Shown: positions 1-64,000 of the stretch, in pieces
Numbering within the stretch: position 1 is the stretch's first letter
Layout of the letters: every line of letters begins with the position of its first letter
Source of the DNA: Planctomycetota bacterium
GTDB lineage: Bacteria; Planctomycetota; UBA1135; JACQFD01
Reading direction: 5' to 3'
Length of the DNA stretch: 64,000 nucleotides
Assembly: GCA_016200225.1 (NCBI GenBank)
Contig: JACQFD010000012.1
Span: 62,001 to 126,000 of the forward strand
The notes under the pieces: generated by a model
Told to the model about the DNA's origin: nothing
Seen by the model: only the letters and a program-made list of their open reading frames with translations
The model's database searches: none
Position numbers and translations under genes: made by a program

Positions 1-1589
1 GCCGCTCCGGCGAGATCGGCGAATCCGCGCGACGGAAAAACATTAACAAACGGTTTCCTCGCGCCGATCGGAATATATGTATTTTCGACGAGCGCGTCGA
101 ATGTTATGGATTTGTCGGGCGACGATTCCACCGCGGCGCGCGCGATTTCCGCTTCGGATTCTTTAAATTCATTTTCGGTGAATCCCATCGCTTCGGCGAG
201 CCGCGCGAAAAGCCAATGATTCGGTTTCGCGAGTCCGCGGGCTTTTGTAACAGGCGCGCCCCATTGCAACGCGTAACCCCCGTAGCTTCTGGACAATTCG
301 TGATGTTCGAGAAACGTCGTCGCCGGAAGAACGAGATCGGCGTACGAGCACGTATCTGTAAATACCTGCTCGTGGCAAATTGTATATAATGAATCCTTCG
401 CGAGGGCGCGTTCGATCCTCGACTGGTTGGGCGCGGTCGCCACCGGATTGCAATTATAAATAAAAAGCGCGCGCACCGGCGGCGAGGCGCCGTTTTCGAG
501 GAATTCGCCGAGTTTACTCATATTCAACGAGCGCGCCGGCGACTTACGCAAATGCGCGCCCTCGGCGCGCGCGAGATCCATGCGATAACCCTTCGTCGTC
601 GAGAGCGCGGCTCCGGCGCCTTTTTTATTAAATTTACCGAAAAGACAGCGCAGCATCAGCACGGCGCGAACCGCGTCGGTGCCGTTTCGGTTGCGTTCGA
701 GTCCCCAGCCGACGCGGAAAAACGGGGCCCGCGCGCGCGCGATCGCTCTTGTAGTATCTACGATGGCTCCGGCATCGACGCGCGCGAGCTTCGACGCGCG
801 TTGCGGCGGCCATTCCGCCGCCGCTTTTTGTAATGATTCGATTCCGCGCGCGTTTTTTTGTAGGAATGCGGCGTCGACGAGATTTTCTTTAAATGCAATA
901 TTCGCCATCGCGAGCGCGACGACGACGTCCGTTCCCGGGTACACGGCGAGGTGCGCGTTCGCGATGGACGCGAGCGGCGTCCGGCGCGGGTCGATGGCGC
1001 CGACCCACGCGCCGCGTTTGCGCGCTTCGCGTACGAGCGGCACGAGATGGATGCCGCTCGCGGACGGATTGACTCCCCAAAGCACGATCGCGTCGGAATC
1101 AACAATTTCAGCGGGATCGCTGCCGGGCATGTCTTCAAATACGGAAGTCCAAGCGGCGCCCGTATTCGCGGCGCAGAGCGTTCTTGACAATTGACTCGCG
1201 CCGAGACGGTTCCAAAAACGCTCGTCCATGGCGTGACTTGTTAATAATCCATTCGAACCGGAATAGGAGTAAGGAACGATGGATTGAGGTCCCGATTCGC
1301 TTACGATCCTTTTGAATTTTGCCGCGATTTCGGAAATCGCGTCGTCCCACGTGATATTTTCGAATTCCCCGGACCCCTTTTTTCCGCGCCGCCGCATGGG
1401 ATGGAGCACGCGCCGCTCCGAATCGAGTCGACGATCGAAGTTTCGAACTTTCGCGCAAATATAACCATCCGTGAACGGCGATCGTTTGGATCCGTCGATC
1501 TTAATGATCCGATCGCCGTCGACGGTGACGTCGAGAGCGCAGCGGTCGGGGCAGTCGAGCGGACAAACGGAGGCGCGAACTTCGGACAT
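1..1589 (-). CDS. Molybdopterin-dependent oxidoreductase, partial (C-terminus outside window)
   Basis: I translated this frame by hand: it is open from an ATG at 1589 to the window edge, about 529 codons without a stop. The N-terminus carries a [4Fe-4S] ligand set, Cys9, Cys13, Cys17 and Cys45 (CPLDCPDRC, later YICAK). A family-typical block SRTLCAANTGAAW follows, whose Cys139 is the expected molybdenum ligand region, then a nucleotide-binding stretch DAIVLWGVNPSASG. Farther on come FIYNCNPVATAPNQ and a TDTCSYADLVLPATTFLE motif. This is the bis-MGD (DMSO reductase) superfamily, closest in style to formate dehydrogenase or polysulfide reductase catalytic subunits. No Tat signal is seen, so it is probably cytoplasmic. 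Substrate cannot be assigned. It is divergent from riboflavin synthase with 27 bp between starts. Confidence 0.9.
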   Translation of the reverse strand, partial: MSEVRASVCPLDCPDRCALDVTVDGDRIIKIDGSKRSPFTDGYICAKVRNFDRRLDSERRVLHPMRRRGKKGSGEFENITWDDAISEIAAKFKRIVSESGPQSIVPYSYSGSNGLLTSHAMDERFWNRLGASQLSRTLCAANTGAAWTSVFEDMPGSDPAEIVDSDAIVLWGVNPSASGIHLVPLVREARKRGAWVGAIDPRRTPLASIANAHLAVYPGTDVVVALAMANIAFKENLVDAAFLQKNARGIESLQKAAAEWPPQRASKLARVDAGAIVDTTRAIARARAPFFRVGWGLERNRNGTDAVRAVLMLRCLFGKFNKKGAGAALSTTKGYRMDLARAEGAHLRKSPARSLNMSKLGEFLENGASPPVRALFIYNCNPVATAPNQSRIERALAKDSLYTICHEQVFTDTCSYADLVLPATTFLEHHELSRSYGGYALQWGAPVTKARGLAKPNHWLFARLAEAMGFTENEFKESEAEIARAAVESSPDKSITFDALVENTYIPIGARKPFVNVFPSRGFADLAGA

Positions 1590-1616
1590 GGATCTATTAG
1601 AATACGACGCGCGTCC

Positions 1617-2252
1617 ATGTTCACCGGCATTATTGAAGAACCGCGGCCCGTTACGGGCGTGCGGCGCCGCGTCGACGGGGGACTCGACGTCGATCTCGAT
1701 CTCGGCGGCATTCGAAACGAACTTGCGCCGGGCGATTCGATCGCGGTCGCCGGCGCTTGTCTAACGGTCGCGCGAATGCAAGATTCAATTGTAACATTTG
1801 AACTTTCGCCCGAGACGATCGCGCGGACGCACTTCCATCAGTTGCGCGTCGGCGCGAATGTCAATATTGAACGGGCGTTGCGCGTTGGCGACCGCTTGGG
1901 CGGCCACTGGGTTCAGGGCCACGTCGACGGTGTTGCCTCGGTCGCGCGACTCGAACAGATGGGAGAGTGGGCCGAACTCGACATCGCGCTTCCGCCGGCG
2001 CTCGCGCGCTACTGCGTCGAAAAGGGCTCCATTTGTCTCGACGGCGTGAGTCTTACGATCGCGCGCATCGGGGCGCGTCCGGATGGAGGCGCGTTGATCA
2101 CGATTGCATTGATTCCGCACACGCTCGTGCGCACGACGCTCGGCGGGTGCGTAGCAGGTTCCCCGATTCATGTTGAAGTCGACGTTCTCGCGAAATATGT
2201 GGAACGCCTCGCGGCGCCCTGGCGCGACGCGGGCGGATCCTCGAAATTTTAG
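1617..2252 (+). CDS. ribE: Riboflavin synthase alpha chain
   Basis: Catalyses dismutation of two 6,7-dimethyl-8-ribityllumazines to riboflavin plus a pyrimidinedione, in the cytoplasm. The 211-residue product has the two tandem beta-barrel repeats of the family. Residues 1-8 read MFTGIIEE, the near-universal N-terminus, which fixes the ATG at 1617 although the frame stays open upstream. Residues 83-106 (VNIERALRVGDRLGGHWVQG...) open the second barrel. KGSICLDGVSLTI (136-148) and VDVLAKYVERL (188-198) are family blocks. One small deviation is AGACLTV (46-52), where NGVCLTV is common. No other rib genes are beside it, so it appears to be a stand-alone gene. Confidence 0.95.
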   Translation: MFTGIIEEPRPVTGVRRRVDGGLDVDLDLGGIRNELAPGDSIAVAGACLTVARMQDSIVTFELSPETIARTHFHQLRVGANVNIERALRVGDRLGGHWVQGHVDGVASVARLEQMGEWAELDIALPPALARYCVEKGSICLDGVSLTIARIGARPDGGALITIALIPHTLVRTTLGGCVAGSPIHVEVDVLAKYVERLAAPWRDAGGSSKF

Positions 2253-2275
2253 TATAATATAACAATCCACGGTCC

Positions 2276-3748
2276 ATGGAATTTCACCGGCTCGGCTACC
2301 CGCTTTTTTTGTTGGGTGCATGGCTGCTGGGGTCGGTCGCGCGCGGAAACCGCAATGCGCGAAATATTATATTACTGATCGCGAGCCTCGCGTTTTATGC
2401 GTACGCGGATCCGAAATTTGTAGCGTTGCTCGCGGGTGTGGCGGTGCTCGCATATTTTGGCGCGCCGCTCGTCGCTCCCGGCGCGGCTAGGACAAGACGG
2501 GGCCTCGCGCTCGCGGCGTTAATCGCCGCCGAACTCTCGGGCCTCGCGTTTTTTAAATATTACGATTTTCTCGCCGTGAGCCTGAACGGAGTTCTCGACG
2601 CGATCGGAAAGGCCGAAATGCTGCCGGTGTTGCATCTCGCGGCCGTCGCCGGCGTTTCGTTTTATTCATTTCAAGCCGTCGGATATTTGATCGATGTGTA
2701 CCGCGGTGAAACGGAGCCGGAGCGCGATTTTATTGCTTTTGCATTGTTTATTTGTTTCTTTCCGCAGTTGCTCGCGGGGCCGATCGGCCGCGCGGGCGCG
2801 CTCCTTCCGCAGTGGAAATCGGATCCGAGGCCCGACGACCGCGAAATGTCGAACGGTCTATTCTTAATGATCTCGGGCGCGTGCAAAAAAGTACTGATCG
2901 GCGATTTTCTGGGCACGCGCATCGTGAATCCGGCGTTCACCCATCCGACCGGAATCGGCTGGATCGGCGCGCTGCTTGGAATCTATGGATTCGCGTTTCA
3001 GTTATATGGAGACTTCGCGGGATACAGCGAAATGGCGGTCGGCAGCGCGAAATGCTTCGGCATCAAACTTACGAATAATTTCAACGCGCCCTATCGATCG
3101 CGCAATGTTACTGAATTTTGGAATCGATGGCATATTTCGCTCTCGACGTGGATCCGCGATTATGTATTTTTACCGATCTCGGGCCGCGCTCCGTCGAAAC
3201 TTCGGTCGCACGGCGCCGCGATCGCGTCGATGACGCTCTGCGGACTGTGGCACGGCGCGAGTTTCGCGTGGATCGGATGGGGATTTCTCCACGGCATCGG
3301 ACTCGCGATCCATCAGATATTTTTATCGATATTAAGAAAACGGTTTGCGCTCAAGAAAAAATTGGACAAGTCGGTGCCGTTTCGAATCGCCGCGACGCTT
3401 TTAACATTTCATTTCTGTTGCATCGGGCTGTTTCTCGTGCGCGCCGGGGATCCGTCGCTGCAAGGGGCGAAATCGGCCGGCGACGCATGGGCGCGCCTGC
3501 GCGTCATGGCTGCCGAATTGTTGCGTTCACCGCGCGGCGAGGGCGTGTTTTTCGTGAATTTTATCATTCTCGCCGCGTTCGCGCTCGCGATCGCGTCGCA
3601 TGCAGTCCCCGGAAATATAAAACTAAGAATCGCGCGCCATTGGGACGCGATTCCGAGAATCGCGCAGGGGGCGATCCTCGCCGCGGTCGTGCTGCTGTTA
3701 TTTGTGGTTCGTCCCGACATGTCGCCGTTCATTTATACAAATTTCTAA
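2276..3748 (+). CDS. MBOAT family O-acyltransferase (AlgI-like)
   Basis: A 490-residue polytopic membrane protein with about ten hydrophobic segments. The MBOAT signature is clear: NRWHISLSTWIRDYVFLPI with His286, and LWHGASFAWIGWGFLHG with the presumed catalytic His326, spaced 40 residues as in AlgI and DltB relatives. Such proteins move acyl (usually acetyl) groups across the membrane to a secreted polymer. The stop is 3 nt before the next gene, an SGNH-fold protein, the usual two-component acyltransferase arrangement. The glycan acceptor is unknown, since no polysaccharide synthase genes lie nearby. A TATAAT hexamer sits at 2253-2258 just upstream, but no good -35 box accompanies it. Confidence 0.92.
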   Translation: MEFHRLGYPLFLLGAWLLGSVARGNRNARNIILLIASLAFYAYADPKFVALLAGVAVLAYFGAPLVAPGAARTRRGLALAALIAAELSGLAFFKYYDFLAVSLNGVLDAIGKAEMLPVLHLAAVAGVSFYSFQAVGYLIDVYRGETEPERDFIAFALFICFFPQLLAGPIGRAGALLPQWKSDPRPDDREMSNGLFLMISGACKKVLIGDFLGTRIVNPAFTHPTGIGWIGALLGIYGFAFQLYGDFAGYSEMAVGSAKCFGIKLTNNFNAPYRSRNVTEFWNRWHISLSTWIRDYVFLPISGRAPSKLRSHGAAIASMTLCGLWHGASFAWIGWGFLHGIGLAIHQIFLSILRKRFALKKKLDKSVPFRIAATLLTFHFCCIGLFLVRAGDPSLQGAKSAGDAWARLRVMAAELLRSPRGEGVFFVNFIILAAFALAIASHAVPGNIKLRIARHWDAIPRIAQGAILAAVVLLLFVVRPDMSPFIYTNF

Positions 3749-3751
3749 CCG

Positions 3752-4852
3752 ATGTCGTCGATCAAGAACATATTGAATTCGCGCCTTCTCGGCGCCGCGC
3801 TGGTGCTCGCGGGATTGAATATTTATTGGGAAACTACAAAACCGCCGCGGACGCTCGTTCAGGAACTCGACGGTTACCTGCGCGCGCGAATGATTCCAAA
3901 TACCGACGGCTGGGATTCGTTCTTAACAATTCCAGAGCATGTAAATTCCTACGGTTTTCGCGGCGGCGAATGGAATTTACAAAAAACGCCGGCGACGACG
4001 CGCATCGCCGTCACGGGCAGTTCGATGACGTGGGGCAGTTCGGTCGCCGTGGAAAAGATATATACGACTCTTCTCGAGGAAAAACTGAAAGAGTCCGGTT
4101 TGAAAGTTGAAGTTTTCAATTGCGCCGTGCAGGGCTACACGCTCGAGCAGTCCGTGCGCAATTACGAAAAACACGTTTCGAAATTCAAGCCGGATTATTT
4201 AATTCAGGCGTTCGCCGATCAGGATATTAAAGATTTCGAGATCGTCGGGACGCCGCCAAAGGGCGATCTCCGGCCGTGGCTGGCGCGGACGGCATTTTAC
4301 CAAAATTTCTACTTCGAATGGCGGCCGTGGGTGCGAAAAACGGCGCCGGAAAATCCGACGCCGTCGTGGATCTCCGATGCGAATCGTAAGAAACAAGAGA
4401 ATATTAATAATATACTCCAGACGAATCCGTTCGCGCCCGAAATGATGCCGATGTGGAAGGCGGCCGAGGAGCGGATGCAACGCCTCTACGACATGGTTCG
4501 CGCGGACGGCGGAAAATTAATTATTACAGTTCTTCCGCAGCCGCCGCAGGCAATCGATCCGCGATTCGAGGGCCCCGAGCGGATCTGGAGGGCCTTCGCG
4601 GAAAATCATAAAGACGGCTGTTTTTATATCGATTGCATCGAGGCGCTCCGCGTCGCGCTCGATCCCATTCGCGAACGCCTCGCGCAGATTCAGGATCCGG
4701 GACAGCGCGGCGCATTGATTATAAATTATAAAAACGCGGACGAACGCCACGTATATCACGGCGACAAGGGCGGCCATTTTAACGAAAAAGGCATGCGCGT
4801 GATCGCGGACGCGCTCGCGCCGCAAGTCGCCGAAATACTAAGAAACAAATAA
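3752..4852 (+). CDS. SGNH/GDSL-type hydrolase, partner of the MBOAT acyltransferase
   Basis: 366 residues. An uncleaved signal anchor is likely at about residues 10-25 (LLGAALVLAGLNIYW), putting the catalytic domain outside the cytoplasm. Block I reads TGSSMTWGSS with the nucleophile at Ser90/Ser91 (a GDS-like turn in which the Asp is replaced by Ser). Near the C-terminus HGDKGGHFNEKG supplies the Asp338/His342 pair. FNCAVQGYTLEQ resembles block II/III of AlgX/AlgJ-like proteins. Inferred role: transferring the acyl group delivered by the upstream MBOAT protein to a cell-surface polymer. It is co-transcribed with that gene (3-nt gap). It could also act as an esterase. Confidence 0.82.
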   Translation: MSSIKNILNSRLLGAALVLAGLNIYWETTKPPRTLVQELDGYLRARMIPNTDGWDSFLTIPEHVNSYGFRGGEWNLQKTPATTRIAVTGSSMTWGSSVAVEKIYTTLLEEKLKESGLKVEVFNCAVQGYTLEQSVRNYEKHVSKFKPDYLIQAFADQDIKDFEIVGTPPKGDLRPWLARTAFYQNFYFEWRPWVRKTAPENPTPSWISDANRKKQENINNILQTNPFAPEMMPMWKAAEERMQRLYDMVRADGGKLIITVLPQPPQAIDPRFEGPERIWRAFAENHKDGCFYIDCIEALRVALDPIRERLAQIQDPGQRGALIINYKNADERHVYHGDKGGHFNEKGMRVIADALAPQVAEILRNK

Positions 4853-4878
4853 TCGCCGCGGCGATCTCCGCCGATTTG

Positions 4879-6105
4879 TTAGAATGCGCCGAACAGGACC
4901 GACGAGAAAGTCGCGATCGGAGCCGCTTCGCGCGCGTCCTCGATGGATCGGCTGATCTGCCGCACGAGGCGCTCGATGCCGCGGATGAGATTGTCGTCCT
5001 TGACTAATTTTCCGAACGTTCCCTCGCCGCGGTCGATCGTCGCGACGATGTCGTCGAGTTTATGAATAAAATCCTTGGCGTCGTCCGAGAGTTCCTTGTC
5101 GTTCAGCAGGCGCGCGAGAAGCCCCTGGCCATTGTTTAACTTGTCGAGCGCGACTTCGATCTGTTGTTCGATGCGGATCAATTTGTCGTGCGCCTCGTCG
5201 GAATTGATAAGTTTGCCGAGCGACCCGTTCGTGCTGTTCAGTTTCGTCGTGAGATTGACTATGTCCTGCGTGATCTTGTCGACCCGGTCGGACCACGTCT
5301 TGTCGTTGATTAACTTTCCGATGACTCCTTCGCTGCCGTTGATCTTGTCGGTGACGCTCGTAATATTATTCATAATCCGCTCGAATTGCGCGGCGACCTG
5401 CGGATCGCTGATGGCTTTTCCGAGCGCGCCGCGCGCTTGCGCGAGCGAGTCGGTCGTCCGTTCGATATCGCTAACAATCTTTTCGAATTTGTCCGCGAAC
5501 GCCTTGTCATTGATAACTTTCGCGAGGAGTCCGTTGCCTGTGCGGGCGTCGCGGAAAGTATTACGAATCTCCTCGATCGCCTCTTTGACGGTGATTTTGT
5601 TATCTTCGATCAAGTCGCTCAACGCGGCGAGCGGATCGCGGCGCACCTGCCCGAAAAGAACGACGTCCTTTGGTATTAATTTTCCGGTTCCAACGCGTCC
5701 GGGATCGATCGAAACGACGCGCCCGCCGAGCACGGACGCATATTCGATGACGGTTTTATTATCATCGAAGAATAATATAGTTTCGATTTCTTTTTCGCGA
5801 AGTTCGCATCGAACTTTTACGTGGTATTGCCTCGGGGAGATGCCGGCGTTTCCGGGCACGGTGACGATTTTATCTCCCGTTAACAATTCGATCGACTTTA
5901 CATATCCGAGATTCACGCCCGAAATCTGAACCGGGTCGCCTTTGCGGAGGCCGATGGCCTGGTCGAATAGTACATAAACGGGGCTCGTGGCGCCGTATAC
6001 GCGTTCCGACAGGAACACGGTCGCCAGAATCAATAATATAATTACACCGAAAAAGAAAAGCCCGAGGACGGTGTCTCGAACGGGACGCAGCGAGGCGGTG
6101 GTCAT
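4879..6105 (-). CDS. mlaD: MlaD-family (MCE domain) lipid transport substrate-binding protein
   Basis: 408 residues. One N-terminal transmembrane helix (about 13-31, FFFGVIILLILATVFL) anchors the protein in the inner membrane. The MCE domain follows at about 35-120 (VYVLFDQAIGLRKGDPVQISG, VLGGRVVSID). The rest is a long helical region with six degenerate repeats built on G-x-[LIF]-[GL]-[KR]-x-[IVL]-x-D, for example GVIGKLINDKTW, GSLGKLINSDEA and GTFGKLVKDDNL, separated by amphipathic helices. E. coli MlaD (about 180 residues) lacks this tail; long MCE proteins can form periplasm-spanning tubes. The start overlaps the mlaF stop by 4 bp. Likely role: phospholipid movement between the membranes with MlaE and MlaF. 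Confidence 0.9.
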   Translation of the reverse strand: MTTASLRPVRDTVLGLFFFGVIILLILATVFLSERVYGATSPVYVLFDQAIGLRKGDPVQISGVNLGYVKSIELLTGDKIVTVPGNAGISPRQYHVKVRCELREKEIETILFFDDNKTVIEYASVLGGRVVSIDPGRVGTGKLIPKDVVLFGQVRRDPLAALSDLIEDNKITVKEAIEEIRNTFRDARTGNGLLAKVINDKAFADKFEKIVSDIERTTDSLAQARGALGKAISDPQVAAQFERIMNNITSVTDKINGSEGVIGKLINDKTWSDRVDKITQDIVNLTTKLNSTNGSLGKLINSDEAHDKLIRIEQQIEVALDKLNNGQGLLARLLNDKELSDDAKDFIHKLDDIVATIDRGEGTFGKLVKDDNLIRGIERLVRQISRSIEDAREAAPIATFSSVLFGAF

Positions 6106-6827
6106 GCGGGATGTCCTAGGAATTCCAAGACAGAGGGATGATTGCCGTCGAGAAGCGACTTGTCGCCCTCGACCTGAATCTTGCCTTTTGATAATATTGC
6201 AATACGGCTGGCGACGCGCCGGGCGCAGTCGACGTCGTGGGTCACGACGACCGACGTCACGCCGTGTTGGCTGAAATCTACAATAAGTCTTGCGATTTGC
6301 GCCGACATGGCGGGGTCGAGACCGGCCGTGGGTTCGTCATAAAGAATGAGCGGAGGCCTCGTAACGAGCGCGCGCGCGAGCGCCACGCGCTTTCGCATGC
6401 CGCCCGACAGTTCGGAAGGCAACTTCTCCGAATCGTTCGATAACAATACTTTTTCGAGCGCATCGTTGACCCGGCTTTCGATCTCGTTTTCCTCCAGTTC
6501 GAGTGCCTCGCGCAAAGGCAGCGCCACGTTATCGTAAACATTCAGCCAGTTGACGAGCGCGCCGCCTTGAAAAACGAGTCCGATTTTGCGCCGCAGGCCG
6601 ACGAGTACGTCGGGATTATCTATATTCTTGCCGACGTCGACGCCCTGCACGACAACTTCGCCGCGCCGGGCTTTGTATACTCCGACGATATGTAATAACG
6701 TCGTGCTCTTGCCGGAACCCGACGGACCCATCAGTACGAAGCATTCGCCGTCCTTGACGTTGAACGAAAGGCCGCGGAGGACGGGGCGTCCGCCGAACGA
6801 TTGAAAGACATCCTTAAATTCAATCAT
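6102..6827 (-). CDS. mlaF: ABC transporter ATPase of the Mla lipid transport system
   Basis: A 241-residue nucleotide-binding subunit. Visible motifs are Walker A GPSGSGKST (34-42), Q-loop Gln87 (VFQGGALVNWL), signature LSGGMRKR (140-147), Walker B LILYDEPTAGLD (160-171) and the switch His197 (VVVTHD). FQGGAL followed by an ENV-like YDNVALPLRE is typical of MlaF rather than of drug or nutrient transporters. It powers lipid transport through the MlaE permease. It overlaps mlaD by 4 bp and begins 9 nt after the mlaE stop, so translational coupling is likely. No mlaB (STAS) gene is adjacent. Confidence 0.93.
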   Translation of the reverse strand: MIEFKDVFQSFGGRPVLRGLSFNVKDGECFVLMGPSGSGKSTTLLHIVGVYKARRGEVVVQGVDVGKNIDNPDVLVGLRRKIGLVFQGGALVNWLNVYDNVALPLREALELEENEIESRVNDALEKVLLSNDSEKLPSELSGGMRKRVALARALVTRPPLILYDEPTAGLDPAMSAQIARLIVDFSQHGVTSVVVTHDVDCARRVASRIAILSKGKIQVEGDKSLLDGNHPSVLEFLGHPA

Positions 6828-6836
6828 TTCTCGCGT

Positions 6837-7697
6837 CTATTCGGGCAGAAGGCCAAAGAACATACCCGTCAAAATATAATTTATTATTACAATCAACAGA
6901 ATCGACGTTCGCACCGAACGGCGCGTCGCTTCGCCGACGCCCTGAGCGCCGTTCGTCGCGCGCATTCCGGTCGCGCAGGCGACGATCGCGATCGTGACGC
7001 CGAAAACGAATGCTTTCAGCACGCCGACGAATACGTCCTTCGGCATCGTTAAGAATGTTTCCCCGCGCAGCGCTTCGATGGTCCTATTCGTATAAAGCGG
7101 CCCGGAAACGCCGAGGCGTTCTGTTGCAATGACGCTGCCGCCGAAAATGCCCACGATGTCCGCGATGATTGTTAATATCGGACACATGAGCGCCATCGCG
7201 ACGACGCGGGGAACCACGAGGAATCGCGTGCGATCCACGGTCATGACGTCGAGCGCGATCAATTCGTCGGACACGGACATGGTGCCGAGTTCGGCCGCGA
7301 GCGCCGAACCCACGGCGGCGACCAGGATGATTCCCGTGATCAGCGGACCCATTTCGCGGCACATGGCTACAGAAACAATGGTTCCTATCAAATCCTGCTG
7401 GCCGAATTTTCCCAGTTCCACGCCGGTTTGCAGGGACAGAACCATTCCCATGAAGAAACTTACAAGTACGACGATCGGTATCGACAGGATTCCGCCCGCA
7501 TACATCTGATCGGCGAGATTGCGAAGATTCGAACGCTTCAGCAACTTGTGATCGAGGCGTTGAATTGTAGCTAACAAAAGAGCCACGCCATGTCCGGTGT
7601 CGTCGAGCGATCGCCGGATGTGGCCGATCCACGACGTCCCGACGCGCGCGGTCTCCGCGAGCGCTCCGACGGGTGCAGGTTCGGCGGTTGAACTCAT
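6837..7697 (-). CDS. mlaE: MlaE-family permease of the lipid transport ABC system
   Basis: 286 residues with an N-terminal hydrophilic segment and about five membrane helices. The family core REMGPLITGIILVAAVGSAL followed by AAELGTM is present at about residues 115-140, and QDLIGTIVSVAMCREMGP matches the conserved coupling region. The C-terminal part (AFVFGVTIAIVACATG, ILLIVIINYILTGMFF) closes the permease fold. It forms the inner-membrane channel through which MlaF-driven lipid transport occurs. Its ATG overlaps the stop of the upstream lipoprotein gene by 4 bp, tying that gene to the transporter. Confidence 0.93.
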   Translation of the reverse strand: MSSTAEPAPVGALAETARVGTSWIGHIRRSLDDTGHGVALLLATIQRLDHKLLKRSNLRNLADQMYAGGILSIPIVVLVSFFMGMVLSLQTGVELGKFGQQDLIGTIVSVAMCREMGPLITGIILVAAVGSALAAELGTMSVSDELIALDVMTVDRTRFLVVPRVVAMALMCPILTIIADIVGIFGGSVIATERLGVSGPLYTNRTIEALRGETFLTMPKDVFVGVLKAFVFGVTIAIVACATGMRATNGAQGVGEATRRSVRTSILLIVIINYILTGMFFGLLPE

Positions 7698-9229
7698 TCG
7701 TTAGTCATTACATTTGAGAATCCGGGTCCCGGAATCGCCGGCAGCAACCATTGCGTGCCGTGCGTGTCGTTTCGCCAGCGAAACAGTCCCAATAGTAACG
7801 ACCATTCGCTGTCGCCGTTTGCATAACTTGCGCGGCCGCCGAGTACCGGGAACGACCAGCGCGTGCTCCGGTCGTCGCTTTCATAACGGTAAAGATCGAG
7901 CAGCGCGCGGGCCGTTACGCTACCGTCCGGACGTTCGTCGCGCGAAAATAAAGAAAAGAACGGCCACCAGTTTTCGCGGAATCCCGGCACTTTCGGGTAG
8001 GGCAGCGGCGCGAGCGCTTCCGCGTGTTCGCGGCCTCCGGCCTCCTTTTCATAACGATAAAACGGCCAAATGAGCGTTGAGGATCCTTCCACTTCGCTCG
8101 AAGGCGCCGATGCGGTTCCACCCGCGCGTTTTTTCGTCTTCGAATGGTAATAAAAGGGCACGACGTACGCCGAATCGCGTTCGAATCCCGGCGAGTTCTC
8201 GCTTCGAATCCAAACAATCGGCCAAAGATAATTAGTCGAGTCGATTTCCTGACTGTGATAATGCGCATAAAAAGGCAGCGCGCGGGTTTCCGAAAATGGA
8301 TGGCCGCTGCCATTGCGCACAGACTTTACAAACGGCCACGGTCCGTCGTAGCCCGAATAACCGGTTTCATCGTTCCAGTTCCAACCAAAAAACGGCCACA
8401 GAATACTGCGGCTGTGCGCGCCGCCCTGATCGACCTCGCCGTAGAAAGGCCAAAATAACCATTCGCGCGAAGGGCTTCCCGTGTCGAGGCCGTTGGATTC
8501 GCTGTGCCAGAACGGCCACATTACAAATGATCGGTCGTAGTGTCCCGGATAGGATGAGTGACCGAAGAACGGCCACGCGCGCCACCAACTGGCGCCATCG
8601 GGTCCGCTTCCGAAACCCGTGAACGGCGGAAGGATTCCCCAAGAGCGTTGTTCGCCGTCCTTCTTTACCGTGGATCCGTAAATTGGGAATAGTATGAACG
8701 TAATTTCATCATATGTAAAAAAATCCTTCAATTTTCCGTAAAATGGAAAGAAAGCAAAATAACTATTTTTTTCCGAGCCCGATCCGGCGAATAGTAGTGG
8801 GAACACGGACCAGTCGACTTCCGATTCGCCGTTTTCATTGGTATGGCGTTGCCACCACCAGAAAGGGAAAAACCGTCCGTATCCCTCTTCTGTATCCGAA
8901 CGAAAATGGCCAAGCGGCCAGAGTACGTCCGTCTCCGTCAGCAGACCGTCATCGGGAATCGCTTTGTCCCGATTTCTTTCCAAGCGATGTCGAAACAGCG
9001 GGTGGAGCGCGAACTCGGCGGCTTCCGTGTCCTCGCTCCGATTGGCTTCGTGCCGAACGTCGATAATTCCGCCGAGCGCCTCGTGCGCGGTTCCGCCGCC
9101 CGCCGTCTGGTGAAACGAATAGATTGGCGCGAGGTGAATGTCCCGCGGCGGCAACGCGCACGCCGTTAATATAGCAATACCGCACCCGGCGGCCACGCGA
9201 AGCGATTGCGGTTGGAAAGTAGAATTCAC
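7694..9229 (-). CDS. Lipoprotein with W-P-F repeats, first gene of the mla operon
   Basis: Function not recognised. I chose the GTG at 9229 because it is followed directly by a lipoprotein signal (AAGCGIAILTAC, lipobox LTAC). An ATG at 9376 in the same frame would overlap trpS by 9 bp and bury that signal inside the protein. The mature part of about 480 residues holds some 15-17 copies of a hydrophobic-[WF]-P-[FILV]-[FYW] core every 20-45 residues (AWPFFGH, MWPFWHS, FWPFYGE, LWPFFGW, LWPIVWI, IWPFYRY, WWPFFSL), spaced by Gly/Ser/Asp/Arg-rich turns. It is very rich in Trp, Phe and Tyr. This pattern suggests repeated beta-strands or a beta-solenoid. Translational overlap with mlaE suggests an outer-membrane or periplasmic partner of the lipid transporter. 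Confidence 0.8.
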   Translation of the reverse strand: MNSTFQPQSLRVAAGCGIAILTACALPPRDIHLAPIYSFHQTAGGGTAHEALGGIIDVRHEANRSEDTEAAEFALHPLFRHRLERNRDKAIPDDGLLTETDVLWPLGHFRSDTEEGYGRFFPFWWWQRHTNENGESEVDWSVFPLLFAGSGSEKNSYFAFFPFYGKLKDFFTYDEITFILFPIYGSTVKKDGEQRSWGILPPFTGFGSGPDGASWWRAWPFFGHSSYPGHYDRSFVMWPFWHSESNGLDTGSPSREWLFWPFYGEVDQGGAHSRSILWPFFGWNWNDETGYSGYDGPWPFVKSVRNGSGHPFSETRALPFYAHYHSQEIDSTNYLWPIVWIRSENSPGFERDSAYVVPFYYHSKTKKRAGGTASAPSSEVEGSSTLIWPFYRYEKEAGGREHAEALAPLPYPKVPGFRENWWPFFSLFSRDERPDGSVTARALLDLYRYESDDRSTRWSFPVLGGRASYANGDSEWSLLLGLFRWRNDTHGTQWLLPAIPGPGFSNVMTNE

Positions 9230-9367
9230 GTCGTTGCGGGATTGTAATGTCCGGCGCTTCGCGTTTCGCGCAAGCTCTCGCGTTCCAGCAAGGCGGAGCA
9301 AATCGGAGGCCGGTAGGTCATTGATGGTCGCCCCCTCCGCCGATACGGTCGGAGCGGATTTTCCAAA

Positions 9368-10360
9368 ATGTCTCAACGCGTTCTAAGTGGTATTCAACCG
9401 ACCGGTTCGCTGCACCTTGGCAACTATTTCGGCGCGATTCAAAATTATGTGGCCCTCCAGGATCGTTATGAATCGATTTATTGTGTCGTCGACCTGCATG
9501 CGCTCACGTCGAGACCGCGCGCGGAGGATTTGAAAAAAAACACGCTCGAAGCGGCGAAAATATTATTGTCGTGCGGCCTCGATCCGAAACGTTGCGTGCT
9601 TTTCGTTCAGTCCCATGTGCCCGCGCACGCCGAACTTGCCTGGATTCTCGCGTGTTCCACGGCGTACGGCGATTTGACGCGGATGACCCAATTTAAAGAA
9701 AAAGGGGATCTCGCGCAATCCAAGGGCGATATTATCAATACGGGAATATTTACTTATCCCGTTCTGCAGGCGGCGGACATCCTTGCCTACCGCGCCGAAA
9801 TCGTGCCCGTCGGCGACGACCAATTACAACATCTGGAACTCGCGCGCGAGATTGTGCGAAGATTCAATGCAACCTATGGCGAGACGTTTCCCGAGCCGCG
9901 GCCGCTGCTTTCGACCGCGAAACGCGTCATCGGCCTCGACGGCGAAGCCAAGATGTCAAAAAGCCGCGGCAACGACATCGGAATTCTGGACGCGCCCGAC
10001 GTTGTAAAGAAAAAACTCGCTTCGGCCAAGACCGATATCAAGCGGCTGCGCCGCAACGATCCCGGCGAACCGAAAGATTGTAATATTTTTGCATTACATC
10101 AATTCGTAACTTCGCCCGAAAAGATCGCCGAGATCGAGACAGGCTGCCGCAGCGCTTCGCTCGGCTGCGTCGATTGCAAAGGCATTTTCGCGGCGTCCGT
10201 CGAACACCTTGCCGGTCCGATTCGCGCGCGGGCGGAAGTGTTGGAACGCCGGCCCGACGATATAAAGAATATTCTCCGCGACGGCGCCGGCCGCGCGAAT
10301 GCAATCGCGGAGGCGACGATGGAAACTGTACGAAAAAAGATCGGTATCGGTGAATTTTAA
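9368..10360 (+). CDS. trpS: Tryptophanyl-tRNA synthetase
   Basis: Class I aminoacyl-tRNA synthetase that charges tRNA-Trp. The 330-residue length is normal for the bacterial enzyme. The N-terminus MSQRVLSGIQPTGSLHLGNY contains the HIGH-like motif HLGN. DGEAKMSKSRGNDIG holds KMSKS at 195-199. Also diagnostic are TRMTQFKEKG, PVLQAADILAYRAEIVPVG and the DQLQHLELAREI block. The start follows directly from the conserved N-terminus. The gene is divergent from the mla operon. A lipoprotein gene begins 13 nt after its stop. Confidence 0.97.
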   Translation: MSQRVLSGIQPTGSLHLGNYFGAIQNYVALQDRYESIYCVVDLHALTSRPRAEDLKKNTLEAAKILLSCGLDPKRCVLFVQSHVPAHAELAWILACSTAYGDLTRMTQFKEKGDLAQSKGDIINTGIFTYPVLQAADILAYRAEIVPVGDDQLQHLELAREIVRRFNATYGETFPEPRPLLSTAKRVIGLDGEAKMSKSRGNDIGILDAPDVVKKKLASAKTDIKRLRRNDPGEPKDCNIFALHQFVTSPEKIAEIETGCRSASLGCVDCKGIFAASVEHLAGPIRARAEVLERRPDDIKNILRDGAGRANAIAEATMETVRKKIGIGEF

Positions 10361-10373
10361 AGATAGAAATGTA

Positions 10374-10889
10374 ATGAGGCCAATCACTATAATTCCAGCG
10401 ATTCTTATCGTATGCGGCTTTGGGGCGGCCGCCGGTTGTACGACTTCCGAAAAACAACAAGGCGCGCCGCCGCTGCACGTCGCGATGCCGGCGAATCCGG
10501 ATGCGGACGCGCGCGCCCGCTCCGCGGTCGAACATGCCGTTTCGATTTCCGCCAATCGGATTGAATTGTATCTTCCTCCGGCTCTTTACGCGGAACTCAC
10601 TTGCGCGCCTTCGACGCATCAACAAACCGAATACGGCACGGCGGTGGGCCGGCGCATATCGATCAAGCCGCCCAAGGAGGGCGAACCCGCCGGCGATCCG
10701 GCGCGCATGGTCATCGGAAAATGGACGCTCGAATCGAACGGACCGATGGAGGTCCTTTTTGTAGTAGACAAATCCGCCGCGGTCGCCCGCGTGCGAGCGA
10801 GCGGCGTCGCGCGCGCGACTCGCGACGGCAAAGAATACAAAAACGCCGCTTCTGTACATATCGACGACGAACAATTCAGCGTCCGATAA
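10374..10889 (+). CDS. Small hypothetical lipoprotein
   Basis: 171 residues. The frame opens upstream inside trpS, but the ATG at 10374 gives a proper lipoprotein signal (MRPITIIPAILIVCGFG, lipobox AAGC with the lipidated Cys near 22). The mature domain has alternating hydrophobic residues consistent with a small beta-rich fold (RIELYLPPALYAELTC, MVIGKWTLESNGPMEVLFVV, KNAASVHIDDEQFSV). I do not recognise the family. It lies 13 nt after trpS and is probably co-transcribed with it. Confidence 0.72.
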   Translation: MRPITIIPAILIVCGFGAAAGCTTSEKQQGAPPLHVAMPANPDADARARSAVEHAVSISANRIELYLPPALYAELTCAPSTHQQTEYGTAVGRRISIKPPKEGEPAGDPARMVIGKWTLESNGPMEVLFVVDKSAAVARVRASGVARATRDGKEYKNAASVHIDDEQFSVR

Positions 10890-10921
10890 TATATTATTAA
10901 TTCCCGGTTTTTCCAAATTTT

Positions 10922-11944
10922 GTGAATAAACGCGCGATTGGATATATCTTAATTCTGGCGACCGGATGCCGCGGCGGTATTTCCAAGGCAATCATCGAAC
11001 GATACGAAGGATTTGGAGATAACCCGGGCGGCCGCCAGACGCTCGAGAATGCGACGCGCGAACTCGCCGCCGGCCATGTGGACGCGAGCCTCGCGCTCGC
11101 GGCGAGCCTGCGCGAGCGTCATCCCGATAATTTCTTCGTACATCGTTTATATCAGGATGCAATGATCGCCGCGAATCGCCGCGGAGACCTGCTTCAGGAA
11201 TATAAACATCTTTGCGAGAGCCGGCCCAGCGCGTTTCATTATACAATGAATTCGCGAATTCAAGAATCGCCGGACGAAGGCGTCGCGCAGGCCATTCGCG
11301 CGCTCGATCTTGACGATCAATTTCCGTGGGCGTGGTATGCGCGCGGATGGTGGGTGGCGAAAAGTAAGGATAGCAAAGACGCCGATCAGTTATTTCGAAA
11401 AGCGCTGGAATTGCATCCCCACTTTTTTCTCGTATTGCGCGATTACGCGATTTCCCAGAGGAAAAATCGCGAGAATTCGTCCGCGCTCGACGCTCTCGAA
11501 AAATATCTGCGCGAGTTTCCGAACCGCCGCGACGAGCGCGTCGTGCTCGCTTCATTATTGTTAAATGCAGGAATGGACGAACGGGCGGAAACGGAGCTTC
11601 GCTCGCTCCTCGAACAGTCGCCGGGCGATGTGGATTGTGAAAAACTCCTCGCGAAAGCGCTTCTCCATCGCGAAAAAGTGGCGGAAGCGAAGGCGATCTA
11701 CGAACGATTGTCGGTCGCGCATCCCGAGGATCCCACGTATGATTTCAATATTGCAATTGTAGCGGAAGTTTACGAAAACAACATTGAGCGCGCGGCTGAA
11801 TATTATAAAAAATATCTTGACCGTTCAGAGGGCCAGCCGTTCTGGACTCGAACGCAGGCGAAGTTTTGGCTCGGCGACATTGAAGCCCGCCTTGGCACCG
11901 CGTCGCGCCCGGATTCGGGGGGCGGCGAGGAACGCAAGCGGTGA
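10922..11944 (+). CDS. Tetratricopeptide-repeat lipoprotein
   Basis: 340 residues from a GTG start. The N-terminus is a short lipoprotein-like signal (KRAIGYILILATGC). The remainder is almost wholly alpha-helical TPR-like repeats: AWYARGWWVAKSKDSKDADQ, FFLVLRDYAISQRKNRENS, VVLASLLLNAGMDERAE, LLAKALLHREKVAEAKAIYE and IVAEVYENNIERAAEYYKKY show the W/L-G-Y-A/F-A pattern. Likely a cell-envelope scaffold or assembly protein; no specific role can be given. Its stop overlaps the dtd start by 4 bp, so the two are translationally coupled. Confidence 0.82.
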   Translation: MNKRAIGYILILATGCRGGISKAIIERYEGFGDNPGGRQTLENATRELAAGHVDASLALAASLRERHPDNFFVHRLYQDAMIAANRRGDLLQEYKHLCESRPSAFHYTMNSRIQESPDEGVAQAIRALDLDDQFPWAWYARGWWVAKSKDSKDADQLFRKALELHPHFFLVLRDYAISQRKNRENSSALDALEKYLREFPNRRDERVVLASLLLNAGMDERAETELRSLLEQSPGDVDCEKLLAKALLHREKVAEAKAIYERLSVAHPEDPTYDFNIAIVAEVYENNIERAAEYYKKYLDRSEGQPFWTRTQAKFWLGDIEARLGTASRPDSGGGEERKR

Positions 11945-12402
11945 TTGCCGTTCTGCAGCGCGTTTCGAGCGCGCGGGTCCTCGTCGACGATGCGCCGATC
12001 GGTAGTATACAGAAGGGAATTTTAGTGTTTGCCGCGGCGTTGCGGGGAGATGCCGAAAAGGACGCGGACGCGCTCGCCGGGAGAATTGTTGAATATCGTA
12101 TTTTCCCGGACGCCGCCGGCAAAATGAATTGTAGTGTTCTCGAGGCCGGCGGCGCGATTCTGGTCGTGAGTCAATTCACGCTCGCCGCGGACGGGGAGAA
12201 GGGACGGCGGCCCTCCTTCGACCGCGCAGCGCCACCCGACGACGGCCGGGCATTGTTCGATCGACTTGTTCTTACGCTCCGTAGCTACCGGGCTTCCGTC
12301 GAAACCGGACGTTTTGGCGCCGAGATGCGCGTCGAGATCGTGAATGAGGGGCCGGCCACTTTTGTCCTGGAGCGTCCCAGCTCTCGAATGAAATCCACTT
12401 AG
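11941..12402 (+). CDS. dtd: D-aminoacyl-tRNA deacylase
   Basis: Removes D-amino acids (and glycine from mischarged tRNA-Ala) from tRNA as a homodimer in the cytoplasm. The 153 residues match the family length. The catalytic motif SQFTLAAD is at 77-84 and KGRRPSFDRAAPP follows. VETGRFGAEM (120-129) precedes NEGPATFVLE, in which Gly137-Pro138 is the conserved cross-subunit Gly-cisPro. GTG start with an SD-like GAGGAA upstream inside the preceding TPR gene, which it overlaps by 4 bp. Confidence 0.96.
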   Translation: MIAVLQRVSSARVLVDDAPIGSIQKGILVFAAALRGDAEKDADALAGRIVEYRIFPDAAGKMNCSVLEAGGAILVVSQFTLAADGEKGRRPSFDRAAPPDDGRALFDRLVLTLRSYRASVETGRFGAEMRVEIVNEGPATFVLERPSSRMKST

Positions 12403-12418
12403 GAGAAAAGTTCCACTG

Positions 12419-12446
12419 TTGACCCGCGGGGGTAACGGCCGATAAA
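12419..12446 (+). promoter_or_regulatory. Candidate sigma-70-type promoter for the HU gene
   Basis: TTGACC (12419-12424) is followed after 16 nt by GATAAA (12441-12446). The start would lie roughly 100 nt before the HU ATG. The same TTGACC hexamer occurs in front of the tRNA-tuf operon and the S10 leader, which adds weight. Assignment is by motif only. Confidence 0.45.
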
Positions 12447-12554
12447 CGATTCTGTTCAAAGGCTTGCGTCAACGAGCCAGCCAGCGTTTTAATAACCAAC
12501 CCGCCCTAATTCATTCTAAAAGGCGCCAATTTTCCAACCAGGGAACCCACGCGC

Positions 12555-12899
12555 ATGAGCGATTCCAAAACTCGAACCATAACGAAGAAGGAACTGGTCA
12601 ACCGCATTGCGGATGCGACCGGCCAAACCAAGGTCGTCGTCAAGGAGATCATTCAAAGATTCCTTGATTCGATGATTCAAGAACTTGGGACGGGAAACCG
12701 GCTCGAGTTTCGCGAATTTGGCGTATTTGAAGTCAAGGAACGCGCTCCCCGTCGGGCGCAGAATCCACGAACGCTTGAAAAAGTAGATGTCCCGGCGAAA
12801 AGCGTCGTGAAATTCAAGGTCGGCCGGCTCATGCGGGGCGTCGTTTCCGGCGAAATTCCGAATCAGCCGCTCGATCCCAATCGTTATGGAGACGATTAG
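12555..12899 (+). CDS. HU/IHF-family DNA-bending protein
   Basis: A 114-residue nucleoid protein that binds and bends DNA as a dimer. The core TKKELVNRIADATGQTKVVV (10-29) and EFREFGVFEVKER (51-63) match the HU alpha-helical body and beta-sheet. The DNA-binding arm is RRAQNPRTLEKVDVPAKS, with Asn70-Pro71 at the intercalating tip. Compared with E. coli HU (90 residues) there is a short N-terminal extension and a C-terminal tail (SGEIPNQPLDPNRYGDD). Whether it behaves as HU or IHF cannot be told from one subunit. A hairpin terminator follows 11 nt after the stop. Confidence 0.93.
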   Translation: MSDSKTRTITKKELVNRIADATGQTKVVVKEIIQRFLDSMIQELGTGNRLEFREFGVFEVKERAPRRAQNPRTLEKVDVPAKSVVKFKVGRLMRGVVSGEIPNQPLDPNRYGDD

Positions 12900-12910
12900 T
12901 TAAATATAAT

Positions 12911-12940
12911 ATTCGGACGCGCCCATGGCGGCGTCCGAAT
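12911..12940. terminator. Hairpin terminator between convergent HU and cystathionine synthase genes
   Basis: Perfect 10-bp arms ATTCGGACGC (12911-12920) and GCGTCCGAAT (12931-12940) enclose a 10-nt loop that can itself pair partly. A short T-rich stretch follows on the + strand (agttatttt). It sits between converging genes and can serve both strands. Confidence 0.7.
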
Positions 12941-12959
12941 AGTTATTTTCGAGCGGATA

Positions 12960-14126
12960 TTAACGAAGCGAAGCGAAGGCCCGTTCGAGGTCGCGGATCA
13001 AATCGTCGCCGTGTTCCACGCCGACGGAAAGACGCAACAATCCGTCCTGCAATCCCGCTTTGAGCCGCTCTTCCCGCGGAATGGATCCGTGGGTCATCGA
13101 AACGGGATGATCGATCAACGATTCGACGCCGCCCAGTGATTCCGCGAGCGCGAACAACTGCGTATGCGACGCGAAAGACTTGCCCTCCTCGACGCCGCCT
13201 TTCAATTCAAACGATACAATTCCACCAGGTCCGCGCATTTGTGTCTTTGCCAGCTCGAACTGCGGATGATGCTTGAGTCCGGGATAATAAACGCGCTCGA
13301 CTTTCGGATGTTGATCCAGAAATTGAGCAATCCGGCGCGCGTTCTCGACGTGGCGATCCATTCGTAAGTGTAACGTCTTCGTTCCGCGCAGCACGAGAAA
13401 ACAATCCATCGGGCCCGGCGTCGCGCCCACGGCATTTTGATAATGTTTGAGTTTTGTATATAGTTCGGTATCATTACATAAAATCGCGCCGCCGACGACG
13501 TCGCTGTGCCCGCCGAGATATTTCGTCGTCGAATGCGCGACCATGTCGCAGCCGAGTTCGAGAGGCCGCTGCAGCGCGGGAGTCGCAAAAGTATTATCGC
13601 AACAAGTCAGAATTCCGTGTCTCTTCGCGACGGCCGACGCCGCGGAGAGGTCGGTGAGCCGGAGCAGCGGATTCGTCGGCGTTTCGAACAATATTAATTT
13701 TGTTTCTTTACGAATCGCATTCTCAATATTCGCGATATTCGTTGTATCGATAAACGTGCTCGCGATACCGAGTTTCTCGTAAAGCGTCTTGATGATTCGA
13801 TAGGTTCCGCCGTAAAGATCGTTCCCCGCCATGATGTGGTCGCCGGATTTCAGTAAATTTAATACTGTATTGATCGCTCCCATGCCCGACGAAAAAGCGA
13901 GTCCGTGTCGCGCGCCTTCGAGTGCGGCGAGGTTGCGTTCCAGCGCGACGCGCGTCGGATTGGTCGTTCGGGAATAATCAAATCCCTTGTGCTGCGCCGG
14001 CGCCGACTGGACGTAGGTCGAAGTCATATAAACAGGCGTCATGATCGCGCCGGTCGAGGGATCGGGCTCCTGGCCTGCGTGCACGCAGAGCGTTGCAAAA
14101 GATAGAGGATGGGATGGGCTCGTCAT
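12960..14126 (-). CDS. Cystathionine gamma-synthase / gamma-lyase (Cys/Met metabolism PLP enzyme)
   Basis: 388 residues, PLP fold type I, Cys/Met metabolism family. The Schiff-base lysine is Lys202 in HSTTKYLGGHSD and the pyridine-binding Asp is Asp177 in CCDNTFATP. YSRTTNPTR, SSGMGAI and TPTNPLL are family blocks, and the C-terminus LIDHPVSMTHGSIP followed by LLRLSVGVEHGDDL is typical. Sequence alone does not separate cystathionine gamma-synthase (metB) from gamma-lyase (mccB/cth), so no symbol is given. It is divergent from mutS2, with only 17 nt between the two start codons. Confidence 0.95.
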   Translation of the reverse strand: MTSPSHPLSFATLCVHAGQEPDPSTGAIMTPVYMTSTYVQSAPAQHKGFDYSRTTNPTRVALERNLAALEGARHGLAFSSGMGAINTVLNLLKSGDHIMAGNDLYGGTYRIIKTLYEKLGIASTFIDTTNIANIENAIRKETKLILFETPTNPLLRLTDLSAASAVAKRHGILTCCDNTFATPALQRPLELGCDMVAHSTTKYLGGHSDVVGGAILCNDTELYTKLKHYQNAVGATPGPMDCFLVLRGTKTLHLRMDRHVENARRIAQFLDQHPKVERVYYPGLKHHPQFELAKTQMRGPGGIVSFELKGGVEEGKSFASHTQLFALAESLGGVESLIDHPVSMTHGSIPREERLKAGLQDGLLRLSVGVEHGDDLIRDLERAFASLR

Positions 14127-14143
14127 GGCAAGGAGTATTCTGT

Positions 14144-16252
14144 TTGCGTACTACCTTGCAAACGAACGATCGCTTTTCACTCGGCGCGCTTGAGTTTTTT
14201 CCGATCCGGGAACGACTCTCGTCGCTTTGCGAGACCGACCTCGGGCGAACCTGTGCCGGCTCGCTCGCTCCCGCGCCGGTCGCCGGAACGTCGCGCGAGT
14301 GGCTCGCGCGCGTCGCGGAGGCTGCGAAGCTTTACGCCATGGGCAAGGCTCCGTCGTTGTCGGGGATCGAGGACTTCGGGCCGTTCTTGCATCATTTGTC
14401 GAGCGGTGGAAGGCCGCTCGAACCGCTGGCGCTGGCAAAAATCGCCTCGACGCTGCGGAGAGGACACGATCTCCGAATATTAATATTACAAAACGGCGCG
14501 GAAGCGCCGAAACTCGCGTCGGTCGCCAGCGCGTTGCCGGACCTCGTCGAACTGGCGCAGGAAATCGACCGCTGTGTCGACATTCGCGGCGAAGTCCTCG
14601 ATACGGCAAGCGCGAAACTCGCCGTGGCCGCGGCGCGCCGGCGGGGTCTCGAATCGGAGGTCGATCGCGTGATGTTACAAATACTCGCGCGCCCCGATGT
14701 TCGAAAATCGTTAAATTCACCAAAACCGGTCTATCGTAATAATCGTCCGGTGCTGGCGGTGAAATCCGAGTTCCGCCATCGAGTGAGCGGTTTATTGTTA
14801 GATCGTTCCGGGACCGGCGGAAGCGTATTCATCGAGCCCGAGGAGGTCGTCGAACTCGGAAACGCGCTCGCGGAAGTCGCGGTGGTCATCGCGCGCGAAA
14901 TTTCAACTGTATTATTGGATCTTTCGCGCCTCGTGCTCGCGCGGCGCGACCGACTGGTTGTTTTTCTCGAGCTCGCGGGCGAGCTCGATTTGGAATTTAC
15001 GAAAGCTCGTTATCTTATCCGGATCGACGGCTGCATTCCGCAAATCACCGATCGACGGAAATTAAGGATTACCGACGCGCGGCACCCTGGATTATTAGAT
15101 TATCTGTTCGTCGACGATCCGAAACACCACAAATCGCCGGGCGCGCACTCCCACGTCGTTCCGATCGACGTCGAAATCGGCGGTGAATACGATTTATTAG
15201 TGGTCACGGGTCCGAACACGGGCGGTAAAACTGTAGCTTTGAAGACTGTCGGTTTGCTCGCGGCCATGGCCCTGTCCGGGATTCCAATTCCCGCGCGCGG
15301 CGCGGAAATACCGGCGTTCGACGGAATATTTGTAGATATCGGCGACGAACAGGAAATATCACAATCCCTTTCCACGTTTTCGTCGCATATGATTCGCGTG
15401 GCCGCGGCCGTTCGAAACGCGACCCGCGAATCGTTAGTTTTAATGGACGAGGTCGGCGCCGGCACCGATCCGGCGGAAGGCGCGGCGTTGGGCGAGGCCA
15501 TTCTCGAATACTTTCTTTCGCGCGGCGTTCGCGCGATGGCGACCACGCATCTCGGATCGTTGAAAGAACTGGCGTATCGCCATAAACGAATCGAAAACGC
15601 TACAGTTGAATTCGATCCGGAAACATTGCAACCGCGATTTCGATTATTAGTCGGAATTCCGGGCTCGTCGCAGGCGCTCGCGGTCGCGCAGCGTGTGGGA
15701 ATGCCGGAGGCCGTCGTCGCAAATGCCGCGTCCCGCCTCGAGAAACGCGATCATCGGACGGAGGAGGCGGTTGTCGCGATCCAGTCGGCGCGCGTCGAGG
15801 CCGACGCGGCCCGGCGCCGCGCGGACTCCGTCCTTCTTTCGGCCGAGCAGAAGCTCGCGGAAGCAGCCGTGCGCGAACAACAGGTTGAAATGCGCTCGGC
15901 AATCTTGAGCGCGGAAGCGCAGAAGACCATCGACGCCGCGATCGGCCGTTTGCGAATGCTAATGAAAGATCGATTTGATCGTACAATTTCGACCTTGCCA
16001 AAACCGTTCGATTCGCGTCTCCGTGAACTTCGCGAAGAATTGGAATCTTGTATTTCACTGGAACCGATTGAACAAAAAAGGCTGGAATTCGTAAGTCGGT
16101 TGAAGCGCGACGATATTGTATATATTCCAAAACTGAAACAAAGGTGCCCGGTCCGCAAAGTCCAACGCGATCGAAGAATCGTCACCGTGATGCTCGGCGA
16201 CGTTCCGACCGACGTGCGTTACGATGAGGTGACCTGGTATGAAGTCCTGTGA
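14144..16252 (+). CDS. mutS2: MutS2-like ATPase lacking the Smr nuclease domain
   Basis: A DNA/ribosome-associated MutS homologue. I chose the TTG at 14144 because AAGGAG lies 8 nt upstream and it avoids overlap with the divergent gene, giving 702 residues. Domains: lever and clamp region (about 10-330), ATPase with Walker A GPNTGGKT (356-363), Walker B VLMDEVGAGTDPAEG (Asp435-Glu436) and a THLGSLKELA switch. A coiled coil follows at about 530-590, then a KOW-like segment (DDIVYIPKLKQRCPVRKV). The protein stops there: the C-terminal Smr endonuclease domain of canonical MutS2 (about 780 residues) is absent. It overlaps aroC by 4 bp. Confidence 0.93.
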   Translation: MRTTLQTNDRFSLGALEFFPIRERLSSLCETDLGRTCAGSLAPAPVAGTSREWLARVAEAAKLYAMGKAPSLSGIEDFGPFLHHLSSGGRPLEPLALAKIASTLRRGHDLRILILQNGAEAPKLASVASALPDLVELAQEIDRCVDIRGEVLDTASAKLAVAAARRRGLESEVDRVMLQILARPDVRKSLNSPKPVYRNNRPVLAVKSEFRHRVSGLLLDRSGTGGSVFIEPEEVVELGNALAEVAVVIAREISTVLLDLSRLVLARRDRLVVFLELAGELDLEFTKARYLIRIDGCIPQITDRRKLRITDARHPGLLDYLFVDDPKHHKSPGAHSHVVPIDVEIGGEYDLLVVTGPNTGGKTVALKTVGLLAAMALSGIPIPARGAEIPAFDGIFVDIGDEQEISQSLSTFSSHMIRVAAAVRNATRESLVLMDEVGAGTDPAEGAALGEAILEYFLSRGVRAMATTHLGSLKELAYRHKRIENATVEFDPETLQPRFRLLVGIPGSSQALAVAQRVGMPEAVVANAASRLEKRDHRTEEAVVAIQSARVEADAARRRADSVLLSAEQKLAEAAVREQQVEMRSAILSAEAQKTIDAAIGRLRMLMKDRFDRTISTLPKPFDSRLRELREELESCISLEPIEQKRLEFVSRLKRDDIVYIPKLKQRCPVRKVQRDRRIVTVMLGDVPTDVRYDEVTWYEVL

Positions 16253-17397
16253 CTGAACTCACATATCGAACCGCCGGCGAATCGCACGGCCGCGAGATCC
16301 TTGCCATCGTGGAGGGACTTCCGTCGGGATTTGCGATCGACTTGGAGTTTATAAATTTACAACTGGCAAGACGCCAGCGCGGACCCGGCAGGGGAAAGCG
16401 TCAATTTATAGAAAACGACGCCGTGACGATTCCGACGGGTCTGCTCGGCGGACGGACCATCGGATCTCCGCTCGCGCTCATCATCGACAATAAAGATAAG
16501 AGTATTGAACAACTTCCGAATCCGGAAGTTCCGCGCCCGGGACACGCCGATCTCGCGGGAGTTTATAAATACGCTTCGAAGAATATTCGCGCCGTTCTCG
16601 AGCGCGCGAGCGCGCGCGAAACGGCCGCGCGGACGGCCGCGGGCTCCGTGGCCATGCTTTTTTTGCAACAATTCGGAATTGAAGTCTTTGGATACGTCCT
16701 TGAGGTCGGCGGCATCCGAGGCGAAGGGGATCCGAATGCTAAGAATTCAGCCGCGATTCGTAACAATTCGGAATTTCATGCATTGAATCCCGCGGCGGAG
16801 GCGGAATGGAAGGACCTGATAGAAAAATCGGGAGGCGAAGGCGACACGCTCGGTGGAATTGTTGAAATCGTCGTTCGCAACACGCCTCCCGGCATCGGAC
16901 ACTACAATTCGGGCTCCGAGCGCCTCGACGGACGGCTCGCCGCGGCCTTGATGTCTATTCCGGCGGTGAAGGGCGTGGAAATCGGACTTGGCTTCGAATC
17001 GGCCCGACGAAAGGGGAGCGAAGTCCACGACGCGATTATTACAAATACGGAATCGGCGTGGGGAGGCCTGGATCGCGCCACCAATCGGGCCGGTGGAATC
17101 GAAGGAGGCATGTCGAACGGACAGCCGATCGTCCTGCGTATCGCCATGAAGCCGATTCCAACGCTAAAGCGAGGTTTGCGATCCGTGAATCTCGAATCCG
17201 GAGAAGAAGCTGGCGCGACCTATCAGCGGTCGGATGTCTGTTCTGTCACCGCGCTCTCGGTGGTTGCCGAATCGGTCGTTGCCTTTGAAATTGCGTCCGC
17301 ATTTCTAAAGAAATTTGGAGGCGACTCCATGGCAGAGGTGCGTCGCGCGTTCGAATCGTGGAAGGCGTCCATTGGCGAGCTTTTTCGTAAAATATAA
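16249..17397 (+). CDS. aroC: Chorismate synthase
   Basis: Last step of the shikimate pathway (EPSP to chorismate), using reduced flavin. The 382 residues include signature blocks TAGESHGREILAIVEGLPSG, RQRGPGRGKRQ, RPGHADLAGVYKY, ERASARETAARTAAGSVA, GGIEGGMSNGQPI and MKPIPTLKRGL. The GTG start overlaps the mutS2 stop by 4 bp. One difference from common sequences is LGGRTIGSPLALIIDNKD where G-K-T-T-G-x-P-I-A is usual; this is conservative. The tRNA-tuf promoter region begins directly downstream. Confidence 0.97.
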   Translation: MTELTYRTAGESHGREILAIVEGLPSGFAIDLEFINLQLARRQRGPGRGKRQFIENDAVTIPTGLLGGRTIGSPLALIIDNKDKSIEQLPNPEVPRPGHADLAGVYKYASKNIRAVLERASARETAARTAAGSVAMLFLQQFGIEVFGYVLEVGGIRGEGDPNAKNSAAIRNNSEFHALNPAAEAEWKDLIEKSGGEGDTLGGIVEIVVRNTPPGIGHYNSGSERLDGRLAAALMSIPAVKGVEIGLGFESARRKGSEVHDAIITNTESAWGGLDRATNRAGGIEGGMSNGQPIVLRIAMKPIPTLKRGLRSVNLESGEEAGATYQRSDVCSVTALSVVAESVVAFEIASAFLKKFGGDSMAEVRRAFESWKASIGELFRKI

Positions 17398-17413
17398 GAA
17401 AACAAGAAAATCC

Positions 17414-17441
17414 TTGACCGCCCCTCAGGGGTCCCTATCTT
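17414..17441 (+). promoter_or_regulatory. Candidate promoter of the tRNA-tuf operon
   Basis: TTGACC (17414-17419), a 16-nt spacer and TATCTT (17436-17441) lie about 30 nt before the first tRNA. The spacer contains a small palindrome, CCCC-TCA-GGGG (17421-17431). The stretch downstream of the -10 is GC-rich, as in stringently controlled stable-RNA promoters. Motif-based assignment. Confidence 0.5.
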
Positions 17442-17470
17442 CGTCGCGCTCTTAACCGGGCGAACCCCAG

Positions 17471-17545
17471 GCCGGTGTGGCGCAACGGTAGCGCACCTGA
17501 TTTGTAATCAGGTGGTTGCGAGTTCAAATCTCGCCGCCGGCTCCA
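17471..17545 (+). tRNA. tRNA-Thr (anticodon TGT)
   Basis: Acceptor GCCGGTG pairs with CGCCGGC (one G-U), discriminator T, CCA encoded (17543-17545). The anticodon stem CCTGA/TCAGG closes the loop TTTGTAA with anticodon TGT. T-arm GTTCAAATC. First of four tRNAs in the order Thr-Tyr-Gly-Thr before tuf. Confidence 0.97.
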
Positions 17546-17569
17546 AAGCGGCAGGCGGCGGCGTTTTTT
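17532..17569 (+). terminator. Possible terminator overlapping the 3' end of tRNA-Thr
   Basis: CGCCGCC (17532-17538, part of the tRNA T-arm/acceptor) can pair with GGCGGCG (17554-17560), followed by GCG and six T residues (17564-17569). This is intrinsic-terminator geometry, but the 5' arm is also needed for the tRNA fold, so the two are mutually exclusive. It may limit read-through into the rest of the operon. Confidence 0.35.
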
Positions 17570-17608
17570 CTCCACGCGAATGTGCGTCAACTGTCGGAAG
17601 GCAATCAA

Positions 17609-17629
17609 CTTCGAAGGGCCCCTTCGAAG
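17609..17629 (+). other. Perfect hairpin between tRNA-Thr and tRNA-Tyr
   Basis: CTTCGAAGG (17609-17617) and CCTTCGAAG (17621-17629) form a 9-bp stem with loop GCC inside the 163-nt spacer between two tRNAs. A processing signal in the multi-tRNA transcript is the simplest guess. No gene is seen in the spacer. Confidence 0.5.
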
Positions 17630-17708
17630 AGAACTGTCTTCACGCGGTAGTTGATGCAAAAGTCGGGCGACTCCCAAATCCGGGCTCTCATCAAGAGGGC
17701 TCAAAAAC

Positions 17709-17793
17709 GGGTAGGTACCCGAGTGGCCAAAGGGGCCAGACTGTAAATCTGGTGGCTCAGCCTTCACAGGTTCGAATCCTGTCCTACCCACCA
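17709..17793 (+). tRNA. tRNA-Tyr (anticodon GTA)
   Basis: Class II tRNA with a long variable arm (about TGGCTCAGCCTTCA). Acceptor GGGTAGG/CCTACCC, discriminator A, CCA encoded. The anticodon loop CTGTAAA lies between CCAGA and TCTGG. T-arm GGTTCGAATCC. Confidence 0.97.
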
Positions 17794-17899
17794 ATTTCTG
17801 GATCCGGAAGTGTTGATATTCTTCAATATTCGTCTTCGTCAGGATTCATAACAAAATCGTTCTTTAAAGTTATCTGTTTATACGCGCTGGCGATTTGTG

Positions 17900-17974
<75 letters not shown>

Positions 17975-17992
17975 TTTGCCGCTGGATTCATT

Positions 17993-18068
17993 GCTGCAGT
18001 AGCTCAGTTGGTAGAGCACCTCCTTGGTAAGGAGGAGGTCATGGGTTCAAATCCCATCTGCAGCTCCA
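17993..18068 (+). tRNA. tRNA-Thr (anticodon GGT)
   Basis: Acceptor GCTGCAG/CTGCAGC, discriminator T, CCA encoded. The anticodon loop TTGGTAA lies between CCTCC and GGAGG. It begins 18 nt after tRNA-Gly and ends 135 nt before the tuf ATG. The leader in between contains no gene. Confidence 0.97.
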
Positions 18069-18203
18069 CGCGCAAATGCAAGTCGCCACGCGAAAACGTT
18101 CAAATCATCTCAAACCAAGTTCACCAATAACCCTAATTTCTGACCCAAGGATTCACGACGCTTCCAAGCAAGTGAACTCACGGGAAAGGATCCCACCAAG
18201 GCG

Positions 18204-19403
18204 ATGGCAAAAGAGGTCTTCAAGCGAACCAAGCCCCACGTAAACGTTGGAACCATCGGTCACATTGACCACGGCAAGACAACGTTAACGGCCGCGCTAT
18301 GCGCAGTTCTCGCGGCGAAGGGCCAGGCGAAAGCAAAGGATTACAAGGACATAGCAAAAGGTGGCATCGAGCGCGACGCGAGCAAGACGGTCACCATTGC
18401 AGTTTCCCACGTGGAATACGAGTCGAAGAAGCGCCACTACGCTCACATCGACTGCCCGGGCCACGCTGACTACATTAAGAACATGATCACCGGAGCCGCC
18501 CAGATGGACGGCGCGATTCTGGTCGTGAGCGCAGCGGACGGTCCCATGCCGCAGACGCGCGAACACCTTCTCTTGGCTCGCCAAGTGAACGTGCCCGCGA
18601 TCGTTGTTTTCTTAAACAAGGTCGATCTCGTCGACGATCCCGATTTGATTGAAATCGTGGTTGAAGAGTTAAAGGATCTGCTCAAGAAATATGGCTTCCC
18701 AGGCGACACGACTCCGATCATCCGCGGAAATGCGCTCAAGGCGTATACAACTCCGAAGGACCCGGAATCCGCGAAGTGCATCGAAGAACTCGTCGAGGCG
18801 CTCGACACGTTTATTCCCGACCCGAAGCGTGAAGACGAAAAGGCGTTCTTGATGTCCATTGAGGACGTGTTCTCGATCAAGGGTCGCGGAACAGTCGGTA
18901 CGGGTCGTATCGAACGCGGCAAGTGCCATGTTAACGATGCCGTTGAAATTGTTGGATTCAACAAGGAACCCATCAAGACGGTTATCACGGGCATCGAAAT
19001 GTTCCAAAAGACACTTGACGAGGGAATTTCCGGCGACAACGTCGGAGTGCTTCTCCGAGGTGTTGAAAAGGAACAGCTTGAGCGCGGAATGGTCATTGCG
19101 AAACCAAACTCGATCACACCGCACACGAAGTTTGAGTCGGAAGTGTACGTTCTCTCCAAAGATGAAGGTGGACGCCACACGCCTTTCTTCAATAATTATC
19201 GTCCGCAATTTTATATTCGGACGACGGACGTCACGGGCTCGATCAAGCTTATGGGCGGCGCGGAAATGTGTATGCCCGGCGACAACATCACAATGGAAGT
19301 CACGCTGATTTCGCCGATCGCGATCGAAGATCAAACTCGATTCGCGATTCGCGAGGGCGGCAAAACAGTCGGCGCCGGCGTCGTCACGAAGATTCTCGAG
19401 TAA
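18204..19403 (+). CDS. tuf: Elongation factor Tu
   Basis: GTPase that delivers aminoacyl-tRNA to the ribosomal A site. 399 residues with three domains. P-loop GHIDHGKT (19-26), G3 DCPGHAD, G4 NKVD, then domains 2 and 3 ending [10 protein letters not shown]. Switch I is unusual: the common EEKARGITI block is replaced by [10 protein letters not shown] (57-66), keeping only the Mg-coordinating Thr (Thr64) and following Ile. I recall this form from planctomycete EF-Tu. The gene occupies the tufB position behind four tRNAs; no second tuf follows fusA. A weak SD-like AAGG lies upstream. A terminator-like hairpin follows. Confidence 0.98.
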
Positions 19404-19738
19404 TTATCTTGGATTGCCGGGATTCGCGGAGGGGCGCACGTCCACCCGCGAGTCTCCGACCGGAAGTCGCAGTTTGGCGCTCGTTCACGCTTAGCGGACG
19501 AGCGCCCTTGCGTTTTCGGCAAAGTCGCCGAAACTCCGGGATCCTGAATCTGGCGAACAAATCTCAAATCCGAATTCAACGCGTGGCGGCTTCGATTCTA
19601 ATATCGAATTCAGCGGCGGGATTTGGATGGCGGGGTTTGGAGTCGTTCGAACGGCGAGGTTTCTGCCTCCGCCTGAATAACGCCGCTCCGACTTCGAAAT
19701 AAAGATAAATCGATTCGAATTAATTATAGTAAACCAAT
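19404..19738 (+). other. 335-nt non-coding gap after tuf with a terminator-like hairpin
   Basis: Arms GGCGCTCGT (19476-19484) and ACGAGCGCC (19498-19506) form a perfect 9-bp stem with a 13-nt loop, followed by CTTGCGTTTT. This is a weak intrinsic terminator for the tRNA-tuf unit. The last 60 nt before rpmG are AT-rich and include TATAGT at 19725-19730 without a clear -35 box. No convincing gene is present; frames here have no recognisable product. Confidence 0.6.
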
Positions 19739-19897
19739 ATGAAAAACAAAGAACGCTACGTATTTCTCGAATGCTCGTCGTGTAGCAACCGGAATTACAC
19801 GACTTTCAAGCGGCAAAAGGCCGGTTACAAGCTTGAATTGCGCAAGTTTTGCCGTTTTTGCGGCTCGCATCAGATGCATAAGGAAAAGAAGGTCTGA
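19739..19897 (+). CDS. rpmG: 50S ribosomal protein L33
   Basis: A 52-residue zinc-ribbon form with Cys12, Cys15, Cys38 and Cys41 (CSSC and CRFC) and the typical ending HQMHKEKK. Its core NRNYTTFKRQ is diagnostic of bacterial L33, which binds near the E site of the large subunit. It precedes secE, the standard rpmG-secE-nusG order. No SD sequence is seen in the AT-rich leader. tRNA-Trp, often found beside this gene in other bacteria, is absent. Confidence 0.95.
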   Translation: MKNKERYVFLECSSCSNRNYTTFKRQKAGYKLELRKFCRFCGSHQMHKEKKV

Positions 19898-19970
19898 TTC
19901 CTTCCCGATTACGGGTCGGCATCATTATTATTATTTATATTCATAAAACCGTTTCGAGATTGAGGATCCA

Positions 19971-20462
19971 TTGTCAAGCGTTGCAGAAGTAATTGAACAA
20001 CCAACGTTGCTCGACAGACTGAAAACATACCGTCCGGAGCATGGCCGTTACCTGCGGTTGTCGGTTTTCCTGGCATTGGTGCTCATGTGGTGTTACGGCA
20101 GTTTCCGGCTTAGCGAAACGCTCGCCGATATTCGTTATACATGGGCGCGATGGCTGAGGACGGATTTGATTAGTGAAATTCCGCTATTCGAGACTCCGTT
20201 GAAATGGTCGGCGCTGGTCGCGTTTTTTGTGTTTATTTTCGGCGTCGTCGGTCTTCAGTATTTCTTGAATACGCCAAAAATCGCGGAGACGCTCATCGAA
20301 ACGGAAGCGGAACTGAAAAAAGTCACCTGGCCGACGACACGCGAAACGATCGGCGCGTCCACTGTCGTGCTAGTTACTGTAATGATACTGTTCGGCCTGC
20401 TCGGCGTTTACGATATGATTCTCGGAAATGTAACGAGTTTCATATTCGGCCTCACGCATTGA
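19971..20462 (+). CDS. secE: Preprotein translocase subunit SecE
   Basis: 163 residues from a TTG start with GAGG about 10 nt upstream. It is the three-helix form: hydrophobic segments at about 30-48, 82-100 and 132-152. The conserved amphipathic helix and last membrane helix (ETEAELKKVTWPTTRETIGA) identify SecE. It clamps SecY in the SecYEG channel. nusG follows after 155 nt. Confidence 0.95.
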   Translation: MSSVAEVIEQPTLLDRLKTYRPEHGRYLRLSVFLALVLMWCYGSFRLSETLADIRYTWARWLRTDLISEIPLFETPLKWSALVAFFVFIFGVVGLQYFLNTPKIAETLIETEAELKKVTWPTTRETIGASTVVLVTVMILFGLLGVYDMILGNVTSFIFGLTH

Positions 20463-20617
20463 GCGCGAAAGATAAATTTAGATTCGGGCGCGGCAACGCA
20501 TATACACTAAAAAAATAAGACCACAAAAGGCTGCTGAATTCGCCCGCCTTCTCCAGCCCAGAAAACTACCAATCGTCGAATCACAAATCCCCTGCAATCG
20601 TTACTAAGGAATCCGCC

Positions 20618-21169
20618 ATGGTACTCCGCTGGTATGTCGTCCGCGTTCAAGCTGGGAAGGAAGATCGCGTACGCGAAAGTTTACAAAAGCGGATCAAGGC
20701 CGCCGGAATGGAATCGCGCATTCCACTCGTCCTGGTTCCAACCGAGAAAGTTACAGAAATCAAATCCGGACGAAAGCGCGTAACCCACAAAAAGATCCTC
20801 CCTGGTTATTGTATGATTGAGGCGGATTTGGATGACCAGGATCAGGTACGGACGATGGAGATCTGGTCGCTTGTTCGCGAGACTCCGGGATTTGGCGACG
20901 TCCTCGGCACGCACAGCCATCCGACGCCGATGTCGGAGGAAGAGGTTCGAAAAATCCTCGGTCAAATCGAGCGATCCGATTCAAGCCCAACCCTCGCCAT
21001 CGGTTTTCACAAGAACGACCACGTCAAAATCCAAGAGGGTCCATTTGAAGGATTCGAAGGTGTCGTTGAAGAAGTGGATGCCGAGCGAGGCCGCGTTCGC
21101 GTCATGGTCACAATCTTTGGGAGAGCGAATCCCGTGGACATTGAGTACTGGAAAGTCGAACCCGTCTGA
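20618..21169 (+). CDS. nusG: Transcription termination/antitermination protein NusG
   Basis: 183 residues. The N-terminal NGN domain opens WYVVRVQAGKEDRVRESL, includes RKRVTHKKILPGYCMIEADL and ends VRETPGFGDVLG. The C-terminal KOW domain (about 125-183) contains FHKNDHVKIQEGPFEGFEG. NusG binds RNA polymerase and links it to Rho or to ribosomal S10. SD TAAGGA is present upstream, one of the few in this cluster. A 266-nt gap separates it from rplK. Confidence 0.97.
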   Translation: MVLRWYVVRVQAGKEDRVRESLQKRIKAAGMESRIPLVLVPTEKVTEIKSGRKRVTHKKILPGYCMIEADLDDQDQVRTMEIWSLVRETPGFGDVLGTHSHPTPMSEEEVRKILGQIERSDSSPTLAIGFHKNDHVKIQEGPFEGFEGVVEEVDAERGRVRVMVTIFGRANPVDIEYWKVEPV

Positions 21170-21386
21170 GAGCGGACGGGATTCCGTCGCGTTCCTCGAC
21201 TCGAACGCCACGCGTTGGCCGCAAGTGCCGAGTGAATTCTCATTCGTCCTCTCGCTTTCTTGGCCGCGTTTGGTTAACCTGCTCGCCCTTTTTCCCGAAC
21301 CCGCCGACGCACGGACGCGCGCCTGTGTCGAGGGGCAAAAAAAGGTCATACGCGTCGACGGCCAACGAACGGGCCTGAAGACAATT

Positions 21387-21422
21387 TCTCGAACAAACTC
21401 TCGAATAATTTCTCGAACAAAC
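21387..21422 (+). repeat. Three 12-nt tandem repeats in the rplK leader
   Basis: Units TCTCGAACAAAC (21387-21398), TCTCGAATAATT (21399-21410) and TCTCGAACAAAC (21411-21422); the first and third are identical and all begin TCTCGAA. They end 13 nt before the rplK start, in the leader where ribosomal protein L1 represses its operon in other bacteria. No SD is present here. Confidence 0.9.
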
Positions 21423-21435
21423 ATCACAAAAAGTC

Positions 21436-21861
21436 GTGGCGAAAGAACTTAAGACTAAGATCAAGCTCCAGTGTCCTGGAGGTCAGGCTACTCCGGCGCC
21501 TCCGGTCGGCCCGGCTTTGGGCGCCCATGGCGTTAATATTGGCGAATTCGTTCGCCAATTTAACGATCGAACGAAATCCGCCGCGGGGTTGATCATACCA
21601 GTCGAGATTTCAGTATTTACAGATCGCAGTTTTACCTTTATTACAAAATCGCCGCCCGCGGCAGTTTTATTAAAGAAGGCCGCGCAACTCGCGACGGCCG
21701 CCCACAACCCGGGAAAGGAAGTTGCCGGAAAGGTAACGAGCGCCCAGGTGCGCGAGATCGCAGTTCAAAAAATGGTCGATCTCAATGCCAACACAGTCGA
21801 AGCCGCGATGCGCATGGTCGAGGGCACCGCAAGATCCTGCGGAATCCTGGTCGAAGGTTGA
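21436..21861 (+). CDS. rplK: 50S ribosomal protein L11
   Basis: 141 residues from a GTG start. [20 protein letters not shown] and [16 protein letters not shown] are the classic N-terminal blocks; [13 protein letters not shown] and the C-terminal RNA-binding helices follow. L11 binds the GTPase-associated region of 23S rRNA and works with L10 and L7/L12 in factor binding. The leader carries a triple repeat and no SD. rplA follows after 103 nt. Confidence 0.98.
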
Positions 21862-21964
21862 GCCAAATCCGAATTGCGCCGCACCGAAAGCACTATTCAA
21901 TATAACTACAAATTACTTCCTTCATTCAATTTCTAATAACTAATAAACCGACCGGCACAAAATT

Positions 21965-22651
21965 ATGGTCGTCGCCAGCAAAAGATATCGAAAGGCTGCG
22001 GAGAAAGTAGACCGCAAGCGCATTTATCCCGTGAAGGAGGCCGTTTCATTATTGAAATCGCTTCCTCCGACGAAATTCGACGAGACCGTCGAGGTGGCGA
22101 TCCATCTCGGCATCGATCCTAAGAAATCGGATCAGCTCGTTCGCGGCGCCGTGTCGCTCCCGAAAGGGCTCGGAAAGTCCGTGAAAGTCGCGGTTTTCGC
22201 GGATGGTACGCGCGCCGAAGATGCTAAGAATGCCGGCGCCGATTTTGTCGGCGCTGAAGATCTCGCCAAGAAGATCACGGACGGCTGGACTGATTTTGAC
22301 GTCGTGATTGCGGCGCCCGACATGATGAAACACGTCGGCAAACTCGGAAAGGTGCTCGGTCCTCAGGGCAAAATGCCATCTCCCAAATCGGGAACGGTGA
22401 CGCCGGATGTAGGGCAGGCCGTTCGCGAATTCAAAGCCGGAAAAGTTGAATTTCGAACGGACGCAGGCGGTTCGGTACACGCGCCGGTCGGCAAGCGTTC
22501 GTTTCAAAACGACGACCTCGAAACGAACATTTTGTCGTTCGTCGATCACATTCGTCACCTGCGCCCGGCCTCTTCCAAGGGAATTTTTCTTAGGAAAGTC
22601 GTGATCTCGAGCGCCATGGGTCCCGGAATCGGTCTGGAAATTCACCAGTAA
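21965..22651 (+). CDS. rplA: 50S ribosomal protein L1
   Basis: 228 residues. Conserved MKHVGKLGKVLGPQGKMPSP followed by KSGTVTPD forms the second-domain core. The N-terminal KRYRKAAEKVDRKRIYPVKE and C-terminal ISSAMGPGIGLE are family-typical. It forms the mobile L1 stalk and in many bacteria represses translation of its own operon. No SD precedes the ATG. Tandem 12-nt repeats begin 9 nt after the stop. Confidence 0.98.
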   Translation: MVVASKRYRKAAEKVDRKRIYPVKEAVSLLKSLPPTKFDETVEVAIHLGIDPKKSDQLVRGAVSLPKGLGKSVKVAVFADGTRAEDAKNAGADFVGAEDLAKKITDGWTDFDVVIAAPDMMKHVGKLGKVLGPQGKMPSPKSGTVTPDVGQAVREFKAGKVEFRTDAGGSVHAPVGKRSFQNDDLETNILSFVDHIRHLRPASSKGIFLRKVVISSAMGPGIGLEIHQ

Positions 22652-22659
22652 TATTTAAT

Positions 22660-22683
22660 ATTCAATATTCCATTCAATATTCC
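22660..22683 (+). repeat. Two 12-nt tandem repeats between rplA and rplJ
   Basis: ATTCAATATTCC occurs twice head to tail (22660-22671 and 22672-22683), directly behind the rplA stop in the AT-rich rplJ leader. Confidence 0.9.
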
Positions 22684-22724
22684 GCGCGAATCAACCGCGA
22701 ATTGACTACCAATAGAATTCACAT

Positions 22725-23282
22725 ATGACAAATCTGATCAACAGAAAGATGTTCACCGAGTACGAGAAGCGTTTCGCTTCGCTCGAAGGGGCAATTTTTG
22801 TAAAATATGAGAAACACGCTCCGGCGCCCGATCGCGAACTTCGGAAAGCGCTGCGAAAAGAAAATGTACAATTTCGCGTTGTTAAGAATCGAATCGCGCG
22901 CAGGGCGTTGACGTCGTGCATGTCGCCGGAGGCCGCCAACATGGTCAAGGGGCCCACGGCCCTTGCTTATGGAAACGTCGAAACCGTCATTGCCGCGGCA
23001 AAGGTTTTCGAAACCGCACGCAAGAATAAATCCACTCCCGGAATTGAAGTAAGAGGTGGATACCTTCAAGGGCAGATCCTCACGACGGATCAGATCAAGC
23101 AACTTTCCGGATTGCCAAGCAAGAAAGAGATGTTGTCTATGATTTTGGGCGCGATCACTGGCACTGCCGCCAATGTGCCGAGCCTTGCGTTCTCCGCTCT
23201 TGTAACACCGGCGAGACTCGTCGCCGCGCTCATCGAAAAACGTGAAAAAGAAGCTGAAGGAAGTACTCCTGCGGCATCTTGA
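22725..23282 (+). CDS. rplJ: 50S ribosomal protein L10
   Basis: 185 residues. The N-terminal domain shows ELRKALRKENVQFRVVKNRI followed by ARRAL, the rRNA-binding block of L10, and a C-terminal helix that carries L7/L12 dimers (NVPSLAFSALVTPARLVAAL). The C-terminal tail EKREKEAEGSTPAAS is low-complexity. L10 anchors the stalk. Start ATG 22725, no SD. rplL follows after 130 nt. Confidence 0.96.
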   Translation: MTNLINRKMFTEYEKRFASLEGAIFVKYEKHAPAPDRELRKALRKENVQFRVVKNRIARRALTSCMSPEAANMVKGPTALAYGNVETVIAAAKVFETARKNKSTPGIEVRGGYLQGQILTTDQIKQLSGLPSKKEMLSMILGAITGTAANVPSLAFSALVTPARLVAALIEKREKEAEGSTPAAS

Positions 23283-23412
23283 AAACGATTTCTCTCCGGC
23301 AAACCCGGAGAGTGCTTGGCTTGAATCCGACTCGAATTGGATTCTTGCAAAAGCAGAACCATTAACTTTCCCTTTTTCCTTATTAACTCTGTAAACAACA
23401 GTTTTTAGTTCC

Positions 23413-23802
23413 ATGACAAGCGCTTTGGTGGATGAAATCATTACAAAGTTCGAGTCGATGACCCTCCTTGAACTCAAAGAGTTCAAGGATGCGTTCGAGA
23501 CCAAGTTTGGTGTAACCGCCGCGGCCCCGGTTGCAGCAGGAGCCGCGGCTCCCGCAGGTGGCGGCGCAGCCGCTGCCCCCGCTGAAGAGAAGACGGCCTT
23601 TGACGTTATTCTCGAAAGCTCGGGTGCCAACAAGATTAACGTTATCAAGGAAGTTCGCGCGGTGACGGGCCTCGGACTCAAGGAAGCAAAAGACCTCGTC
23701 GATGGCGCGCCGAAGGCCGTCAAGACGGGCGTTTCCAAGGACGAAGCCGCGAAGATAAAGGACCTCCTCACGAAAGCTGGCGCGACCGTCGCGGTCAAGT
23801 AA
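23413..23802 (+). CDS. rplL: 50S ribosomal protein L7/L12
   Basis: 129 residues. The N-terminal dimerisation domain ([20 protein letters not shown]) is followed by an Ala/Pro/Gly hinge (about 37-57) and the C-terminal factor-binding domain with [40 protein letters not shown] and [14 protein letters not shown]. Multiple copies form the stalk that recruits EF-Tu, EF-G and IF2. No SD. A structured 688-nt gap separates it from rpoB. Confidence 0.98.
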
Positions 23803-23880
23803 AGCCCATCTTCGATCAGCGGCGGCTTTCCGGTATTTGAACCGGACGCTCATCATGATCGCCGGATGGCATACGTGACT

Positions 23881-23916
23881 GAGGAGGCGTTGTTGCCACA
23901 CGTGCAGCGCCTCTTC
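23881..23916 (+). other. Stem-loop between rplL and rpoB
   Basis: A 12-bp stem, GAGGAGGCGTTG (23881-23892) with CAGCGCCTCTTC (23905-23916), two G-U pairs and a 12-nt loop. No T-run follows directly, so it looks more like an RNA processing or attenuation element than an intrinsic terminator. Confidence 0.6.
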
Positions 23917-24098
23917 TTCGGCGTTCTCGTTCAGCCTCGTTTTCGCACGATCGTTTCAAGCGAACCCTCGCTGATCGGGCGCGAGTTTCGTAGAGTGTCA
24001 TTACGCAAAGTCTCGTTTGCATCGAGACTGGTTCAATCGCAAGGCTTCCCATCGAATTACTGACTAACTTCTCGCGGTTGACCAATACCACCGCACCG

Positions 24099-24116
24099 TG
24101 CTCCGGAATCGGAGCA
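24099..24116 (+). other. Perfect hairpin in the rpoB leader
   Basis: TGCTCCG (24099-24105), tetraloop GAAT, CGGAGCA (24110-24116). About 375 nt before the rpoB start. Confidence 0.6.
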
Positions 24117-24398
24117 TACGAATGCCCTCCCCGAAATGCGGAGAATCTGAAGATCCGGTTGGAATACTACAAATCTCGCGGAGTCCCGAACCCCACCGAT
24201 GCGTTTGACAGCGAAGTCGAAAGCATCGGCGGGGCTTGGCTATTGAAATTCCGTCAAACCGATAATTTATACAATAAAAAATCAGTGGCGCCGCTCAATA
24301 GTTGTGATTCGCAAGCGCGAGAACTGAATCCTACGCGACATTTTCATTCGAACAATTTTGAAAAGGCGGGTTCCGCCGCCTAGTGCAGCTTTTTGATT

Positions 24399-24428
24399 CT
24401 CAATTCTCTGGCACTCAATTCCTCGGCA
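24399..24428 (+). repeat. Imperfect 15-nt tandem repeat in the rpoB leader
   Basis: CTCAATTCTCTGGCA (24399-24413) followed by CTCAATTCCTCGGCA (24414-24428), matching at 12 of 15 positions. It ends 62 nt before the chosen rpoB start. Confidence 0.75.
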
Positions 24429-24490
24429 CACCCTTCACGGACTTAACAAAAAGACCTTTCGGAATTCATAACTTCGAAAGCCACGCCACC

Positions 24491-27400
24491 ATGACCGAAG
24501 CGACGTCCGCAGTCCCGACCGTTATTCGCGATTACGCGAAGTATCCGACGATTATTGATATTCCGAATCTCGTCGAACTTCAGACGAAATCGTATTCGGA
24601 GTTTCTGCAGCGCGACACTCCGTCGGATCAACGCAAACCCATGGGGCTCGAATCGATCCTCAAGGAGATCTTTCCAATTCCGAGCTACGACGGGACCATG
24701 AATCTCGGATATGTATCGTACGAACTTGGAAACATGCGGTACACGCAGGACGAGTGCCGAAAGTTGCGATTGACGTACGGCTATCCGCTCAAGATCCGGG
24801 TTCGGCTCAACAAGGCCGAATCTGTTGAAGAAGATGTCTATTTGGGCGAAATCCCCGTCATGGTCGGCGGTGGAGAATTTATTATTAATGGTACGGAGCG
24901 CGTGATTGTTAACCAACTCCACCGCTCGCCCGGCGTCGATTTTGAAGAGGAACTTCACACCGGCGACAAGCGCTTGCACCGCTGCTGGATCATTCCGGAG
25001 CGCGGCTCGTGGATCGAGCTCAATGTTACAAAAAAGGACCTGCTCGCCGTACGAATCGACCAAAGCGGCAAGTTCTCGGCGATCACGCTCTTGCGCGCGA
25101 TGCATGAGCGATTCGGCACCGATGTGGCGCTCCTCTCCGAGTTTTATCCTGTTACTACAGTTCGCCGGAAGAAGGACGAACCGGGCACGAAGTTCTCGAA
25201 GGAACTGTCCGGCAAAATTGCCGTCGGCGACATCGTCGATCTTAAGACTGGCGAAGTCCTTGTCGCCTCCGGCGCCGAAATTTCCGAAGACCGCGCGGAA
25301 GTCATCGCCGATTCCGATTTGAAAGAAATCACGATACTCGAATCGTTGAAACCGAAACTATCGAAAGCGGCGCTCGAAACATTACAAAACGACAGCCGCG
25401 AATTGATGGACGATCCGATTATTCTGAATTCGTTGCGCGACGACGATCAAAATAAATCGCACGAAGACGCGCTGCTTAAAATTTATCAGCGCCTGCGCCC
25501 CGGCAATCCGCCGCAAGTCGAGAAAGCTAAAGATCTATTCAAGGAAAAATTCTACGATTCGCAGCGATATCGCCTCGGCCGCGTAGGCCGCTTTCGCTTA
25601 AATCGTAAGTTTGGAACCGAGATTTCCGAAGACTTACAAACGCTGCAGCCCGAGGATCTCGTCGAAGCGATCAAATATATTCTTTGCCTGCGGCAGAACG
25701 CCGGCGAGATCGACGACATCGACCATTTGGGCAACCGCCGCGTGCGCACGCTCGCCGAACTCGCGGGCGACGAATTCCGAAAGGGATTCTTAAAATTGCG
25801 CCGCACGGCCGTCGAGCGCATGAGCATCGAGGCGCCGGAAAACTGCAGTCCTCGAAATCTTATCAATTCAAAAACGTTTTCGAGCGCCATCGATTACTTC
25901 TTTGGCCGCGGCGAATTGTCGCAAGTTGTCGACCAGACGAATCCGCTTTCGCAATTGACGCATGAACGGCGCCTCTCGGCGCTCGGACCGGGCGGTCTTA
26001 ACAGAAAGCGCGCCGGATTCGAAGTCCGCGACGTGCATATTTCGCATTACGGGCGCCTCTGTCCGATCGAGACGCCGGAAGGCACGAACATCGGATTGAT
26101 ATCGTCGCTCGCAATATTTGCATCCGTCGACGACTACGGATTCTTAACGACTCCGTACCGCGTCGTGGAACAGGGAATTGTTACTGAAAAAGTAAAGTAT
26201 CTTCGCGCCGACGAAGAGCACAACTCCGTCCTCGCGCCCGCCGACACGGAAATCGGCCCCGGAAATAAATTAATTATCGACGCGAACGGAAATGTCATGT
26301 CGCGCAAGAAAGGCGAGTTCACGCTCGTTCCGCTCGACGAAGTTCAATTCATCGACGTTTCGCCGGTGCAAATGGTCGGCGTCTCCGCGGCGCTCGTGCC
26401 ATTCCTCGAACATGACGACGCGAACCGCGCGCTCATGGGCAGCAACATGCAACGTCAGGCGGTGCCGCTCATCAAGACCGAGCCTCCCTACGTGCACACG
26501 GGCATGGAAGGCGTTGTCGCCACCAATTCCGGAATGTTAGTAAAAGCCGACAAGGAAGGAATTGTAAAATCCGTGGATTCGTCGCGCGTTGTCATTAATG
26601 AAGACGAATACAATCTTGTCAAATTCAGCGGACTCAACGAACGGACCTGTCTCAATCAGCGGCCGATCGTTAGCGTCGGACAGAAAGTTAAGAAAGGACA
26701 GGTGATCGCGGACGGCGCCGCCACGCATCAAGGCGAGCTGGCGCTCGGCAAAAACCTCACGGTCGCGTTCATGGTGTGGGATGGCTACAATTTCGAAGAC
26801 GCGATTGTCGTCAGCGAACGCCTCGTGCGCGACGATACATTTACCTCGATTCACATCGATGAGTATGAAATCGAGATTCGCGAAACGAAGCTCGGCAAGG
26901 AGGAGTTCACTCGCGATATTCCAAATGTCGGCGAAAAGGCGCTGCGCCATCTCGACGAAAGCGGAATTGTAAGAATCGGCACGCGCGTCCGCGCCGGCGA
27001 TATTCTCGTCGGCAAGGTCGCGCCGAAGAGCAAGTCGGAGCTCACGCCGGAGGAAAAACTGTTACATGCGATCTTCGGCCGCGCCGGCGAAGATGTTAAG
27101 AATGCTTCGCTCGAAGTTCCGCCCGGAGTGGACGGAATTGTTATCGACGCGCAGAAATTCAGCAAACGCGTCAATTTGACGGAACAGGAGCGCGCGAAAG
27201 CACTGAATGAAATTAAGAAAGCCGAACGCGAATTCCTCGAGCGTTTCCGGGATTACATCCGCGCGATGCAGCGCGACATCGAAAAGGCAACATCCGAAAA
27301 CATCGTCGATGAGCTAACGAAAAAGCGGCTCAAGATCGAGGACACGACTCAGTACGAGGAACTCCGGCGCGCCCGGGCGACGATTCGCGCATTTGTCGAA

Positions 27401-28276
27401 TCGTTCCCGAATCGAACGGCGCGCGAAAAATCGATGGCGGTCATCCGCGAGTTCGGCGACAAGATCGAATTCAAGGAAGCGGATAAGAATAAACTCGTCA
27501 ACCGGCTCTCCCGCGGCGACGAGTTGCCGACGGGCGTGCTCGAAATGGTAAAGATTTATATTGCGATGAAACGCAATCTTTCGGTCGGCGACAAAATGGC
27601 GGGACGCCATGGAAACAAGGGCGTCATTTCCAGAATTGTACCGATCGAAGACATGCCGTTCCTCGCCGATGGCACTCCCGTGGATATTGTATTAAATCCG
27701 CTGGGCGTGCCGAGCCGTATGAACGTCGGGCAAATTCTCGAAACGCATCTCGGGTGGGCGGCCAAACAGATCGGTTTCCGCGCGCGGACGCCCGCCTTCG
27801 ACGGCGCCGACGAGCTCGACATCGAAAAGGCGCTCGCCGAGTGCCATTTCCCGACGGGCGGCAAGTCCGTTTTGTATGATGGCCGCACGGGCGAGTCGTT
27901 CGAGCAGGATGTTACAGTTGGCTGTATCTATATGATGAAACTGCACCATCTCGTCGACGATAAGATTCACGCCCGGGCAACCGGACCCTATTCTTTAATT
28001 ACGCAGCAGCCGCTCGGCGGCAAGGCCCGCTTCGGCGGACAGCGTTTTGGAGAAATGGAAGTGTGGGCGCTCGAGGCTTACGGCGCTTCGGCGATTTTGC
28101 AGGAATTGTTAACTGTAAAATCCGACGACGTCGACGGCCGCACCAAGATTTACGAATCGATGGTGAAAGGCCTCAACATTCTCGAACCCGGCACGCCCGT
28201 CTCGTTTGAAGTGTTGACGAACGAAATCCGGGGTCTCGCGCTGAATATTGAACTTGTGAAAAAGCAAATCGTTTGA
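24491..28276 (+). CDS. rpoB: DNA-directed RNA polymerase subunit beta
   Basis: 1261 residues from the ATG at 24491 ([20 protein letters not shown]). An in-frame start 108 nt upstream would add a segment coded by the tandem repeat and with no family resemblance, so I rejected it. Fork, lobe and protrusion domains are present. The rifampicin region reads [20 protein letters not shown] followed by SALGPGG, keeping the Asp, His and Ser residues (E. coli 516, 526, 531) whose change gives resistance. [36 protein letters not shown] and [20 protein letters not shown] are hallmark blocks. No SD is seen. Confidence 0.98.
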
Positions 28277-28382
28277 TGCGCGCGCCCATCGCGCCTCGGC
28301 GCAAAATAATTCCAAATTTAATAATAATTCAATCAATTAATCCCGCACTCCAAAGCCAAACTTACAACGGAACAAACCTGCC

Positions 28383-31300
28383 ATGGCTGAGGTAAACATA
28401 AATTACGATCGGATCAACGATTTCGCATCGGTTACGATCCGGCTCGCGTCTCCCGAAGACATTCGCTCGTGGTCGTTCGGCGAAGTCAAGAAACCGGAGA
28501 CCATTAACTACAGAACGTACCGTCCCGAAAAGGACGGTCTTTTCTGCGAACGTATTTTCGGCCCCGAGAAGGACTGGGAGTGCGCCTGCGGCAAATATAA
28601 AGGTATCAAACACAAAGGAATCGTTTGCGACAAATGCGGCGTCATGATCACGCACAGCCGCGTTCGCCGCAAGCGAATGGGCCACATCAACCTCGCGGCG
28701 CCCGTCGCGCATATTTGGTTTTTCAAATCGACGCCGTCGCGCATCGGCAACCTTTTGAATATGAAGGTTTCCGACTTGGAGCGCGTCGTGTACTTCCAGG
28801 ATTATGTAGTCATCGCCGACGGGGGACTCGACGAACTCAAACCTAAGCAAAAAGACCGCGAATACAAACTTCTCACCGAAGAAGAGTATCGTCAGACGCG
28901 CGTCAAGCACGGAAGCAAGTTCGACGCCGGCATGGGCGCGGAAGCGATTCGTAAATTATTAAAAAAGCTCGATCTGAATGAACTGTCCGTCAAGCTTCGC
29001 AAGGATCTGACCACGACCAAGAGCCGCCAGCGTCTGAAAGATATTATTAAACGCCTCAAGGTCGTCGAACTTCTCCGCGACTCCGGAAATGCTAATAATG
29101 CAGGCGGTCCGGGCAACCGTCCCGAATGGATGATTCTCGAGGTCATTCCGGTCATTCCGCCCGATCTCCGTCCGCTCGTGCTGCTCGACAGCGGAAACTT
29201 CGCGACGAGCGATTTGAATGATTTGTATCGTCGTCTCATCAATCGTAATAATCGATTGAAGAAACTGCTCGATCTGAACGCGCCCGAAGTCATCATTCGT
29301 AATGAAAAGCGAATGTTACAACAATCGGTCGACGCGTTATTCGATAATGGGCGTTGCCGGCGGCCGGTGCTGGGTTCCAGCAATCGACCGCTCAAATCGC
29401 TGACCGACATGATCAAGGGCAAGCAGGGGCGCTTTCGCGAAAACCTGCTCGGAAAGCGCGTCGATTATTCGGCGCGTTCCGTCATCGTCGTCGGTCCGGA
29501 ATTAAAGTTACATCAGTGCGGTTTGCCGAAGGCCATCGCGCTCGAATTGTTTCAACCGTTCATTATTCGTAGACTTCGCGAACTCGGCCTCGCCGACACG
29601 ATCAAATCGGCGAAGAAAATGTTGGAGCGCCGCGACGAGGAAGTTTACGACATCCTCGAAGAAGTTATTAAGGATCACCCGGTGCTGCTCAACCGCGCGC
29701 CGACGCTGCACCGCATGGGAATACAAGCATTCGAACCGGTTTTGATCGAAGGCAACGCGCTAAAGATCCATCCGCTCGTTTGCACCGGATTCAACGCGGA
29801 CTTCGATGGCGACCAGATGGCGGTTCACCTGCCGCTTTCGTATGAAGCGCAAATTGAAGCAAGCACGCTGATGCTTGCTACCAATAACGTTTTCTCGCCC
29901 GCGAACGGCAATCCTATCATTTCTCCGTCGCAGGACATCGTCCTCGGCATCTTTTACCTGTCCGCCGACCGCGGGCCGCAAAAAGGCGAAGGCAAATACT
30001 TCTCGTCGCTCGGCGAGCTTTTCCTTGCATTCGCGGAACGTAAAATCTCGACGCACGCGAAAGTCAGGGTTAAATTCGAGCCGGGCCGCCGGATCCGTCT
30101 GGACCGAACCGGCCGGGAACTCGTCATTAACGAACAGGGCAATATTCCGACGGCCGATCCTAACAATAAAAAAGGCGATCCGCTCGTCACCACGGCCGGC
30201 CGCGCGCTGTTGAACGACGTCCTGCCGAAGCAGATGGCGTACTACAATTACGAAGTCGACAAAAAGGGAATTCAGGGCATCATTAGCGATTGCCACCAGA
30301 TTCTCGGACGCCGAATCACCATTCTTCTGCTCGACGACCTCAAGGAAATCGGCTTCAAATGGGCGACGCGCGCGGGACTTTCGTTCTCGAAAGACGATAT
30401 GCGCCTTCCCGGCAAGAAGAACGAGATCATTTCCGCCGCCGAAGTGGAAGCTACGAAAGTGCGTAATCAATATTCGAAGGGTGTTATTACAGATGGCGAA
30501 CGATACAACAAAATCGTCGACCTCTGGACCGCAGCCCGCGAGCGCACCGGCATTGTTCTCATGGACGAACTCCGAAACGATGTTAAGAATGGCCAGCCGT
30601 ATCTGAACCCGATTTATTGCATGGCGCACTCGGGCGCCCGCGGCTCGCTCGACCAAATTCGCCAGCTTTCCGGCATGCGCGGACTCATGGCGAAGCCGAA
30701 CGGTAAAATTATCGAAACTCCCATCAAGGGCAACTTCCGCGAGGGATTGAAAGTATTGGAATACTTCTCATCCACGCACGGCGCGCGAAAGGGTCTCGCC
30801 GATACCGCGCTTAAGACGGCCGACGCGGGATACATGACTCGCAAACTCGCGGACGTCGCGCAAAACGTCGTTGTTACAGAACCCGACTGCGGCGCGTTGA
30901 ACGGAGTTACAAAAGGCGTGGTCTATCGCGGCGAAAAAGTCGCAGTCACGCTCGCGCAGGCAATCCGTGGACGCACTTCGCTCCGCACGATCGTGGATCC
31001 GATTTCGGACGACGTAATTGTTAAGGAAAGCGAAATGATTACGGAAAGCATCGCCAAGAAGATCGAATCATTAAATTACGAAAAAATTCTGGTTCGAAGC
31101 CCGCTTACGTGCGAGGCGCGCCTTGGCATCTGCGCGAAATGTTATGGAATGGACCTCTCGCGCGGCATTCTTGTCGAAATGGGACTTGCCGTCGGCATGA
31201 TCGGCGCCCAGTCGATCGGCGAACCGGGCACGCAGTTGACGATGCGCACGTTCCACATCGGCGGCACGGCGAGCCGCACCGTCGAGGAAAGCGATTGCAA

Positions 31301-32669
31301 GGCGAAGCGCGCGGGACATATTAAGTTTGACAACGTCCGCGTTGTTAAGAATAGCGAAGGCAAGAGCGTCGTGTTGAATCGCAACGGCCAATTTGTACTA
31401 TTCGATGTTAAGAATCGCGAAGTGGAACGCTACGACATTCCGGCCGGCGCCGAAATTTTAGTTGCCGACGGATCGGAAGTATTGCCGAAGCTAATTCTCG
31501 CGCGCTGGGACCCGCACCACGTGCCGGTGCTCGCCGACAAGGACGGACGCGTTATGTATGAAGACCTCGAGGAGGGCAAGACGATCCGCATCGAAAAAGA
31601 TGCGAAGTCCGGCCACAAACGCCGTCAGGTTGTCGAACATAAAGGCGATCTCCACCCGGCGATTGTTCTTCAGGACGACAAGGGACAGAGCATCGCGCTT
31701 TATCCAATTCCCGAACGGGCGTATGTCGAAGTGGACTCCGGCGAATGGATCGTCGCGGGCACCGTCCTCGCGAAATCGCCGCGCCAGCTCGGAGGAACGC
31801 AGGACATTACCGGCGGTCTGCCGCGCGTCGCGGAATTGTTTGAAGCGCGCAAGCCTAAGAATCCTGCAATTGTATCCGAAATCGACGGAATTGTAGAATT
31901 GGGCGGAAAGTCGCGCGGCAAACGCACGATCGTGGTCAAACCCGAAGACAGCGACGAAAAGAAGGAACATCTCATTCCCGTCGGCCGCCACCTGCGCGTA
32001 CACCGCGGCGACCGCGTTCGCGCGGGCGACACGCTGACGGAAGGACCGTTCGTTCCGCAGGATATCCTTAGGATTCAAGGCGAGGAAAGAATTCAAAACT
32101 ATCTTTTGGACGAGATCCAAAATGTCTATCGCTTACAAGGCGTCACGATCGACGACAAGCATATTGAAGTCATCGTCGCGCAAATGATGCGAAAAGTGCA
32201 AGTCGAGGAGCCGGGCGACAGCGCGCTGCTCCCCGGCGCCGTTATTGATAAATTCCGATTCCGCGACGAACAGGATCGGCTTCGTAAAGATAAGAAAAAG
32301 CCGCCCCGCGCCCGTCCGCTATTGTTAGGAATCTCGAAAGCGGCGCTCTCTTCGGAATCGTTCATTTCGGCGGCGTCATTCCAGGAGACCACCAAGGTGT
32401 TGACCGAGGCCGCGATCGCGGGCCGCGTCGATCAACTTGTGGGTCTCAAGGAAAATGTCGTGCTCGGCCACGTCGTTCCGGCCGGCACTGGATTTCGAAC
32501 GCACTATCGAACGACGGTCAAAAAGAACGTCGATCTCGAAACACTCGCATCGAAGTACCGACCGTTCTCACCGACGCCCGACATGGGCTCGATGTCGGGA
32601 GGACTCATGTCTCCCGGCAGCGATTTCGGTCCACTCACGGGCGGACCAGCCATGCCTATGCCCGCTTAA
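28383..32669 (+). CDS. rpoC: DNA-directed RNA polymerase subunit beta prime
   Basis: 1428 residues. The N-terminal zinc site is Cys67, Cys69, Cys82, Cys85 (CAC...CDKC). The catalytic loop NADFDGDQ places Asp473, Asp475 and Asp477 on the active-site Mg. Bridge helix and trigger loop lie in [20 protein letters not shown] and [19 protein letters not shown]. The second zinc site is [11 protein letters not shown]. The C-terminus ends in a Gly/Met/Pro-rich tail ([18 protein letters not shown]). It begins 106 nt after rpoB; its leader is AT-rich and has no SD. Confidence 0.98.
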
Positions 32670-32805
32670 TGGGGCCCCGGCTTCGTGGACCCAATTTTCA
32701 ACTATTTCTTGCGGGAGTTCCCGACCTCCCTCTAAACTCTTTGCCCCATTTTCCGTGCCGCCGCGAACCGGCGTCTCAAATATTCAAGGCTGAATAACTG
32801 TAGCG

Positions 32806-33177
32806 ATGCCGACAATCAATCAACTGGTCAAGCACCCGCGCGTTCCCCAACGCCGGCGCACCAAGTCACCCGTGCTTCAATCGTGTCCACAAAAGCGCGG
32901 TGTTTGTATTACTGTAAAGAAGCAGACGCCGAAAAAGCCGAACTCGGCGCTTCGTTCCGTGGCGCGCGTCCGGCTTGTGAACGGCAAAGAAATTACTGCT
33001 TATATTCCGGGAGAAGAACACAACCTCCAGGAGCACTCGATCGTTCTTGTCCGCGGCGGCCGCGTTCGCGACCTCCCCGGCGTTCGCTATCACGTCATCC
33101 GCGGAACGCTCGACACTTCGGGCGTCGAGGATCGCAAGCAGAGCCGTAGTAAGTACGGCGCGAAGCGTCCGAAGTAA
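32806..33177 (+). CDS. rpsL: 30S ribosomal protein S12 (Arg at position 88)
   Basis: 123 residues, decoding-centre protein. Numbering matches E. coli exactly through this region. [11 protein letters not shown] keeps Lys43, but [13 protein letters not shown] has Arg at 88 where E. coli has Lys; codon CGC confirmed in the sequence. K88R in this loop is a classic streptomycin-resistance substitution in E. coli and mycobacteria. [15 protein letters not shown] and [15 protein letters not shown] are normal. The 136-nt spacer from rpoC contains a short hairpin, CGGGA-GT-TCCCG. No SD. Confidence 0.98.
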
Positions 33178-33262
33178 GGCGTTCGCCGAAGTTTAATTAA
33201 ATATACCAATTCGAATCGAAACTCAAACAATCCTGATTTAATAAAAAAATCGCTCAAGTCTT

Positions 33263-33736
33263 ATGCCGCGTCGATATAAAAGCACGGATCCGCTCATCGT
33301 TCCGGATCCAGTATACAATTCAAAGCTCGCCACCAAGATTGTCAATAAGATCATGGGAGAAGGCAAGAAAACGACAGCTCAGGCCGTTTTTTATCAAGCG
33401 CTCGACCTCGCTCAGAAGAAACTCGCCGGCGCGGAGAAACTCGACATCTTTACAAAAGCGATCGAGAACGTGAAACCGCAGGTCGAGGTTCGAAGCCGCC
33501 GCGTCGGCGGCGCGACGTATCAAGTGCCGCGCGAAGTGCGCAAGAATCGGCAACAGTCGCTCGCGGTTCGCTGGCTCGTCGAAAATGCCCGCAAGAAAAA
33601 GGGCAAGCCGATGTCCGTCCGTCTCGCGGAGGAATTTGTCGACGCATTTAACAATACCGGCGCTTCCGTGATGCAAAAGGACAATGTTCACAAAATGGCC
33701 GAGGCAAACAAGGCCTACAGTCACTTTGCGTGGTAG
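33263..33736 (+). CDS. rpsG: 30S ribosomal protein S7
   Basis: 157 residues. Starts MPRRYKSTDPLIVPDPVYNS, then KIVNKIMGEGKKTTAQAVFY and VEVRSRRVGGATYQVP, the signature RNA-binding loop, followed by RWLVENARKKKG. It initiates 30S head assembly and contacts the mRNA exit region. The ending MAEANKAYSHFAW is typical. A strong terminator lies 75 nt after the stop, so rpsL-rpsG transcription probably ends there and fusA is expressed separately. Confidence 0.98.
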   Translation: MPRRYKSTDPLIVPDPVYNSKLATKIVNKIMGEGKKTTAQAVFYQALDLAQKKLAGAEKLDIFTKAIENVKPQVEVRSRRVGGATYQVPREVRKNRQQSLAVRWLVENARKKKGKPMSVRLAEEFVDAFNNTGASVMQKDNVHKMAEANKAYSHFAW

Positions 33737-33810
33737 GGCAGTTTGCTTGGTAAGGCATTTCGCCTGATAGACGATTCAATTGCGCGGGCAACTCGACCTG
33801 CTAGCATGAT

Positions 33811-33841
33811 CAAACGGACCCGCTCGGGTCCGTTTGTTTTT
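33811..33841 (+). terminator. Strong intrinsic terminator after rpsG
   Basis: CAAACGGACCCG (33811-33822), loop CT, CGGGTCCGTTTG (33825-33836): a perfect 12-bp GC-rich stem followed by a run of T residues. It separates rpsL-rpsG from the Tsr3-like gene and fusA. Confidence 0.92.
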
Positions 33842-33869
33842 GACACAATTACAATTCCACGACGCCGCC

Positions 33870-34352
33870 ATGCAGAACATACTTATCATCCGCGATGCGC
33901 GGGAATCGACGAGGAAATGTTCCATTGCCGCGATCCAAGGGATGCCGAATATTACATTTCGCGGATGGCGGCGCGATCATACAATTGCGCTTCCGCCGCA
34001 CGTGCTTTTGTGCCCGGGCGCGCCGCCGCTCGCTTCGGAGGACGGCGGCCTTCCGCTCCTGCTCGTCGACTCGTCGTGGCGGCATTTGCCTCAATTGATG
34101 CGCGACGTGCGGGGTACATTCGCGCTGCGTTCAATTCCGGCCGGTTTCGCGAGCGCGTATCCGCGCAAATCGCGTGTCTTTAACGATCCGGACGACGGGC
34201 TGGCGACCGTCGAGGCCCTTTTTATTGCATTGGCGGTTTTGGGGGAGTGGCGCGACGATATCCTCGAACACTATCATTTCAAGTCGGAATTCATGAAGAT
34301 CAACGAGCTCCGTTTCAACGCGTTGCGCGAGCAGGCGACTTCGCAATTATAG
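33870..34352 (+). CDS. Tsr3-like (DTW/DUF367-type) putative rRNA aminocarboxypropyltransferase
   Basis: 160 residues from the ATG at 33870; an earlier in-frame start lies inside the terminator hairpin and is unlikely. The pattern follows Tsr3, the enzyme adding the acp group to helix 31 of small-subunit rRNA in archaea and eukaryotes. An N-terminal D-A-R-x(3)-R-K-C segment is followed by [14 protein letters not shown] (compare the VIDCSW motif), then [34 protein letters not shown] (compare LSTVEA) and [13 protein letters not shown] (compare FKWGHTFLELN). The ANPVNYG motif of Tsr3 is not preserved. DTW-domain tRNA acp-transferases are a related alternative. Its place between rpsG and fusA fits a ribosome role. 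It ends 12 nt before fusA. Confidence 0.62.
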
Positions 34353-34364
34353 TATCATAATATC

Positions 34365-36440
34365 GTGTCCGCAAAAGGCCCCGACCTCTCGAAAACCCGA
34401 ACCTTTGGAATCGCCGCGCACATCGACGCGGGCAAGACCACGGTCTCGGAGCGGATTCTTTATTATACTGGGATCGAACACCGCATGGGCGAGGTGCACG
34501 AAGGCAACACCGCGATGGATTGGATGGAAGAGGAACAGCAGCGTGGAATTACTATTACCGCGGCCGCGACAAACTGTCCGTGGCAGGGTCATCGTTTACA
34601 ACTTGTCGACACGCCCGGCCACGTCGATTTCACCGCGGAAGTCGAGCGTTCTCTGCGCGTCCTCGACGGCGCGATTATCGTATTCGATTGTTTAAATGGC
34701 GTCGAAGCGCAAAGCGAGACGGTCTGGCGCCAGGCGAATAAGTATCATGTTCCGCGGATGGCGTTTCTTAATAAACTCGACAAGCCGGGAGCCGAGCCCG
34801 CGAAATGCATCGATGACATCCGCAGGCGTCTCAACGCGAACGCGGTTGCGATTCAGCTCGCGATCGGACGCGAAAAAGAATTTGAAGGCGTCGTCGATCT
34901 CGTCGAAATGACCGAAATACGATTTCCCGAGAACGAACTTGGCTCGCGGCCGGCGGTCACGGCGCTCTCGGACGAATGGAGTGAATCCGCGCGCGCGGCC
35001 CGCGTCGAATTGATAGAAAAAGTCGGCGAAGTCGACGAGGTCATATTTGAGAAATACGTCCATGGAACGGAAATCGACGCTCCGACGCTCCGCGCGGCCA
35101 TCCGGCGCGCTACAATTAAGAATGCGTTCGTCCCGGTGATGATGGGCGCGGCTTTTCGTAATAAGGGAGTCCAGCCTCTACTCGACGCGATTGTACATTA
35201 TCTGCCGTCGCCGATCGATCTGCCGCCCGTGAAGGGATTCGAACCGCAGACCGAAAAAGAAGTATTGCGAAAGCCCGATCCGTCCGACGCGTTCGCGGCG
35301 TTGGTTTTTAAGATATTCGGCGACGCCCACGGTGATCTTACTTATATTCGTATCTATTCCGGAACATTAAAGTCGGCCGATCTTTTGTATAATGCGCGCA
35401 CCGGAAAACCCGAACGCGCGAACCGCATTTTTCGCATGCACGCGAACGATAAACAACAGATCGATTCGGCGTGCGCCGGCGATATTGTAGCGATTCCCGG
35501 GCTCAAGGAGACGGTGACGGGCGACACGCTGTTCGAACGCGGAAAACCGGTCGCGCTCGAACGCTCGCAATTCCCCGAACCCGTGATTTCGATGGCGCTC
35601 GAGCCGAAGAGTTCGACCGACCGCGACAAACTTCTCGAATCGTTAAAACGCCTCGAGCGCGAGGATCCTACATTTCGGGCGCGCACGGACGCGGAGTCGG
35701 GTCAGGTGATCATTGCCGGAATGGGGGAGTTGCACCTCGAAGTGCTTTCGCACCGGCTCGAGCGCGAATATCGCGTTCCTACGAATGCGGGAAAACCTTT
35801 CGTATCCTATCGCGAAACGATACAAAAAGAAGCCAAAGCGGCGCATGTCTTCGAACGCGAACTCGGCGGCAGGAAATTGTATGCTTCCGCGACGGTGATC
35901 GTAAGGCCGGGACAGGATACGAAACCGCGGGTTATAATTAATAATAATATTTTGACTTCGCCGATCGGATTGCTTCGCGCCGCGTGCCGTGGAATTCAAC
36001 AATCCGTCGAGGATGGCGCCCAGTCCGGGGCGAATTTCGGTTTTCCGATGGTTAATATTGAGATTGAGGTCGCGGAAATCGTCTGGACGGCCGAATCGAC
36101 CGAAGTGGCGGCGCAGGCCGCGGCGTCGGAGGCGTTTGCAGCCGCCGTTTCGGCTGGAGGCGGCGAATTGTTGGAACCGATTCTTCGATTCGAGATCCGC
36201 ACGCCGGGCGAATTCCTCTCGGGCGTCCTGAACGACCTGCAGGGTCGGCGCGGCGTCGTCGAGGACTTGACGATCGAGGAAAACGTAAAGGTCGTTCGCG
36301 GGACCATTCCCGCCGGCGAGACCTTTGGATATACGACAGCACTTCGTTCCCTCTCTCAAGGGCGGGCGACGGCGGCGCTTGAGCCAAGCCGTTATGCGGC
36401 TGTTCCGGACAAAATTCGAAGGGAAGTCACGGGATCATAA
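34365..36440 (+). CDS. fusA: Elongation factor G (divergent form)
   Basis: 691 residues from GTG. The five-domain translocase is recognisable: P-loop [10 protein letters not shown], switch [13 protein letters not shown]3 DTPGHVDF, G4 NKLDK (NKMDR is usual), domain [13 protein letters not shown] and domain [23 protein letters not shown]. Domain IV reads [20 protein letters not shown], and the ending [20 protein letters not shown] deviates from the common SMTQGRAxYxMEFxHYxxVP. It may be one of the paralogous EF-G types (spdEFG) described in planctomycetes and spirochaetes, though it sits in the str-operon slot. The Tsr3-like gene ends 12 nt upstream. No tuf follows. Confidence 0.93.
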
Positions 36441-36472
36441 TTGCATTTCCCCAGTGAAACCCGGTTCACGTG

Positions 36473-36501
36473 TTGACCGGATTCCGGCGTATCGCTAAAG
36501 T
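36473..36501 (+). promoter_or_regulatory. Candidate promoter of the S10 operon
   Basis: TTGACC (36473-36478), 17-nt spacer, TAAAGT (36496-36501), 32 nt after the fusA stop. It shares its -35 hexamer with the HU and tRNA-tuf promoters. It would give a leader of about 365 nt before rpsJ. Confidence 0.5.
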
Positions 36502-36871
36502 CCTCGCCCCTTTTTCATCGGGGATCCCTAAACCGGGCAACCTGATGACTCGAATCGCCCGGACCTCTGTCGGGAGGTGCGTGCGAGGTTGTTTTTTGTT
36601 GTCTATGTCGTTTGGCTTCGCGCTTCCGCGCGCGAAGCGAAATCGATATCGAGATCAGCGATATCGAGATCAGCGAATACACAACAAAAACGATGACGAA
36701 AAGGCGCGAGCCGCCGGCCGTTGGCGGCCGGTCACTATTCCAAATATTTAAATATCAAATCCTTCCAATCCCGTTTCGTTAACTCCCGGGGCGATCGACA
36801 CTTGATCGCGACGGGAACAACCAATCAATCTTTCCATTTCTAAATCTCCTCAAGAACCTCAAAGAAATCCA
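36502..36871 (+). promoter_or_regulatory. Structured leader of the S10 operon (no gene)
   Basis: TTTTTGTTGT (36593-36602) can pair with ACAACAAAAA (36681-36690), closing an 80-nt domain. Inside lies a 9-bp hairpin (36615-36623 with 36630-36638, GCTTCGCGC/GCGCGAAGC) and a 15-nt tandem repeat. Farther down CCGGCCG-TTGG-CGGCCGG (36714-36731) is another hairpin. An open frame of 93 codons crosses the region but is built from these repeats and resembles nothing. In E. coli the S10 leader is the L4 autoregulation target; a similar role is inferred here. Confidence 0.55.
36644..36673 (+). repeat. Two 15-nt tandem repeats in the S10 leader
   Basis: CGATATCGAGATCAG occurs twice without a gap (36644-36658 and 36659-36673), inside the loop of the long-range stem. 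Confidence 0.92.
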
Positions 36872-37177
36872 ATGAAGGAGAAAATCCAAATTCGGATGGA
36901 GGCCTACGATCACGAGTCGCTCGACCAGTCCGCCGCCGATATTGTAGAAACGGCCAAGCGCACTGGAGCCCGTGTCTCGGGTCCGATTCCGCTCCCCACG
37001 CGAATCGAACGCTACACAGTGCTTCGATCGCCGCACACGGATAAGAAGTCGCGGGAGCAATTCGAAATTCGCACGCACAAGCGTCTTATTTACATTTCGG
37101 ATCCGACCAGCAAAACGGTCGACGCGCTTTCGAAACTGAACATGCCAGCCGGCGTCGATATCCGGATCAAGGCTTGA
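36872..37177 (+). CDS. rpsJ: 30S ribosomal protein S10
   Basis: 101 residues. [40 protein letters not shown] and [18 protein letters not shown] are the family blocks. S10 packs in the 30S head and, free, is the NusE partner of NusB and NusG. First gene of the S10 cluster, preceded by the long structured leader; no SD (the stretch before the ATG is CTCAAAGAAATCCA). Confidence 0.98.
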
Positions 37178-37253
37178 TCCGAACGGCCAATAATTAATAT
37201 TACAATTCCATTCTCAAGCGTCATCGAGAAATTTAGACAAATCATCCGGACTC

Positions 37254-38024
37254 ATGGCGGAACTCGCACTTAAATATATCCTCGGCCGCAAACGCGGAAT
37301 GACCCAGCGGTTTACGGAAGACGGCCTCGTCGTCCCCGTAACTGTAGTCACCGCGGGGCCGTGTTACGTCACCCAACTTCGCGCCTCGAAGCAGAATCCA
37401 AATTATTGCGCTGTTCAGCTCGGATTCGAAGAGTGCAGGGCAAAAGTAATATCCAAACCCGTTCTCGGCGAATTGGGCGTGCAACGCGGCAAACCTTCAA
37501 AAACCGCGGCCGCGTCGGACGCGAGCGTGAAGGTCCGGGTTGGCAAAGCGCTTCGTTTCCTCCGCGAGGCGCGCGTGAAGAAATTGCCGGAAGCTACTGT
37601 TGGCGATGTCGTTCTCGCGACATCATTTACAAAAGGCGAACTCGTCGACGTCATCGGCACGAGCAAGGGTCGCGGATTCATGGGAACGATTCGGGCGCAC
37701 CATTTCAGCCGCGGTCCCGCGAGCCACGGTTCGATGAATATTCGACAGCCCGGTTCGGTCGGATCGTCCGCCGATCCGTCGCATACATTCCGCGGAACGC
37801 GCATGGGCAAGCACCTCGGCGCCATCCAGTCGACAACGAAGAATATTAAAGTCTTCGACGTCGACGGGGAAAAGAATTTAATTTACGTTTGCGGACCCGT
37901 TGCCGGACCCACGGGCGGATTTGTAATCGTCCGCGCGGCGACGACGCCGCCGCCCGCGCCGAAAGCGCAGCCAATAGTCAAGAAGGGCACGCAAAAGGGC
38001 GGTCCCGAAAAGGGCAAAAAGTAA
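37254..38024 (+). CDS. rplC: 50S ribosomal protein L3
   Basis: 256 residues, about 45 longer than E. coli L3 because of a Pro/Ala/Lys/Gly-rich C-terminal tail (from about 225, PPPAPKAQPIVKKGTQKGGP). The core has GRKRGMTQRFTEDGLVVPVT, KGRGFMGTIRAHHFSRGPAS followed by HGS, and GSVGSSADPSHTFRGTRMGK. L3 is an early assembly protein near the peptidyl transferase centre. The leader contains no SD. Spacer of 76 nt from rpsJ. Confidence 0.98.
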   Translation: MAELALKYILGRKRGMTQRFTEDGLVVPVTVVTAGPCYVTQLRASKQNPNYCAVQLGFEECRAKVISKPVLGELGVQRGKPSKTAAASDASVKVRVGKALRFLREARVKKLPEATVGDVVLATSFTKGELVDVIGTSKGRGFMGTIRAHHFSRGPASHGSMNIRQPGSVGSSADPSHTFRGTRMGKHLGAIQSTTKNIKVFDVDGEKNLIYVCGPVAGPTGGFVIVRAATTPPPAPKAQPIVKKGTQKGGPEKGKK

Positions 38025-38070
38025 TCTTCAACGAACCTTCACGAATTTCGAAATATCTAAGTTAATAAAA

Positions 38071-38841
38071 ATGGTAAAGATCAAACGCTACGATTTTTCG
38101 TCGAAGTCGATTTCGGAAATCGACTTTGATGAAAAGATATTTGGCGATCGCGCGCGCGTGCGATGTCTGCGCGGCGCCGTCATCATGTATGCGGCGAATC
38201 GCCGCCAGGGAACCGTACAAACGAAAGAGCGAAGCGACGTTAGGGGCACTACAAAAAAGCCGTGGAAACAGAAGCACACGGGACGCGCGCGCGCCGGCTC
38301 CGCGAAGTCGCCGATCTGGCGCGGCGGCGGCACCATTTTCGGACCGCATCCGCGCGATTATGGTTATAAACTTCCGCGCCGCGAATTGTTAGTTGCGCTC
38401 CGCGGAGCGCTCTTCGGTAAATTTACAGATCGCGAAGTCACGCTCGTCGCGAATCTCGATTTCGCGAAACCGTCGGCGAAACTGGCGCGCGAGATGTTTC
38501 TCAATCTCGCGGGCGATGCCAACAATCCCGCCGGCAAGTCGGATGCAAAGAAAAGGAAAGGGGCCGCCGATAAAGCGAAGGCGCCCGCCGCCGAGAAGAA
38601 AGCGGCCGTGAAATCGCCCGGCACCGATCTGAGCTGCCTCGTTGTGCTGCCCGAACATAATGAAACGGCCTGGAATTCGATGCGCAACTTTCCGAAGGTT
38701 TCTGTAAAGACCGCCGCCGACGTGAACGCGGACGATATCTTAAGAAACCGGCTCGTCCTGATGACGGTCGAGGCCGCCGATAAACTCAAAAACGGCTACC
38801 GCGGCATCGCCATTACCGAAAAAGCGGTCGGCGCGAAGTGA
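38071..38841 (+). CDS. rplD: 50S ribosomal protein L4 with internal insertion
   Basis: 256 residues against about 200 in E. coli. The exit-tunnel loop is intact: RRQGTVQTKERSDVRGTTKK, PWKQKHTGRARAGSAKSP and WRGGGTIFGPHPRDY. An insertion of about 40 residues, rich in Lys and Ala (KSDAKKRKGAADKAKAPAAE), interrupts the C-terminal half at about 155-190; the fold resumes with LSCLVVLPEHN. In E. coli L4 also represses the S10 operon. No SD; the leader is AT-rich (AAGTTAATAAAA). Confidence 0.97.
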   Translation: MVKIKRYDFSSKSISEIDFDEKIFGDRARVRCLRGAVIMYAANRRQGTVQTKERSDVRGTTKKPWKQKHTGRARAGSAKSPIWRGGGTIFGPHPRDYGYKLPRRELLVALRGALFGKFTDREVTLVANLDFAKPSAKLAREMFLNLAGDANNPAGKSDAKKRKGAADKAKAPAAEKKAAVKSPGTDLSCLVVLPEHNETAWNSMRNFPKVSVKTAADVNADDILRNRLVLMTVEAADKLKNGYRGIAITEKAVGAK

Positions 38842-38895
38842 GAGCCGGAAAATTATCTAAAGAAAAAATCTACAAAAATAACTGAATAAATATTT

Positions 38896-39192
38896 ATGAA
38901 TACACACACACTCGACCGCTTCCGCGCGATTCTCAAGAAGCCGATGTTCTCAGAAAAGGGGCATCACGATCAGGAGAAGAAAAACGCGTATCACTTCCAA
39001 GTCGCGCCCGACGCGAACAAAGTCGAGATTCGCCGTGCCGTCGAAGCGTTGTTCAAAGTGAAGGTCGTCGCGGTCAACACCGTCGTGCGCCCGTCCAAAG
39101 TTCTGCGCCGCGGTTCGTTAACGATCGAAGTGTCGTCGTTCAAAAAGGCCATTGTTACATTAAAGGCCGGACAGTCGATCGAATACGCGTGA
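38896..39192 (+). CDS. rplW: 50S ribosomal protein L23
   Basis: 98 residues. KKPMFSEKGHHDQEKKNAYH, FQVAPDANKVEIRRAVEALF and KVKVVAVNTVVRPSK are typical of the tunnel-exit protein that docks trigger factor and SRP. The usual P-x-(I/V)-T-E-K block reads KPMFSEKG. The leader is nearly pure A/T and lacks an SD. Confidence 0.97.
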   Translation: MNTHTLDRFRAILKKPMFSEKGHHDQEKKNAYHFQVAPDANKVEIRRAVEALFKVKVVAVNTVVRPSKVLRRGSLTIEVSSFKKAIVTLKAGQSIEYA

Positions 39193-39269
39193 TCGTTTCG
39201 CATTCAATCATTAATACAAATAACAATTTCACCATTTCGATCTGATTCGAGCCCGATAAACACAAACCC

Positions 39270-40118
39270 ATGGGCATAAAATTCTATCGTCCGACGTCCG
39301 CGGCCCGCCGCCACGGATCCGTTCTGGATTTTTCCGAATTGACAAAGTGCGAACCCGAAAAGTCGCTGCTCGAACCGCAGCGGAAAACGGGCGGCCGCAA
39401 CAACCACGGACACATCACGTCGCGCCATATCGGCGGCGGGCACAAGCAAAAATACCGAATTATCGATTTCAAGCGCGATAAAGATACAATTCCGGCGAAA
39501 GTCGCGCATATCGAATACGATCCGAACCGTTCGGCGCGCATCGCATTGTTACATTATAACGACGGCGAGAAACGTTATATTCTCGCGCCCGTCGGACTGA
39601 ACGTCGGCGACAATGTGGAATCCGGCGTCGAAGTCGAACCCAAAGTCGGCAATTCGATGCCGCTCGCTCATATTCCCGTCGGTCTCGAAGTTCATAACAT
39701 TGAACAGTTCCCGGGATCGGGCGGAAAGATCGCGCGTTCGGCCGGCATGGCCGCCCGCCTGTCCGCCCGCGAAGGCGACCACGCATTATTAGTTATGCCG
39801 AGCGGCGAGCTTCGCAAGATTCATATCAATTGCCGCGCGACGATCGGCCGCGTCGGTAATTTGGATCATCAGAACGTATCGTTAGGAAAAGCCGGCCGCG
39901 CGCGGCACATGGGCCGGCGCCCGAAAGTGCGCGGCGTCGCGCAAAATCCAGTGGCTCACCCCATGGGCGGCGGCGAAGGCCGTTCGGCCGGCGGCCGCGC
40001 GTCGTGTTCGCCGACAGGCGTGCTCTCGAAGGGCGGTAAGACGCGCAAACGTAACAATCCGAGCGCGCGGTTCATTCTGCGCCGCCGTCCCGCCGGCCCG
40101 CACTACCGTCAGGGCTGA
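39270..40118 (+). CDS. rplB: 50S ribosomal protein L2
   Basis: 282 residues. [20 protein letters not shown] and [33 protein letters not shown] and [20 protein letters not shown] identify L2, an essential peptidyl-transferase-centre protein. The C-terminal loop keeps the critical histidine (His230, E. coli His229), but its neighbours differ from the near-universal VDHPHGGGEG: here [10 protein letters not shown], with Ala229 for Asp and Met232 for His. No SD precedes the ATG. Confidence 0.98.
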
Positions 40119-40186
40119 TCATAAATATTAAATAATAATCATTCCGACATCCGTCATCACAACAACATCCAAACGAATCCCGCTCC

Positions 40187-40504
40187 ATGAGCCGCAGTAG
40201 TAAAAAAGGACCGTTCGTCGAAGACCGCCTGATGAAGCGCGTTCTTGCGACGCGCCCGAACTCCGACGCGATCAAGACGTGGTCGCGAGCGTCCACGATC
40301 ACGCCCGATTTTGTTAACAAGTCGTTCCTCGTTCACGACGGTCGCAAATTCGCGAAAGTTTATGTCGTCGAAGATATGGTCGGACACAAACTCGGCGAGT
40401 TTGCACCGACCCGCACCTTCCGCGGCCACACGAGCAAGAAGGAAAAGGACGCGGCGGCGGCTGCCGCGGCTCCCGCTCCCGCCGCACCCGGCGGGAAAAA
40501 GTAG
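40187..40504 (+). CDS. rpsS: 30S ribosomal protein S19
   Basis: 105 residues. Begins [20 protein letters not shown], with a typical [20 protein letters not shown] core and [20 protein letters not shown] followed by [12 protein letters not shown]. The last 15-20 residues are an Ala/Pro run ([16 protein letters not shown]) absent from E. coli S19. Head protein near the A-site finger. Confidence 0.98.
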
Positions 40505-40548
40505 CGAACGAATTTACTAATATTTAACAAGACCAAACGGCTTCCTCC

Positions 40549-41007
40549 ATGTCGAACTTCGAAGCACATCATAATTTTGCGCGCATCTCCGCGCGCAAGG
40601 CCCGCTATGTGGCCGACCTCATTCGCGGCAAAAATGTCAATACCGCGCTCGATGTATTAAATTTTACACATCGCCGCGGCTCGTCGTTTCTTTCCATTCT
40701 GTTGCGTTCGGCCATTTCCAACGCGACCCAAGACGGAAAAGTGAACGCGAATAAGTTATATATTCGCGAACTCACGATCGACGGCGGTCCGCTCATACAG
40801 GGCCGGTTTCGTTACAATCCCGGTCCGATGGGACGCGCGATGCCCATCCGCAAGCGCACGAGCCATATCCATCTTTTGCTCGCCGAGCGCGCCGAAGAAA
40901 CCAAGAAGCGCGCGCCCAAAAAGAAAGCGGCTGAGGACGCGACGAGCCAAACCCTGCCAAAGCGCGCTTCGAAGGCCCGTTCGAAAGCCCCGAGCGTTTC
41001 CGAATAA
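40549..41007 (+). CDS. rplV: 50S ribosomal protein L22
   Basis: 152 residues against 110 in E. coli. FARISARKARYVADLIRGKN, then NKLYIRELTIDGGPLIQGRF and PGPMGRAMPIRKRTSHIHLL form the globular part and the tunnel hairpin. A Lys/Ala/Ser-rich tail of about 38 residues (KKRAPKKKAAEDATSQTLPK) extends the C-terminus. No SD. Confidence 0.97.
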   Translation: MSNFEAHHNFARISARKARYVADLIRGKNVNTALDVLNFTHRRGSSFLSILLRSAISNATQDGKVNANKLYIRELTIDGGPLIQGRFRYNPGPMGRAMPIRKRTSHIHLLLAERAEETKKRAPKKKAAEDATSQTLPKRASKARSKAPSVSE

Positions 41008-41090
41008 TTGCACATAACTTTTATAACAATTCCGCAAACTGAATATTTGCTAGAAACGCAAAGAAACGAACACCCGCATTAAAACTACAA

Positions 41091-41888
41091 ATGGGTCAAA
41101 AGACACATCCCCTTGGATTTCGACTCGGATACACCGAGTCATGGCGTTCGCGTTGGTACGCAACGAAAAAGGATTTTGCCAAGCTCGTATTCGAAGATCA
41201 TCAAATTCGAAAACTGATTCACGGCAAGCACAAGGCCGCGGGCGTTCCGAAAATTGAAATCGAAAGAACGGGCGAATCGGTGCGCATTACGATTCATACA
41301 GCGCGTCCCGGCGTGCTCGTCGGCCGCAAGGGCGCGCGCGTCGACGAACTCAAGACGGACCTCGAACAAATTGTAGGAAAGGGCCGCCACGTCGAATTGT
41401 TTATTCGAGAAATCAAGCGGCCCGAATTCGATTCGCGCCTCGTCGCGGAATCGATCGCCGAACAGCTCGAAAAACGCGCCGCGTTTCGCCGAGTTGTTAA
41501 GAAAGCCATCCAGGCGACCATGCAGGCGGGGGCCAAGGGCATCAAGATACAATTAGGCGGCCGTCTCGGCGGCGCCGAAATCGCGCGCACCGAGAAAATA
41601 TTAGAAGGACGAATCCCGCTCACCACGCTGCGCGCCGAAATTGATTATGGCACCGCTCGCGCGGAGACCACGTACGGCACCGTTGGCGTCAAAGTATGGA
41701 TTTTCAAAGGCGAAAAATTACCAAATCAAGAGCGCGAGGTTCCGGCCGTGCGGCCGCTCGTCGGCTCTTCGAGTGGAAACGCCCCGTCGGCCGGATCGAC
41801 TCCGGCTGCAAGTTCTCCGGCGCACGCGTCTTCATCGACGCACAGTTCTGCCCACAGTTCTGCCCATCCTCCGGCGACGCACGCGTAA
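41091..41888 (+). CDS. rpsC: 30S ribosomal protein S3
   Basis: 265 residues. [20 protein letters not shown], the KH-domain block [20 protein letters not shown] and the C-terminal [20 protein letters not shown] are clear. About 45 extra residues at the C-terminus are Ser/Ala/His/Pro-rich ([18 protein letters not shown]), partly coded by a 12-nt tandem repeat near 41840. S3 lines the mRNA entry channel. No SD. Confidence 0.98.
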
Positions 41889-41952
41889 TTTATTTAATAA
41901 TGTTCACAAATACTAATTCAACGAATTTAATTAAACTACAGGAGTTACCGCC

Positions 41953-42372
41953 GTGGCGTTGATGCCCAAGCGCGTCGTCTATCGAAAAATGCAGCGCGGA
42001 AAAATGCGTGGAAACGCGACGCGCGGAAATCGCATTGCCTTCGGTGACTTCGGCCTTCAATCGTTGGAAATGGCCTGGCTCTCGGGACGCGAAATCGAAG
42101 CGGGCCGCATCGCCGCCTCGCGCGCGGCGGGCGAAGCGAAAGTTTGGATTCGCGTATTTCCGCACAAACCCATTACTAAGAAACCGCTCGAAACGCGCAT
42201 GGGACACGGAAAAGGCGAACCTGAATTCTGGGCCGCCGTGGTCAAGCCCGGCACGATTTTGTTTGAAATGGGCGGCGTCACGGAAGACGTGGCGCGCACG
42301 GCGTTCAATCGCGTGGCTCATAAACTTTCCGTTCGCACCCGCTTCATCCGCAGGCACGTGATCGGCCAGTAA
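41953..42372 (+). CDS. rplP: 50S ribosomal protein L16
   Basis: 139 residues. AGGAG 8 nt upstream supports the GTG at 41953 over the ATG at 41962. [19 protein letters not shown], then [38 protein letters not shown] and [18 protein letters not shown] are family blocks. It organises the A-site region of the 50S. One of the few SD-bearing genes of the cluster. Confidence 0.97.
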
Positions 42373-42396
42373 TTTCGAATATAAATTTCGAACATA
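42371..42396 (+). repeat. 13-nt tandem repeat at the rplP stop codon
   Basis: AATTTCGAATATA (42371-42383) and AATTTCGAACATA (42384-42396), one mismatch, starting within the rplP TAA. The remaining spacer before rpmC is AT-rich with no SD. Confidence 0.85.
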
Positions 42397-42457
42397 AATA
42401 ATCTCAATAATTCCATAATACTTAAATAATCAAAGTAATTGTAATATAACTACTCCG

Positions 42458-42682
42458 ATGGCCAAACTCAATTCCCGAAATCGATTCCGCGAGCTCGGCG
42501 CCCTCAGCAGCGATGAACTCAAGGCTGAAATCGAGAAGCTCAAAAAGGAGAGTTTCGATTTGCGTTTCAAAGGCGCCGCGGAAGCGGTCGCCAACAACGC
42601 CCGATTCCGCCAGATCCGAAAGGACGTCGCCCGCATGCTCACGATTCTCGGAACGCGGACCCCCGAAAAGGCAACATCCTGA
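42458..42682 (+). CDS. rpmC: 50S ribosomal protein L29
   Basis: 74 residues, two-helix protein at the tunnel exit. ELGALSSDELKAEIEKLKKE and SFDLRFKGAAEAVANNARFR followed by QIRKDVARMLTIL fit the family. Slightly longer N-terminus than E. coli L29 (63). No SD upstream of the ATG. Confidence 0.95.
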   Translation: MAKLNSRNRFRELGALSSDELKAEIEKLKKESFDLRFKGAAEAVANNARFRQIRKDVARMLTILGTRTPEKATS

Positions 42683-42803
42683 CCTGGTTGTCATCCCAAT
42701 TCGCCGCCAGTAAATATAACAATACTTCGAACACCATCCAAACGGAACACCTCCTCGCGATTTACGAATCGAATTCTTCGCAAATATCTTTGGAAGTATC
42801 AAA

Positions 42804-43160
42804 ATGACATCGGAAGCTAATTCTCAAGAGACCGACGCGCTCGCGCGCAACCGCCGCAAAGTCGTGCAGGGCCGCGTGAAGTCGGCGAAAATGGACAAGA
42901 CGGTCATCGTTCAGACGATTCGTTATGTCCGCCACCCGAAGTACGGCAAATTTCTTCGCCGTTACTCGCGCTTCTACGTGGACGACCCGAATCGCGAGGC
43001 AAAACAAGGCGATCTTGTGGAAATCATGGAAACGCGCCCGCTTTCCAAATTGAAGCGTTGGAGACTTGTAAAAGTCGTCGAGCGCTCGGAGCGCGCCGAG
43101 GAATTTACAATTTCCGAACCGTCGGCCGACGTCGCGGCGGCGATCAAGTCGGGAAAATAA
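42804..43160 (+). CDS. rpsQ: 30S ribosomal protein S17
   Basis: 118 residues against about 84 in E. coli. The core RKVVQGRVKSAKMDKTVIVQ, RHPKYGKFLRRYSRFYVDDP and GDLVEIMETRPLSKLKRWRL is standard. The N-terminus (MTSEANSQETDAL) and the C-terminus (SERAEEFTISEPSADVAAAI) are extended. The 121-nt spacer before it is AT-rich and has no gene. Confidence 0.97.
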   Translation: MTSEANSQETDALARNRRKVVQGRVKSAKMDKTVIVQTIRYVRHPKYGKFLRRYSRFYVDDPNREAKQGDLVEIMETRPLSKLKRWRLVKVVERSERAEEFTISEPSADVAAAIKSGK

Positions 43161-43240
43161 GCACCGAAATCAACCGGACCGTTCACTAACTACAAAAAAT
43201 CCTCGAACCAACAATCTAACTACTCAACGAGGAGAATCAC

Positions 43241-43609
43241 ATGATACAAATGCGCACCTATCTGGATGTCGCCGACAACACGGGCGCGAAAACCGCCATG
43301 TGCATCAAAGTGCTCGGCGGTTCCAGGCGGAGATACGCCACCGTAGGCGATATTATTGTAGTATCCGTCAAGAAGTCGATTCCGAACAGCGACGTGAAGC
43401 AAGGCACGGTCGTGAAGGGCGTCGTCGTCCGCACGCGCGCCAACGTCCGGCGCGACGACGGCTCTTATGTAAGATTCGACCGCAACGCAATGGTACTGAT
43501 CGACGCGGACGGCAATCCGAAGGGCACGCGCATTTTTGGCGCCGTCGCCCGCGAACTGCGCGATCGTAATTTTATGAAAATCGTTTCACTCGCTCAGGAG
43601 GTTGTCTAA
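43241..43609 (+). CDS. rplN: 50S ribosomal protein L14
   Basis: 122 residues, canonical length. [20 protein letters not shown], then [40 protein letters not shown] and [20 protein letters not shown]. It has a good SD (GAGGAG, about 7 nt before the ATG), in contrast to most neighbours. rplX begins 2 nt after its stop. Confidence 0.98.
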
Positions 43610-43611
43610 AG

Positions 43612-43965
43612 GTGGTTCGAAAGAAACCGAAACCGGCTCCCATAGCCAGAATTGATCTTCGCACCGGAGACACCGTCATGGTGATCTCGGGTAACGACCG
43701 CGGAAACAAAGGCGAAATCGTACGCATCGACCGCGCACGCGGCCGCGTCGTCGTGAAAGGCGTCAATATGCATTGGCGCCACATTAAGAAAAACCCAAAG
43801 AATCCGCAGGGCGGCCGGGTGCAGCGCGAAGCTTCCGTACACATATCCAATGTTCTTCTTTTTGATGAAAAGAGCAACCGCGGAGTCCGCATCCGCCATC
43901 AGGAAAAGAACGGCAAGAAAGTCCGCATTTCCGCCAAATCCGGTTCCGTACTGGAAGCGAAATAG
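43612..43965 (+). CDS. rplX: 50S ribosomal protein L24
   Basis: 117 residues from GTG. AGGAGG lies 10 nt upstream, inside the end of rplN, so the pair is translationally coupled. The KOW block TGDTVMVISGNDRGNKGEIV and GVNMHWRHIKKNPKNPQGGR identify L24, an assembly initiator. The tail HQEKNGKKVRISAKSGSVLE is normal. Confidence 0.97.
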   Translation: MVRKKPKPAPIARIDLRTGDTVMVISGNDRGNKGEIVRIDRARGRVVVKGVNMHWRHIKKNPKNPQGGRVQREASVHISNVLLFDEKSNRGVRIRHQEKNGKKVRISAKSGSVLEAK

Positions 43966-44015
43966 AATTCGGACGCAAAGTTAACAATAATAAATTATAA
44001 ACATAACTATTCTCC

Positions 44016-44612
44016 ATGGCTTCCGCACACCCGACACCCGCAAACCCGACTCCCGCCAAATCGACGGCCCCCTCGAGGCCGCGTCTGCAGGAACGTTACC
44101 GCACCGAAGTGGCGCCCGCGCTTCAGGCCGAATTGAAAATACAGAATCGAAACGCCGTCCCGCGCGTGACTAAGATTCTCGTCACCATGGGCGTCGGCAA
44201 GTCGATCGAAAACCGCGCGCGCATGGATCAGGCCGCGCGCGATCTCGCCTCCATCACCGGCCAGAAGCCGATTGTTACAAAAGCGAAGAGCGCGATTTCG
44301 AGCTTTCGGCTTCGCCAGGGCATGCCGATCGGTCTCAAAGTGACGTTGCGACGCGAGCGAATGTATGAATTTCTCGATCGCGTCGTCTCCATCGTGATTC
44401 CGCGTATTCGCGACTTCCGCGGCCTCTCGCGGAAGCTCGACGGTCGCGGAAATTATAGCTTTGGACTTTCCGAACAATCGGTGTTTCCGGAAATCCAGCT
44501 CGACAAGTTGGAATTCGTGCAGGGAATGAATATTACAATTTGCACGAACTCCGGAACCGACAAACCCGCCGAAGCTCTGCTCGAAAAACTCGGCATGCCG
44601 TTTCGACGCTAA
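44016..44612 (+). CDS. rplE: 50S ribosomal protein L5
   Basis: 198 residues. A Pro/Ala/Thr-rich N-terminal extension of about 24 residues (ASAHPTPANPTPAKSTAPS) precedes RLQERYRTEVAPALQ. The core has KILVTMGVGKSIENR, LASITGQKPIVTKAKSAISS and FRLRQGMPIGLKVTLRRERM; the ending is LLEKLGMPFRR. L5 binds 5S rRNA in the central protuberance. Leader without SD. Confidence 0.97.
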   Translation: MASAHPTPANPTPAKSTAPSRPRLQERYRTEVAPALQAELKIQNRNAVPRVTKILVTMGVGKSIENRARMDQAARDLASITGQKPIVTKAKSAISSFRLRQGMPIGLKVTLRRERMYEFLDRVVSIVIPRIRDFRGLSRKLDGRGNYSFGLSEQSVFPEIQLDKLEFVQGMNITICTNSGTDKPAEALLEKLGMPFRR

Positions 44613-44680
44613 TAATTTTTCATTAGCAATCCAGAATTCAAAACCAACCTTATAAATCTTTTCCAACCAAATAAACGGCC

Positions 44681-44866
44681 TTGGCTAAGAAATCCCTCGT
44701 TATAAAGCAAAAGCGCGCGCCCAAGTTCAAGACGCGCGGCTACACCCGCTGTCAAATCTGCGGCCGCCCGCGCGCCGTGTATCGCAAATTCATGCTTTGC
44801 AGAATCTGCTTCCGCAATATGTCGCTTCGCGGCGAACTTCCCGGCGTTCGCAAGGCGTCGTGGTAG
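44681..44866 (+). CDS. rpsN: 30S ribosomal protein S14, zinc-binding type
   Basis: 61 residues from a TTG start, the short zinc-containing (type Z) form: Cys24, Cys27, Cys40, Cys43 (CQIC, CRIC). [20 protein letters not shown], then [16 protein letters not shown]. No SD is seen; TTG is the only start giving the family N-terminus MAKKS. Confidence 0.96.
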
Positions 44867-44942
44867 TCCGCGATTCCGCGCATCCAAACAGAATATTTAT
44901 TAACTAGAATTATAATTATAATTAAGTAAACGGTAACGATCC

Positions 44943-45341
44943 ATGACAATGACAGACCCGATTGCGGACTTCCTGACGCGCATCCGAAATGCGAACCAGA
45001 TTCGGAACGAGTGGGTGGAAATGCCGCTTTCGAAAATGCGCACGGCGCTCGCAATTGTATTAAAGGAAGAGGGCATGTTGACCGACTTCGAAGTCATCAA
45101 CGAGCCGCTCCCCGGAAAACTGCGCGTAAAATTAAAGTATGATCGCGACGGCAACCGCGTTATTCGAAACATTCAGCGCGAGAGCAAGCCCGGCCGCCGC
45201 TATTACGTTCCAGTCGAAAAAATTCCAAAGGTTCGAAACGGCCAGGGCATTTCCGTCCTGTCCACGACGAAAGGCGTCGTCAGCGGACGCAAAGCCGTCG
45301 AGTACGGCGTCGGCGGCGAGCTCCTCGCCACGATTTGGTAA
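44943..45341 (+). CDS. rpsH: 30S ribosomal protein S8
   Basis: 132 residues, canonical. MTDPIADFLTRIRNANQIRN and the C-terminal GISVLSTTKGVVSGRKAVEY followed by GVGGELLATIW. S8 binds helix 21 of 16S rRNA and in E. coli represses the spc operon by binding within the rplE leader. No SD here. Confidence 0.98.
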   Translation: MTMTDPIADFLTRIRNANQIRNEWVEMPLSKMRTALAIVLKEEGMLTDFEVINEPLPGKLRVKLKYDRDGNRVIRNIQRESKPGRRYYVPVEKIPKVRNGQGISVLSTTKGVVSGRKAVEYGVGGELLATIW

Positions 45342-45421
45342 TATTTGCCGCGGCCCATCGCGGAAATACACGCTGCAGTCAACATTAAATATAACAACAA
45401 GACCCTCCAGGAAATTCCATC

Positions 45422-45964
45422 ATGTCCCGTTTAGGTAAAGTTCCGGTCAGCATCCCGTCGGGCGTCAAACTCGCCTCCGATACGGCTGCGATCACGATCA
45501 CCGGACCGAAGGGAACGCTAAAATTCCCTCTTCACAATTCGCTGAAAGTCGAAGTCACGGGCGCGATCGCGAAAGTGAGCCGCTCCGGCGACACTCGCGA
45601 GTCGAAATCCCATCACGGCCTGACTCGGGCGATGATCGCGAACATGGTTCGCGGCGTTTCCGAAGGCTACGAAAGACGTCTTGAGATCAGCGGCGTTGGC
45701 TGGGGCGCGAAGATTGAAGGCAAAGACATCGTCGTCACCATCGGTTTCTGCCATCCCGCCAGAGTTACCATTCCGCAGGGCGTCACGGTCGAGTGTCCGC
45801 AACCCACGCACGTTGTTATTAAAGGCATCGATCGCCACATCGTGGGACAGCTCGCCGCGAAGATACGAAAAATCCGGCCGCCGGAGCCTTACAACGCAAA
45901 AGGTATCAAATACGCCGAGGAAACGATCAAGCGCAAGCAGGGCAAGTCCTTCGGAACGACATAA
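45422..45964 (+). CDS. rplF: 50S ribosomal protein L6
   Basis: 180 residues. MSRLGKVPVSIPSGVKL, ITGPKGTLKFPLHN, MVRGVSEGYERRLEISGVGW and the second-domain block RKIRPPEPYNAKGIKYAEET are typical. L6 sits near the sarcin-ricin loop. Only a weak SD-like CAGGAA lies upstream. Confidence 0.98.
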   Translation: MSRLGKVPVSIPSGVKLASDTAAITITGPKGTLKFPLHNSLKVEVTGAIAKVSRSGDTRESKSHHGLTRAMIANMVRGVSEGYERRLEISGVGWGAKIEGKDIVVTIGFCHPARVTIPQGVTVECPQPTHVVIKGIDRHIVGQLAAKIRKIRPPEPYNAKGIKYAEETIKRKQGKSFGTT

Positions 45965-46060
45965 CCGAATTCGGGCCGCGCGTATCCGTCCCGAATTTAA
46001 CTTGAACTAAATATACCGCATTATTTATAAATATACAAATCTTTCGATTAAAAGCAAACA

Positions 46061-46441
46061 ATGGCTCAACATGAACTAAAATGGACCCGCCGGACGCGCC
46101 GCGCGCTCGCCGTGCGCAAGGGTCTCCGCGGACAGACGGATCGTCCGCGTCTTTCGGTATTTCGGTCGCTGAAGCACATCAGCGCACAGATCATCGACGA
46201 CGCGAAAGGCCGTACGATCGCGGCGGCGTCCACCGAGGAGAAATCGCTCGCGGGACTGGCCAAGTCGGGCGAGAAGAAAGCTACAAAAAGCCAGATGTCG
46301 CGCATCGTCGGCGAGGCGATCGCCAAGCGCGCGATTGAAAAGAACATTCATAAGGTTGTTTTCGATCGCGGCTCGTTTCGCTATCACGGCCGCATCAAGG
46401 CCCTCGCCGATGCGGCAAGAAAAGCCGGATTGCAATTTTAA
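46061..46441 (+). CDS. rplR: 50S ribosomal protein L18
   Basis: 126 residues. [20 protein letters not shown], the [20 protein letters not shown] block and [20 protein letters not shown] followed by LQF are diagnostic. Binds 5S rRNA with L5. Start preceded by an A-rich leader (AAAAGCAAACA) without SD. Confidence 0.97.
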
Positions 46442-46511
46442 TCCGTCAGACCGAATTGTTATCAATAAACTTTAACGAAATTCCACTACTCTTTAATTAA
46501 CGTTTACGGCA

Positions 46512-47021
46512 TTGGCTCTCCACGTCGAATACCTCGATCACACAGAGGCTGCGTCGCTTCAACTCGATGAAGTCGTAGTCAAAGTGAATCGTTCCGCGGC
46601 CGTCGTGAAAGGCGGCCGCCGTTTCTCGTTTTCCGCTCTCACAGTTGTTGGCAATCGCGACGGAATTGTTGGTTACGGTTTCTCGAAGGCAAAGGAAGTT
46701 CCTTCCGCCGTCGAAAAAAGCAACCGCGACGCCCGCAAGCATCTCGTGCGCGTCCCGCGTCGCAAGACATCCATTCCCCATGAAGTCATGGGTCGTTTTG
46801 GAGCTTCATCTGTAAAGCTAATTCCAGCGGCGCCGGGCACCGGAATCATCGCGGGCAACTGCGTTCGCGCGGTTCTCGAGCTTTCCGGTGTCAAAGATTG
46901 TTTAACAAAATCCTATGGCTCCACCACGGCCGTAAATCTTGTCAAGGCCTGCATCGATGCGATCAGTCAGCTTCGCACGCGCGCCCAACAGGAAGAAACC
47001 CGCGGAGTTAAATTATCATGA
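46512..47021 (+). CDS. rpsE: 30S ribosomal protein S5
   Basis: 169 residues from a TTG start. VKVNRSAAVVKGGRRFSFSA, then VVGNRDGIVGYGFSKAKEVP, APGTGIIAGNCVRAVLELSG and VKDCLTKSYGSTTAVNLVKA are the S5 blocks. The proofreading protein at the mRNA entry. rplO overlaps its stop by 4 bp, leaving no room for rpmD (L30), which lies here in many bacteria. Confidence 0.97.
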   Translation: MALHVEYLDHTEAASLQLDEVVVKVNRSAAVVKGGRRFSFSALTVVGNRDGIVGYGFSKAKEVPSAVEKSNRDARKHLVRVPRRKTSIPHEVMGRFGASSVKLIPAAPGTGIIAGNCVRAVLELSGVKDCLTKSYGSTTAVNLVKACIDAISQLRTRAQQEETRGVKLS

Positions 47022-47629
47022 ACTTAAATACTGTACTGGGTCCGGGAACGAGGTTTCCCGATCGGCGCCGCGTCGGTCGCGGAACAGGTTCGGGTCTCGG
47101 CAAGACTTCCGGCAAAGGACACAAGGGAGCGAAAGCCCGTTCGGGCTGGTCGTCGCGAGCCGCCTACGAAGGCGGTCAAATGCCCCTTTACCGGCGTTTG
47201 CCGAAGAAGGGATTTACCAATTCCGAATTTCGCGAACGTTATACTGTTATTAATGTTCGCGATTTGAATGCATTCGACGAGGACGCGCGCGTCGACCTCG
47301 ATGCGATTCTTGCAAAAGGGTTGACGTCGAAAACGGCCGAAATGTTAAAAGTCCTCGGCGACGGCGAATTGGAAAAAAGACTTCACGTCATCGCGGATCG
47401 CGTGACGCCATCGGCGCGTCTCAAGATCGAAAAAGCGGGCGGCGCTGTCGAAGAGAAGCACAAGCCTGCATACCCGTCGGTCAAGCCAAAGCGGAAGCGC
47501 ATTCCTTCGGCTCCGAAACCGACGCATGCCAAGGCAACGCCTGCGACAAAGGCAAAGAAAGCCGCGGGTGCCGCCGGCGGCGCCGCGAAACCGGCCAAGC
47601 CGACCCACAAGAAAACCGAAGGCAAGTAA
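47018..47629 (+). CDS. rplO: 50S ribosomal protein L15 with long basic tail
   Basis: 203 residues against 144 in E. coli. RRVGRGTGSGLGKTSGKGHK, then RSGWSSRAAYEGGQMPLYRR and LPKKGFTNSEFRERY. The normal ending (SARLKIEKAGGAVE) is followed by about 60 residues of Lys/Ala/Pro repeats (PTHAKATPATKAKKAAGAAG). Start overlaps rpsE by 4 bp. secY follows after 106 nt. Confidence 0.97.
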   Translation: MNLNTVLGPGTRFPDRRRVGRGTGSGLGKTSGKGHKGAKARSGWSSRAAYEGGQMPLYRRLPKKGFTNSEFRERYTVINVRDLNAFDEDARVDLDAILAKGLTSKTAEMLKVLGDGELEKRLHVIADRVTPSARLKIEKAGGAVEEKHKPAYPSVKPKRKRIPSAPKPTHAKATPATKAKKAAGAAGGAAKPAKPTHKKTEGK

Positions 47630-47735
47630 TAACGGCTTTGGGCGTTTCATACCTTTTCGCGCACAAATCGTGAACTAACGTAGGTCCCGCCCAACGGCAT
47701 CGCATTGATGCATTCAAGGCCGAATTCGAAATTCC

Positions 47736-49097
47736 ATGGCAGCAACGACATCGACTCCAAGCGTATCTGTACTCAATCTCATCCGGGTCCCCGAGGTCCG
47801 GAAAAAGATACTGATCACGTGCGGCATATTGTTTATTTACCGGCTCGGCTATTTCATACCGCTTCCGGGACTTGAACTCAGCCGAATCCAGGAAGCCGCG
47901 AAACAGCAGGGATTGAAACAGACGTTTTTCGGAATGATGTCGGCGCTCACAGGATCGAGCGTTTTACAGTTCGACCTCTTTTCGCTCGGCGTCATGCCTT
48001 ACATTTCGGCGTCGATCATTCTTTCACTGCTCGTGAAAGTGGTGCCCGCGCTCGAACAACTCAGCAAGGAGGGGCAGGTCGGCCAGAAGAAAATCAATCA
48101 GTATACACGCTGGTTGACGATTCCGATTTGTATCTTTCAGGCGGTTTTTGTATACACCGGCGTCATTGCCAAAGATTACAGTAATTTTCACCTGCTCCCC
48201 GACGGTCCGAGTCTGACGCACGGCGCCCTCATCGTTCTCGCGCTCACGGCCGGTTCGATGTTCGTCATGTGGCTCGGCGAAATGATACAAGAATACGGCG
48301 TCGGCAACGGAACGTCGATTATTATCATGGCGGGAATTGTTGCAAGACTCCCGCAGTCGTTCCTCGATTTCTTCGAAATGGCGAGCGACCTCGGAAAAGC
48401 GATGTCCTCCGTGCTCGAAGTCATCGCCATGTGGATCGTGGTGGTGCTCGGAATCGTCTTTGTAACAAAAGGCCAAAGGCGCATTCCGATACAAAATCAG
48501 AAGGCCGTTCGCGGCGGACGACTCATGGCGGGCGGACAGTTTCTGCCGTTCCGTTTGAATCAGGCCGGCGTCATGCCGATCATTTTCGCGTCGGCGCTTT
48601 TCCTCGTGCCGTCGTTCATCGGCGCGGCGCTCGACTTGCGCGGCTTCAAAGAGATGTTCGAGAAGTCCGACGGCTTTATTTACATCACGACGTTTTCCGC
48701 GCTCATTTTCTTCTTTTCGTACTTCTGGACATTCTTAATGTTCCAGCCGGCCGACATGGCCACGAATTTGAAGGAACACGGCGCGATCATTCCCGGCATC
48801 CGACCCGGAAAGCGAACGGAAGAATTTCTCGAAGGCGTCGTGGTTCGCATCACGCTCGCGGGCGCGGCCTTCCTTTCGATCATCGCGATCATCCCCGGAT
48901 TTGTTAGAAGCGAGTTCGCTTATAATAGTCAAGTCGCGCAATTCCTCGGCGGTACGAGCGTTCTCATCGTCGTCGGCGTCGCGCTCGATCTCGTCGATAA
49001 GTTGAATGCACAATTAGTCATGCGCGACTATGCCGGATTCTTGAAAGGCCGCGGTTTCGGCGATGCCGGCGCGGGCGGCTGGGCAAAGAAAGTTTAA
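47736..49097 (+). CDS. secY: Preprotein translocase subunit SecY
   Basis: 453 residues with ten membrane helices. RKKILITCGILFIYRLGYFI opens the first helix; SLGVMPYISASIILSLLVKV, GNGTSIIIMAGIVARLPQSF, GQFLPFRLNQAGVMPIIFAS and IPGIRPGKRTEEFLEGVVVR are the conserved loops and plug region. Forms the protein-conducting channel with SecE. adk begins 12 nt after its stop. No SD before its ATG. Confidence 0.98.
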   Translation: MAATTSTPSVSVLNLIRVPEVRKKILITCGILFIYRLGYFIPLPGLELSRIQEAAKQQGLKQTFFGMMSALTGSSVLQFDLFSLGVMPYISASIILSLLVKVVPALEQLSKEGQVGQKKINQYTRWLTIPICIFQAVFVYTGVIAKDYSNFHLLPDGPSLTHGALIVLALTAGSMFVMWLGEMIQEYGVGNGTSIIIMAGIVARLPQSFLDFFEMASDLGKAMSSVLEVIAMWIVVVLGIVFVTKGQRRIPIQNQKAVRGGRLMAGGQFLPFRLNQAGVMPIIFASALFLVPSFIGAALDLRGFKEMFEKSDGFIYITTFSALIFFFSYFWTFLMFQPADMATNLKEHGAIIPGIRPGKRTEEFLEGVVVRITLAGAAFLSIIAIIPGFVRSEFAYNSQVAQFLGGTSVLIVVGVALDLVDKLNAQLVMRDYAGFLKGRGFGDAGAGGWAKKV

Positions 49098-49109
49098 TTA
49101 AGGAAAACC

Positions 49110-49856
49110 GTGGCCGAAGCTCGAGAACGCATTGCTACCCGCGCCGTTTTCCTTGGACCGCCCGGAGCGGGGAAGGGAACGCAGGCGTCGAAGCTTGCAT
49201 CGAGCCGTCAGGCTGCGCACATCGCGACGGGCGAACTCTTTCGCGCGTCGGTTGCCGAAGGAAATGAACTTGGCCGCAAAGTTAAAGAGTATCTTTCCGC
49301 AGGAAAATTGGTCCCCGATGACCTCGTCATCGAACTTGTCGACTGGCGTTTGCGCCGCCCCGATGCCGAGCGCGCCTTCGTTCTCGACGGATTTCCGCGA
49401 ACGGTCAATCAAGCGCAAACGCTCGATCGCTTGCTCGCCGATCGGGGACTTTCACTCGCGTCCGTGGTTCTTTTTGAGATCACGGATGCGGTCCTTGTCG
49501 AGCGAGCTTCCGGGCGACTCATTTGCCGCGGTTGCGGAACACCGTACAATGCTGCATCCGCCCCACCCAAATCTCCCGGGATTTGCGACAAGTGCGGACA
49601 ACCCCTTTATCGCCGCGATGACGACCGCCCCGATGTTGTGTCGGAGCGGTTGCGCGTCTACCGGCAACAGACCGAACCATTGATCGAGTTTTATACTAAT
49701 AAAACAATCTTACATAAACTGAACGCCGATCGCCCGATCGACGTCGTCTCGCGCGAGCTCGACCGCATGTTTCAAAAGAATAGCGGAACAGCGTCCGGGG
49801 CAGTATCGCCTCAAAAGGATGGAAACGAGACGCAACTTCCAAGGACCGACGCGTAA
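49110..49856 (+). CDS. adk: Adenylate kinase (zinc-LID type)
   Basis: 248 residues from GTG with AAGGA just upstream. P-loop FLGPPGAGKGTQASKL, FVLDGFPRTVNQAQ in the core, and a long LID with four cysteines (CRGC ... CDKC), the zinc-binding form. Converts ATP plus AMP to two ADP. Slightly extended at both ends (C-terminal KNSGTASGAVSPQKDGNETQ). secY-adk is the standard order; map, often next, is absent. Confidence 0.97.
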   Translation: MAEARERIATRAVFLGPPGAGKGTQASKLASSRQAAHIATGELFRASVAEGNELGRKVKEYLSAGKLVPDDLVIELVDWRLRRPDAERAFVLDGFPRTVNQAQTLDRLLADRGLSLASVVLFEITDAVLVERASGRLICRGCGTPYNAASAPPKSPGICDKCGQPLYRRDDDRPDVVSERLRVYRQQTEPLIEFYTNKTILHKLNADRPIDVVSRELDRMFQKNSGTASGAVSPQKDGNETQLPRTDA

Positions 49857-49951
49857 CGCCGGCCGATTTTTTATTAAACACCGACTTCCAATACTTAACG
49901 GACTTCGCCGCATTTCAATTCTAACAATTTACCGAATTCAACCCAAATAAC

Positions 49952-50170
49952 ATGGCGAAGACCGAACCCATTGAAGTCGAAGCCATCGTAAAGGAAGCGC
50001 TGCCGAACGCGCGCTTCCGCTGTGTTTTGGACAACGGACACAGCATTCTCGCTCACGTCTCCGGAAAGATGCGCATGCACTTCATTCGCATTCTCCCCGG
50101 AGATCGCGTCAAGCTTCAGATGTCTCCCTATGACCTGACCAAGGGTCGCATCGTCTATCGAGGCAATTGA
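49952..50170 (+). CDS. infA: Translation initiation factor IF-1
   Basis: 72 residues, canonical. [20 protein letters not shown], then [40 protein letters not shown] and VYRGN. OB-fold factor that occupies the A site of the 30S during initiation. Leader AT-rich with no SD. Confidence 0.98.
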
Positions 50171-50232
50171 TATCGCAGGCTGTTCCAAGCCGCACGACCC
50201 TTTAACTGATCCAATACACCAATTCCATTCGC

Positions 50233-50349
50233 ATGAAAGTCCGAGCCAGCGTCCGTCGCATTTGTGAAAACTGTAAGGTGATTCGCCGACACGGTGTCGT
50301 TCGCGTCATTTGCTCCGATCCCCGGCATAAGCAGCGCCAGGGAAAGTAA
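50233..50349 (+). CDS. rpmJ: 50S ribosomal protein L36
   Basis: 38 residues: [20 protein letters not shown], then [18 protein letters not shown]. Zinc ligands Cys11, Cys14, Cys27 and His32. Located between infA and rpsM as usual. ATG at 50233, no SD. Confidence 0.97.
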
Positions 50350-50395
50350 TCGTCCAATTTAACTACAAAACTTCCTACCAAAACTAACTGTAAAT

Positions 50396-50779
50396 ATGCC
50401 CCGTATCAGTGGCGTCGACATCCCGGCCGACAAACGGCTCGTCATCGCGTTAACCTACATTTACGGCATCGGTGACCGCACGGCGGTGCACATTTGCAAG
50501 GAACTGAATCTGAAGGCCAGTTTGCGCGCGCGCGAGTTGACCGAAGAAGACGCCGCGCGCCTGAATGTTTATATTGAAAAAAACTTTCCCGTTGAAGGCC
50601 AGTTGCGGCGCCAGGTTCAGCAAGCGATCAATCGTTTGAAGGAAGTCGGCAGCTATCGCGGCAGTCGTCATCGCCGAAGTCTCCCCGTGCGCGGACAACG
50701 CACCCGCTCGAACGCGCGCACGCGAAAGGGTCCGCGCAAGACGGTCGCGGGCAAGAAGCAGGTCGCCATCAAGAAATAA
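50396..50779 (+). CDS. rpsM: 30S ribosomal protein S13
   Basis: 127 residues. [39 protein letters not shown] and the C-terminal [20 protein letters not shown] followed by [17 protein letters not shown]. Contacts L5 and the P-site tRNA through the basic tail. A 14-nt duplication spans its stop codon. Confidence 0.98.
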
Positions 50780-50798
50780 GCCTGAAGAAATAGGGCTG
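50771..50798 (+). repeat. 14-nt tandem repeat spanning the rpsM stop
   Basis: AAGAAATAAGCCTG (50771-50784, containing the TAA stop) and AAGAAATAGGGCTG (50785-50798) match at 12 of 14 positions. The second copy has an in-frame-looking TAG. Confidence 0.8.
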
Positions 50799-50924
50799 AT
50801 TTGTAATATTACAAGCGGACGATCGGCGGCATGAACAGGCCGGCCTTCGAAGCGCAAACCGAACAAAACACTTACTGTATTCATCCGTCAACTCTCCAAT
50901 CCGTCCCAAGTATTTTTTTTAGTA

Positions 50925-51440
50925 ATGACTGAGGAAACCCCAAAAACCCCGAAAGCTGCCGGCGAAGCTCCGGCGGCCGCAGTGTCCACGGAAAGAGCGG
51001 CTGCCGCGGAAAAGACCGCGCCCGCGGAAGGCGGCGCCGAGAAAGGCGCTCCCGAAAAAGCCGACAAAGCTGCAAAGAAGAAAATTAAGAAAAACGTGGC
51101 GAAAGCGATTGTTCACGTTCAATCGACATTTAATAATACGATCATTACCATTGCCGACGCGAATGGCGACACGCTTTGCTGGAGCGCGGCGGGAACGATT
51201 GGTTATAGCGGTTCAAAGAAGAGCACGCCGTTTGCCGCGCAGCGGGCCTCCGAACAGGCGGCCGGCGTCGCGCTGAAATTTGGCGTCAAGGAAGTCGAGG
51301 TCAAAGTCAACGGACCCGGCTCGGGCCGCGAGAGCGCGGTTCGCGCGCTGCAGGCCTCCGGCCTCCGCGTCCTATCCATCGAAGACGTCACACCGCTTCC
51401 GCACAACGGCTGCCGACCGCGCAAGCGCCGTCGCGTCTAA
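50925..51440 (+). CDS. rpsK: 30S ribosomal protein S11 with N-terminal extension
   Basis: 171 residues against 129 in E. coli. The first 45-50 residues are an Ala/Lys/Glu/Pro-rich extension ([20 protein letters not shown]). The S11 core begins [20 protein letters not shown] and continues [20 protein letters not shown], then [20 protein letters not shown] and [18 protein letters not shown]. Platform protein near the mRNA exit. No SD; a T-run precedes the ATG. Confidence 0.97.
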
Positions 51441-51455
51441 TCCGTCGCGTTTAAT
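51428..51455 (+). repeat. 14-nt tandem repeat spanning the rpsK stop
   Basis: CCGTCGCGTCTAAT (51428-51441, containing the TAA) and CCGTCGCGTTTAAT (51442-51455), 13 of 14 identical. Confidence 0.88.
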
Positions 51456-51504
51456 ACTCCGCGAATCCAATCATAATTTAAAAATTATTTAATTATCAAA
51501 ATCC

Positions 51505-52131
51505 ATGAGCCGCTTTTTAGGTAACGTCTGCAAACTCTGCCGCCGCGAAGGCATGAAACTGTTCTTGAAAGGACAGCGTTGTTTTACAAATAAATGCGCC
51601 GTCGAAAAGCGCGACTACCCGCCCGGCGAACATTCGGCGCGCCGTTCGAAAGTTTCCGAATACGGTCTCCGTTTGCGCGAAAAGCAAAAGCTAAAGCGCA
51701 TTTACGGACTCATGGAAACGCAATTTCGATTTGTATTCGAACGCGCCGAGCGCGCGCAGGGAAATACGGGCGAAAACCTGCTCGTGTTGCTTGAGCGTCG
51801 CCTCGACAACGTTTTGTTAGCGGCCGGTTTCGCGCTTTCGCGAAATCAATCGCGACAAATGATTTCGCACGGCCATATTCAAGTCAACGGCCGCCGCGTC
51901 ACCATTCCTTCCTATCTCGTGCGAACCGGAGATGTAATAACTCCGCAGGATCGCGAGCGAACGAAGAAAGTCGTCCGTGACGCCGTCGAGGTCAACCGCA
52001 GTCAGACCGTTCCGGGCTGGCTCGAAGTGGATCGCGACACGCACATCGCAAAGGTTCAAAACCTGCCGCGTCGCGAAGACGTCATGCATCCGATCAAGGA
52101 ACAACTCATCGTCGAGTTGTTATCGAAGTAA
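51505..52131 (+). CDS. rpsD: 30S ribosomal protein S4, zinc form
   Basis: 208 residues. The zinc ligand set Cys9, Cys12, Cys26 and Cys31 is present (CKLC ... CFTNKC). S4 RNA-binding domain: LERRLDNVLLAAGFALSRNQ, SRQMISHGHIQVNGRRVTIP. Nucleates 30S body assembly; in E. coli it represses the alpha operon. 172 nt separate it from rpoA; that spacer shows no gene. Confidence 0.98.
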   Translation: MSRFLGNVCKLCRREGMKLFLKGQRCFTNKCAVEKRDYPPGEHSARRSKVSEYGLRLREKQKLKRIYGLMETQFRFVFERAERAQGNTGENLLVLLERRLDNVLLAAGFALSRNQSRQMISHGHIQVNGRRVTIPSYLVRTGDVITPQDRERTKKVVRDAVEVNRSQTVPGWLEVDRDTHIAKVQNLPRREDVMHPIKEQLIVELLSK

Positions 52132-52303
52132 TATTTATATCAACGGACGAGCTGCGATTCCCGACGCGAAATACATTTGTATTCCCGTCCGCATGCTCGC
52201 CGCCGGAAATGGTAGATTGCGCGATGCAATCATTATCATTTGAATCTAAAGAATAATTCCCCGCATACCACCCAAAACCTAATACAAACTAATTGGCGGA
52301 CCG

Positions 52304-53311
52304 ATGAGAATTCGCTGGCGGAATTTTGAACTTCCAACTCGCGTCGTTCGCGAACACGTCGAGGGCTCCGATACGGAGCGCTATGGACGATTCGTGGCCG
52401 CTCCCTTTCAGCGCGGATATGGCGCGACAATCGGCAACGGCCTTCGCCGCGTATTGTTATCTTCCATTGAGGGGACGGCCGTCACTTCGCTTCGAATCGA
52501 AGGCGTCGTGCACGAGTTTTCGTCGATTCCAGGCGTTTTGGAGGACGTTACAGATGTCGTCCTCAGCGTGAAACGGCTTCGCATTAAATTGCATTCGGAC
52601 GCGACCGCGATTTTAAGAATCTCGAAGCGCGGACCGGGCGCCGTTACGGGCGCGGACGTCCTCACGGATCACAACTCCGAAATCGTAAATCCAAAATTAC
52701 ATATCTGCTCGCTGACCGAGAACGCCGAATTCAACGCCGAGTTGGTCGTCAAGCACGGCCGCGGCTATGTCACGGCCGACGAGGGCCTCGAGGGAGAACA
52801 GGAACTCGGCGTCATTCCGCTCGACGCGATTTACTCGCCCGTTTACCGGGTGAAATACAGCGTCGAGAGCACGCGCGTCGGAGAATTAACAAACTACGAT
52901 AAGTTAATTCTCGAAATCTGGACCGACGGAACCGTTTCGCCGGACATGGCGCTCGTCGAAGCGAGCAAGATTTATCGTAAACACCTGAATCCATTCATAC
53001 AGTATTCGGAAGATCGCGAAAGCGGCCTCGTGGCCGACGAAATTCGCAGCGCCGAAATGATGGTTGGCCAGGAATTGGGCGTGCCCGCGTCGAGCGATCA
53101 TTTCATGCGTTCGGTATCCGAACTCCACCTTTCGTCGCGCGGCCAGGCCGCCCTCGAAGCGGCGGGAATCATTACCGTTGGCGATCTGATCCGTCTCAAC
53201 GAGACGGAACTCACGGCTCGCGGCATCAAAGGATCCACGCTCACCGAAGTTCAAAAGAAGCTTTCGGAAGCCGGCCTTTCCCTTGGAACCGCCGCGCCGC
53301 AGGGTGCGTGA
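52304..53311 (+). CDS. rpoA: DNA-directed RNA polymerase subunit alpha
   Basis: 335 residues. N-terminal dimerisation domain: GRFVAAPFQRGYGATIGNGL followed by RRVLLSSIEGTAVTSLRIEG and VHEFSSIPGVLEDVTDVVL. The C-terminal domain (about 265-325) has LHLSSRGQAALEAAGIITVG, the UP-element/activator contact region. An 8-bp hairpin with one G-U pair (53312-53332) lies directly after the stop. Confidence 0.98.
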   Translation: MRIRWRNFELPTRVVREHVEGSDTERYGRFVAAPFQRGYGATIGNGLRRVLLSSIEGTAVTSLRIEGVVHEFSSIPGVLEDVTDVVLSVKRLRIKLHSDATAILRISKRGPGAVTGADVLTDHNSEIVNPKLHICSLTENAEFNAELVVKHGRGYVTADEGLEGEQELGVIPLDAIYSPVYRVKYSVESTRVGELTNYDKLILEIWTDGTVSPDMALVEASKIYRKHLNPFIQYSEDRESGLVADEIRSAEMMVGQELGVPASSDHFMRSVSELHLSSRGQAALEAAGIITVGDLIRLNETELTARGIKGSTLTEVQKKLSEAGLSLGTAAPQGA

Positions 53312-53379
53312 GCTTGATCTTATAGATCGAGCGAAAATTACAGTTTAATATCAAGATCCATCACATCGTTTAACTAAAA

Positions 53380-53856
53380 ATGCGTCACCAGATCCGAGGC
53401 CGCAAGCTCAGCCGCACCTCCGCCCATAAAACGGCGTTGCGGCGAAACTTATTATCCTCATTGTTCACTTATGAGCGAATTATAACGACTGTCGCCAAGG
53501 CGAAGGAATTTCGCCCGATGGCGGAACGTTACATTTCGCTCGCGCGCGAAAAGAATCTTCACAATATCCGCCTCGCGCTGGCCGCGTTTCCCGGCCGGGC
53601 CGGACGCGCGGTCGTCATGAAGCTTTTTAACGATATCGGCCCCCGCGCGAACGACTCCGCCCGCAAAGGCGGCTACACGCGGATTCTTAAACTCGGAAAA
53701 GCGCGCCTCGGCGACAACGCTCCGCGCGCGATTTTTGAACTCGTCGACCGCAAAGTCGAAGCGGCTCCCGTCGCAGAGACGGAAACCGAAGCGAAAACTG
53801 AAGACGCGGCAGCGGCGCCGAAGAAAACTAGAAAAAAGGCAGCTGCGAAAAGTTAA
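53380..53856 (+). CDS. rplQ: 50S ribosomal protein L17
   Basis: 158 residues. MRHQIRGRKLSRTSAHKTAL, then RRNLLSSLFTYERIITTVAK and AKEFRPMAERYISLAREKN. GRAGRAVVMKLFNDIGPRAN and GGYTRILKLGKARLGDNAP complete the core. A Glu/Ala/Lys-rich tail of about 35 residues (ETEAKTEDAAAAPKKTRKKA) extends it. Last gene of the supercluster; a long terminator follows. Confidence 0.97.
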   Translation: MRHQIRGRKLSRTSAHKTALRRNLLSSLFTYERIITTVAKAKEFRPMAERYISLAREKNLHNIRLALAAFPGRAGRAVVMKLFNDIGPRANDSARKGGYTRILKLGKARLGDNAPRAIFELVDRKVEAAPVAETETEAKTEDAAAAPKKTRKKAAAKS

Positions 53857-53870
53857 TTTAATTCGTTAAC

Positions 53871-53912
53871 TTTAAATAACAGAAGGCGCGGAAGCGCCTT
53901 TTGTTATTTAAG
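53871..53912. terminator. Bidirectional terminator after rplQ
   Basis: A stem of about 16 bp: AAATAACA, a G-U pair, AAGGCGC, tetraloop GGAA, GCGCCTT, TGTTATTT (53874-53909), with weak outer pairs. Flanked by A-rich and T-rich arms, so it can act on either strand. It closes the ribosomal cluster. Confidence 0.93.
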
Positions 53913-54496
53913 GGATGAAATAAAGGGGACGGGTCCAATTTTCGAACAATAGGGTTCGATGAGATAACAATTAAGTCAAAGCGGGCGGCGGGCTCTGCGG
54001 CGCGTCGCAGCGGCGATGCTCCGGCCACGCCCTGTCGCGACCAACCCGCCAGCGTGAACGACACGCTCGACGCGACGGGGCGTCGCCTTCGCCGCCGCTG
54101 TCTAGCGCCACGGACCCGCCGCCCGCCAGTACTAACGATAGCCCTTCGCTAATATATGCGCGGCTGCTCGGCCGTCGCGGCGCGCGCGTGCCCGCGCAAG
54201 CGCGGCCACACCGCGCGTCCCGCGACCGCCTCGCCCCCCGACGCTAATTTTCCTTCTTCTATTATCCCCCCGCTGTGCGCTCGATGGGTTTGGTCGCGGC
54301 GAGTTGCGCAGGCAATTGTAAGAATGGCGACCGCGTCGCGGTCGCCATTCTTACAATTGACGAGCACTGTTCGAGCCGCCGACCCAACCCGTCGAGCGCA
54401 CAACTCGCCGCCCGCGCAGGGCACGCGGCGCGCGCAGCGCCAGCGCGCCGTGCGGCGCCGGAGCGTAAGCGCCATGCGGCGCCAGAGCGAATACAC
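53913..54496. other. 584-nt GC-rich non-coding stretch between rplQ and dnaE
   Basis: No credible gene. Frames crossing it are Arg/Ala-rich artefacts of CG runs. Local inverted repeats include GCGACG-GGG-CGTCGC near 54071-54085 and the large quasi-palindrome at 54275-54401. The composition (long CpG-rich runs, then a short T/C-rich tract at about 54246-54262) differs from flanking genes. A structured RNA is possible, but I could not match tmRNA, RNase P RNA, SRP RNA or 6S RNA signatures on either strand. Confidence 0.5.
54275..54401. repeat. 127-bp quasi-palindrome downstream of dnaE
   Basis: The inner part is a perfect inverted repeat of 23-bp arms (54313-54335 and 54337-54359) around one T. 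The outer part is a 21-bp inverted repeat with two mismatches (54275-54295 and 54381-54401). Both share nearly the same centre (54336-54338). No T-run flanks it, so it is not an ordinary terminator. It lies about 95 nt beyond the dnaE stop. Confidence 0.92.
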
Positions 54497-57400
54497 TTAT
54501 AATCGGATCAATCTTAATCTTCCAGGCGCGAGCTTTTCGGAAACCGCGGCGGATAACATATCACTTGGAGCGGTTCGATATTCGTCGCCTGCGCGAATTC
54601 TAGTGATCGCGCCGGATTCCTCCTCGACGTCGACGAATAGATGGGTTTTGCCGGGGCGTTCGCGGAATAATTGTAATAATTGTTTCAGGCGGTCGCGCAC
54701 TTCGGTGCAGTGTAGGCGAACGACGATCGCGCCGTCGAAGTGGGCGAGCGCGTTTTCGGCGGATTCTAACTTTTCGGCGACGAGTGATGGATCTTCGTTT
54801 CGTGTGTCGAGGCGTCCGCGAACGATGACGACCGTTCCTTCGCTTGTTAATAATGCGCCGCACTCGGCGTATGTGCGGGGGAATACGATGACGGACACGG
54901 CGCCGTGCAGATCCTCGAGGCGGAAGCGCGCCATTTTCTGTCCGGCGCTCTGGCCCGTTTTCACGAGTGATACTTTAAGTTCTGTTACAATTCCGGCGAC
55001 GCCGAGAGTCGCGTCGCCGGTTCGCGAGGCGATCTCGGTCGTCGGCAGGATTCCGATGGATGTTAACAATCCTTCGATCCGCTCCATCGGATGGCCGGTT
55101 AAGTAAAATCCGAGCGACGCGCGTTCGCGCGAAAGGCGCTCCGCGCTGGACCAAAGCGACGGGCCGGCCGGCGCCGGAGTGCTCGACGCCGCGGCCGCGC
55201 CGCCGCCGGCGACTTCCGATGTGCTGTCGCCCGACGCGTCACCGAACATTGCGAATAAATTGCGCTGGCCGGCGCGGCGGTCGGCCTGCGCTTTTGTAGC
55301 TTCCGCGATCGCGCTTTCGATTTGTATAAATACGCGTCCGCGGTCGACGCCGAGGCTGTCCATCGCGCCGCCTCCGACCAAGGCTTCGACGGCGCCCTTG
55401 CTCACCGTGCCGGCATCCACGCGTTCTAACAATTGAACGATATTACGAATCGCGCCGTGCTTGCGCCGCGCGTCGACGATCGCGTCGGCGGCCTTGTGTC
55501 CCATTCCTTTCAGCGCGGAGAGTCCATAACGAATCGCGAGATGCGATCGGCCGTTCTCCGCGCCCGTCGCGAGCGTTTCCACGGCGAAATCGCGCTCCGA
55601 TTTATTAATATCCGGTCCGAGAACGCGGATCCCGAGGCGGCGCGTGTCGTCGACGAATTGTTTCAACGTATCCGTATCGTTAATTTCGCACGTCATGTTC
55701 GCCGCGAGAAACTCGACCGGATAATTTGCTTTCAGCCACGCCGTTCGATACGTCAGCACCGCGTACGCGGCCGAGTGCGATTTATTAAAACCATATTCCG
55801 CAAATTTACAGATCAATTGCCACAATTGCTGCGCTTTGTCTTTCGCGACGCCGTTCTTCGCGCAGCCGCCGACGAAGGTCGCTTCGAATTTCGCCATGAG
55901 CGCGTTGTCTTTCTTACCCATCGCCTTGCGCAGCGTGTCCGCCTGCGCGAGCGAAAATCCGGCGAGAACGTTTGCAATGCGCATGACCTGTTCCTGATAA
56001 ACGATCACGCCGTATGTTTCTTTAAGAATCGGCTCGGTCTGCGGAACCGGATATTCGACGGGTGCCAGTCCATTCTTACGATCGGCGTAGATTTCATGCA
56101 TTCCCATGCCGAGCGGGCCGGGCCGATAGAGCGCGAGAACGGCAATAATATCCTCGAAACGGTTCGGCCGGATTTTTGCCAACAATCGCCGCATGCCGTC
56201 CGATTCGAGTTGAAAAACACCCTGCGTATTGCCGATCGTTAATAAATCAAATGTCTTCGGATCGTCAAATATCAATTGTTCGAGATCGGGAGTTTCTCCG
56301 GTCCGCCGACGTATCAAATCGCGCGTTTTCTCGAGAATGGTTAATGTTCGCAGACCGAGAAAATCCATTTTCAGGAGTCCCGTTTTCTCGAGCGAATCCA
56401 TGTCGTATTGCGTCACGACGACGTCGTCGACTTTATATAAAGGAACGACGGTGTCGAGCGGCACGTCGGCGATCACGACGCCCGCGGCGTGCACGCCCGC
56501 GTTCCGGTTCAAACCCTCGACGCGGCGCGCGATTTTAAACAAATCGGAATAGCGGGAATCCGCTTCGAACGCGCCGAGCTCCGCGTCGTCTTTAATACAT
56601 TTCTCTAAATTAACATTCGGTCCGTCGGGAACCTTGCGGGCGATGCGGTCGACGTCGGGAAGCGGGACTTCGAGCACGCGGCCGACGTCGCGCAGCGCCG
56701 CTTTCGCTTTCATCGAGTTAAATGTTACAATTTGCGAAACGCAGTCGTCGCCGTATTTTTTCCGCGCGTATTCGATCATCCGCCCGCGGTTTTCCATACA
56801 AAAATCGATGTCGATATCCGGCATCGAAATGCGCTCGGGATTCAGGAAGCGTTCGAATAACAAATCATAAAATAAAGGATCGATGTCGGTGATGCGCAGC
56901 GCGTAGGCGACGATCGAGCCCGCGGCCGAACCGCGGCCCGGTCCCACGGAAATTCCGGTCTCGCGCGCATAACGTATCAAATCCCATACAATTAAAAAGT
57001 AAGCTACAAATCCCATCGAACGGATGACGTTCATCTCGGCGGCGAGCCGCGCGCGCGCCTGGGCGCGGACTTCCTGCGAATATTTAGATTCGGGATAGCG
57101 CTCGGCGAGGCCGGCCGCGCAGAGGCGATCGAACAGTTGTTCGGGAGTCTCTTCGGTGCCGGTCGAGAATTTCGGCAGGCGGTACTTTCCGAGCTCGAGT
57201 TCCAAATTACACATTTCGGCGACGGACACCGTGTTGCGCAACGATTCGGGAATATCATGAAACACGTCCGCCATCTCCTCCTTCGTGCGGAAAAATAAAG
57301 TATCGGTGTCCATGCGCCAGCGTTTTTCGTCGCGGACCTTCGCTTTTGTATTAATACATAAAAGCACGTCCTGCGTCCGGCAGTCCTCGTGCCGGACATA

Positions 57401-58033
57401 ATGAATATCGTTCGTCGCCACGAGCGGAATGCCCGTGAGTTTCGAAATCCTGACGACGGCTTCTGTTACTTTTGCCTGGATTTCCATCCCGTTGCGCATC
57501 AATTCCAAATAAAAATTCCCCTTGCCGAACAAATCCTGCATTTCGCCGGCGCAGCGCATCGCGCCCGCCTCGTCGTTTTGTAATATTTGCCGGCTGATGT
57601 GTCCCGAAAGGCAGCCCGAGAGCGCGATGAGTCCTTTCGCGCGGCCGGCGAGCGCTTCTTTATCGATTCGGGGGCGCATGTGAAAGCCCTCGAGAAAACC
57701 GATCGACGATAATTTAATTAAATTCTGATATCCCTCGCGGTTCGCGCACAGCAGCGTCAGGTGATCGTAAGGATTCTGATCGCGGTCGGTCTTCTGCATA
57801 CGCGATTTTCTTGCAATATAACTTTCGCAGCCGATGATCGGCCGCACGCCGGCTTTCTTACATTTAGAATAATGTTCGATCGCGCCGAAAAGGTTGCCGT
57901 GATCGGTGAGCGCGAGCGCCGTGTGTCCGTCTTTCGTTGCGGACGCGACCAGATCGTCGATGCGGTTCGCGCCATCGAGCAAACTGTAGTGAGAGTGCAC
58001 GTGGAGGTGCACGAAATCGGCGGCGTTGCTCAT
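54497..58033 (-). CDS. dnaE: DNA polymerase III alpha subunit
   Basis: 1178 residues from the ATG at 58033 (MSNAADFVHLHVHSHYSLLD); the frame is open further upstream, but that part is Arg-rich and unlike the family. PHP domain HLHVHSHYSLLDG (8-20). Polymerase active site PDIDIDF (Asp406, Asp408, Asp410), with GPGRGSAAGSIVAYAL just before it. NKSHSAAYAVLTYRTAWLKA is the fingers block. An OB-fold (about 985-1060) and a C-terminal tail follow. The replicative polymerase of the DnaE1 type. No other replisome gene is adjacent. Confidence 0.97.
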   Translation of the reverse strand: MSNAADFVHLHVHSHYSLLDGANRIDDLVASATKDGHTALALTDHGNLFGAIEHYSKCKKAGVRPIIGCESYIARKSRMQKTDRDQNPYDHLTLLCANREGYQNLIKLSSIGFLEGFHMRPRIDKEALAGRAKGLIALSGCLSGHISRQILQNDEAGAMRCAGEMQDLFGKGNFYLELMRNGMEIQAKVTEAVVRISKLTGIPLVATNDIHYVRHEDCRTQDVLLCINTKAKVRDEKRWRMDTDTLFFRTKEEMADVFHDIPESLRNTVSVAEMCNLELELGKYRLPKFSTGTEETPEQLFDRLCAAGLAERYPESKYSQEVRAQARARLAAEMNVIRSMGFVAYFLIVWDLIRYARETGISVGPGRGSAAGSIVAYALRITDIDPLFYDLLFERFLNPERISMPDIDIDFCMENRGRMIEYARKKYGDDCVSQIVTFNSMKAKAALRDVGRVLEVPLPDVDRIARKVPDGPNVNLEKCIKDDAELGAFEADSRYSDLFKIARRVEGLNRNAGVHAAGVVIADVPLDTVVPLYKVDDVVVTQYDMDSLEKTGLLKMDFLGLRTLTILEKTRDLIRRRTGETPDLEQLIFDDPKTFDLLTIGNTQGVFQLESDGMRRLLAKIRPNRFEDIIAVLALYRPGPLGMGMHEIYADRKNGLAPVEYPVPQTEPILKETYGVIVYQEQVMRIANVLAGFSLAQADTLRKAMGKKDNALMAKFEATFVGGCAKNGVAKDKAQQLWQLICKFAEYGFNKSHSAAYAVLTYRTAWLKANYPVEFLAANMTCEINDTDTLKQFVDDTRRLGIRVLGPDINKSERDFAVETLATGAENGRSHLAIRYGLSALKGMGHKAADAIVDARRKHGAIRNIVQLLERVDAGTVSKGAVEALVGGGAMDSLGVDRGRVFIQIESAIAEATKAQADRRAGQRNLFAMFGDASGDSTSEVAGGGAAAASSTPAPAGPSLWSSAERLSRERASLGFYLTGHPMERIEGLLTSIGILPTTEIASRTGDATLGVAGIVTELKVSLVKTGQSAGQKMARFRLEDLHGAVSVIVFPRTYAECGALLTSEGTVVIVRGRLDTRNEDPSLVAEKLESAENALAHFDGAIVVRLHCTEVRDRLKQLLQLFRERPGKTHLFVDVEEESGAITRIRAGDEYRTAPSDMLSAAVSEKLAPGRLRLIRL

Positions 58034-58092
58034 GGGTCGTTGCGGCGCGCATTCTAGGGAGAGCGGGGCTGCCGGTCGACGCCGCGCGAATC

Positions 58093-59193
58093 TTAGTAAT
58101 CGGCGCCGTCGAAAAGTCCGAGCTGGCCGCGCGTTGCCCGCGGGCGCGCGAAGGCCGCGGCCGACAGTTTCGGCGCGCGCGCGGCGAAACCATTGCGCGC
58201 GCACGCGACGCGAAAAAGGTCGGCGATATTCGACGCGATCGGACCCTCGCCGCGCATACGTGCGCCAAATTTAGTATCGTTCAGTTTTCCGCCGCGCATT
58301 TCGGAGACGCGGTGGAGAATCTTAGCTTTCGCGTCGGGCGCGTGCGCGTCGAGCCAATCTGTAAAAAGATCCTTGAGCCCGTGTGGCAGCCGCAAAACTA
58401 CATATCCGGCAAACGCGGCGCCGGCGTTCGCGGCCGATTCGAGAATCGCCGGGATTTCGTGATCGTTGAGTCCCGGAATCACCGGCGCGACGAGAACGCC
58501 CGTCGGAATTCCGCGCGCGGCAAGGCGAGCGATCGCGGCCACGCGGCGCGACGGGACGCACGCGCGCGGCTCGAGTCTGCGCGCGAGATCGGTGTCGAGC
58601 GTCGTGACCGAAATGCAGACTCCGGCCGCGTTGACCGACGCCATTTCGGCGAGCAAATCGGCGTCGCGGACGACGAGATCGCTTTTTGTAACAATGCACA
58701 CCGGATTTTTGAACGCGTTGCAGACCTCGAGGCACGCGCGCGTGATTTGTAACTTTCGCTCGACGGGCTGGTACGCGTCGGTGACGCCGCTCACACCGAG
58801 GAGTTCGGGCTGCCATCGCGGCGACGCGAACGCCTCGCGCAAAAGCGCCGCCGCGTCGTACTTTACAAATAACTTCGTCTCGAAATCGAGCCCCGCCGAG
58901 AGGCCGAGATACTCGTGCGTCGGCCGCGCATAACAATACGCGCAACCGTGCTCGCAACCGCGGTAGGGATTGATACTTTTCGCAAACGGAACGTCCGGGC
59001 TGTCGTTTTCACTAACAATCGTCTTCGAATGATCCGCCGTCAGCGTCGTCCTCGGCGCCGGATCGTCGAATTCCGGATCGTACGGCACCTTCGCATCGAT
59101 CGACGGATCCGCCGCCGCATGAATCGTACGAAAACGATTCCGCGGATTTTCGGACGAGCCGCGGCCGTGAAGGGGGCCGGTGTGCGAATGCAT
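58093..59193 (-). CDS. PA0069-family radical SAM protein
   Basis: 366 residues. The radical-SAM cluster motif is Cys80-x3-Cys84-x2-Cys87 (RGCEHGCAYCYARPTHEYLG), and the preceding KSINPYRG plus following LSAGLDFETKLFVK are hallmarks of this spore-photoproduct-lyase-like subgroup. GVTDAYQPVERKLQITRACL and VLVAPVIPGLNDHEIPAILE support the TIM-barrel fold. Reaction unknown; it is usually annotated by family name only. It lies 59 nt upstream of dnaE in the same direction. Confidence 0.9.
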   Translation of the reverse strand: MHSHTGPLHGRGSSENPRNRFRTIHAAADPSIDAKVPYDPEFDDPAPRTTLTADHSKTIVSENDSPDVPFAKSINPYRGCEHGCAYCYARPTHEYLGLSAGLDFETKLFVKYDAAALLREAFASPRWQPELLGVSGVTDAYQPVERKLQITRACLEVCNAFKNPVCIVTKSDLVVRDADLLAEMASVNAAGVCISVTTLDTDLARRLEPRACVPSRRVAAIARLAARGIPTGVLVAPVIPGLNDHEIPAILESAANAGAAFAGYVVLRLPHGLKDLFTDWLDAHAPDAKAKILHRVSEMRGGKLNDTKFGARMRGEGPIASNIADLFRVACARNGFAARAPKLSAAAFARPRATRGQLGLFDGADY

Positions 59194-59227
59194 GGATTTT
59201 CAAAATAATAAGTCATAACATTCGCTC

Positions 59228-59794
59228 ATGCGCGCCGGAGTTATTTGGATATTGATGATTTTCTCGGCCGGCTGTCGGTCGCTGTTCACTCCCCAGCGCG
59301 CGTTTCTCGTCCTCAACGCGGACGTCGAATATGAATTGGCCGCGCCAGCGTGTGTCGAAGTGGTGCGGACGCTTGGCGAGGCGCGGGCGAAGACGCTGCT
59401 CGAAGGGCATGTCATCCGCCGCGGCGAAAAGTTGGTGATTGCGATTCGCGAATGGAACGACGGGCGCGAGATGCCGTCGCTGCGCGTCACGGCGGCGGTC
59501 GATCCGTATTTTCATGGGACGGAAAAAATGCCGAACGCCGAAGTGACGATCGCGGCGACGCGGGCGAGCGCCGACGGCGCGCGCGCGAAGAGACTAACGA
59601 TCGATCGCGGCGAAATCCGCGTCCGGCGCGATTCGAAAGTTTATGATATCGGCCTCGAATTGTATTTTAAAGAAAACGACGAACCGCCGGTGCGCATGCA
59701 CGGGCAGTTGCCGGTTCTCGATTTATATAGTCTCGACCCGTGCGGCGGACGCGCGGTGGCGGCGGCGCGGCCGGAAGAATATTTAAAACCTTGA
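59228..59794 (+). CDS. Small hypothetical lipoprotein
   Basis: 188 residues. Lipoprotein signal MRAGVIWILMIFSAGC (lipobox SAGC, Cys16). The mature domain shows beta-strand alternation (RAFLVLNADVEYELAAPACV, GHVIRRGEKLVIAIREWNDG). Not recognised. Its style resembles the lipoprotein after trpS, but I see no clear sequence similarity. Starts 34 nt from the divergent radical SAM gene and ends 9 nt from the convergent peptidase gene. Confidence 0.72.
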   Translation: MRAGVIWILMIFSAGCRSLFTPQRAFLVLNADVEYELAAPACVEVVRTLGEARAKTLLEGHVIRRGEKLVIAIREWNDGREMPSLRVTAAVDPYFHGTEKMPNAEVTIAATRASADGARAKRLTIDRGEIRVRRDSKVYDIGLELYFKENDEPPVRMHGQLPVLDLYSLDPCGGRAVAAARPEEYLKP

Positions 59795-59803
59795 TTGAAT
59801 AAT

Positions 59804-61153
59804 TTACAATTCCGGCGCGAGTTCGCCGCCGAGGACTTCGGCGCCGGTTTCGGTAATGACAATAATATCCTCGAGGCGCACGCCCGCCTCGCCCGGAATA
59901 TAAATTCCAGGTTCGTTCGAGAGCGTCATTCCGGGTTCGAGTTTTGTTTTATTATTTCCACAAAAGTAAGGATCCTCGTGGCCTTCGAGACCGATGCCGT
60001 GGCCGAGGCGATGTGTAAAATACGTCGCGCCGGGGCCGAATCCGCCGTCGACGATTACTTTGCGCGCGGCCGCGTCGACCGATTCGCACGCGGCGCCCGG
60101 TTTTGCCGCCGCGAGCGCGGCTAATTGTGCATTTCGCACCAATCGATAGATCGTGCGCTGGCGATCGGTCGGCTTGCCTCCAACATAATATGTTCGCGTG
60201 ATGTCGCTTTGGTAGCCTTCGAGTTCGCCGCCGCAATCGAACAATGCGAATTGTCCATTTTCGAGCGGACGCCGGTCTTTCGTGCCATGCGGAAACGCCG
60301 CGTTCGGACCGAATAATACCAATGCCCACGTGTTGACTAATCCTAATTTTCGCTGCGCCTCGTTCACCCACGCGGAAGCTTCGTTTTCGGTGACGCCCGG
60401 TTTGATACAATGTTCGCGAACTGTTGCAATCGCCTTTTTTGTAATTTCGTTCGCGCGGCGCAGGCGCGCGAGTTCGGCGGGGGATTTTACAGATCGGACG
60501 TGGGCGATGACGGAGAGGCCGTCGAAGGTAGTTTCGTCGCCGTGAATGCGTGCGGCATTACTGGGATTCTTCCCGCAAATTAACTCCATAATACGTAACA
60601 CATGCGTCGAACGAAGATGAGAATCAATGGCGACACGTAATGAAACATGAAAGTCTCTCCGAAATCTGATTATCGCTGCGACAAGTTCATGTGGATCTTG
60701 ATGCTCCTTCCAGGTGAGAATTCGGTCGCCGGGATGCTCCCAATCCACAATCGGACTGATTTCTTCCAGGGGTGCTTCAATGCTTTCTTGCGCGCGGGAT
60801 TGTTCGAATCTTGGAACAATCCACAATTTGGATGCATCGAGACAATAGTAACATGCAAACAATCTTTCCGAAGCGCCCCACGATACGCCAGTAAAATAGG
60901 TGAGATTCAGTGATGGTCCGAGCAGGATTCCATCTGCCTTCTGAAGCTCAAGCGCTTCGGAGAGTCTCTGCTGCCGTTCGATATATTTATTTTCCGGAAA
61001 CGCAGGCAATCCTTCCGTCATCGGTTTCAAATCCGCGAGCGCGGGATGCGACGGGGCGTTTTGTTGCATTTTCGCCGACGCGCAGCCTGCGAGCGAGACC
61101 GCGCCCGCGGCGCCCGTTATATTTAAGAAATCCCGCCGCGAGAATGCGCTCAT
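59804..61153 (-). CDS. Xaa-Pro aminopeptidase / dipeptidase (M24 family), exported lipoprotein
   Basis: 449 residues. A Tat-type leader with twin Arg6-Arg7 (SRRDFLNITGAAG) ends in a lipobox (SLAGC, Cys24), so the folded metalloenzyme is exported and lipidated. The pita-bread domain carries the five dinuclear-metal ligands: Asp in LFDCGG, Asp in YQSDITRT, His in HRLGHGIGLEGHE, Glu in LSNEPGIYIPG and Glu in VRLEDIIVIT. It removes an N-terminal residue ahead of proline or splits Xaa-Pro dipeptides. One nucleotide separates it from the upstream S9 peptidase stop, indicating an operon. Confidence 0.93.
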   Translation of the reverse strand: MSAFSRRDFLNITGAAGAVSLAGCASAKMQQNAPSHPALADLKPMTEGLPAFPENKYIERQQRLSEALELQKADGILLGPSLNLTYFTGVSWGASERLFACYYCLDASKLWIVPRFEQSRAQESIEAPLEEISPIVDWEHPGDRILTWKEHQDPHELVAAIIRFRRDFHVSLRVAIDSHLRSTHVLRIMELICGKNPSNAARIHGDETTFDGLSVIAHVRSVKSPAELARLRRANEITKKAIATVREHCIKPGVTENEASAWVNEAQRKLGLVNTWALVLFGPNAAFPHGTKDRRPLENGQFALFDCGGELEGYQSDITRTYYVGGKPTDRQRTIYRLVRNAQLAALAAAKPGAACESVDAAARKVIVDGGFGPGATYFTHRLGHGIGLEGHEDPYFCGNNKTKLEPGMTLSNEPGIYIPGEAGVRLEDIIVITETGAEVLGGELAPEL

Positions 61154-61154
61154 A

Positions 61155-63605
61155 TCAATTGGTTTTGTTATTGTTTAACAAATGTTTTCCGAAGAAGTTC
61201 TCGATGCGGGTGTATTCGTCGATCCACGAATGCGATTTGTCGAATGTATGATTCTGGCTCGGATAAACCATGAGTTCGAACAAATCCGTCTTGCCGAGCA
61301 ACTGTAATTTTTCGACGAGCGCGATCGTGTCCTGCGCGAAAACGTTGTCGTCGACCAATCCATGTAACAATAAGAGCGGCCGTTCGAGTTTCTCGGCGTA
61401 ATTGATCGGCGAAGTCTTAAAATACGGATCCTTCAATTCCTCCGGGCCGCCGCCGAACAGCGGTCGCGTGTACTCCGGTTGATAGGTCCGCCAGTCGGTC
61501 ACGCTGCGCAGCGCGGCGCCGCAGGCGAATTCGCGCGGATGCAAAAATAAACACATTAATGTTAAGAATCCGCCGTAACTTCCGCCATAGAGTCCGATGC
61601 GCTCCGTGTCGACGGATTCATTGGCGGCGAGCCACGCCTTCGCGTCGACGATGTCCTGCGAATCGGGAATTCCCAATTGTTGATAAACGTCGGTTCTAAA
61701 TTTTCGGCCGTAGCCTGCGCTGCCCCGAAAATCGGGCGCCAATACGACATATCCTTCGGCGGCGAGCCGGCGATGAAAATGATGATTCACGGCGTAGCCC
61801 GGGAATCCGTCGCCGGCGCGCACATGTTGCAAATAACCGGCGCCGTGGAGGAAAATCACCGCGGCGCCGTTGCGCGCGACGCCCGCGGGCGGTTCATAAC
61901 AATACGCCCAGATCGTCGCTCCGTCGGCCGCCGGATAGTGAACGACTTTCAACGGCACCGCGGGACCGGGAATAGTATCTTTCGACGGCGCCGTAAATGT
62001 CAGTCTCTTCGGCGACCCGCTCCCGTCGGCCGGCATCGCGTACACGTCCTCCGATTCGCCGAGCGCGGAGCCGAGGAACGTCAACATCGAACCGTCGCGC
62101 GAGAGCGACGCCGACGATGCGAACATTTCGGGCATCGGCAGCGGCGCGTGCGGCGAACCGCTTCTAAACATTCGCCAGAATCTGCGCTGCCACGGCGCGT
62201 CGGCCGGCGCGACCAACGCTATAGTTACTTTTTGTTGTTCCTGTCCCGCGCCGTCGCCCCACTGGCACCATTGCACGTCGGCGTTTTCCGGCGAAAACGA
62301 AACCAACTGTTTCGTTTCGTTATGATACTGATAAATCCTCGCGTGTCCCGAGACTTCGCTGACGAAAAGCGGCGCCCCCGCGCCCTGCGCGAAGAATTCG
62401 ACGCCGCCCGCGGGACCGGGAATATCCAACAATCGCGCGGCGCCGTTCGGCGTGAACACGCAGCCGTCGGCTTCGATATCATTGATTGCAAAGATAGTTT
62501 TCGCCTTCCGATCCTCGTCCGACTTGGCTACAAAAAACATCGGCGCGCCGGGCGAGGAATCGCGATTTGCTACAATTTCAAACCGCTGCCGCGACTTTTC
62601 CTCGGGCGGATCGGTTCTTACAAATACCGAGGTCGGAATCTCGTTTCGCAGGTGCGCGCCGCGCAGCGTTTGATAATTCCAAGGATCGGCCGCCGCGGAT
62701 CCGCGCGCCGGGCGGGTCGTCACTTTTGTAGATAAATAATCGACGACGAATCCCGAACGCCGGTCGCGCGACCGTTCGCCGAATGTAAATAACCAATCGA
62801 GGCCGTCGCGCGACGGCACCGCCTGCTCCAGATCCAGTCCGGACGGAGCGAAATGAATCTCGGCGTTTTCGAGAATATTGCCTTCGAAATCCTGCAAAAC
62901 GCAACGATACAATTCTTCGGCCGGCCGCGACGCCGCCGATGACTCCGGACGCGACGCGGGCGCTGATTCCGGACGCGACTCCGCGCGCCGGTTGCGGCCG
63001 AACGCCGCGATCTTGTTTTGTAATATAAAGATTCGATCCTGCGGCGCGTCCTTCGCGAATTCAAATCGCTTCGCCGGCTGCGCGCCGCCGACGCTAACGA
63101 TCCAATGTTCGCTTCCGGCGGTGACCAGTGCGCGCGCGCCGTCGGGAAAGAGCCGGACGTTGCCGATGTTGCCCCCGCATTCGAGGATATTCTTGACATT
63201 TGTCGCCACGCCGCCCTCCCAGATTTGTAAATTCTTTCCGGAAGTTAAGATTAATTTCGAACCGACGCCCGACCAGATCGCGGTCGGGGGAGCGCCAAAA
63301 TCGACGGCCTCGCCGCCTTTCGAAGAAACTACAAAAAACCTGGCGCGCGACGCCGGGCCCGGACCGGCGGGACGCGAGCTGTCCGTCGGCGCCCATCGAT
63401 AACTCACAAAACGGCCGTCGGCGGAGATTCCCACGTCCGACGGTCGCGTGCCTTCGATCGGGTGATCTGTGTCAAAAATCCGCGCGTTCGAAAGCTCCGC
63501 CAACGCGTGCGCGCCAACGTTGCCGCGAAGGCCCGTCGACGCGCATGCCATCCCAATCGTGGCGAGGAGAACCGGGAGACGCCGACGCAGGTCTAAATGG
63601 GTCAT
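61155..63605 (-). CDS. S9-family prolyl oligopeptidase-like serine peptidase
   Basis: 816 residues from the ATG at 63605, which starts a signal sequence (LRRRLPVLLATIGMAC); the upstream ATG at 63662 adds a polar segment. The N-terminal two thirds is a beta-propeller-like domain with an unusual Arg/Pro/Glu/Ser linker (ESRPESAPASRPESSAASRP). The C-terminal alpha/beta-hydrolase has the nucleophile Ser676 in GLYGGSYGGFL, Asp in HGLVDDNV (about 752-753) and His786 in PSQNHTFDKSHSW. It resembles dipeptidyl-peptidase IV or acylaminoacyl peptidase relatives. It is paired with an exported Xaa-Pro peptidase, suggesting periplasmic degradation of proline-rich peptides. Confidence 0.92.
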   Translation of the reverse strand: MTHLDLRRRLPVLLATIGMACASTGLRGNVGAHALAELSNARIFDTDHPIEGTRPSDVGISADGRFVSYRWAPTDSSRPAGPGPASRARFFVVSSKGGEAVDFGAPPTAIWSGVGSKLILTSGKNLQIWEGGVATNVKNILECGGNIGNVRLFPDGARALVTAGSEHWIVSVGGAQPAKRFEFAKDAPQDRIFILQNKIAAFGRNRRAESRPESAPASRPESSAASRPAEELYRCVLQDFEGNILENAEIHFAPSGLDLEQAVPSRDGLDWLFTFGERSRDRRSGFVVDYLSTKVTTRPARGSAAADPWNYQTLRGAHLRNEIPTSVFVRTDPPEEKSRQRFEIVANRDSSPGAPMFFVAKSDEDRKAKTIFAINDIEADGCVFTPNGAARLLDIPGPAGGVEFFAQGAGAPLFVSEVSGHARIYQYHNETKQLVSFSPENADVQWCQWGDGAGQEQQKVTIALVAPADAPWQRRFWRMFRSGSPHAPLPMPEMFASSASLSRDGSMLTFLGSALGESEDVYAMPADGSGSPKRLTFTAPSKDTIPGPAVPLKVVHYPAADGATIWAYCYEPPAGVARNGAAVIFLHGAGYLQHVRAGDGFPGYAVNHHFHRRLAAEGYVVLAPDFRGSAGYGRKFRTDVYQQLGIPDSQDIVDAKAWLAANESVDTERIGLYGGSYGGFLTLMCLFLHPREFACGAALRSVTDWRTYQPEYTRPLFGGGPEELKDPYFKTSPINYAEKLERPLLLLHGLVDDNVFAQDTIALVEKLQLLGKTDLFELMVYPSQNHTFDKSHSWIDEYTRIENFFGKHLLNNNKTN

Positions 63606-63701
63606 ACGCTTCACTTTAGTGGAACGGACATCCGACAAAAGAGACGATACTTTGTGCGGCAACTGACGCGCGACGCGCGCCCATCTTCCACCAATTTCAA
63701 C

Positions 63702-64000
63702 GTGAGCGATTCCACTTCATTTGATTTCATTGTTTTGGGCAGCGGACCCGGCGGTCAGCGCGCGGCGGTCCAGGCCGCGAAACTTGGGAAGAAAGTGGTT
63801 TTGATAGAAAAGGGAAAGCGCGTCGGCGGCGTATGTTTGCACACGGGCACGATTCCAAGCAAAACGTTTCGCGAGGCGGTGCTGGGGTTCATGCGGCGGC
63901 AGAGCAACGGCGAACGCCCGGAGATCGAAGAATTAATATCGCGCGTGTTCGACGTCGTGAAGCGCGAAACCGATATTGTTGAAAATCAACTTCGCCGAAA
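63702..64000 (+). CDS. sthA: Soluble pyridine nucleotide transhydrogenase (SthA-like), partial
   Basis: Only the first 99 codons are in the window, from GTG at 63702. FAD-binding VLGSGPGGQRAAVQAAKLGK at the N-terminus, an acidic-turn segment VVLIEKGKR, then VGGVCLHTGTIPSKTFREAV. A single cysteine in C-x-H-x-G-T-I-P-S-K, rather than the CxxxxC disulfide of lipoamide dehydrogenase or glutathione reductase, is characteristic of the transhydrogenase, which equilibrates NADPH and NADH. No SD. Divergent from the S9 peptidase with 96 bp between starts. Confidence 0.88.
   Translation, partial: MSDSTSFDFIVLGSGPGGQRAAVQAAKLGKKVVLIEKGKRVGGVCLHTGTIPSKTFREAVLGFMRRQSNGERPEIEELISRVFDVVKRETDIVENQLRR

What the first reader, a model, noticed from the sequence alone, without database searches (positions are those of the whole stretch)
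33870..34352. Tsr3-like rRNA-modification gene between rpsG and fusA
The product keeps the VDSSW, TVEA and FKSEFMKIN-like landmarks of Tsr3, an acp-transferase for helix 31 of small-subunit rRNA known mainly from archaea and eukaryotes. A bacterial member inside the str region suggests an acp modification of bacterial 16S rRNA near the P site, or another ribosomal substrate.
Basis: inference. Interest (0 to 1): 0.62.

Follow-up and report, generated by a model that had tools for sequence, protein, structure and literature searches.

The report
Planctomycete Tsr3-like acp-transferase beside ribosomal genes
The gene encodes a small bacterial cousin of the Tsr3/TapT RNA-modifying enzymes, sitting among ribosome genes, but these bacteria lack the uridine that Tsr3 modifies in ribosomal RNA, so its real target is still unknown and can be tested.

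Summary
ORF 33870-34352 (+) encodes 160 aa with the DSSW, TVEA and FKSEF..N landmarks. A profile of 29 relatives finds only one protein significantly in the whole PDB: Tsr3 (5APG, E=4e-11; 5AP8, E=7e-5). An AlphaFold model (pLDDT 93) has Tsr3 5APG as its only significant Foldseek match. The gene occurs in 58 of 61 genomes of its planctomycete order, nearly always as one copy, and is patchy in the phylum. It adjoins rpsG and/or fusA in 19 of 31 loci examined. Catalytic Asp and SAM-binding Trp are invariant in 60 relatives.

The specific interpretation fails a direct test. Tsr3's target is a uridine at helix 31 (E. coli 966). That position is G in every 16S aligned here, 37 carriers and 52 non-carriers. 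RsmD-family proteins (m2G966) are in 61 of 61 order genomes; Nep1 is absent.

The family is not new: Burroughs and Aravind (2014) described a TDD family, pc1599, from planctomycetes and relatives; I found no later functional work. Best reading: a SAM-dependent acp-transferase of pc1599 type acting on an unidentified uridine, probably in rRNA, with tRNA as main rival. The str-operon placement and the G966 exclusion appear to be new.

The parts
33870..34352 (+). Tsr3-like (TDD superfamily, pc1599-type) acp-transferase gene, 160 aa, ATG start
33903..33923 (+). E12 to S18: conserved E-x(3)-K-C-S/T motif; S18 aligns with SAM-binding T19 of Vulcanisaeta Tsr3
   Evidence: alignments; T19 role from PMC7026641
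34068..34079 (+). D67-S-S-W70: DxSW motif (proposed catalytic Asp and SAM-binding Trp of the superfamily)
   Evidence: D67 and W70 invariant in 60 of 60 relatives; role from PMC7026641
34158..34166 (+). Y97-P98-R99: invariant family signature, where Tsr3 structures have ANP/GNP
34197..34217 (+). G110-L-A-x-x-E-A116: invariant GLAxxEA motif, counterpart of the LSxxEA motif of Tsr3
33811..33841 (+). Strong intrinsic-terminator-like hairpin plus U-run between rpsG and this gene
   Evidence: z = -4.26
33263..33736 (+). rpsG (ribosomal protein S7), upstream neighbour
34365..36440 (+). fusA (EF-G), starts 12 bp after the stop codon: likely co-transcribed

Best explanation
The gene encodes a stand-alone minimal TDD-superfamily (Tsr3/DTW, SPOUT-fold) enzyme of the bacterial pc1599-type family. 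It most likely binds SAM so that the 3-amino-3-carboxypropyl group faces the active site, uses D67 as base to deprotonate N3 of a uridine, and transfers acp, giving acp3U and methylthioadenosine. The substrate is most likely a uridine of ribosomal RNA modified during subunit assembly. It is not nucleotide 966 of helix 31, which is G in these bacteria. Shown here: homology, predicted fold, conservation of active-site residues, gene placement, absence of the Tsr3 target base. Inferred: the chemistry (from superfamily enzymes), and rRNA rather than tRNA as substrate (mainly from gene placement).
For: The family profile finds Tsr3 5APG at E=4.2e-11 and 5AP8 at E=7e-5, with no other PDB chain below E=0.1. 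The model has pLDDT 93.4 and pTM 0.88; Foldseek gives 5APG at E=9.9e-8, probability 1.00, the only match under 0.001, with TapT next. PF04034 is matched by 26 of 29 members, best E=2.5e-12. D67, W70, E115 and C17 are invariant and S18 is S/T in 60 relatives. The TDD proteins characterised in the papers read are acp-transferases on uridine or a pseudouridine derivative (PMC7026641, PMC6895100). The gene adjoins rpsG and/or fusA in 19 of 31 loci, in families f1, f2, f5 and f8 of the order; several archaeal Tsr3 genes also lie near ribosomal super-operons (PMC4275035). h31/966 excluded.
Against: Placement among ribosomal genes is not universal: in two other families of the order (f6, f7) the gene follows an apparent glycosyltransferase-9/heptosyltransferase gene, and outside the order the neighbours are unrelated. 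No rRNA uridine separates carriers from non-carriers cleanly. A terminator lies between rpsG and the gene. Enzymatic activity was not tested.
Confidence: 0.5

Rival explanations
1. It is a tRNA acp-transferase, a small functional counterpart of TapT/DTWD enzymes making acp3U in tRNA (positions 20, 46 or 47).
For: The well-studied bacterial TDD enzyme, TapT (YfiP), acts on tRNA (PMC7026641, PMC6895100). 42 of 61 genomes of the order, including this one, have no canonical DTW protein, while 58 of 61 have this gene.
Against: In the phylum the two families are distributed independently: 63 carriers, 62 genomes with DTW over cut-off, 16 with both against 13 expected, so there is no mutual replacement. 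The four-cysteine zinc motif of TapT is absent. Sequence and fold are nearer Tsr3. tRNA gene neighbourhoods were not searched systematically.
Confidence: 0.33
2. It performs the Tsr3 reaction itself: acp at 16S helix 31 (nt 966).
For: Family and fold similarity to Tsr3.
Against: Nt 966 is G in all 37 carrier 16S sequences that cover it; RsmD-family proteins are in 61 of 61 genomes; Nep1 was in none of 21 tested.
Confidence: 0.02
3. It transfers acp to a non-RNA substrate (a protein side chain, as in diphthamide on EF-2, or a small molecule), for instance its neighbour EF-G.
For: Stop codon 12 bp before the fusA start; fusA adjoins the gene in 18 loci.
Against: The other known acp-transferases, including those for diphthamide, have no sequence homology with the TDD superfamily, whose tested members act on RNA uridine (PMC6895100). 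In f6, f7 and other families the gene is not near fusA.
Confidence: 0.06
4. It is a catalytically idle RNA-binding or assembly factor.
For: None specific.
Against: All superfamily active-site positions are invariant over 60 diverged relatives.
Confidence: 0.03

Closest known systems
pc1599 family of the TDD superfamily (Burroughs and Aravind 2014, PMC4275035)
   Same: Planctomycete (PVC superphylum) distribution, single TDD domain, detected from Tsr3 searches, DxSW core.
   Different: Probably the same family, but its founder sequence could not be compared here. The paper's text reports no str-operon location for it and no substrate, and predicted an RNase.
Tsr3 (DUF367, PF04034; PDB 5APG, 5AP8)
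   Same: Closest in sequence profile and fold; DxSW, E-A motif, K-x-S/T motif, core-only size, gene near ribosomal genes in several archaea.
   Different: Target nucleotide U966/U1191 absent (G in these bacteria); YPR instead of ANP/GNP; below Pfam and NCBIfam cut-offs for this protein; bacterial.
TapT (YfiP)/DTWD2, DTW domain PF03942 (PDB 9KZ5, 9KYT)
   Same: Same superfamily and DxSW core; bacterial.
   Different: No zinc-binding N-terminal extension; PF03942 E=0.025 only; Foldseek E=0.02; the two families occur independently in the phylum.
RsmD (16S m2G966 methyltransferase)
   Different: Unrelated family; a PF03602 protein is present as well in all 61 genomes.

Membership tests
TDD superfamily (SPOUT-like acp-transferases) | D/E-x-S/T-W motif | tested here: met
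   D67-S-S-W70, D and W invariant in 60 of 60
TDD superfamily (SPOUT-like acp-transferases) | Conserved D/E after strand 1 and E in the penultimate helix motif | tested here: met
   E12 and E115 invariant in 60 of 60
TDD superfamily (SPOUT-like acp-transferases) | Fold of Tsr3/TapT | tested here: met
   Foldseek 5APG E=9.9e-8, then TapT
TDD superfamily (SPOUT-like acp-transferases) | SAM-dependent acp transfer to RNA | not testable with these tools
   needs biochemistry
Tsr3 (16S/18S helix 31 acp-transferase) | Over the curated family cut-off | tested here: not met
   PF04034 24.9 of 29.9 bits; NF002621 25.7 of 152; NF053630 16.5 of 300
Tsr3 (16S/18S helix 31 acp-transferase) | Uridine at the target position (E. 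coli 966) | tested here: not met
   G966 in all 37 carrier 16S sequences covering it
Tsr3 (16S/18S helix 31 acp-transferase) | Belongs to the archaeo-eukaryotic clade in a tree | not tested
   only two archaeal Tsr3 sequences were at hand
TapT/DTWD (tRNA acp-transferase) | DTW domain PF03942 over cut-off | tested here: not met
   14.8 of 33.7 bits
TapT/DTWD (tRNA acp-transferase) | N-terminal C-x2-C-x6-C-x-C zinc site | tested here: not met
   only two cysteines, C17 and C48
pc1599 family | Bacterial TDD family mainly of the PVC superphylum, distinct from TSR3 and DTW | tested here: met
   Planctomycetota host and relatives; members match both the TSR3 and the DTW model, the first better
pc1599 family | Direct homology to Protochlamydia pc1599 | not testable with these tools

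The most novel reading that the evidence does not exclude
Planctomycetes carry an acp-modified uridine in ribosomal RNA, a modification that to my knowledge is not known from bacterial rRNA, at a site different from the archaeal/eukaryotic one and made by a Tsr3 cousin. A weak first place to look is 23S helix 35, where positions 740 and 757 are both U in all 25 carriers (17 of 34 non-carriers).
Probability: 0.35. Interest if true: 0.7.

Novelty: new member of a known kind. Interest (0 to 1): 0.42.

Why it matters
It would add a further functional branch to the acp-transferase superfamily: bacteria that keep a Tsr3-type enzyme next to ribosomal genes although the Tsr3 target base is absent. Finding the target would show either a new bacterial rRNA hypermodification or how the superfamily switched substrate between rRNA and tRNA. 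The prediction can be tested with one deletion or one mass-spectrometry experiment.

Tried and rejected
(1) Helix 31 as target: rejected, G966 everywhere it could be read and RsmD family present. (2) Replacement of TapT: no anti-correlation (16 genomes with both, 13 expected). (3) Search for rRNA uridines that track the gene: no clean column in 16S; in 23S the best is the 740/757 pair of helix 35, both U in 25 of 25 carriers against 17 of 34 non-carriers. It was picked from about 2,900 columns without correction for relatedness, so it is only a lead. (4) Rfam 16S model on 40 genomes: 16S not found in most, complete genomes included, perhaps because stretches are withheld or masked, so family f32 could not be checked. 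(5) Single-sequence phmmer against the PDB gave only chance hits, the best to sulfurtransferases around the DxSW stretch; the family profile resolved this. (6) Plasmid collection: no match with the nearest relative's protein as query. (7) The alternative TTG start at 33834 lies in the terminator; the ATG at 33870 matches the family start.

Full report
The gene. ORF 33870-34352 on the + strand encodes 160 aa. It lies between rpsG (stop codon ends at 33736) and fusA (start 34365), 12 bp ahead of fusA. A strong intrinsic-terminator-like hairpin with a U-run (33811-33841, z = -4.26) separates it from rpsG, so it probably forms a transcription unit with fusA and not simply with rpsL-rpsG.

Host. 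The only relative found in the named collection of bacterial genomes is a Planctomycetota MAG. Whole-genome searches place the window in a 5.3 Mb draft genome. The gene is found in 58 of 61 genomes of the same order, nearly always as one copy. A phylum-wide sample gives 65 of 294, two of which are weak hits overlapping true DTW proteins (G142, G202), leaving 63. The distribution is close to universal in the order, consistent in one other family with complete genomes (f32), and patchy elsewhere.

Family. Against single models the protein scores 24.9 bits to PF04034 (cut-off 29.9) and 14.8 to DTW (cut-off 33.7). In an alignment of 29 relatives, 26 of 29 members match PF04034 (best 2.5e-12) and 11 match DTW (best 6e-4) at E up to 1. 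The family profile finds Tsr3 5APG at 4.2e-11 and 5AP8 at 7e-5, with nothing else significant in the PDB. The AlphaFold model is confident (pLDDT 93.4, pTM 0.88), and Foldseek returns 5APG as the only match below E=0.001, TapT next, then SPOUT methyltransferases such as TrmD and Trm10 with weak scores. Over 60 non-redundant relatives E12, C17, D67, W70, Y97-P98-R99, G110-L111-A112, E115-A116 and Y135 are invariant, and S18 is S or T. By the alignment, D67 and W70 are the catalytic Asp and SAM-binding Trp described for Tsr3 and TapT, and S18 stands at SAM-contacting T19 of Vulcanisaeta Tsr3 (PMC7026641). The YPR signature replaces the ANP/GNP of the two Tsr3 structures and marks the family.

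Prior knowledge. [quoted passage not shown] They recovered a Planctomyces brasiliensis protein in the second PSI-BLAST round from archaeal TSR3. The present protein fits that family. A full-text search finds the name in no other paper held; a later survey states that TSR3 orthologs predominate in eukaryotes and archaea and not in bacteria, without discussing this family in the passages read (PMC6895100). I found no assigned substrate in the papers available, which exclude most subscription journals.

Test of the first interpretation. Tsr3 modifies U1191 of yeast 18S and its archaeal 16S equivalent; the bacterial counterpart is a methylated G (PMC7026641), nt 966 in E. coli numbering (numbering from general knowledge). 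I read helix 31 in every genome where the pattern could be found, in the order (29 genomes) and the phylum (118 genomes), and aligned 39 carrier and 52 non-carrier 16S sequences to E. coli. Position 966 is G in all 37 carriers that cover it and in all 52 non-carriers. The search pattern leaves positions 965-968 free, so it does not favour G. These carriers include several families of the order and, outside it, families f36, f61, f62, f64 and f71. In the window's own genome the sequence reads TTCGACGCAACGCG, with G at 966. PF03602 (RsmD family) matches occur in 61 of 61 genomes of the order, best per genome 1e-26 or better in all but one, and Nep1 (PF03587) in none of 21. So the ordinary bacterial h31 modification machinery is in place and there is no uridine for Tsr3 chemistry. 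Limitation: 16S could not be read in the complete f32 genomes.

Which substrate then? Gene placement points to the ribosome: rpsG and/or fusA adjoin the gene in 19 of 31 loci, covering families f1, f2, f5 and f8 plus a named MAG. In f6 and f7 it follows a gene that reads as an ADP-heptose:LPS heptosyltransferase-type GT9 protein (reading by eye, no profile search), and outside the order neighbours are diverse: type IV pilin-like DUF1559, squalene-hopene cyclase, cytidylyltransferase of CMP-KDO synthetase type, VWA/BatA. The ribosomal linkage is therefore a feature of part of one order and not a general one. Distribution relative to DTW/TapT is independent (16 genomes with both, 13 expected), which argues against simple replacement of TapT. 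A scan of rRNA columns for uridines present in all carriers gave no decisive site; the best is the 23S helix 35 pair 740/757 (both U in 25 of 25 carriers, 17 of 34 non-carriers), a chosen-from-many observation confounded by ancestry.

Conclusion. Acp-transferase chemistry on RNA uridine is very likely (about 0.85, my estimate) from fold and active site. Substrate in rRNA (about 0.5) is favoured over tRNA (about 0.33) only by placement and by nearness to Tsr3. The finding is a new, well-conserved member of an already named but functionally orphan family; the points that appear new are the str-operon placement and the exclusion of the Tsr3 target.

Noticed in passing
window 34365-36872: No tuf gene between fusA and rpsJ: the cluster runs rpsL-rpsG-X-fusA-rpsJ-rplC, unlike the usual str operon rpsL-rpsG-fusA-tuf.
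   Followed up: no
L005, L006, L008, L011, L013, L014, L022 (fusA next to the gene): The EF-G encoded at this locus is only 39-45% identical to the window's fusA in many relatives while S7 stays at 62-72%, suggesting different EF-G paralogues at the same place or fast EF-G evolution.
   Followed up: no
L124-L127, L007 (families f6, f7): The Tsr3-like gene directly follows a glycosyltransferase-9/heptosyltransferase-like gene in two families of the order; in L117 it follows a CMP-KDO synthetase-like gene.
   Followed up: partly
L130-L209, 23S helix 35 (E. coli 740 and 757): Positions 740 and 757 are both U in all 25 carriers with readable 23S but in only 17 of 34 non-carriers; not corrected for ancestry or multiple testing.
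   Followed up: partly
Order-level relatives: Many genomes carry a canonical DTW (PF03942) protein in a long open frame (400-700 aa), which could be the reported fusion of planctomycete DTWD2 proteins to an inactive exonuclease domain.
   Followed up: no
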